Shown here: positions 1 through 34,075 of the stretch, in pieces | How the letters are laid out: every line of letters begins with the position of its first letter | Position numbering within the stretch: position 1 is the stretch's first letter | From: Betaproteobacteria bacterium | GTDB lineage: Bacteria > Pseudomonadota > Gammaproteobacteria > Burkholderiales > Rhodocyclaceae | Length of the DNA: 34,075 nucleotides | NCBI GenBank assembly: GCA_009777925.1 | Contig: WRKX01000013.1 | Span: 1-34,075, forward strand | Reading direction: 5' to 3' | Translations under genes and position numbers: made by a program | Notes under the pieces: model-generated | Seen by the model: only the letters and a program-made list of their open reading frames with translations | Told to the model about the DNA's origin: nothing | Databases searched by the model: none

Positions 1-123
1 GGCAACGCCCAACGTGGCAGCGATGGCCATCATCGTTATGCCCTGCCGATGCAGCCGCACTGCCTGTTTGCGTCTCTCATGCTGTGCTTCGCGCGACAGC
101 CTGCGACCATCTTCTTTGTCCAT
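1..123 (-). CDS. Partial transposase N-terminus, probably IS630 family
   Basis: Forty-one codons run in frame from an ATG at 123 on the minus strand off the left edge of the window; the piece is too short for the ORF track. The translation begins MDKEDGRRLSREAQHERRKQ and continues as a basic stretch followed by a helix-turn-helix-like segment (QAVRLHRQGITMMAIAATLG). This layout resembles the N-terminal DNA-binding part of IS630-type transposases. The catalytic domain lies outside the window, so the family call is by resemblance only. It lies about 77 bp beyond the 3' end of ispH and is transcribed in the same direction. Confidence 0.5.
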   Translation of the reverse strand, partial: MDKEDGRRLSREAQHERRKQAVRLHRQGITMMAIAATLGVA

Positions 124-200
124 TTCACTTATATGGGGATGATGTAAAATTATTCAATACTTAGTAGCCGGGTCTATATTTAACAATTATGCCTATTTTT
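124..200. other. AT-rich gap between ispH and the left-edge transposase
   Basis: This 77-bp stretch is clearly richer in A and T than its neighbours. It should contain the insertion-sequence end lying upstream of the transposase start, and any ispH terminator. I see no GC-rich stem with a T run, and I cannot fix the inverted repeat because the other end of the element is outside the window. Confidence 0.3.
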
Positions 201-1118
201 TCATAGCCCTCTGGGCAACGGAAAATGGATGTTCTCCTCATCACCCGGAAGCTCTTTAACCGCGCCGCATCCCGTCTGCTTCAGGCGCTCGATGACCTCG
301 GCAACCAGTTTTTCCGGCGCGGACGCGCCCGCAGAAACTCCTACCCTGACCTTGCCCGCCAGCCAGTCATCCTGAATTTCCTCGGCAGAATCCACGAGGT
401 GCGCCTCCACACCCAGACTGGCGGCCACTTCGCACAGGCGGCGAGAATTGGAACTGTTAGGGCTGCCTACCACAAGCACCAGATCGCAGACCGCCGCCAA
501 ATCCCGGACGGCATTTTGCCGGTTCTGGGTGGCGTAACAAATATCGTCCTTCTTCGGCCCGCTGATGCTGGGGAAAAGTTGACGCAGATGATCCACGATT
601 TCATGCACGTCCGTAATCGAGAGAGTGGTCTGGGTCACAAAGGAGAGTTTTTCCGGCGTCGTCACTCGTAGCGTTTCCACATCGGCAATGTCTTCCACCA
701 GATAGATGCCAGTCTCGCATTGCCCCATCGTGCCTTCTACCTCCGGGTGTCCCTGATGCCCGATCATCACAACTTCCCGCCCTCTGTCGCGCATCCGTTT
801 GACTTCCAGGTGCACCTTGGTCACAAGCGGGCAGGTTGCGTCGAATATCCTGCACCTCCGCGCTTCCGCTTCGCGCTGCACCGCCTTTGGCACGCCGTGC
901 GCGCTGAACACCAACACGCTGCCGAATGGCACTTCGCGCACATCCTCAATAAAAATTGCGCCTTTGGCGCGCAACTCATCACAAACAAAGCGGTTATGCA
1001 CAACCTCGTGGCGAACATAGACCGGCGCGCCGAATTTTTCCAACGCCCGCTCAACGGCAACAATGGCGCGAGTCACGCCAGCGCAAAAACCGCGCGGATT
1101 CGCAAGCAGAACTTCCAT
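201..1118 (-). CDS. ispH: 4-hydroxy-3-methylbut-2-enyl diphosphate reductase
   Basis: IspH carries out the last step of the MEP isoprenoid pathway, reducing HMBPP to IPP and DMAPP with a [4Fe-4S] cluster in the cytoplasm. The three cluster cysteines are visible in GFCAGV near residue 12, [11 protein letters not shown] near 95 and [10 protein letters not shown] near 195. The family motifs [24 protein letters not shown] and [10 protein letters not shown] are also present. The ORF track starts 23 codons too early. The ATG at 1118 gives the classic [15 protein letters not shown] start and a normal 305-residue protein. It is the last gene of lspA-fkpB-ispH, with one base separating it from the fkpB stop. 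The pathway partner ispG lies on the other strand at 5667. Confidence 0.97.
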
Positions 1119-1119
1119 A

Positions 1120-1551
1120 CTACAAAATTGACAGAATTTCCGCCTCAAAGCGAATGGCCTTGCCTGAAAGCGGATGGTTAAAATCAAAAAGCCCGTGCGT
1201 GGCGGTCAATTCCCGCAAAAAACCGGAAAATGAACGTCCTTCCGGCGTCGTAAATTCAACCAGTGAATTCTCCCGCAACGCCATACCTTCCGGCAGGGCG
1301 GCAAGCAGAATGCACTCAACCAGGGCAGGATTGGCTAAACCAAAAGCCTGTTCCGGCGTCAAATCAAATATTCGTCGCTCGCCTTCGCCCAGACCAAGCA
1401 GGCAACGCTCCAACCCTTCCGCCAATTGCCCGCTTCCCATCTGCAAGGTGGCAGGCGACAGGCCAAAGGTGGAAACCAGCTCCTCGCCTTCCGCCGTAGC
1501 AATTCGGTAATGCAAAGTTAAAAAACTGTCCGCTTGCGTCAGCTTGTTCAT
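1120..1551 (-). CDS. fkpB: FKBP-type peptidyl-prolyl cis-trans isomerase, SlpA/FkpB type
   Basis: This is a 143-residue small cytoplasmic FKBP of the SlpA group, which combines a prolyl isomerase domain with an inserted chaperone flap. The FKBP core is recognisable from [19 protein letters not shown] at the N-terminus and from the [21 protein letters not shown] segment followed by the PEQAFGL block. The C-terminus [17 protein letters not shown] matches the family's NHPLAGK ending. The start ATG overlaps the lspA stop as ATGA (1548-1551), and ispH begins one base after its stop, so the three genes are probably translated as a coupled unit. The lspA-fkpB-ispH order is common in proteobacteria. 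Confidence 0.93.
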
Positions 1552-2045
1552 GGGGAAACTCCCGGCGCTGCCTCTTTGCCGGAACGCCAGGCAAGCCAGG
1601 CGTCCAGCGCCAGGAGCGCCGCGCCTATGGTAATGCCCGCATCGGCAAGGTTAAAGGCCGGCCAATGATGTCCGCCAAGATGAAAATCAAGAAAGTCTAC
1701 GACTTTGCCGTAGGCCAGGCGATCTACGGTATTACCCAACGCCCCGCCCATAATCAGGGACAGCGCGATATTTTCCCGGCGGCGTTCCGGGTGCCGCCAC
1801 AGCAAAACCACGATCCAGAGAGAAATAGCCGCCGCCAGCAGGACAAAAAACCATTTCTGCCAACCGGAAGCATCCGCCAAAAAACTGAATGCCGCGCCAG
1901 GGTTATAGACCAGGATCAGACTGAAGAACGGCGTCAGCTCTACATGCTCGCCCAGTTCAAAATTAGCCAGGATCATGAGCTTTGTCGCCTGGTCTGCCAA
2001 AAGAAGCAAGACCGCCAGCAAAAGATAACGGGGGAAAAGCGCCAT
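1548..2045 (-). CDS. lspA: Lipoprotein signal peptidase (signal peptidase II)
   Basis: LspA is an inner-membrane aspartyl protease that removes signal peptides from diacylated prolipoproteins, which here would include BamB. The 165-residue protein has the expected four hydrophobic segments. The catalytic aspartates are in GNTVDRL and FNLADAGI, and VYNPGAAFSFL is a conserved family block. The ORF track starts 104 codons too early, inside the repeat element. The ATG at 2045 (MALFPRYLLL) gives the normal length. It is the first gene of the lspA-fkpB-ispH unit. The ribF and ileS genes often found upstream are absent, and a decayed palindromic repeat lies there instead. Confidence 0.95.
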   Translation of the reverse strand: MALFPRYLLLAVLLLLADQATKLMILANFELGEHVELTPFFSLILVYNPGAAFSFLADASGWQKWFFVLLAAAISLWIVVLLWRHPERRRENIALSLIMGGALGNTVDRLAYGKVVDFLDFHLGGHHWPAFNLADAGITIGAALLALDAWLAWRSGKEAAPGVSP

Positions 2046-2401
2046 ACCGCTGATTGAAAAAATTAATAGTCTAACACTCCCCGCCCCAGAGAAGCGGGAC
2101 AAGATAATCGCAATACAGAACAATAGCACACGCATATGTCTTAACTTCTGGAAAGTATTGGGATCACCGTAATCTCTGGAACATCCGGGAGCGCCGGGCA
2201 CTAGCCCGGCTATTAACCTCGTAGCCACGCTGGCGTGCGGCGCTTCCAGCAAGGCAGCATCGTCACTTTGAGCTAAATGCGATTGCCTGAATCGCCACAG
2301 ACTCCCCCGCAGGGACAGGGCTGAGACGGCATACGCGCAACGTCCCGCCGTCGGCAATGCCGTGATAAAATTATATTTTTTGGCCTTTCCCGGAGCATGT
2401 T
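2046..2401. other. Divergent intergenic region between lspA and ndk
   Basis: This 356-bp region must hold the promoters of both the lspA operon and the ndk-der run. Most of it is occupied by a decayed copy of the MITE-like repeat described at 24845-25013. The segment just before ndk is AT-rich (GATAAAATTATATTTTTT) and is a plausible -10 region, but I could not pair it with a convincing -35. The ndk ribosome binding site is GGAG, six bases before the ATG. ORFs called through this region are not supported. Confidence 0.5.
2156..2299 (-). repeat. Decayed MITE-like element with paired REP hairpins (copy B)
   Basis: This is a diverged copy of the element at 24845-25013, in the opposite orientation. 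It shares an identical 24-base REP unit at 2187-2210 (GGGAGCGCCGGGC...) and a second, degenerate inverted unit at about 2225-2246. The flank also aligns: from the outer end inward, GGATCACCGTAATC...GGAACATC corresponds to TGATTCACATAATT...GGAACATC, with 18 of 25 positions identical by hand. The terminal repeats are worn (TATTGGGATCACC and GAATCGCCACA against TATAGTGATTC and GAATCACTATA), so this is probably the older insertion. Confidence 0.65.
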
Positions 2402-2830
2402 ATGGCAATTGAGCGCACCCTTTCCATCATCAAACCAGACGCCGTAAAAAAGAATGTTATCGGCAGAATTTATTCGCGCTTTGAGGAAAACGGCCTCAAG
2501 GTAATAGCGGCAAAGATGGTATGGCTGTCCGCAGAAGAAGCGGAACAGTTTTATGTGGTGCATAAGGAGCGCCCGTTCTACAAGGACCTGGTCGCTTTCA
2601 TGGTTTCCGGGCCTGTCATGGTACAAATCCTCGAAGGCGAAAACGCCATCGCCAAAAACCGCGATCTAATGGGCGCTACCGACCCGAAACAAGCCACGCC
2701 CGGCACGATTCGCGCCGATTTTGCCGACTCCATTGACGCCAACGCGGTGCATGGCTCTGATGGGGCAGATACGGCGGCGGCGGAAACCGCGTTTTTCTTT
2801 CCCGGCATGAATACCTATGCGGGACGCTGA
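2402..2830 (+). CDS. ndk: Nucleoside diphosphate kinase
   Basis: Ndk moves the gamma phosphate from ATP to other nucleoside diphosphates through a phospho-histidine intermediate, balancing NTP and dNTP pools in the cytoplasm. The 142-residue protein has the usual length, the N-terminal [12 protein letters not shown] strand and the active-site NAVHGSDG motif, whose histidine is the phosphorylated residue near position 117. The family ending ETAFFFP is also present. GGAG lies six bases before the ATG. It is the first gene of the co-directional run to der, followed after 34 bp by rlmN. Confidence 0.97.
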
Positions 2831-2864
2831 TTGACGGATAAGTCTGCCAGATAAAGCAATCCCC

Positions 2865-3977
2865 GTGCAAAACCTGCTTGATTTCGACGCCGGACGTTTT
2901 TCTCTCTGGTTTGCCAGCCTGCAAGAAAAACCTTTTCGCGCCACGCAAACGCTGCGTTGGCTGCATCGTTTCGGCGCGATGGATTTCGAGACCATGACCG
3001 ATCTGGCAAAATCCCTGCGCGAAAAACTGAAGGCGAACGCGATCATTTTGCCGCCCACCCTCATTACCACCTCCATCTCGGCAGACGGCTCGCATAAATT
3101 CCTCTTCGACATAGGCGACAATAACGCGATTGAAACGGTGTTCATTCCCGAAGCCGGGCGCGGCACGCTTTGCGTTTCCAGCCAGGCCGGGTGCGCGCTC
3201 GAATGCGCCTTTTGCGCTACCGGCAAACAGGGATTCAGCCGCAATTTGACCACCGCCGAAATAATCGGCCAGCTTTGGCAGGCAAACCGCTTTTTCGGCC
3301 ATGACCCCAAAGATGAGCGGATTATTTCCAACGTGGTATTCATGGGTATGGGCGAACCCCTGGCGAACCTTGACAACCTGATCCCTGCCCTCAATCTTAT
3401 GCTGGACGATAACGCCTACGGCCTGTCCCGCCGCCGGGTGACAGTTTCAACCGCCGGCCTGATTCCGGCTATGGACAGGCTGCGCGAAGAATGCCCGGTG
3501 GCGCTTGCCGTTTCCCTGCATGCGGCAAATGACGCCCTGCGTGATCAGCTAGTGCCGATCAACCGCAAATATCCGCTTGCGGAACTAATGGCGGCCTGTC
3601 GGCGCTATCTGGAAAAAGCGCCGCGCGATTTCGTGACCTTTGAATATGCACTACTTGCCGGCGTAAACGACAGCGCAGCGGACGCGCACGCCCTGCTTGC
3701 CTTGACGGAGAAAATATCCTGCAAGTTTAATATAATCCCTTTTAACCCATTTCCCGGTTCGGAATATCGCCGCCCCGGCGCGGAACGTGTTCGCCGTTTC
3801 GCGGAAATCCTGTTGGCGGCAGGGAAAATTGCCACCACGCGCAAGACTCGCGGCAGCGATATTACCGCCGCTTGCGGACAACTGGCCGGGCAGGTGCGCA
3901 ACAAACGCGCGTCTTCCCGTATCATTCCACGCGCAAACCAGCGGCACGCCATTTTTTTGAAGGAACATACAATATGA
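2865..3977 (+). CDS. rlmN: Dual-specificity 23S rRNA (A2503) / tRNA (A37) C2-methyltransferase
   Basis: RlmN is a radical SAM enzyme that methylates C2 of A2503 in 23S rRNA and A37 of some tRNAs. The radical-SAM cluster motif [15 protein letters not shown] (CxxxCxxC) is present. So are the upstream cysteine in [11 protein letters not shown] and the C-terminal [14 protein letters not shown], which carries the cysteine that is methylated in the known mechanism. [13 protein letters not shown] is another family block. The start is GTG at 2865, giving the typical [13 protein letters not shown]-terminus. The 370-residue protein ends in a stop overlapping the pilF start (ATATGA), so translation is probably coupled. 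The ndk-rlmN-pilF order is typical of betaproteobacteria. Confidence 0.96.
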
Positions 3978-4786
3978 AACGTTTTGCCTATCTTCCCTTC
4001 ATGTTGGCCTTTGTATTGCTTCTGTCCTTCCTGCCTGAAGCGGCAAAGGCGCAGCAGGTCTATTTGCCGGATTCCAGCAGTGTCCAGCCTATTGCCAATG
4101 ATCCGCGCACCCAGGCGCGTCTGCATACGGAGCTGGCCGCCCTTTATTTTGAGGGCGGCGCTTTTTCCATAGCTCTGGAAGAAAGCAATATCGCGATTAC
4201 CGCCGATTCTTCCTATGCCCCTGCCTTCAACCTGCGCGCCTTGATTTACACCACTCTGCGTGACAACGCTTCAGCGGAAAGCGATTTCAAACGCGCCATC
4301 AGCATCTCCCCCAATGACCCGGAAATCAACAATAACTACGGCTGGTTTCTCTGCCAGCAAGCCGACCCCGCCAAACAGAAAGCCGCCCTTGCACATTTCA
4401 TCGTTGCCGTGCGCAACCCGCTTTATGAAACGCCGGATCGCGCCTATGCCAACGCCGGCTCCTGCGCCCTCAAGACAGGCGACAAGGAAACCGCCAGAGA
4501 TCATCTCCTGAACGCCATTCGCTTCGCGCCGGATGGCGCACCCACGGCGCAAGTACTGCTCGCGCAGATGGCCTATGAAGAAGGCAGCATTGTCGAAGCC
4601 AGAAACCGGCTGCTGGAGCTTTTCCAGACAGGCTGGCAACCATCCGCCGAGGCGCTCTGGCTGGGCATCCGTGTCGAAAACAAGCTGGGGAATCATATGG
4701 AGGAAAAAAGCCTGGCAACGCAACTGCGTAGGCGTTATCCCGCTTCGCCAGAATATCAGACCTATCTGAAGGGCAATTACCAATGA
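3974..4786 (+). CDS. pilF: Type IV pilus biogenesis/stability protein PilF/PilW (TPR)
   Basis: PilF (PilW) is a TPR protein that in known systems is needed for multimerisation and outer-membrane placement of the PilQ secretin. The ORF track starts 34 codons early. The ATG at 3974 gives a 270-residue protein with a clear signal peptide ([20 protein letters not shown]). Tetratricopeptide repeats follow, for example [38 protein letters not shown] and [14 protein letters not shown]. Known homologues are usually lipoproteins, but here the signal peptide ends in AKA/QQ with no lipobox cysteine, so cleavage by signal peptidase I is predicted. Its position between rlmN and rodZ-ispG matches the usual betaproteobacterial locus. 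Confidence 0.9.
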
Positions 4787-5670
4787 AGGATGAGGTTGCT
4801 TCGCCCTCTGAATTTTCCGCTCCGTCCGATTCTCCTGTCCTTTCCGGCATTTCTCCCGCTGTGGAGGTTGGCAGGCGGCTTTATGCCGCCCGCGAAGCCG
4901 CGCGTTTGAGCCAGGCCGAACTTGCAAGTCGGCTGCGTCTGGGCGAGCGGCAGGTCGTCGCGCTGGAGACCGGCAATCTGGCTGCTTTGCCGGGAAAGAC
5001 CTTTGCGCGCGGCTTTGTCCGCAATTACGCTCTTGCCGTTGCCCTGGACCCCCAGCCTCTGCTGGCCATGCTCGAACAAGCACCTGGTCTGACTGCGCCT
5101 ACACTTGATTTGCCCAAACCGATCCGCGTCACCATGCCTCTCCAGGGGCAGACGGCGCAAAAACGGGACAGGCTCATCATCACGCTGGGCATTGCCTTGT
5201 TCGTCATGGCTGTTGTCATTTACTTCTTCGCGCCGCAACATCTGGAACTAAAGCTGGCGTCCGAAGCGCCTGAAAATATCCCTATCGCGCCGGTAGCGCA
5301 TGAGGCGTCGATTCCGGAGCCTGTGCCGGTCGCACCTGCACCTGCCGAGGAAGAGCATGCTCCAGATACCCATGATGCTTTGCCCGCCATAACCGCCGCA
5401 TTTCCTGTCTCCGCATCCTCTCCTCCTGCCCAGGACAACGGCAACTTGCGGCTTGAATTCCAGGGAACATCCTGGGTCGAAATAACCGACAAAAATGAAC
5501 AACGGCTGCATTCCCATTTGCACGAGGCCAATTCGAGCCACGAACTCACGATCACCCCTCCTGTCACCATTGTCATTGGTCGCGCTTCCGGCGTTCGTCT
5601 CTATTATCAAGGCGAACCCAGACCCTTGCAGCCCAACAGCAACGATGTCGCTACGGTCAAACTGCAATGA
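4783..5670 (+). CDS. rodZ: RodZ-like cytoskeletal protein (HTH, one TM, DUF4115)
   Basis: This is a 295-residue bitopic membrane protein. Residues about 28-95 form an Xre-type helix-turn-helix ([20 protein letters not shown], then [19 protein letters not shown]). In RodZ this domain contacts MreB and maintains rod shape. A transmembrane segment ([19 protein letters not shown]) is near residues 129-147, followed by a proline/alanine-rich periplasmic linker. The C-terminal beta domain is of the DUF4115 type ([20 protein letters not shown]). It overlaps pilF and ispG by ATGA at both ends. A pilus-specific regulatory role is possible from context, but the domain order supports RodZ. Confidence 0.88.
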
Positions 5671-6917
5671 GCGAACGGACTTTTTACGGCAAACTACCGG
5701 GACAAGCAGGCACGTATTCCTGCCGGATTGGGACAATTGCCCTCGGCGGCAAGGCACCGGTCGTCGTCCAGTCCATGACCAATACCGATACAGTCGATGT
5801 CGAAGCTACTGCCCGTCAGTGCGTTGACCTCTTTGAGGCAGGTTCCGAGTTGGTGCGTATCACCGTCAATACGCCGGAAGCCGCCGCCGCCGTACCGAAA
5901 ATACATGAACGCCTCCTGCAACTGAACCATCCCGTTCCTTTGATCGGCGACTTTCATTATAACGGACACCGCCTGCTCGCCGATTATCCTGCCTGTGCCG
6001 AGGCGCTCGCCAAATATCGGATCAACCCCGGCAACGTCGGCTTTGGCAAGAATAAAGACGCGCAATTTGCGACCATGATAGAAATGGCCTGCCGCTACGA
6101 CAAGCCGATACGAATCGGCGTGAATTGGGGCAGTCTCGATCAGGCGCTGCTGGCAAGGCTGATGGATGAAAATGGTAGGCGCTCTGTCCCGCAAGAGCCG
6201 GCGGGAGTCATGCGGGAAGCGATGATTGCTTCCGCTCTGGAATCTGCCGCCCAGGCCGAGGCCATTGGCCTTCCCGGTCACCATATCATTCTCTCCTGCA
6301 AGGTTTCCAACGCTCAGGATTTGCTCCACATTTATCAGGAGTTGGCCGCCCGGTCGCGTTTTGCCCTGCATTTGGGGCTGACCGAAGCGGGCATGGGCAT
6401 CAAGGGCATCGTTGCCTCCACCGCGCCGCTTGCCATTCTGCTGCAACAAGGCATTGGCGATACTATCCGCGTTTCGCTCACGCCCACGCCGGGCGCTTCC
6501 AGAACGGAAGAAGTCATCGTGGCGCGGGAGATTCTTCAGAGTTTGGGGTTACGCGCGTTCATGCCGCAAGTCATTGCCTGCCCCGGATGCGGGCGTGTCG
6601 CGTCAACTTTATTTCAGGAATTGGCGCAATCTGTGGAAACCCATATCAGGATGCGTATGCCGCTGTGGCGGGAAACCTATGCGGGAATCGAGAAATTGCG
6701 TGTCGCGGTCATGGGTTGCATCGTCAATGGCCCCGGCGAATCGCGTCATGCCAATATCGGTATTTCTCTGCCCGGCACGAATGAGGCGCCCGCCGCGCCC
6801 GTCTACGAAGACGGTGAAAAAACCTGTACCCTGAAGGGTGAGCATATCCTTATGGATTTTCTCAAAATACTGGAAAATTACGTCGCGCGTACCTACCCGA
6901 AGAAAATGAGCGCATGA
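5667..6917 (+). CDS. ispG: 4-hydroxy-3-methylbut-2-en-1-yl diphosphate synthase (flavodoxin)
   Basis: IspG (GcpE) catalyses the penultimate MEP-pathway step, converting MEcPP to HMBPP using a [4Fe-4S] cluster; its product is the substrate of IspH, encoded at 201-1118. The 416-residue length is normal for the proteobacterial two-domain form. The N-terminal TIM-barrel part includes [17 protein letters not shown] and [10 protein letters not shown]. The cluster cysteines are in ACPGCGR and in [11 protein letters not shown]. The start overlaps the rodZ stop, and the stop overlaps the hisS start, both as ATGA. Confidence 0.97.
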
Positions 6918-8191
6918 AGCAAAAACTACAATCTGTCCGAGGCATGAACGACATTCTGCCTGGCGAAGCGTTGCGCTGGGAATGGCTGGAAGCGCTGGTG
7001 GCGAAATGCCTGTGCGGCTATGGCTATCTACCCGTCCAGACCCCGATCGTCGAGCCGACGCCGCTTTTTTCCCGCGCCATCGGCGCAGTTACCGACATCG
7101 TTGAGAAGGAAATGTATTCCTTCTCCGACGCCCTGAATGGCGAGCCGCTCACCCTGCGCCCGGAAGGCACGGCTGGCTGCGTCCGCGCCGTTATCCAGCA
7201 CGGGCTGGCAAATCAGCATACACTTCGCCTATATTACATGGGTGCAATGTTCAGGCATGAACGCCCGCAAAAAGGGCGTTACCGGCAATTCCATCAAATC
7301 GGCGCGGAAGCCTTTGGCTTTCCCGGCCCGGATGTGGATGCCGAACAGATTTTGTTGCTTGCCCGTCTCTGGCAGGAGTTGGACTTATCCCTGACCCTCA
7401 ACATCAACAGCCTCGGGCAGCCGGAAGAACGCGCGCGCCATCGGCAAGACCTGATCGCCTATCTGGAAAAATACGAAACATCGCTTGACGAAGATGCCCG
7501 TCGCCGTCTTTACAGCAATCCCTTGCGGATTTTCGACAGCAAAAATCCGACTACCCAGGCCATATGCGCGGACGCGCCGGAATTGCCCGCCTATCTGGGC
7601 AAAGAATCGCATGCCCATTTCGCGGGCGTGACCCGGATTCTTAACGACGAAGGCGTATCTTTCACGGTCAACCCTCGCATGGTGCGCGGTCTGGATTACT
7701 ACAACCTGACCGTGTTCGAGTGGCTCACAAACGATTTGGGCGCGCAGGGCACTGTCGCCGCCGGCGGGCGTTACGATGGTCTTGTCGAGCAATTGGGCGG
7801 CAAGCCCACGCCTGCCTGCGGGTTCGCCATCGGCATGGAACGCCTGCTTGAACTCATCCTTCAGAACGACGCTGCCGGAAACGGCGCGCCTGATATTTAC
7901 GTCGTCCATCAAGGCGAAGGCACGGGCGAACGTACCACCCGTCTGGCATTTCAGGCGGCGGAACAATTACGCGATACAGGGTATCGGGTTATCCTGCATT
8001 GCGGCGGCGGCAGCTTCAAATCACAGATGAAAAAGGCGGACGCCAGCGGCGCAACCTGCGCGATTTTGATCGGAGAAGATGAAGCAAGCGCCGCGTCCGT
8101 ACTCGTCAAACCCTTGCGGGATAAAGAACGCGAGCAGGAGCTTGTGCGGCTCGCCGATCTCGCCTATTTTCTCTCCACCCATTTTGCTTAA
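6914..8191 (+). CDS. hisS: Histidine-tRNA ligase
   Basis: HisS is a class II aminoacyl-tRNA synthetase that charges tRNA-His. The 425-residue protein begins with [20 protein letters not shown]. Motif 2 is [21 protein letters not shown]. The histidine-specific motif is [13 protein letters not shown] and motif 3 is [16 protein letters not shown]. The C-terminal third is the anticodon-binding domain ([10 protein letters not shown] onward). It is coupled to ispG by ATGA and followed after 15 bp (containing AGGAAAA as ribosome binding site) by yfgM. Confidence 0.97.
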
Positions 8192-8206
8192 TAGGAAAAA
8201 CTGACC

Positions 8207-8884
8207 ATGGCTGTCTATGATCTGGAAGAACAGGAACAAATCGAAAACTTCAAGGCCTGGTGGAAACAATACGGCACGCTCCTTACCTGGCTACTCTGCG
8301 CGGTTGCCATTGCCGTTACAGGCTGGCAAGGCTGGCAATGGCGGCAAAGCAAACTGTCCGCCGAGGCCGGCACGGTTTTCATTGCTCTGCAAAACGCGGT
8401 CGCCAGTGACAACATGCCGCAAATCAAACTGTTAACCGGCGAATTGACCGACAAATTCGGCGGAACCTCCTTCGCGCCATTGGGCGTGCTTCTCGCGGCC
8501 AAACACGCCATCGCCATGGACGACCGCGAAACCGCCCGCATTCAACTCTCCTGGGTTGTCAAGCATGGTGGGGATGAAATAGCCGATATTGCCCGTCTGC
8601 GCCTGGCAGGGCTGTTGCTCGACATTAAAGAATACGAAAACGCTCTTGGTGAATTGAAGCATAAGCCAGCCGCTGCTTTTGCCGCTGCCTACGCCGAAAT
8701 GAAAGGCGATGTTCATGTAGCGGCAGGCAAGTTTGCGGAGGCAAAAGCCGCTTACAGGGAAGCGATTGCTCTCCAGGAGCAAATGGCCGCCGAAAAAAAC
8801 GCCGGCAAGACAATCGCCAGAGAGGAGCATGTTTCGCCTTTGCTGCGACAAAAATTGAACGCTTTGGGAGAGGCTGATGCCTAA
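8207..8884 (+). CDS. yfgM: YfgM-like TPR membrane protein (ancillary translocon/periplasmic chaperone)
   Basis: This is a 225-residue protein with a short cytoplasmic N-terminus (YDLEEQEQIENFKAWWKQYG), one transmembrane helix near residues 26-45 (LTWLLCAVAIAVTGWQGWQW) and a TPR-like periplasmic domain with an alanine-rich helix pattern. This matches the YfgM/TPR_21 family, which in E. coli associates with SecYEG and periplasmic chaperones. The hisS-yfgM-bamB-der order is the same as in E. coli and strongly supports the call. The last eight bases overlap the bamB start. Confidence 0.88.
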   Translation: MAVYDLEEQEQIENFKAWWKQYGTLLTWLLCAVAIAVTGWQGWQWRQSKLSAEAGTVFIALQNAVASDNMPQIKLLTGELTDKFGGTSFAPLGVLLAAKHAIAMDDRETARIQLSWVVKHGGDEIADIARLRLAGLLLDIKEYENALGELKHKPAAAFAAAYAEMKGDVHVAAGKFAEAKAAYREAIALQEQMAAEKNAGKTIAREEHVSPLLRQKLNALGEADA

Positions 8885-10028
8885 AAGATTTGTCCCCTTG
8901 TTGTTGGCAGTGAGCTTTCTCAGCGGCTGTTCGACCCTGGATTCCCTGAACCCATTTTCCAGCAGCACCAAGGTAAAGATGGCGGAATTGCCTGCCTTGC
9001 AGGAAAAGGCGCGTCCTCATTCCCTGTGGCGTTACTCCATCGGCAAGGCGGATGACGCGGTGTTCTACCCGGCTGTCGCCGGCAACGCTGTTTTTGTCGC
9101 TGCCGCAAACGGCAGTATCGCCCGCCTGGAAAACGGGGTGGAGAAATGGCGGATCAAAACGGACAAACCTCTTTCCGCAGGAGTTGGCAGTGATGGCGAG
9201 CAAGTTGTCGTCGCTTCCCGTCAGGGCGAGATACTTGCCTTCTCTGCCCACGATGGCTCGCCCTTGTGGCAGGCGCGGACCAACAGCGAAATTCTCGCGC
9301 CGCCGCTTGTTGAGGCAGGCATGATTGTCGTGCGCGGTGGCGATAACCGAATCAGCGCCTTTGACCCGGAAGGCAGGCGCAAATGGTTTTATCAGCGCCC
9401 GGTTCCCAACCTCTCGCTACGCAACACCGCGCCGATGGTATTTGCCAGCCAGTTCATCCTGACCGGCTTTCCCGGCGGCAAGTTGTTAGCTCTCTCCGAA
9501 CAAAACGGCGCACCGATATGGGAAGGCACGGTCGCGCTCCCCAAGGGCGCAACCGAGCTTGAGCGAATCTCCGACATCGTTTCCCCGCCTGCTGCCGCCG
9601 GAAATATCGGCTGCGCCGTCGCCTTTCAGGGACGGGTGACCTGCTTTGATTTCTCGCAGGGCGGCAGTTCCCTGTGGTCACGCGACATTTCTTCCTGGGC
9701 CGGACTATCTGTCGACCACAGCAGTGTTTTTATCACCGATGACGAAAGCGCCGTACATGCGCTTGATGTTAGTTCCGGCAGCAGCCGCTGGAAAATGGAT
9801 CGCCTGTTGCGCCGCAAGCTCACCGCGCCGCAAATCGTCGGCAGCGATTACCTTGCGGCAGGCGATGTGGAAGGCTACGTCCATATCATTGAGCGAATCA
9901 GTGGCCTCCTGGTCGGGCGCGCCAAAATTGACGGCTCGCCCATTCTGGTCATGCCTATACGCATTGCCAGCGATCAGATTCTGGTGCAGTCCAGGGATGG
10001 CACTATCGAGGCGCTGGAAATTCGATAA
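8877..10028 (+). CDS. bamB: Outer membrane protein assembly factor BamB (lipoprotein)
   Basis: BamB is the eight-bladed beta-propeller lipoprotein of the BAM complex, which inserts beta-barrel proteins into the outer membrane. The 383-residue product has a lipoprotein signal peptide with lipobox LSGC (Cys18), which LspA would process. Repeated PQQ-like blade motifs follow, including ENGVEKWRIKTDKPLSAGVG, AHDGSPLWQARTNSEILAPP and DVSSGSSRWKMDRLLRRKLT. It lies between yfgM and der as in many proteobacteria, starts inside the end of yfgM and is six bases ahead of der. Confidence 0.95.
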   Translation: MPKRFVPLLLAVSFLSGCSTLDSLNPFSSSTKVKMAELPALQEKARPHSLWRYSIGKADDAVFYPAVAGNAVFVAAANGSIARLENGVEKWRIKTDKPLSAGVGSDGEQVVVASRQGEILAFSAHDGSPLWQARTNSEILAPPLVEAGMIVVRGGDNRISAFDPEGRRKWFYQRPVPNLSLRNTAPMVFASQFILTGFPGGKLLALSEQNGAPIWEGTVALPKGATELERISDIVSPPAAAGNIGCAVAFQGRVTCFDFSQGGSSLWSRDISSWAGLSVDHSSVFITDDESAVHALDVSSGSSRWKMDRLLRRKLTAPQIVGSDYLAAGDVEGYVHIIERISGLLVGRAKIDGSPILVMPIRIASDQILVQSRDGTIEALEIR

Positions 10029-10034
10029 CAGCCC

Positions 10035-11360
10035 ATGAAACCAATTGTCGCGCTCATTGGTCGTCCCAATGTCGGGAAATCCACGCTGTTCAACCGCCTG
10101 ACCCGTAGCCGGAACGCGCTGGTTGCCGATTTTCCCGGCTTGACCCGCGACCGCCATTATGGGCATGGGCGGGTTGGCGACCAGGCCTTTCTGGTCGTAG
10201 ACACCGGCGGGTTTGAGCCGCTGGTCAGGGAAGGCATTATGTTCGCCATGGCGCGGCAGACTGAAGAAGCCATTATTGAGGCCGACGCGGTTATTCTGGT
10301 GGTAGATGGGCGCGACGGCATAACGCCGCAAGATCAGGATATTGCCGCCAGACTGCGCCGCCTGGAATGTCCCGTCGTGGTTGCCGTCAACAAGGCGGAA
10401 GGGATGCGGCACGGCGTCGTCACTGCCGAGTTCCATGAGCTTGGTCTGGGCGAACCGGAAGCCATCTCCGCCGCGCATGGCGAAGGCATCCATGCCCTGA
10501 TTGAGCGTACCCTGCAATGCTTCCCGGACGAGGACGCAGCAGAAGAGGAAAGCCAGCCCGCGCTGAAAATTGCTATCGCCGGGCGTCCCAATGTCGGCAA
10601 GTCAACCCTCATCAATACGCTGGTCGGAGAAGAGCGCGTCATTGCCTTTGACCAGCCCGGCACGACCCGCGACGCCATTGCCGTGGATTTCGAGCGCAAC
10701 GGCAAGAGTTACCGCCTGGTCGACACAGCAGGACTACGCAGAAAAGGCAGGGTATTCGAGGCGGTGGAAAAGTTCTCCGTCATCAAAACCCTGCAAGCAA
10801 TTGAGGGTGCGCAAGTAGCGATTCTCATGCTGGACGCCCGCCAGGACATATCCGATCAGGACGCGCATATCGCCGATTTCATCGTGCAAAGCGGGCGGGC
10901 TCTGGTCGTCGCCATCAATAAATGGGACGGGCTGGATGCCTACAAAAAAGAACAGATTCGCCAGATCGTTGCTTACAAGCTGAAATTTCTTGATTTTGCC
11001 CGCTTTCATTTCATCTCGGCGCGGGAAAATACCGGCATTGACAAACTCTTTGCTTCGGTTGACCAGGCATATGCTGCCGCTACCGCGAAACTGTCTACGC
11101 CCAAGCTAACCCGCGTCCTTCTGCATGCCGTCGCCCGCCAAGCGCCGCCCCGCCACGGCGCGTTCCGCCCCAAGATGCGTTACGCGCATCAGGGCGGCAT
11201 GAATCCCCCGATAATCGTTATTCACGGCAACGCCCTGGAGCGCATCCCGGGAAGTTATCGCCGTTATCTGGAAAACACTTTCCGGGAGGCTTTTCGTCTC
11301 ACCGGCACGCCGCTGCGCCTGCAATTCAACACGAGCCACAATCCATACGCCGACAAATAG
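10035..11360 (+). CDS. der: Ribosome biogenesis GTPase Der (EngA)
   Basis: Der is an essential GTPase with two tandem G domains and a C-terminal KH-like domain, required for 50S subunit maturation. In the 441-residue protein the P-loop GRPNVGKST appears twice, near residues 8-17 and 182-190. The matching G3/G4 elements are DTGG with NKAEG, and DTAGLRRKG with NKWDG. The KH-like part includes [15 protein letters not shown]. It is the last gene of the ndk-der run and converges with chpA, leaving only 32 bp between stops, in which I see no strong terminator hairpin. Confidence 0.97.
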
Positions 11361-11392
11361 GTGGCAGGACATCCCCCACGGCGAATATTCCC

Positions 11393-14300
11393 TTACCGGC
11401 GGATATACCCGGCCAGCAACTCCAGCAACTCCTCTTCGTTATAGGGTTTGCCCAGATAATGATCGGCGCCGATTTCCTTCGCCAAATTGCGATGCTTGTC
11501 AGCCGTGCGCGAAGTAATCATGATGATGGGTATCTTCTTCAAACGTTGATCCGCGCGAATATTGCGAACAAGATCAAACCCGTCCATGCGTGGCATTTCA
11601 ATGTCAGACAGAATGGCATCCGGGACAAAGTCAAGCAGTTGCTCAAGCGCATCCACACCATCCTTGGCAAGCACAACCTGATAACCTTCACGCGCCAGAA
11701 GTCGGCTGGTAATCTTGCGCACGGTAAGCGAATCGTCAACGATCATGATCGAAGGCTGGCGGCTTACGCTTTCCGCCGCAACCGTCTTCGGAACTACATC
11801 CTGTCTGGCGGCTGCCTCCAGAATCTGACTGCCCACACCTGTCATCCGACTGGCAAGGGCAACCGGGTTCAGGATCAGCACCACCCTGCCATCGCCAAGG
11901 ACGGAAGCGCCAGCAATGCCGACAACCCGCGCCATTTGCGGCCCGACATTTTTCACCACAATTTCCTGATTGCCGTACATCTCGTCAATCAGCACCGCAA
12001 CCCGTTGATTACCGGAACGAAGCAGCATCACCCAGTAAAGACGGCGAGGCTCCTGCACAGTTGTATTGTCGCCCAAAAGACGCGGCAGATAGTGAAATGG
12101 ATAGTGCCGCCCCTGCCAGACCGCTTCACCCTTGCTTCGCATCTCATTGATGATGCGCTCCTTGACTTCCATGACCTGCTCGACCATGGCAGAAGGAACA
12201 GCAAACAGCCTGTCCGCCACCTGGATCAAAACAACCTGGGTAACGGCCAGAGTAAGCGGCAGATAGAGGCGGAAGGTCGCACCCTCACCGGGATTATTAA
12301 TAATTTCGATCCGCCCGCCAAGCGCGGAAATTTCCGTTTTAACCACATCCATGCCTACGCCTCGCCCGGCGACGCGGGAAACGCTGGATGCTGTGGAAAA
12401 TCCTGAGGTGAAGATGAAGTTCAGCAGCTCCTGGTCATTGATTTTCTGTCCTTGTTTCAGCAACCCGGCGCTTTCCGCCTTGGCGCGGATGCGAGCGACA
12501 TCCATCCCGCTGCCGTCGTCGGACAGGGTCAGAATGACTTCATTGCCCTCCTGCACAAGGGAAAGGACAATTTCGCCGGTCTCCGGCTTGCCCGCCGCAA
12601 TCCGCCCTTCTTGCGCTTCCAGGCCATGCGCAATCGCATTGCGCAACATGTGTTCCAGTGGCGAGAGGATTTTTTCCAGAACCGAACGGTCCATTTCCAC
12701 CTGCCCGCCATGAATGTCGAGATTGGCGCGTTTGTCAAGCTCCTTGGCGGTTAACCGCACCAGCCGGTAAAGGCGCTCGCTCTGGCTGTAAAACGGTACC
12801 ATGCGCACGCTCATCAGAGCTTGCTGCAGATGGCGATTCAGGCGTGCCTGGGCAATGATGGCCGCATCAGCGCCATCCAGATTCTTCAGGAGGTTTTGCT
12901 GCACCGTCGCCACGTCATTGACCGATTCGGCCATCATCCGGGTCAATTCCTGGAAGCGGGTGAAGCGGTCGAGTTCCAGCGGGTCAAAATCGGCTTTGGC
13001 ATCCATGCCGGTACGCGCCTGAATCTGGGTTTCCGCCTGAATTTCGATTTCCCGCAACTGGCGACGCAGACGGATAACGTTTTCGGTCAAATCAACCAGC
13101 GAGCCTTTCAGGTCGCGCATTTCGCCTTCAATCCGGGCGCGCGCGATGGAAAGCTCGCCCGCTTCGTTGACCAGTTGGTCAACCAAATCAGCGCGCACGC
13201 GCATCTGGGCGCGAGCGCCTTCGCCTTCCGGCACTGCCTGAATCTGAGGTGTCGGCTTTTCAGGCTCTTCCGCCAGTTGTTCAATTTGCCCAGACTGTGC
13301 AAGCGATGGCGCTTCCATCGGCATGACCGGCGCGCGTTCTCCCGCCAATGCCTTCCCAAGCGATGCCGGCGCGACAATCGCGGCAAAATTCCCCGCTCTA
13401 TACCGCTCAACCGTTTCGGCAAGGGTGTCTATGATTGAGGCAATTTCATCCAGGTCGGCGGCGCTTCCTCCATCGACATGCGCCAGTTCACCTACCCGCG
13501 TCTCCGTAGCGTGGGTCAGTTCGCCCAGATTCATCGCCCCCGCCATTCGCGCGCCGCCCTTGAAGGTATGCAGCAGACGAGCCAGGGCATGTGGCGCGGC
13601 TTCATCCTTCCTGTTGGCGCGCCAGGCAGTAATTTCTTTCTGGAAGCCGGAAAGCAAATCTATTGCTTCCTCCAGAAAAATCGGCATCAACTGATCGTCA
13701 AATTCGTCTTTCAGTATTGGCAGCACAAATTCCGGCTTGCTTTCTACCGGCGGAGCTTCGGCATAATCCACATCCAGACTGGGAACATTCGCGTCGTCCG
13801 CCATTGCCTGAAGAGCCGCAAATTCGCCAGTCGCCTCAACAGGCAGGTAGTTGCCTGCCGCCGTTGGTTCCTCATTTTCAGGCGCTCTATCCTGCGCGTG
13901 CAAAGCAGCGCTGATTTGACCGATTTGATCGCTTTCCTGTTCCTCAAAAGGCGCAGCGGCTACGGCAAGCGAAGAGAAATCCTCAAGAATTGAATCCGGC
14001 AGATGCGACTGCGGCACGTCAAAGCGATTATTTTCCAGTTCCTGCGCGGACACAACAACTGGTGCGGCAGGCGCAGGAAAGTCTTCAGAAATTGAATCAG
14101 GTAGATGAGGCTGCGGCATCTCAACCTGATTGCTTTCTGGCTCTTCTACAAGCTCAGCGGGTATGGCAAGCGAGGAAAAGTCCGCAAGAATTGAATCCGG
14201 CAGATGAGCCTGCGGCATATCAAAATGATTGCCTTCCGGCTCTTTCGCAGAGGCAACGGCTACGACAGGCAGAGGGAAATCTCCAGAAATTGAACCCGGC

Positions 14301-17300
14301 AGCTCAGGCAGCGGAGTATCAAACTGCTCGCTCCTATCTTCTTCCGCCGCTACAGTCGGTATAGGTGGGTACTCTGGAATTGAATCCGGCAGATCAAGCT
14401 GTGCTATATCGGGCAGGATGTAATCGCTTAGCTGCTCACCCTCCTCCGTACCTGCCAGTATGGCATAAGCTGCGTCAACATCTTCCTGCGCAACAAATTC
14501 AACGCTAGGCTCTTCTTCATACGGCTCGGCCTTGAAGTCCTCCTCCACGGCTGGCGGATACAACGCGCTCAGCATTTTGATTAACTTGTTTCTCGCCTCC
14601 GGCATATTGCCTTCAGACAGGCTGGCCTGCATCGCAACCAGTGTTTCAACGGTCTGCCCAAGAATTTCCATGCCTTCCAATGACGCGCGCCGGTCGCTCT
14701 CGTTACGCCGCAGGAGCGCCATTTCCAGTTCATGCGCCAGCGTATTGATCGGTTTGATCCCAACCGTGCCGGCAATCCCCGCAAGGGTATGCGCGGCGCG
14801 CCCGACTTCATAAGGAGTATCCATGCTCGACGACTGCTCAAGCATGCTTATGAAGTTTTGCAGGGTGTTCAGATGACCGGTTGATTCATCCCTGAAAATC
14901 TCATAAAGCTGCGGCGAAATAGAAAGACCGTCTATAATGATATTTTTTTCTTCCCCTTTATTTTCCTGCTCCAGAGCGGCGGGGTACTCAGATTGCTCAG
15001 GAGCGACGATAGGGTTTTCCGGCGCACCCCTTTCATTTGCTTCAACTTCAAGCGCCGGTACTTCTTCAGTTGCTTCCCCGATGTCAAGCACGTCCGCAAA
15101 GTTTTCCAACCGCGCGTCTTCAATGACCGCCTCTTCGACCAAAGGCTCAATGCCCGCAAAAATCTGCGATGCCGACATGTCAATCTCTGTTCCCTCCATT
15201 TGTGAGGCAGATAAATCAATATCGGGTTTTTCTTCTGTTTCAGGCTCTTCCGCCGCACCCGGCACTGCCGAAACCTCCCCGCCCGCGCCGCGCATGGCGT
15301 TCGCGTGCGCGATCAGCGCGGTTCTATTCGGAATAGAAGCATGATCGCGCGCGGAAATGGCGTTTACCCAGACAAGGAAAGTCTGATGCGCTTCCTGGAT
15401 CATCTCCAGCAATTCAGGCGTGACCAGCATTTCCTGGCGCAGCCAGAGATTAAGGGTCTGTTCCACCTCCCAGGCAGTCTCGCCCAGGTCTTTCAGACCC
15501 ACCATGCGTCCGCTGCCCTTCAGGGTATGAATGGAACGCCGAATGACCATCAGGTTTTCAACATCATTCGGCTGCTGGTAGAGAACATCAAGATTTTCCC
15601 GGATGGTTGCCAGAACTTCCTGAGCTTCTTCCAAAAAGATTTCGAGCAGCTCGGCATCCAGTTCTTCTTCGCCTGCTTCTACCAACTGCATGGTTTCTGC
15701 CGAAGGTTGCGGCAGCACGGGCGGCGAGCTGATCGGCGCCAACGCTTCCGCCACCGCTTCTACTCTTGGCGCGCTTTCCTTCGTTTTCTTCAACGCCTTG
15801 AGCGCCGCCTTGGCCTGCGAAAGAAGCGCTTCGTCCGCAACCAGATCCGCATCCTTTTGCAAGCCTTCCAAACGGCTTGCCAGTTGGTTGCGCAGCTTCG
15901 CGTTCTCCGGATCGGCTTGCAGGGCGCTCAGGAGATTTCTGGTTTCCGCCTTCAGTTTTTCCAGTTGCAATTCAACGCTGGCAACAGTTTCTTTTTCTTC
16001 TTCCGCCTCTTCGTCTTCAATCTCAGCGGGAGAAATCACGCGCACTTCAAATTTGTGTCGGAATTCGCCAAAACTGATCTCGCCGCCTGCAAGCGCATCC
16101 ACGAAAAAGCCCAGGGTGGAAATTTCCCGCGCAACTTCTTCACACGCAACACTATCCGCAACGTAATCCGGCCTGGCAAAAGCCAATACCCGCTCTTTGC
16201 AGGCTTTCAGATAGGCAACAGCCTCTTCCTGACCCAGAATGGACAACGCGCCCGCAACCTGGTTTAACGGAGTTTCCAGTTCCAATGCCTGCGGGCGCTT
16301 GCTGTTGTCGCGGAAAAAATCGTCCAGCAGTTGTTCAACTTCGCCCAGATTGGTCTGAATTTCCCGCGCTACCTGAGTCATCAGCATCTTTTCCTGGGCG
16401 CGGCGGGTCATCTCATCAAGAATCGGCGCGTCGGCGTCAGCCAGCGTCTGCCCGACGCGGCAACTTGTCAGGCGCTGCACGACCAGCGCCATTTGTGCCG
16501 GGAAGTCTCCGCCCAGATGCGAATAGTTTTCCAGCGCGTGCTGCATCAGGATCAGGGCAGTAGCAACTTCCATCGCCAGCGTGTCCGTCTGCCTTGATGC
16601 GTCCGCTATTAGCCAGACCGCCGTGGAAAGCAGCGCCTCAGACAACGGCTTTAATTCTTCTCCCAATACTGCGACATATTGAGGCGCGTTTTTGCTTTGT
16701 TCCACGAAAGCAGTAAGCGCTGGGGCGCTGCCGGAACAAAAACGGTTCCACTGCTCACTGGCGGCGGCAATGATCTCTTTCAGCGAGTGCAGCGCGCTTG
16801 CCTGCGCCATGTTGATTTCCTGCAGCGCCTGATCCTTTGTGGGAATCAACCGCTTCAACCGGTAGACGTCCTGAATTTCCTTTAGCAGCGGATCAGCGCT
16901 CTCCGGCATGTTCGCCACATAGTATAGACAATCACGCAAAAGGCGCTCGGCGATACCGGGATTTCCCTCCTGCAAGCGGCGAATTTGCTGGTCAATACGG
17001 GCGCAGAGGGAACGCGCGTCGCCGATTTTCTCGCCACCATTCAGGAGCGATGTCACAAAGCCCAGCGCAGCCCACCAGAACGCCCGCACCGAAGGCGAAG
17101 TCTGCGTTATCTCGATGTGTCTCAGAGCGGCGCGCATCTTGGAAAGCCCATCTTTCGCCTGCTCCTTGTCCCTGGCGCGCAGCCAGATCAACAAGCCTTT
17201 CTGGAAAAGAACCCGCTCGGCATGGATAAATTTCTCGCGCGCGGCATTGGAAAGTTCCCTGATTTTAGCCTTGCGCCTGGGCGGGCGCCGGGAGAGATCG

Positions 17301-17734
17301 GGGAAGAACAAATCAATCGGATTAGTCTGCTGTTTTCCCAGGGCAGCGGCAATTTCCCGATAGATCGGCAGAAGGCGCAAAGGCTGATGCGGCTCGCCAA
17401 CCAGCAAATCGCTCAAATACTGGCGCAGCATGGAAAATCCACGCTCAACAACCGCAATCGCGCTGACTACGTTGGCCGCTTCGCCACTTTCCACCTGGGC
17501 AAGAATGGTATCCAGCGCCTCGGTGACCTGGATCACACCGTCAATGCCAACCATGGTCAACGCGCCGTGCGCCTGCTGCAAATGGGTACGGGCAAATTTG
17601 ACGCGCGTGCTTTCGCGTTCAGTCAGGTATTCTTTCAATGCGCCAAGAGCCGCATTCAGCGCGACATCAATTTCTCCCTTAACCCAGCTCAAGGGAGAAA
17701 TGTCAAAACCATTGTTTTCCGTAATGGCACTCAT
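11393..17734 (-). CDS. chpA: ChpA/PilL: giant hybrid CheA-type histidine kinase with multiple HPt domains and C-terminal receiver
   Basis: This is the 2113-residue kinase of the Pil-Chp system, which controls type IV pilus activity. The N-terminal 600 residues are helical and FimL-like. Three histidine phosphotransfer sites are visible: IHTLKGSGRM (His about 736), AAHTLAGIAG (about 982) and LLHTFKGGARM (about 1389). The CheA catalytic core follows, with N box HMLRNAIAHGLE (about 1695), DDGSGMD (about 1739) and GRGVGMD (about 1790). A CheW-like domain spans about 1825-1965. The receiver domain has Asp about 2044 (ILSDIEMPRMDG) and Lys about 2096 (LGKPYNE). Residues about 1113-1275 are an acidic/proline linker of five imperfect repeats. 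P. aeruginosa ChpA carries more phosphotransfer sites. The start lies 10 bp after the pilJ stop; there is no adjacent cheB- or pilK-like gene. Confidence 0.95.
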   Translation of the reverse strand: MSAITENNGFDISPLSWVKGEIDVALNAALGALKEYLTERESTRVKFARTHLQQAHGALTMVGIDGVIQVTEALDTILAQVESGEAANVVSAIAVVERGFSMLRQYLSDLLVGEPHQPLRLLPIYREIAAALGKQQTNPIDLFFPDLSRRPPRRKAKIRELSNAAREKFIHAERVLFQKGLLIWLRARDKEQAKDGLSKMRAALRHIEITQTSPSVRAFWWAALGFVTSLLNGGEKIGDARSLCARIDQQIRRLQEGNPGIAERLLRDCLYYVANMPESADPLLKEIQDVYRLKRLIPTKDQALQEINMAQASALHSLKEIIAAASEQWNRFCSGSAPALTAFVEQSKNAPQYVAVLGEELKPLSEALLSTAVWLIADASRQTDTLAMEVATALILMQHALENYSHLGGDFPAQMALVVQRLTSCRVGQTLADADAPILDEMTRRAQEKMLMTQVAREIQTNLGEVEQLLDDFFRDNSKRPQALELETPLNQVAGALSILGQEEAVAYLKACKERVLAFARPDYVADSVACEEVAREISTLGFFVDALAGGEISFGEFRHKFEVRVISPAEIEDEEAEEEKETVASVELQLEKLKAETRNLLSALQADPENAKLRNQLASRLEGLQKDADLVADEALLSQAKAALKALKKTKESAPRVEAVAEALAPISSPPVLPQPSAETMQLVEAGEEELDAELLEIFLEEAQEVLATIRENLDVLYQQPNDVENLMVIRRSIHTLKGSGRMVGLKDLGETAWEVEQTLNLWLRQEMLVTPELLEMIQEAHQTFLVWVNAISARDHASIPNRTALIAHANAMRGAGGEVSAVPGAAEEPETEEKPDIDLSASQMEGTEIDMSASQIFAGIEPLVEEAVIEDARLENFADVLDIGEATEEVPALEVEANERGAPENPIVAPEQSEYPAALEQENKGEEKNIIIDGLSISPQLYEIFRDESTGHLNTLQNFISMLEQSSSMDTPYEVGRAAHTLAGIAGTVGIKPINTLAHELEMALLRRNESDRRASLEGMEILGQTVETLVAMQASLSEGNMPEARNKLIKMLSALYPPAVEEDFKAEPYEEEPSVEFVAQEDVDAAYAILAGTEEGEQLSDYILPDIAQLDLPDSIPEYPPIPTVAAEEDRSEQFDTPLPELPGSISGDFPLPVVAVASAKEPEGNHFDMPQAHLPDSILADFSSLAIPAELVEEPESNQVEMPQPHLPDSISEDFPAPAAPVVVSAQELENNRFDVPQSHLPDSILEDFSSLAVAAAPFEEQESDQIGQISAALHAQDRAPENEEPTAAGNYLPVEATGEFAALQAMADDANVPSLDVDYAEAPPVESKPEFVLPILKDEFDDQLMPIFLEEAIDLLSGFQKEITAWRANRKDEAAPHALARLLHTFKGGARMAGAMNLGELTHATETRVGELAHVDGGSAADLDEIASIIDTLAETVERYRAGNFAAIVAPASLGKALAGERAPVMPMEAPSLAQSGQIEQLAEEPEKPTPQIQAVPEGEGARAQMRVRADLVDQLVNEAGELSIARARIEGEMRDLKGSLVDLTENVIRLRRQLREIEIQAETQIQARTGMDAKADFDPLELDRFTRFQELTRMMAESVNDVATVQQNLLKNLDGADAAIIAQARLNRHLQQALMSVRMVPFYSQSERLYRLVRLTAKELDKRANLDIHGGQVEMDRSVLEKILSPLEHMLRNAIAHGLEAQEGRIAAGKPETGEIVLSLVQEGNEVILTLSDDGSGMDVARIRAKAESAGLLKQGQKINDQELLNFIFTSGFSTASSVSRVAGRGVGMDVVKTEISALGGRIEIINNPGEGATFRLYLPLTLAVTQVVLIQVADRLFAVPSAMVEQVMEVKERIINEMRSKGEAVWQGRHYPFHYLPRLLGDNTTVQEPRRLYWVMLLRSGNQRVAVLIDEMYGNQEIVVKNVGPQMARVVGIAGASVLGDGRVVLILNPVALASRMTGVGSQILEAAARQDVVPKTVAAESVSRQPSIMIVDDSLTVRKITSRLLAREGYQVVLAKDGVDALEQLLDFVPDAILSDIEMPRMDGFDLVRNIRADQRLKKIPIIMITSRTADKHRNLAKEIGADHYLGKPYNEEELLELLAGYIRR
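13930..14420 (-). repeat. Imperfect tandem repeats inside chpA (about 90-102 bp period)
   Basis: The + strand shows AATTGAATCCGGCAGATG-like cores at 13988, 14090, 14189, 14288 and 14378, spaced 102, 99, 99 and 90 bp apart. In the protein these give five copies of LPDSI.EDF-like units, each followed by an alanine/proline stretch and an acidic segment leading to PQ.HLPDSI. The unit lengths are multiples of three, so copy number could change without breaking the frame. The repeats lie in the linker between the second and third HPt domains. Confidence 0.85.
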
Positions 17735-17744
17735 AACAAAGCTC

Positions 17745-19856
17745 TTAGCTGACCTTGAAACCGGCGACTGATCCCTTCAATTCCGAAGCAAGGGCATTCA
17801 ATTCATCCACCGCTCTGGCGGTGTGGTTGGTACTGACCGTGGTTTGTCGGGTAATATGCAAAATATCCTGCATCAATTTGGCGACCTGTGTCGCCGAATG
17901 CGATTGCTCCTGAGTCGCGCCAGAGATGTTTTCAATCAGCGCTGCAAGGTCACGCGATACCTGACCGATTTCCGCCAACGCCTGACCTGCCGTATCAGAA
18001 CGCTTCGCGCCCTCAACCACGCCCTGGGTAGATTGCTCCATGGCGGAAACCGCGTCCTGGGTATCGGTCTGAATGGTCTTGACCAGCGCGGAAATCTGCT
18101 TGGTCGCCTCGGCGGAACGTTCCGCCAGTCGCTGCACCTCTTCCGCAACCACCGTAAAGCCTCGTCCGGCTTCGCCCGCCGAAGCCGCCTGAATAGCGGC
18201 GTTCAAGGCCAGCACGTTCGTCTGTTCGGTAATATCGGAAATCAGCTCCACAATCTCGCCGATCTCCTGCGAGGACTCGCCCAACCGTTTGATACGCTTG
18301 GCGGTATCCTGAATCTGCTCCCGAATTTCGTTCATACTGCGGATAGAATCCTGCACGGCTGTCGTGCCTTTATCCGCAGCTTCCAGAGAAGAGCGCGCTA
18401 CCTGCGCAGACTGTGCCGCATGCCCCGAAACCGCCTGCATGGACTCGGCCATTGCCAACACCGAATTGCCCGCCAGATTGATTTCTTCACCCTGCTTCGC
18501 GGCGGCCGCCAGAAGCTCGGTGGATGTTTTCCGCGCGACTTCGGTTGCCTGCGTCACACGGGTAGACGCATCGTTGATCCGCCCTACCAGAACGCGTAAT
18601 TCTTCAATCGTGTAGTTGATGGAGTCCGCGATTGCGCCGGTAATGTCTTCCGATACCGTCGCGGTTACGGTCAGGTCACCGTCCGCCAAATCGCCCAATT
18701 CGTTCATCAGACGCAGAATGGCTTCCTGATTCTGCCGATTGGTGGAGTCTGACGCCTGCCGTTGCAGATCGGCTTCTTCCGCCCGACCATAGGACTCCCT
18801 TATATAATCCACTCCCACCCATCCTAACAGACCCAGCATAAGAAAGGATAGCACGGCAATAACAATAACATGCCAGCCGCGCGAATCCAGTTTTTTCTGA
18901 TAGGCGTCATAAAGTTTGTTCGCTTCCCCATATAGCGTGTTGCTTTCCAGAAAGATATTGGAGCCTGCCTGTTTGGCTTGTTCCAGATGGTGCAGCGACG
19001 CCATGATGCCGCTGATCACCTCCTGGTTGGCGGAAAACACATTGCCAAGATCGCGCGCGAGCGCCCTTGATTCAGCGCTACCCATCTTGCCCATTTCATC
19101 CAGCAGCGTTTCAAAATCCGTCATGTTGTTGAACAGCGCGAGCGACACATCCGGGCGGATGATGTCGCTCCCCTGAAGATAATTGACGTTTTTGGCAATG
19201 CTTTGGGTCAACATCCACAATTGGCTGGCCACTGCGGAAGCCCTGCCGGTATCACTGGTCTGGAGGGCAACCAGCCGCGCTCCAAGCTCCTGAAAGGAAG
19301 CGTCGTTTTCATTTACAGCGGTCGTATTCTTTTTAAACGCCGCCAACGCCGCTTCCTGCTGCGTAAGGAGCGCTACCGACTTTTTCGAACGATCCCATTG
19401 CTCATTAAGGGTGTTGAGTGTGCCAAGCATATCGTCCGGCGACTCGGAAACCTCTACCGAACCGATCATTCCGCCCTGTTTCAGAACGGTCAACAAATTG
19501 GAAAAATCATTGCTTGCCTGCTTTAACTGGTCAATAGAATTTGCGTCCCCCTGCACAGCCATAGCGGAGCTTTTTGCCAATCGCTGCGAGAGCATTCTCA
19601 GATCACTGGCGGCAGACACATAGGCCATTCCCTCTTTTGAGGAAATATTACTGTGGTATACCAGGCCAAAGGTGATGACAAAGAGAAGAAGCAGAAGGGC
19701 GATCTTGCCCTCAAAACCCTGAGCCTTTCTGCGCTCATTGTCCGCGCTTTTTCTTTTTTTCTTTCGCCCGGAAACAGGGCGTACCGGCGAAAGAGTCAAC
19801 GCGCTATCCAGGTTATGTTCTTTTTTGCCGAATGGTAAGGAAAATTTGAAGGCCAT
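17745..19856 (-). CDS. pilJ: PilJ: methyl-accepting chemotaxis protein of the Pil-Chp system
   Basis: This 703-residue transmembrane chemoreceptor begins with a basic cytoplasmic N-terminus. TM1 is at about 51-68 ([19 protein letters not shown]). A long periplasmic PilJ-type helical sensor region (about 70-325) follows, then TM2 (about 329-348, [19 protein letters not shown]), a HAMP-like stretch and the signalling domain. The signalling hairpin is around 546-585 ([20 protein letters not shown], then [13 protein letters not shown]). It should sit in the inner membrane at the cell pole and act through PilI and ChpA. Gaps of 15 bp from pilI and 10 bp to chpA fit a single transcript. Confidence 0.95.
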
Positions 19857-19871
19857 AGTTAATCTCCACGG

Positions 19872-20387
19872 TCAGGCCATAATATTCATGAATTCAGGAT
19901 CGGCGAGCAGCGCCGCCAAATCCAGGCGATGCCATTTACCGTCATCGCTGTCGATGAACAGTCCGGCATCCCATACTTTTTCAGTGGAAGCAGGCTCCAC
20001 CTTGAAATCTGCCGGTTTTTTCAGCCCCAGCAAACCAGATACCAAAAGAGAAACGTTATTGCCAAAACGAGTTCCAACAAGCAACAGGCGCACACTGGAA
20101 TTATGCAGCAAAGTCGGCTCTTCGCCGATAAATGCCGGAAAATCGGTAACGGCATGCAGGTTGCCCCGGATATTCGCCAGGCCGAGGAACGATGCCCGGG
20201 TCAGGGGAACCGGCGTCAGCAGGGGCAAGGTGGATATAACCTCGCCGGAAGCCGACAAATCCAGCAGCCAACGCGATTTTCCCGCCTGGACTCCCAGGAG
20301 AGACGCCGAGCGCTCCCCGGAAGCGGCGTCGACAAGCCTACGGGAGAGATACTCCTGGAATTCACGCAGGCTCACACGTCGGGACAT
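19872..20387 (-). CDS. pilI: PilI: CheW-like coupling protein
   Basis: This 171-residue CheW-domain protein would couple PilJ to ChpA. Recognisable features are the N-terminal SLREFQEYLSRRLVDA, the CheW strand and turn block in LTPVPLTRASFLGLANIRGN (the GLANIRG segment is characteristic) and LLVSGLLGLKKPADF near the end. The length matches PilI proteins. It is located between pilH and pilJ with 15-bp gaps on both sides, in the usual operon order. Confidence 0.92.
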   Translation of the reverse strand: MSRRVSLREFQEYLSRRLVDAASGERSASLLGVQAGKSRWLLDLSASGEVISTLPLLTPVPLTRASFLGLANIRGNLHAVTDFPAFIGEEPTLLHNSSVRLLLVGTRFGNNVSLLVSGLLGLKKPADFKVEPASTEKVWDAGLFIDSDDGKWHRLDLAALLADPEFMNIMA

Positions 20388-20402
20388 AGCCTGATCCTCT
20401 GC

Positions 20403-20768
20403 CTATCCCAATGCCGCAATTGCCGCCAATAATTCCTGTTCGTTGATCGGCTTGGTCAGATAATTATCCGCTCCCTGCCGCAATCCCCAGATCTTGTCGG
20501 TTTCCTGATTTTTGGAAGTACAAATGATGACCGGAATATTCCTGGCTCCGACATCGCGTTTCAGATTGCGGGTTGCCTGATAACCATTCGTCCCCGGCAT
20601 GATGACATCCATGATCACAAGGTCAGGCTGCTCGGCCTTGGCCTTGGCAATGCCATCTTCGCCATTTTCGGCAACCAGAGTCTGATACCCGTGTTTCTTC
20701 AAGAGTTCTGTCATGACAAAGCGTTCCGTAGGCGAGTCGTCAACCACCAGAACTTTTTTGATTGTCAT
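20403..20768 (-). CDS. pilH: PilH: single-domain response regulator
   Basis: This is a 121-residue stand-alone receiver domain. It has the acidic pair VVDDS, the phospho-acceptor aspartate in LVIMDVIMPGTNG, the conserved threonine in PVIICTSKNQ and the lysine in YLTKPINEQE. In known Pil-Chp systems PilH modulates pilus retraction or acts as a phosphate sink alongside PilG. A strong AAAGGAGA ribosome binding site precedes the ATG. It lies 18 bp after pilG. Confidence 0.94.
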   Translation of the reverse strand: MTIKKVLVVDDSPTERFVMTELLKKHGYQTLVAENGEDGIAKAKAEQPDLVIMDVIMPGTNGYQATRNLKRDVGARNIPVIICTSKNQETDKIWGLRQGADNYLTKPINEQELLAAIAALG

Positions 20769-20786
20769 ATCTATTTCTCCTTTAAT

Positions 20787-21194
20787 TTACTTTGCTGTCG
20801 CACCCGGACTATGGGCAAATTCAGCCACCGTCTGCAACAATGTATCTTTGGTAAAAGGTTTTGTCAGATACTGGTTGGAGCCGACCAGACGCCCCTTGGC
20901 ACGGTCGAACAGACCGTCTTTGGACGAGAGCATGATAACCGGGGTTTCCTTGAAATGCTGACTCTTTTTGATAATGGCGCAGGTCTGGTAGCCATCAAGT
21001 CGCGGCATCATGATGTCGCAGAAGATAATGTCCGGACGGTTATTGGCAATTTTGGACAGGGCGTCAAAACCGTCTTCGGCCAGGATGACTTCGCAGCCAA
21101 CCTGAAGCAGAAAAATCTCGGCGCTGCGACGAATGGTGCGACTGTCATCAATGACCATCACCTTCGTGCCTTTCAGATTCGCAATGTCTGCCAA
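20787..21194 (-). CDS. pilG: PilG: response regulator of the Pil-Chp system (TTG start)
   Basis: This receiver-domain protein promotes pilus extension and cAMP signalling in the studied systems. Visible features are VMVIDDSRTIRR, the phospho-acceptor DIIFCDIMMPRLDGYQTC, the strand PVIMLSSKDG and the lysine in YLTKPFTKD. The ORF track starts at an upstream ATG at 21266, which would add 24 residues unlike the family. A TTG at 21194 is preceded by AGGAG (21202-21206, minus strand) with seven bases between, giving LADIANLKGTKVMVIDDS and a normal 135-residue protein, so I choose TTG. It is the first gene of pilGHIJ-chpA. Confidence 0.92.
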   Translation of the reverse strand: MADIANLKGTKVMVIDDSRTIRRSAEIFLLQVGCEVILAEDGFDALSKIANNRPDIIFCDIMMPRLDGYQTCAIIKKSQHFKETPVIMLSSKDGLFDRAKGRLVGSNQYLTKPFTKDTLLQTVAEFAHSPGATAK

Positions 21195-21268
21195 AATCGA
21201 ACTCCTGAAATACTCTGTTTTTAGCACTATGTCCAGAATGGCGCATCTGCAAAACAGAACAAACACAT

Positions 21269-21299
21269 ATTATAAGTGTAACACCCGAAAGCGCTTTCG
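21269..21299 (-). promoter_or_regulatory. Putative pilG-operon promoter with palindromic operator
   Basis: Reading the minus strand, a perfect TATAAT lies at 21274-21269, leaving a leader of about 68 bases before the TTG start. Where a -35 box would be expected (around 21291-21298) there is no TTGACA-like sequence. Instead there is the perfect 14-bp palindrome CGAAAGCGCTTTCG (21286-21299). This suggests a regulator site over the -35 region. The GAAAGCGCTTTC core resembles LacI-family operators, but the regulator is unknown. Confidence 0.45.
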
Positions 21300-21368
21300 C
21301 TCATGTTTTCAATGCGCCATTCCTACTTGTAGGCATGAAACGCAACAATTTGCAATTGCTCCGCTCAT

Positions 21369-21386
21369 CTCGTCATAAATGACGAG
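21369..21386. repeat. Perfect 8-bp inverted repeat upstream of thiD
   Basis: CTCGTCAT-AA-ATGACGAG forms a perfect 8-bp stem with a 2-base loop. No T run follows, so it is a poor terminator on either strand. It lies about 25 bases before a TAAAAT box (21411-21416) that could be part of a thiD promoter, so an operator is possible. Confidence 0.4.
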
Positions 21387-21499
21387 AATTGCGCTTAACG
21401 TGTGTTCAGGTAAAATCATGTCTATCTTACCCAATCATCTTTCGCTGCGCCAGACTTTTACAGGTTTCTCCCAGCAAAGTCCGGTGAAATTTTGCCTCA

Positions 21500-22297
21500 A
21501 TGCCACCAAATCCGCCCGCAGTGCTTGTCTTCGCCGCCAGCGACCCTGTGTGCGGCGCGGGTTTGCAAGCAGACATTCTCACCCTTTCCGCCCTTGGCTG
21601 CCAGCCGCTCACTGTGGTCACGGCCCTGACCGCGCAGGATACAACAGGCGTTGAGGCCGTTCTTCCGGTAGCGGCGGATTTTGTCCGGCAACAGCTTCAT
21701 TGCCTGGCAGCGGACATTGCCATTGCCGCCATCAAGGTCGGGCTGTTGGGAAACGCCGATCACGCGCGTATCGCGGCAGACGCGGCAATGAAGCTCAAAG
21801 TGCCGCTGGTGCTTGACCCGGTGCTGGCCTCCGGGCGGGGAGACAAACTGGCGGACGAATCCTTGCGCGAAGCCTTGCTTGCAATCCTATTGCCGCATAC
21901 TGAACTCATCACGCCCAACATACCGGAAGCCTATGCCCTGTTCCCGGAGATGCCGCCGGATGCGCCCCTGCCGCAATTAGCGCAGCGCATGATCGCGCGG
22001 GGGGCGCGGCATGTGTTGATTACCGGCGCACATGCCCCGACCCCGGAAGTTATCAACACCCTGTACAGCGCAGAAGGCAAAATCCGCGCGGATCATTGGC
22101 CGCGCCTGGCTAATTCCTATCATGGTTCAGGCTGTACTCTGGCTTCCGCCGTTGCCGCTTTTTTGGCGCGGGGATACGACATGGAAGCCGCAGTATACGA
22201 AGCGCAATGTTATGTCTCGCAAACCCTACGCCATGCCCATCATCCGGGGCGGGGACAGGCGATTCCAAACCGCCTCTTCGCCCTGCCCCTGCCATGA
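21500..22297 (+). CDS. thiD: Hydroxymethylpyrimidine/phosphomethylpyrimidine kinase
   Basis: ThiD phosphorylates HMP and HMP-P to make HMP-PP for thiamine synthesis, in the ribokinase fold. The 265-residue protein shows VLVFAASDPVCGAGLQADI at the N-terminus, the substrate-binding block VTALTAQDTTGV, LDPVLASGRGDKL and the anion-hole/ATP motif YHGSGCTLASA. In many family members the first block reads AGSDPSGGAG; here it is AASDPVCGAG, a modest variation. Its last bases overlap the thiE start as ATGA, so the two thiamine genes are probably coupled. Confidence 0.94.
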   Translation: MPPNPPAVLVFAASDPVCGAGLQADILTLSALGCQPLTVVTALTAQDTTGVEAVLPVAADFVRQQLHCLAADIAIAAIKVGLLGNADHARIAADAAMKLKVPLVLDPVLASGRGDKLADESLREALLAILLPHTELITPNIPEAYALFPEMPPDAPLPQLAQRMIARGARHVLITGAHAPTPEVINTLYSAEGKIRADHWPRLANSYHGSGCTLASAVAAFLARGYDMEAAVYEAQCYVSQTLRHAHHPGRGQAIPNRLFALPLP

Positions 22298-22965
22298 AGC
22301 CATCCCATCCGCCCTTGCGTGGCCTGTATGCCGTAACGCCGGACGAGCCGGATACGGACAAGCTGCTTACAGCGGTTAACGCGGTTCTGGCAGGCGGCTG
22401 TCGTTTGGTGCAGTATCGCCACAAAACGGCGGATGCCCTCCTGCGCCGCCAACAGGCACAAGCCGTAAACGATCTTTGCCGGACACACGGCGCGGCCTTG
22501 ATAATCAACGACGATATCCGTCTGGCCAGGGAAATCGGCGCGGCAGGCGCGCATCTGGGCAGGGGCGACGCCAACCCGGAAGAGGCGCGTAAAATACTGG
22601 GCGATGTGGCAATCATCGGCATATCCTGCTATCAGGATTTTAGCCGCGCGGAAAATTTTGCTCGCGCTTACTGCGCTGAGGATATTCGCCAACAAGCGTA
22701 TGTGGCTTTTGGCGCGGCTTATCCTTCCCTTAGCAAACCGGACGCTCCATTGGCATCAACAGAAATTTTCCGCCGCGCCTCTCGTCTTGCGCTGCCCGTG
22801 TGCGCCATCGGCGGCATTACCCTGGAAAATGCCGCGCCGCTCATGCGGATGGGGGTTATGATGCTGGCCGTCATTCACGATATTTTTTCCCGCCCCGCCG
22901 CCGCCATCACGGCGCGGGTGGAAGCCTACCAAAAACTTTTTGAGGAATCGCCCCATGTCTCTTAA
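22294..22965 (+). CDS. thiE: Thiamine phosphate synthase
   Basis: ThiE joins HMP-PP, the product of the adjacent ThiD, with HET-P (THZ-P) to form thiamine phosphate, using a TIM-barrel fold. The ORF track starts 29 codons early. The ATG at 22294 gives a 223-residue protein starting [18 protein letters not shown]. Family motifs are [48 protein letters not shown] and the phosphate-binding [10 protein letters not shown]. The end overlaps hemL by 11 bases. Confidence 0.94.
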
Positions 22966-24232
22966 CGCCAGCCTGTTTGCCAAAGCCCAACGTTTTATCC
23001 CCGGCGGGGTCAATTCGCCGGTACGCGCCTTTCGCTCGGTGGGCGGCGTGCCGCGCTTCTTCGCCAAAGGGACGGGCGCAAGATTTCAGGATGTGGAAGG
23101 ACGGGAATATCTTGATTACGTAGGTTCGTGGGGGCCGTTGATTCTCGGACACGCCCACCCGGAAGTTGTTGCCGCAGTGCAGGAAGCTGCCGAACGGGGG
23201 CTTTCCTTCGGCGCGCCAACCGAGGCGGAAATCGAATTGGCGGAACTCCTCTGTCGGCTTGTGCCGTCACTGGAGATGGCGCGCCTCGTCTCTTCCGGCA
23301 CGGAAGCCACCATGAGCGCCATTCGTCTGGCGCGGGGCTACAGCGGACGCGACCTGCTGGTGAAATTCGAGGGCTGTTATCACGGGCATAGCGACAGCCT
23401 TCTGGTCAAGGCAGGCTCAGGTCTCCTCACTTTCGGCAATCCATCCTCCGGCGGCGTTCCGGCGGACATTGCCCGGCATACGCTGGTGCTGCCCTACAAT
23501 GATCCCGAGGCGCTGACCGACGCCTTCGCCCGCCACCCTGATGCCATTGCAGCCGTCATTGTGGAGCCGGTTGCCGGCAATATGAATCTGATAATGCCGC
23601 GCCCGGAATTTCTTGCCGCCTGCCGCGAGCTTACCGCCCGGCATGGCGCAACCCTGATTTTCGATGAGGTCATGACCGGCTTCAGGGTAGGGTTAGGCTC
23701 GGCGCAAGGTCTCTATGGCATCACGCCTGATCTTTCCACTTTCGGCAAGGTTATCGGCGGCGGAATGCCGCTTGCGGCTTTTGGCGGCAAACGGGAGATC
23801 ATGGAAAAAATCTCTCCTTTAGGGCCGGTATATCAGGCAGGAACATTGTCCGGCAATCCGCTTGCGGTAGCGGCAGGGCTTGCGACCCTGCGTCTGGTGC
23901 AGGCGGACGGGTTTTATGAAACCTTGTCTGCCCGTGCCCGCCGCTTATGCGAAGGCTTGTGTCAGGCCGCAGAGAAACATAATGCGCCTTTCTCCGCGCA
24001 AAGCATCGGCGGCATGTTCGGGCTTTATTTCGCGCCGACGCCGCCTGCCTCTTTCGCGGAAGTCATGGCCTCTGACGCTGCCGCGTTCAATCGCTTTTTC
24101 CACGCCATGCTGGAGGCCGGACATTATTTCGCCCCTTCCGCGTTCGAGGCGGGTTTTGTTTCTGCCGCGCACAGCGAGGCAGACATCAACGCCACCATAG
24201 AAGCCGCTGAACAATTTTTCGCGGCGTTTTGA
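22955..24232 (+). CDS. hemL: Glutamate-1-semialdehyde 2,1-aminomutase
   Basis: HemL converts glutamate-1-semialdehyde to 5-aminolevulinate in the C5 haem pathway, using PLP. The 425-residue length fits. It starts [20 protein letters not shown] at 22955, five codons after the ORF-track start. Family blocks are [44 protein letters not shown] and [13 protein letters not shown]. The PLP lysine is in [18 protein letters not shown], followed by [12 protein letters not shown]. It overlaps thiE by 11 bases. The thiD-thiE-hemL order beside pilG is seen in several betaproteobacteria. Confidence 0.96.
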
Positions 24233-24286
24233 GCGGCATACTTCGCAGCGTCGGCAAGCCTTCTTGTGCTGAAAGGATGTTAGTTT

Positions 24287-24844
24287 ATGTGCCACTTCGT
24301 CACAGCCATTGTAGGTGGTAGCGTGGATCTCGCTCGGCTGAATGCAATTGCAAAAAAGCATCATCGCTTCTTTGAACCCATCAAGAATGATTCTGTGGAG
24401 TCCTACCTGCAAAAGAATGAGGTCTATTTATCAACGCTACCGCACCGGGCAATGTGCGATTGTGGAACCTCTCTCGGATGGCTTCCCCGGCACTTAGTAA
24501 GTGCTCCAAAGCCTGTTAGCGGCGCAAAGATCGCCAAACTTCAGCGCATGGGGTGGAGTGAAACGAAGATTTCTCGTTGGCTTCAGTCCAAGGAACGTGA
24601 TCGCCAAACTTGGAACCCGCCTTCGCCAGATGATCTGTCGAATGACAAACAGAACGACAATTGGCTGGCACTAGCAGAAGAGGTACTCTCCGAACCCGCT
24701 GTGTCGTCGTTTGGGCTTATGGTTCATTGCTACAGAAGAGGTCTTGAGGATAGCATTCCTTTCAAAGGACGGGAAGACGTTGACCTCAGTCGCAAGGCTC
24801 TAGCGTCTATGGAGGATTGCAAGCTCTATGTCTTCCGCAAATAG
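24287..24844 (+). CDS. Hypothetical protein, cysteine-containing, unknown function
   Basis: I do not recognise a characterised family. The 185-residue product begins MCHFVTAIVGGSVDLARLNA and has a short cysteine cluster MCDCGTSLGW near residue 56. A possible helix-turn-helix-like stretch follows at about 80-100 (AKIAKLQRMGWSETKISRWL), with an acidic tail half. No signal peptide or membrane segment is seen. A GAAAGGATG-type ribosome binding site precedes the ATG. Codons are noticeably less GC-rich than in the flanking hemL and glyQ genes. It stands alone between two core operons, and a MITE-like element begins exactly after its stop codon. These points suggest recent acquisition, but function cannot be inferred. 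Confidence 0.7.
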   Translation: MCHFVTAIVGGSVDLARLNAIAKKHHRFFEPIKNDSVESYLQKNEVYLSTLPHRAMCDCGTSLGWLPRHLVSAPKPVSGAKIAKLQRMGWSETKISRWLQSKERDRQTWNPPSPDDLSNDKQNDNWLALAEEVLSEPAVSSFGLMVHCYRRGLEDSIPFKGREDVDLSRKALASMEDCKLYVFRK

Positions 24845-25013
24845 TATAGTGATTCGCGCATATAAAGAGACTGTTGGAAAAATGATGATTCAGCGAACTC
24901 TGGGAGCGCCGCGCACCAGCGCGGCCAAGCGGTAGAGCAGTCTGGCCGATGATGCCGGGCTAGTGCCCGGCGCTCCCAGGGGCGATGTTCCCGAAATTAT
25001 GTGAATCACTATA
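24845..25013. mobile_element. MITE-like element with Correia-like ends and paired REP hairpins (copy A)
   Basis: Perfect 11-bp terminal inverted repeats TATAGTGATTC (24845-24855) and GAATCACTATA (25003-25013) bound a 169-bp non-coding segment. The outermost TA on each side can be read as a target duplication, leaving TAGTGATTC ends. Inside are two inverted 24-base REP-like units, at 24902-24925 and 24954-24977. Their outer arms GGGAGCGCCG and CGGCGCTCCC pair with each other, and each unit also folds by itself into a 7-bp hairpin (GCCGCGC/GCGCGGC and GCCGGGC/GCCCGGC). There is no transposase inside. A decayed second copy is at 2156-2299. Confidence 0.8.
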
Positions 25014-25073
25014 ATGCACGTCATAACTACCTTGTACGTTAGGCGTGTTGAGCGTCTGAATCAAATGGTTTGC

Positions 25074-25101
25074 TTGGTTTTTACATCAGCAATAGTAAAA
25101 T
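25074..25101 (+). promoter_or_regulatory. Putative glyQ-operon promoter
   Basis: TTGGTT at 25074-25079 and TAAAAT at 25096-25101 are separated by 16 bases, about 30 bases before the glyQ ATG at 25130. A TTGCTT/TAGTAA pair with 17-base spacing overlaps it. Either could serve as a sigma-70 promoter just downstream of the MITE-like element. This is by eye only. Confidence 0.35.
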
Positions 25102-25129
25102 CTCGTCTTTCCGTTTTTTCGGACGTTGC

Positions 25130-26122
25130 ATGACGACCGCCGTAAAACCCAGCTTTCAGCAAATCATCCTTACGCTCCAGGAGTTCTGGAGTCGGCAGGG
25201 CTGCGCCCTGTTGCAGCCTTATGACATGGAAGTCGGCGCGGGCACAAGCCATACCGCCACTTTTCTACGCGCCATCGGGCCGGAACCCTGGCGCGCCGCC
25301 TACGTGCAGCCTTCGCGCCGCCCCAAGGACGGGCGTTATGGCGAAAATCCTAACCGGATGCAGCATTACTATCAATATCAGGTAGTGCTGAAACCCGCGC
25401 CGCCCGATATTATTGATCTGTACCTCGCATCGCTCGAAGCGTTGGGGTTTGATCTCAAAAAGAACGACGCGCGTTTTGTCGAGGACGACTGGGAAAATCC
25501 CACCCTGGGCGCGTGGGGCTTGGGCTGGGAAGTATGGATGAATGGCATGGAAGTCACCCAGTTCACCTATTTCCAGCAGGTCGGCGGCATTGACTGCAAG
25601 CCCATTACCGGCGAGATTACCTATGGCCTGGAACGTCTGGCAATGTACCTGCAAGGCGTGGAAAACGTCTATGATCTCATCTGGACAGATGGCGCAGCCC
25701 CCTTGGAGAGCAGCGAATCCCGCGCAGCGGGCAAGCGTGGAGGGTTCCTTACCTATGGCGACGTGTACCACCAGAACGAAGTCGAGCAGTCAGCCTATAA
25801 CTTTGAGCATTCGGATGCTACATTCCTGTTCGATGCTTTCAATGCCTATGAGAGACAGGCGCAGAATTTAATGACCGCGCAACTGGTGCTGCCCGCCTAC
25901 GAGCAGATATTGAAAGCCGCGCACACCTTCAATTTGCTCGACGCGCGTGGCGCGATTTCCGTTACCGAACGCGCTGCCTACATTGGTCGCATCCGCAACC
26001 TGGCACGTAGTGTCGCGCAAAGTTATCTGGATTCCCGCGCCCGCCTTGGTTTTCCGATGGCGCAAAAGGAACGAGCCGAGGAAGCTCTGGCTCAAATCGC
26101 ACGGAGCGCCGCCCGCCCATGA
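25130..26122 (+). CDS. glyQ: Glycine-tRNA ligase alpha subunit
   Basis: GlyQ is the catalytic subunit of the bacterial alpha2-beta2 glycyl-tRNA synthetase. The ATG at 25130 ([20 protein letters not shown]) is chosen over the ORF-track start 20 codons upstream, because it fits the family N-terminus and gives 330 residues. Diagnostic blocks are [59 protein letters not shown] and [20 protein letters not shown]. The stop overlaps the glyS start as ATGA, as expected for subunits needed in equal amounts. Confidence 0.97.
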
Positions 26123-28224
26123 CTGCCCAAAATCTCCTTGTCGAAATCGTTGTCGAAGAACTCCCGCCCAAGGCGCTGAAGACTTTGGGCGAGAGTTTCG
26201 CCGCCCTGCTGGCATCTTCCCTCAAACAGGACGGACTGGCTGCGGAAAACACCACCGTCACCGCCTTCGCCACGCCGCGCCGCCTGGCCGCGCACATTAC
26301 CGGGGCGCTTGCCGTCGCTCCCGACAAGGCGGTATCGAAGAAACTGATGCCGGTAGCCGTCGGACTGGACGCGGCGGGTATGCCCACGCCCGCATTACTG
26401 AAAAAACTGGACAGCCTCGGCGCGGACGCCTCCGCCGCTGAAAAATTGCGTCGTGAAAACGACGGCAAGACTGATAACTTGTTCTACGACAGCGCCGTCA
26501 AGGGGGCGACACTTGCCGAAGGGCTGCAAAAGGCCATCGAGACGACGCTGGCCGCGTTGCCGATCCCGAAGGTGATGAGCTACCAACTGGCCGATGGCTG
26601 GACGAGCGTCAATTTCGCGCGTCCCGCGCATACGCTTCTGGCTCTCCACGGCGCGGCAGTCGTGCCGGTTACTGCGCTTGGCCTATCTTCCGGCAATGTT
26701 ACAAATGGGCATCGCTTTGAAGCGAGCGTCGAACCCATTCCCATTGAACACGCCGATGCTTACGCCAAAACCCTGCTCGACAAGGGCGCGGTCATTGCTT
26801 CCTTTGCCGAGCGCCGCGCTGAAATTGTCCGCCAGTTGGCGGCGGCTGCGAAAAAGGCGGGGGACGGTCTTCGTCCGGTAGAAGACGACGCGCTGCTTGA
26901 CGAAGTGACCGCGCTTACTGAACGCCCAAATGTCCTCATTGGCGAGTTCGAGCCGGAATTTCTGGCAGTGCCGCAGGAATGCCTGATTCTGACGATGAAG
27001 GCAAACCAGAAGTATTTTCCGCTACTGGATACAACCGGAAAACTTACCCACCGCTTCCTGATCGTCAGCAACCTCACTCCCCTCGATCCTTCCGCCATCG
27101 TAAGCGGCAATGAGCGCGTCGTGCGTCCCCGCCTGGCCGACGCCAAATTCTTTTTCGATCAGGATCGCAAAAAAACTCTTGCTTCCCGTGTTCCGGCGCT
27201 GGCAAAGGTTGTCTATCACAATAAATTCGGTAGCCAGTTAGAGCGTAGCGAACGGGTGTCCGCCATTGCCTGCGCCATCGTGAACAAACTGCCGGAAGGT
27301 TTTATTTCCGCGGAGATGGTCGTACAAGCCGCAGAACTTGCCAAAGCCGATCTGCTTACGGACATGGTAGGCGAATTTCCCGAATTGCAAGGCGTTATGG
27401 GGCGCTATTACGCCTTATACGATGGTTTACCCGCAGACGTTGCCGACGCTATCGCAGATCACTATAAACCGCGTTTTGCGGGCGATACCCTGCCGCGCGG
27501 CAGGGTCGGCATGGTCGTTGCGCTGGCGGACAAGCTGGAGACGCTGGCGGGCATGTTCAGCATTGGGCAAACACCCACCGGCGACAAAGACCCCTTTGCG
27601 CTACGCCGCCACGCGCTCGGCGTGATTCGGATTATGACGGAAGGCGGAGTGGATGTGCCTATTTCCGATCTGCTTGATCTGGCGGTGGCGCATTTCAGCG
27701 GAACGGGGGCCGAAAAACAACTGGCGGAATTCATCTTTGATCGCCTTGCCGTCAACCTGCGCGAACAGGGTTTTACCGCGCAGGAAGTCGACGCGGTGCT
27801 TGCGCTGAATCCGCAGTTGCTCTCCGACATCAATAAGCGTCTGACCGCCGCGCGTGTCTTCGCAACCCTGCCGGAAGCCCCGGCGCTTGCCGCCGCCAAC
27901 AAGCGGGTCGGTAACATTCTGAAGAAAGCCGAAGAGGTTACGATTACACAGCTTGATACCGCCCTGTTGCAGGAACCCGCCGAGATCGCATTGGCCAACG
28001 CGCTGAACAGCGTCGCGCCTCTGGCGAATGCTGCCTTCGAGGCGGGCGATTATAGCGGCTCGCTGCAAACGCTCGCGGCTCTGCGTGATCCCGTGGACGC
28101 TTTTTTCGATAAAGTTATGGTCAATGTCGAAGACCGGAAATTACGCGCCAATCGCTTTGCGTTGCTTACCCAGCTACGCGACGCGATGAACAGGGTTGCC
28201 GATCTTGCAAGGCTGTCGACCTGA
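26119..28224 (+). CDS. glyS: Glycine-tRNA ligase beta subunit
   Basis: GlyS is the 701-residue tRNA-binding partner of GlyQ. The N-terminus [20 protein letters not shown] is characteristic, as are [49 protein letters not shown] and [20 protein letters not shown]. The HD-like catalytic remnant region is [20 protein letters not shown], followed by [19 protein letters not shown]. The C-terminal DALR-type anticodon-binding region ends near [20 protein letters not shown]. It is coupled to glyQ by ATGA and followed after 17 bp by gmhB. Confidence 0.97.
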
Positions 28225-28241
28225 ACGGGAGGATTTCCAGC

Positions 28242-28787
28242 ATGAGCCTCATCATTCTCGACCGCGATGGCGTCATCAACTTTGATTCCGAACAATTCGT
28301 AAAATCACCCGACGAATGGCAGCCTATCCCCGGTTCGCTGGAAGCCATCGCGCGCCTTACCCAATCCGGCTACCGGGTAGTGGTCGCCACCAATCAGTCC
28401 GGCATAGGGCGCGGTTTGTTCGACATGGACGACCTGAACGCCATTCACGAAAAAATGCTGAAAGCCGTCCTGGCCGCAGGCGGGCATATCGCCGCTATTT
28501 TCTATTGTCCCCACACTGCGGACTCCAACTGCCCATGCCGCAAGCCCAGGCCGGGCATGTTTCATGACATTTCCGAGCGTTTCAATGCCGACCTTCAGGG
28601 CGTGCCCGCTATCGGCGATTCTCTGCGCGACCTTGAAGCAGCCGCGACAACGGGCTGCCAGCCCATTTTAACGCTCACCGGCAAGGGCGCAAAAACCAGC
28701 GCGGAACATGATTTGCCGCCCGGCACCCTGGAATTTGCCAGCCTTGCCGCTGCCGCAGATTACATTCTCAATAAGCAACGCGCATGA
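28242..28787 (+). CDS. gmhB: D-glycero-beta-D-manno-heptose 1,7-bisphosphate 7-phosphatase
   Basis: GmhB is a HAD-superfamily phosphatase in ADP-heptose synthesis for the lipopolysaccharide inner core. The 181-residue protein has the nucleophile motif LDRDGVIN, the second motif VVATNQSGIGRG, the zinc-binding loop CPHTADSNCPCRKPRPGMF and the acidic motif IGDSLRDLEAA. A GGAGG ribosome binding site precedes the ATG. The stop overlaps the plsC start (ATGA). The glyS-gmhB-plsC order is common in betaproteobacteria. Confidence 0.95.
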   Translation: MSLIILDRDGVINFDSEQFVKSPDEWQPIPGSLEAIARLTQSGYRVVVATNQSGIGRGLFDMDDLNAIHEKMLKAVLAAGGHIAAIFYCPHTADSNCPCRKPRPGMFHDISERFNADLQGVPAIGDSLRDLEAAATTGCQPILTLTGKGAKTSAEHDLPPGTLEFASLAAAADYILNKQRA

Positions 28788-29524
28788 TTTTTGTGCGGAA
28801 CTTCCTCTTCTGGATTCTCGCTTCTCTCGCCACGATGGTGACGGGCCTCACCCTCTGCTGCCTGATCCCCTTTCCTGACGCGGCCCGCTTTTTCGTGCTC
28901 AAACTCTGGCGAAATTTTTGCGCGGCGCTCGCCCGCTGTCTAGTCGGCCTGAAAACGGAAGTCAGAGGACGGGAAAACATCCCCGCTTCACCCACTCTGG
29001 TTCTTGCCAAACACGAATCCGCCTGGGAGACCGTGGGCTTGCAAAACCTTTTCATCCCTGCGGTATTTGTGCTGAAAAAGGAATTGCTGAAAATCCCCTT
29101 TTTTGGCTGGGGTCTTTTTGCCCTGAGGATGATCGCCATTGATCGCAGCGCTGGCCGCAAAGCCCTGCAACAATTGCTGGAGCAGGGAAAAGAGCGGCTG
29201 AAATCCGGCATCTGGATCATTGTTTTTCCTGAAGGTACGCGCGTAGCGCCGGGGGAAAAAATGCGCTACAAATCGGGCGCGGCCTACCTTGCCCTGAAAA
29301 CCGGTCTGCCCGTGGTTCCCGTCGCGCACAATGCCGCCGATTACTGGCCGAAAAAATCGTTTCTCATCCGCCCCGGCACGATCACCGTCAGCATAGGCCC
29401 CGCCATACCTACCGTCGGCAAAAACGACGCTGAAATCAACGCCGCCGTAGAAACATGGATTGAAAACGAAATGCGCGTCATCGCTCCGCGCCGTTATCAA
29501 GCCGAAGTTAAGCCACCTCTTTAG
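28784..29524 (+). CDS. plsC: 1-acyl-sn-glycerol-3-phosphate acyltransferase
   Basis: PlsC transfers an acyl chain to the sn-2 position of lysophosphatidic acid to form phosphatidic acid at the inner membrane. The 246-residue protein has an N-terminal membrane segment (LFWILASLATMVTGLTLCCL). Acyltransferase motif I reads KHESAWET, motif II includes AIDRSAGRKA, motif III is FPEGTRVAPG and motif IV is GLPVVPVAHN. Motif I is HX4E rather than the textbook HX4D, a variant I believe is normal for this betaproteobacterial group. It is coupled to gmhB and followed by gloA. Confidence 0.93.
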   Translation: MIFVRNFLFWILASLATMVTGLTLCCLIPFPDAARFFVLKLWRNFCAALARCLVGLKTEVRGRENIPASPTLVLAKHESAWETVGLQNLFIPAVFVLKKELLKIPFFGWGLFALRMIAIDRSAGRKALQQLLEQGKERLKSGIWIIVFPEGTRVAPGEKMRYKSGAAYLALKTGLPVVPVAHNAADYWPKKSFLIRPGTITVSIGPAIPTVGKNDAEINAAVETWIENEMRVIAPRRYQAEVKPPL

Positions 29525-29534
29525 GAGAATCGCC

Positions 29535-29924
29535 ATGCGTATCCTGCACACCATGCTCCGGGTCGGCGACCTGGAGCGTTCCATCGCCTTCTATACCGAA
29601 ATCCTCGGCATGAAACTCCTACGCCGCAAGGACTATCCCGATGGGAAATTTACCCTTGCCTTCGTCGGTTACGGCAAGGAATCCGATAACACGGTCATTG
29701 AGCTGACCCACAACTGGGGCAAAGCCTTCTACGATCAGGGCAATGCTTTTGGTCATATCGCAATCGAAGTTGAAGACGCCAAAAAGACCTGTGCTGAAAT
29801 TCGCGCCAAAGGCGGAAAAATCCTCTTTGACGCAGCGCCCATGACCTACGACGCCGCCATCATCATTGCCTTTATCGCAGACCCGGACGGCTATGCAATC
29901 GAATTGATCCAGAAAGCAAAATAG
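29535..29924 (+). CDS. gloA: Lactoylglutathione lyase (glyoxalase I)
   Basis: GloA isomerises the glutathione-methylglyoxal hemithioacetal to S-lactoylglutathione, detoxifying methylglyoxal. The ATG at 29535 has AGGAG nine bases upstream and gives 129 residues starting MRILHTMLRVGDLERSIAFY; the ORF-track start 25 codons upstream lies inside plsC. Likely metal ligands are His5, the glutamate in TVIELTHNWG, the histidine in GHIAIEV and the glutamate in GYAIELIQK, the normal H/E/H/E set of Ni-type enzymes. It lies 10 bp after plsC. Confidence 0.95.
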   Translation: MRILHTMLRVGDLERSIAFYTEILGMKLLRRKDYPDGKFTLAFVGYGKESDNTVIELTHNWGKAFYDQGNAFGHIAIEVEDAKKTCAEIRAKGGKILFDAAPMTYDAAIIIAFIADPDGYAIELIQKAK

Positions 29925-29940
29925 CCTTCCTGTATAAAAT

Positions 29941-30828
29941 ATGCTGGAAAAATTCAAAATCGGACACGACACCCAGACGGAAGCCGGCACTGGCGTAACG
30001 GTCATCCTCGCGGAAGAGGGCGCGACCGCAGGGGTCAGCACCCGCGGCGCTTCGCCTTCGACGCGGGAAACCGACCTATTACGGGACGGCAAGCGCATCC
30101 GGCGTATTCATGCCATTGTGCTTTCAGGCGGCAGCTCTTTCGGGTTGGAGGCCGCCTGTGGAGTCGCGCAGCTTCTGCACGAGCGTTCCGTCGGGCATCG
30201 CGCCGGACAATCGTCCATCGTTCCCCTGGTGGCGGGCGCTTCGCTCTTCGACCTTGAATACCGGCAATTTGCCTTTCCCGACAAGGCCGCCGGCTACCGC
30301 GCCGCCAGCGCCGCCCGCGTCAACGCATTCGACGAGACCGGCAGCATTGGCGCAGGCACGGGCGCTACCATCAGCAAGGTTATGGGCAGGGAACACGCGG
30401 TCAAGGCGGGAATCGGTATCGCCCTGTATGCGGCGGACGGCTTGGAAATCGCGGTTATCGTCGCGGTCAACGCGGTAGGCGACATCGTTAAAAACGGAGA
30501 GATCATCGCCGGAGCAAAACACGCAAACGGCGAGTTCGTCGACTGTCGGCATGTGTTCGCCAACAGTCCGCTGGTACTGGGACACGAAAATACGACTATC
30601 GGCTGCGTGCTGACCAATGCCGCTCTGAGCAAGGAGGAATGCAATGTTCTGGCCGACCTGGCGCATGACGGGCTGGCGCTTGCGATCTCGCCAGCCCATT
30701 CCCCCTATGACGGAGATACCTTTTTCGCGCTCGCTTCCGGCGAAAAAGATGAAATCGGCCTGATGCCCTTCGTCGGCCTTGTCGCGCCCTTAACGGCAAA
30801 AGCCATTCAGTCGGCTGTTCCGGGGTAA
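29941..30828 (+). CDS. P1 family peptidase (DmpA/NylC-like N-terminal-nucleophile hydrolase)
   Basis: This 295-residue member of the DmpA/NylC superfamily belongs to a group that includes aminopeptidases and nylon-oligomer hydrolases that mature by self-cleavage. HAIVLSGGSSFGLEAACGV is the family's conserved glycine-rich block, and GAGTGATISKVMGREHAVKAG is another. The likely autocleavage point is Asn-Thr in HENTTIGCVLTNAALSK, near residues 217-218, which would expose a threonine nucleophile. No signal peptide is seen, so it is probably cytoplasmic. The ribosome binding site is weak. It follows gloA by 16 bp and may be co-transcribed. The IS-derived remnant begins within about 10 bp of its stop. 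The substrate is unknown. Confidence 0.85.
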   Translation: MLEKFKIGHDTQTEAGTGVTVILAEEGATAGVSTRGASPSTRETDLLRDGKRIRRIHAIVLSGGSSFGLEAACGVAQLLHERSVGHRAGQSSIVPLVAGASLFDLEYRQFAFPDKAAGYRAASAARVNAFDETGSIGAGTGATISKVMGREHAVKAGIGIALYAADGLEIAVIVAVNAVGDIVKNGEIIAGAKHANGEFVDCRHVFANSPLVLGHENTTIGCVLTNAALSKEECNVLADLAHDGLALAISPAHSPYDGDTFFALASGEKDEIGLMPFVGLVAPLTAKAIQSAVPG

Positions 30829-30837
30829 TGTCCTATT

Positions 30838-31513
30838 ATGATACTAGCACTCAAGGACAACCAGCCGAATCTGGCCGATTCGCTGCGCGATTTCTTTGTC
30901 CAGTTCAAGGCAGCGCCGGACAGGACACCTCATGCGATGTCTGAAACCGTGGAGAAGGATCATGGACGAATCGAGACGCGGCGTTGTTATGCCTTCGATC
31001 AACTGGCGTGTCTGCATAAACCGGAGCAGTGGCCCGATCTGAACTCCTTCGCGGTGATCGAGTCGCAGCGCGAAATCAATAGCAGGACGACGCTTGAGCA
31101 TCGCTACTATCTTTCGAGCCTCGCCCCCGATGCCAATCGCCTCTTGCGGACAATCCGCGCTCACTGGAGAGTATTGAACACGGGTCGCGCTTGTCTCCGC
31201 CATTTATGGCGGAGACAAGCGCGACAAAGCATAACAGGGAGCCGAAGGCTCCCCAGTACCGTATCGATGAATTCCCTGCCTTCAGGCAGGGGTGACTCAA
31301 AACCGACTGCACTGGTGCATGGATGTTGTCTTCGCCGACGATCAAATGCGCGCTCGCACCGGACATGCCGCCCACAATTTCGCCGTACTTAAGCACATCA
31401 CCCTGAACCTCATCCGCCTTGACCCTATACCACGAAAGGGCGGCATTAAGGCCTGCCACCTCATCGCCGCAACTTCCGATTCCTACCGCGCTCAATTGCT
31501 CGGCTTGACATGA
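30838..31513 (+). pseudogene. Decayed ISAs1-family transposase, C-terminal part, interrupted
   Basis: The reading frame from 30838 carries ALKDNQPNLADSLRDFF, KDHGRIETRRCYAFDQL and RYYLSSLAPDANRLLRTIRA, typical of the C-terminal half of ISAs1-type DDE transposases; the N-terminal half is missing. The frame resumes at 31301 with NRLHWCMDVVFADDQMRART and ends at the TGA at 31511-31513. Between the two parts lies a 122-bp insert. Just before it, two extra bases (GGAGAGTATT where TGG-AGT-ATT-GAA is expected) shift the frame. Removing the insert and the two bases restores HWSIENRLHW, the family motif that carries the catalytic glutamate. The gene is therefore broken three ways. Confidence 0.82.
31179..31300. 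mobile_element. 122-bp palindromic insert resembling a non-autonomous IS200/IS605-type element
   Basis: The insert interrupts the transposase pseudogene without a target duplication. Its left part is a perfect 19-bp inverted repeat, GTCGCGCTTGTCTCCGCCA (31184-31202) with its complement at 31207-31225, around a 4-base loop. In the middle is a second hairpin, GGGAGCC-GAA-GGCTCCC, at about 31238-31254. At the right end is CCCTGCCTTCAGGCAGGG, then GTGACTCAA. A right end with a CC..TTCAGG..GG hairpin followed by TCAA is typical of IS200/IS605 elements and TnpB-associated RNAs. No tnpA or tnpB is present. Confidence 0.6.
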
Positions 31514-33983
31514 CTTTCATGCGATTGCCCTGTTCACGTAACCAGGGCAATCGCATTTTCCACCGAAGGTCAAGCCGATACCTGGCTGGGAGTGCCGTTG
31601 TCGGGAGCGTTGGATATAGACCTTCGCCATCGCCAGGACCTATGTTGGCAAGGGTGACGCTACTCTCCGCCGAGTTTGCGCCAAAGCCAAAGCCCAACAG
31701 ATCGAAGGATAACAGTACCGGCGTGTCGGTCAGAGCTTCGGGCAGGGCGATGATGTAAGTAGCGCTGCCGTCGGCATTGATGATCTTCTTCATGCCCTGC
31801 GCCATGTGTTCAGTGCCGTCGGTCTGGATATTGAGCAAAGCGTCAGAGCGGGAAAGATCAATAATGCCCGCGACCGGCAGGCCGGTATTGGCGTCGAGCA
31901 AAGCGACTTCAAAAGCATCGCCGGGGCCGCTTCTGTTAGCTATCAGGTTCTGCTCGCTGATGGTGAAGGAAAGAGCGCGATCGTCTTCTCCCAGCATGAA
32001 AGCCTGCGTCAGGCGGGTTTGTGCCGTGGGCGATTCGGTGAGGATGGCTTTGTTGTCGCTAACAGTGACTTCGCCGTAAGTCTCCCAGCCGCCAGTGTCG
32101 CCTGTGCCGAAATTGCCATTCAGGAGTGTCGGATTGACGACGCCAAGGTAGCGGTTCTGGCGCGGGACAATAAAGGCGGGGAGGACGACAGCGGCGGGCA
32201 GCGGGTTATTGAAGGGATTGTTATTCGGTTGTGCCGGTGTGGAAGAAGCAACCAGATTCATCTCGCCCTTGACTTCGGCAATCAGGTCAGCCATCAGTTG
32301 CAGTTCGGCATTGCTCGGCAGGCGGCGCTCACCAGGCTGCAAGGTCGTAGCCATGAAATCGCGCGGGTCATTGCTGTGTTCCAGACCAAGCACATGCCCG
32401 TATTCGTGCAGGAGAACAGAAAGCATGTCCATCCTGCCCTCCGCTTCGGTGTTGGGCTTGGCCTTCCAGATGTTGGGGTCAGCCGTGGGCAAATAGTCGT
32501 CTGTGTTATCCAGCGGCGTAGGATCAATGTACCAGCCCCAACCGGCAGCGTTAGTATCCAGCGTAATCTGACCGCTGTTGTAGTAACCCGTGGTTTGGGC
32601 GACGGCGGAGCCGGGAAGGTCAGCAAAACCGACAAAGGCAGAGGCGGCGGTGGACAGGAGAGTTGTCAGGTCGTCAGGGGTCTGGGAAGGGAAAAGAGAG
32701 ATTTTCCAGCGGGCTACTTTGCAGTATTTATCAAATTGACCCTGACTGTGATAAAAATTCTCCCGGACTTTGATGACATAGACGACCCGGACGGGCTGGC
32801 CTTCGACCATAACCTCGAAGATCACCTTATCGTTACCGACATAGCCCACATCCGGCGCGTACATATATTGATGTCCATTGGGACTCTCGACAAATTCCCC
32901 GTGTTTGGGCGGTGCGATTACTTTGATACTGATTGATGGTGCATCAATACGGTTGCCTTCTTTGTCGTAACCCTTGCCAAACTTTTTGCCATTTTCGTAG
33001 AAAAAGAAATAACTCTCAGCTACATAACCTGGACCTAATGCTTCGGCTGAATAACGTGGCGTGTCGGGATTGCTGGTAGCAACCGCGCACACGCCCATCG
33101 CCCGCATCTTGCCGTCGCGTTCAACTTGTGTTGTAGACGCTTGCGCGACAATAACCATTGGGGGGGACGGTGCTTCGTTCGGCATATCCAGAGTAAACAT
33201 GGTCATTTCTCCACGGGTTAGATTGAATTCGGCCTGCATCTGGATCAGGAAGTCTTCCATATCGGCGTCGGATAGCGGCACGACAGCAGGATTAACGCCA
33301 GTGGCAGGCGCACTCGCAAGCAGATTGGCGGTGGCAGGTTTGATAGGTTCACGTCTCGGTGTCCTGAAATCGATGTGGAAATGGTTCTCGTGTCTGTCTG
33401 ACGGGCGAACGGTGATGAGACCCAGTGCGAACAGGACGTTGCGTATGCGTGGAAAGGAATTGTTGTCTGCCGGGGTTTGTCCCTGATTGGTCGGACCGTC
33501 GCCAACAAAAACGTGCTGGATCGCCGAAGTGGCCTGAGTACCGCCGCCGAACAGAGCTGTGCGAATCCGGTCTTTTTCCTCTGGTGTGCCACCGTTAACG
33601 ATGACTATTTCTTCCCAAGAACCGTTATTGTTTTCGGGATCTTCGTCACTCATCGTCATCTGGTACAACGACAGGAAATTGCGCAGGGCGTCGCGCTGAT
33701 TGTTGCCATCCGTCTGGGACAACTGCCCAGACCAATTCAGCGCATTGGCGACACCATTGGCGACACTCCAGCCTCCAGTCATGCCATCCGGCCCAGTATC
33801 CGTATTATTATCAGAGTCAAGCATCGTATTGTCACTCATGAAACCACTTATCCCTAAATCAAACCCCATCAGAATGCTGTGAGAAGCCTTGCGGTGACCT
33901 GCTTGTGCGCCACTACCAGTAGCCCGGTAATTGAATGGACTCGCCCATGCCGAGGCGTCTAATAAGCGCCACGGTGGCATCAT
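31461..33983 (-). CDS. Large secreted-type zinc metalloprotease (metzincin/matrixin-like), probably altered at both ends
   Basis: The ORF has 840 codons. The clearest feature is the metzincin zinc motif HEYGHVLGLEH (residues about 526-536) followed by a Met-turn candidate DFMATTL (Met about 544). It is preceded by GQITLDTNAAGWGWYIDPTP and GRMDMLSVLL, a pattern seen in large extracellular matrixin-like proteins. Before it (about 350-405) is an Ig/cadherin-like repeat (YMYAPDVGYVGNDKVIFEV). After it (about 620-780) is a beta-sandwich, carbohydrate-binding-like region beginning NGNFGTGDTGGWETYG. Near residues 195-206 RPSDRHENHFHIDF resembles the last zinc motif of LAS (M15/M74) peptidases. The start is unsure: ATGs at 33869 and 33839 are alternatives. 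Residues after about 809 come from the inverted repeat and antisense transposase DNA, so the native C-terminus is probably lost or frameshifted. Confidence 0.7.
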   Translation of the reverse strand: MMPPWRLLDASAWASPFNYRATGSGAQAGHRKASHSILMGFDLGISGFMSDNTMLDSDNNTDTGPDGMTGGWSVANGVANALNWSGQLSQTDGNNQRDALRNFLSLYQMTMSDEDPENNNGSWEEIVIVNGGTPEEKDRIRTALFGGGTQATSAIQHVFVGDGPTNQGQTPADNNSFPRIRNVLFALGLITVRPSDRHENHFHIDFRTPRREPIKPATANLLASAPATGVNPAVVPLSDADMEDFLIQMQAEFNLTRGEMTMFTLDMPNEAPSPPMVIVAQASTTQVERDGKMRAMGVCAVATSNPDTPRYSAEALGPGYVAESYFFFYENGKKFGKGYDKEGNRIDAPSISIKVIAPPKHGEFVESPNGHQYMYAPDVGYVGNDKVIFEVMVEGQPVRVVYVIKVRENFYHSQGQFDKYCKVARWKISLFPSQTPDDLTTLLSTAASAFVGFADLPGSAVAQTTGYYNSGQITLDTNAAGWGWYIDPTPLDNTDDYLPTADPNIWKAKPNTEAEGRMDMLSVLLHEYGHVLGLEHSNDPRDFMATTLQPGERRLPSNAELQLMADLIAEVKGEMNLVASSTPAQPNNNPFNNPLPAAVVLPAFIVPRQNRYLGVVNPTLLNGNFGTGDTGGWETYGEVTVSDNKAILTESPTAQTRLTQAFMLGEDDRALSFTISEQNLIANRSGPGDAFEVALLDANTGLPVAGIIDLSRSDALLNIQTDGTEHMAQGMKKIINADGSATYIIALPEALTDTPVLLSFDLLGFGFGANSAESSVTLANIGPGDGEGLYPTLPTTALPARYRLDLRWKMRLPWLREQGNRMKVMSSRAIERGRNRKLRR
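31519..31556. repeat. Two facing 14-bp inverted repeats (probable IS ends or a terminator hairpin)
   Basis: ATGCGATTGCCCTG (31519-31532) and CAGGGCAATCGCAT (31543-31556) are perfect inverted copies separated by the 10 bases TTCACGTAAC. The first lies just after the ISAs1-type transposase stop and ends in CCCTG, as expected for the right end of such an element. The second would be a lone facing end, and 10 bp is within the target-duplication size of the family. It could instead be a hairpin terminator, since TTTT follows on the + strand. The called reading frame of the minus-strand metalloprotease runs through it. Confidence 0.55.
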
Positions 33984-34016
33984 GATGATTTTGCCAACGA
34001 CAGCGAGGACGAATCC

Positions 34017-34075
34017 ATGAAACAGAATAGCACAACCAAGTCTGCGTCATTCCTGTTGGCCTGCACCGTGATAGC
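34017..34075 (+). CDS. Partial CDS: start of a secreted or membrane protein
   Basis: An ATG at 34017 with GAGGA eight bases upstream opens a frame to the right edge of the window (19 codons), too short for the ORF track. The product starts MKQNSTTKSASFLLACTVI, which looks like a signal peptide or membrane anchor. It is divergent from the metalloprotease gene. Nothing more can be said from this fragment. Confidence 0.4.
   Translation, partial: MKQNSTTKSASFLLACTVI

Follow-up and report, generated by a model that had tools for sequence, protein, structure and literature searches.

The short intergenic stretch in front of a glyQ-like gene of a Betaproteobacteria bacterium (assembly GCA_009777925.1) raises the question of what kind of element joins the ends of a MITE to the inverted units of a REPIN, and which enzyme moves it. 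As a rule, MITEs and REPINs are regarded as distinct classes of small bacterial repeat, served by different enzymes. The element, hereafter MITE1, lies in a window of 34,075 nucleotides, which is the whole stretch of DNA analysed here (contig WRKX01000013.1), and the host genome (G000), a MAG, consists of 175 contigs. The explanation developed below, which we hold to be very probable, is that MITE1 is a non-autonomous MITE of the IS630/Tc1-mariner type, which inserts at and duplicates TA, and whose core is a REPIN of the host's own RAYT-associated family.

Structure of the element

MITE1 occupies positions 24845-25013 (+ strand), 169 bp when the TA at either flank is counted, an extent given by its exact ends and its genomic copies. 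The left terminal repeat, TATAGTGATTC (24845-24855, + strand), and the right one (GAATCACTATA in + strand letters, 25003-25013, - strand) are the perfect 11-nt repeats reported in the initial annotation, exact in coordinates and letters; the first and the last TA are read as the target duplication. Inside these ends, the two inverted 24-nt units described there are also present: REP unit 1, GGGAGCGCCGCGCACCAGCGCGGC, at 24902-24925 (+ strand), and REP unit 2, GGGAGCGCCGGGCACTAGCCCGGC in - strand letters, at 24954-24977 (- strand), which agree at 21 of 24 positions and enclose a 28-nt spacer (24926-24953, + strand). None of 200 shuffled sequences folded as well as the element (z = -6.7; z = -6.5 on the other strand).

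As had been noted, MITE1 begins right at the stop of a hypothetical gene: the TAG of a 185-aa ORF (24287-24844, + strand) directly precedes it. This ORF gave no Pfam or NCBIfam match in profile searches and was not seen in the compared sequence upstream of glyQ in G013, a genome of the same genus. On the 3' side, the glyQ-like ORF (25070-26122, + strand) is called from a TTG; its translation probably begins at the ATG near position 25130.

The strong fold, together with a location that immediately follows a stop codon and precedes glyQ, is what one would expect of a conserved local hairpin that is not mobile and serves the hypothetical gene or glyQ as terminator or attenuator. Neither an Rfam match nor an intrinsic terminator was found for it, and searches of relatives did not detect the element at their glyQ locus; the initial annotation had held that the same sequence at the same site in distant species would argue for such a structure, and there the element was detected neither at glyQ nor elsewhere. 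Together with the copies at many unrelated loci described next, these relatives without the element largely refute a local hairpin, which we regard as extremely improbable.

Dispersed copies and insertion at TA

The pattern TATAGTGATTC-N(130-160)-GAATCACTATA matched the host genome four times, with no match for the reversed-pattern control, and TATAGTGATTC alone was found 32 times (control 0). BLAST found about 14 long copies in this genome, with fragments besides; about 12 copies are full or nearly full, and the near full-length ones are 75-94% identical. A genome holding no other copy had been named beforehand as an outcome that would speak against a mobile element; other copies are present. 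By alignment they fall into a short type of 169 bp and a long type of 185-189 bp, the latter having an extra 16-17 bp near AAAATATCCTTGCCT. The terminal inverted repeats are common to the dispersed copies, as are the spacer and both arms in copies at unrelated sites, and because the REPIN position and the spacer region agree among full copies, the composite spreads as a single unit. The window element is a member of a multicopy mobile family with fixed ends.

Empty sites were sought by joining the flanks of seven MITE1 copies over one TA and comparing them with the 20 other genomes of the genus, the comparison covering the first 3525 bases of the query and the copies within them. At the copy on host contig C146, the orthologous site in G013 (C17) is uninterrupted and reads GTT-TA-TGTCAATG, with a single TA; the site of the copy on C52 is unoccupied in G013 and G018, the sequence there being less conserved. 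Moreover, MITE2, a MITE without REPs some 95 bp long, is nested at a TA in a MITE1 copy (C14) and again at a TA inside a copy of a further family, MITE3 (C68). Because of the empty site and these nested insertions at TA, the element proper is TAGTG...CACTA between duplicated TA, and the target duplication that had been proposed is borne out; the assignment of TA at the MITE1 ends draws on the C146-copy empty site in G013 and on the nested insertion in locus L005. The orthologous comparison thus succeeded for the C146 copy, with its single TA, and not for the glyQ locus itself, where the suggested clean empty site was not obtained and the upstream neighbourhood of G013 differs.

The REPIN core and the host RAYT

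At up to three mismatches, 64 REP units occur in the host genome (control 0). The stem pairing of 40 distinct sequences lies above that of all 2000 shuffles, and one stem position switches between C-G and G-C. The genome has a single RAYT gene, on C91, assigned by Pfam Y1_Tnp and NCBIfam REP_Tyr_transpos; its RAYT profile match is to NF047646, at 80.7 bits (cutoff 80). There is a REPIN on each side of this gene. The upstream pair is letter-identical to both REPs of the window element, unit 1 having the letters of the first upstream REP and unit 2 those of the second REP on either side of the gene. On these sequence matches, the core of MITE1 is a true REPIN, cognate to the host's own RAYT, and the REP- or BIME-type core of the initial annotation can be refined to a REPIN that matches the genome's RAYT-flanking REPs. 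The open frame of the RAYT gene (L061:1039-1860) reads through the upstream REPIN, so that REP sequence may be translated as its opening codons; the actual start is probably further in.

When REP units were classed by hand from their flanks, 21 of the 64 belonged to MITE1, 8 to MITE3 or a MITE3-like element, 19 to a third carrier with ends like CAGGGCAATCGC...GCGATTGCCCTG (two of them split by another MITE), 5 to the RAYT locus and 11 lay elsewhere. At least two further carriers besides MITE1 hold REPINs in this genome. As most host REP units are housed in inverted-repeat carriers of other kinds, the RAYT need not be the sole means by which REPs spread. The window itself contains a second REPIN (2187-2247, + strand) in another inverted-repeat carrier, with ends related to CAGGGCAATCGC ... 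GCGATTGCCCTG. A REPIN-carrying family with such inverted ends and conserved arms was seen at 2110-2300 of the window and at L169, L174, L173, L179, L180 and L184.

MITE1 resembles the REPINs and BIMEs that accompany RAYTs (PMC2817692; Bertels and Rainey 2011, PMC3116915) in that its inverted REPs are identical to a RAYT-flanking pair and that host REPINs occur also outside IS630-type MITEs. It differs in holding its REPIN at a fixed position in a TA-inserting MITE, with a spacer of 28 nt that is longer than the about 10-18 nt of host REPINs outside IS630-type MITEs. The REP tag in the host is GGGAGC-like, as against the GTAG or CGTC superfamily tag.

With one RAYT, its cognate REPs and REPINs in several different flanking contexts, it is conceivable that the RAYT (HUH) enzyme moves MITE1 as a BIME or REPIN, and that the TATAGTGATTC ends are a preferred target or an extended REPIN flank; Di Nocera et al. 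describe REP dimers as inserted in palindromes (PMC3733652). We find this unlikely, because at the empty site the unit is missing in full and a single TA remains, as with a DDE element that inserts at TA, because copies at unrelated sites have the spacer and both arms in common, and because REP-free MITEs with related ends insert at TA too.

A candidate mobiliser of the IS630 type

The host genome is rich in pieces of IS630-type transposases, with 27 DDE_3 matches. The end layout of MITE1 matches that of an IS630-family IS of the same genome (TATAGTGCTT...), located on C62 and ending in TATAGTGCTTTTCGTAGATAAAAGGAC and TATAGTGCTTCCCGTAATTAAAAGGAC: the left end (24845-24871, + strand) reads TATAGTGnTT followed by ATAAAnnGAC at the spacing found in the C62 IS, with a modest terminal similarity. 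Past the first 10 nt, 10-11 of 20 positions match (shuffle p about 0.01-0.03), again a modest agreement. MITE2 and MITE3 match the C62 IS more strongly than MITE1 does, and all three MITEs have the outer TATAGTGnTT in common, with inner blocks similarly placed. The C62 transposase was assigned by NCBIfam NF033545 (118.5 bits, cutoff 100) and by Pfam DDE_3 and HTH_Tnp_IS630; it is split across two frames and perhaps inactive.

As for the IS with matching ends that the initial annotation had recommended looking for, the C62 IS agrees with MITE1 in layout and outer nucleotides; with all 32 exact ends of the host genome listed and the leftovers inspected, there was no autonomous IS with exact TATAGTGATTC ends, and no leftover ends were seen pairing around a transposase. 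An end on C144 was rejected as the end of a parent IS, as it sits beyond the right end of another IS (ends GAGCAT). From its ends, MITE1 is likely mobilised by an IS630 transposase acting in trans; a transposase related to that of the C62 IS would recognise the bipartite ends and move the element.

Comparison with Correia elements

Correia elements duplicate TA. MITE1 could be taken for a member of this group (CREE/NEMIS) that has lost the usual core, as both target TA and TATAGTG occurs in MITE1 as well as in the Correia repeats that PMC5039591 prints. Like the Neisseria elements described there, it starts with TATAGTG and is intergenic. This heptamer is the only exact match, since MITE1 does not match the Correia repeat TATAGTGGATTAA... 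and its letters past the first 7 nt differ, by eye, from the printed repeats; the core is different as well. A core unlike that of Correia elements had been anticipated, and a REPIN was found in its place. Furthermore, the common features are those of IS630-type ends generally, the C62 IS included. Membership of the Correia family is accordingly very doubtful: MITE1 is not a Correia element, though its ends look related.

The host genome also has elements with closer-looking ends (C12:28959-29065, C6 and C44), which may be counted in favour of a Correia origin. Ends of the type TATAGTGATTCCCCAAAATaCCAGGAC, nearer to the Correia repeat than those of MITE1, were seen at L188:160-266 (the C12 element), near position 1322 of L191 and near position 166 of L193. 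The inner core of these TATAGTGATTCCCCAAAATaCCAGGAC-ended elements also appears Correia-like; compared with phage records, the Correia-like element gave no match.

Occurrence in other genomes and parallel cases

Decayed relatives of MITE1 were found in one genome of the same genus, G013, and resemble the long type. The exact pattern, with exact ends and spacing required, was absent from 398 other genomes of the order, a sample with few genomes of the host's family and, from its genus, the host alone; BLAST gave no match to MITE1 in 16 same-family and 24 same-order genomes, and plasmid and phage records gave no real match. The REPIN would have entered an ancestral MITE once, perhaps through RAYT-mediated insertion, and its capture would predate the split of the host and G013 lineages. 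As the decayed G013 relatives resemble the long type, the short type seems to have expanded later, and the 169-bp subfamily would have been amplified later in the host genome.

A pattern scan of a genome-contig collection returned only a Mariprofundus MAG, in which TATAGTGATTC-ended elements enclose pairs of CGTC-type REPs (CGTCATTCCCG-type). One such element has 54 matches there, and 14 of 30 inspected loci, counted by eye, run end-REP-REP-end. In Anabaena variabilis, Di Nocera et al. (2013, PMC3733652) reported dimers of GTAG-15 REPs within TATAGGA...TCCTATA palindromes. The likeness lies in REP dimers inside long terminal palindromes that start with TATAG, none of which was found without REPs. 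The section consulted speaks of REPs inserted into palindromes, does not use the name MITE, and gives no TA duplication, empty site or partner IS; the sequence is unrelated to that of MITE1. A MITE enclosing a REP dimer is a variant of an arrangement noted once before, so that the "distinct element family" of the initial annotation should be read with some reserve in view of the Anabaena and Mariprofundus parallels.

Among MITEs derived from IS630/Tc1-mariner elements (RUP, Correia/NEMIS and others), which are background matter in the 2010 RAYT paper (Nunvar 2010, PMC2817692), MITE1 is typical in being short, non-coding and multicopy, in its TATAG-starting inverted ends with TA duplication, and in a host genome that has an IS630 transposase with similarly built ends. 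It differs in its REPIN core and in that the host genome yielded no autonomous partner whose ends are identical. Beyond the 2010 paper, our literature search, with most subscription papers outside its scope, found none that joins MITE, RAYT and IS630.

Tentatively, IS630-type MITEs may have repeatedly taken REPINs as their core and so form a hybrid class that recurs and could be mobilised in two ways, by a DDE transposase acting on the outer ends and by a RAYT acting on the inner REPs. This rather doubtful generalisation draws on at least two IS630-type MITE families here, on Mariprofundus, with its unrelated REP type, and probably on Anabaena. If true, the REP hairpin would benefit the MITE, for example through harmless insertions near gene ends. 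No dedicated transposase is known for CGTC-type REPs (PMC3733652), and the Mariprofundus elements point to a concrete way, open to testing, in which these REPs could spread.

Neighbouring genes and nested insertions

MITE1 had been placed just upstream of the glyQ promoter; this was not confirmed, as a promoter scan found no glyQ promoter above chance. Sequence conserved in G013 resumes about 9 bp downstream of the element. A promoter formed from the TATAAT at the right junction (25010-25015) was discarded, with no + strand call in the scan and a poor -35. Among 12 MITE1 copies, several sit 0-17 bp past a stop codon according to a simple ORF scan, and perhaps one or a few are intragenic. In the copies just past stop codons, the REPIN hairpin would join the 3' end of the mRNA. 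By analogy with known REP biology, an effect of MITE1 on mRNA ends is plausible; the hairpin could stabilise the mRNA or slow downstream transcription, although we put the chance that this matters at the present locus at somewhat below even.

One copy (L003, C52:5251-5412) adjoins a sequence, conserved throughout the genus, that looks by eye like an RNase P RNA gene. At L176:190-400 (C6), the spacer of a REPIN holds a MITE (TATAGTGCTTTCCTTAAATAAAGCTAC..., about 95 bp) that has no REPs. An IS630-type IS with ends GAGCATGC...GCATGCTC is inserted at TA within MITE1 copies (L009, L013, L016, L048 and L194). REPs are known as IS targets, and the TA of the CTAG loop in REP unit 2 is one target of this IS in MITE1.
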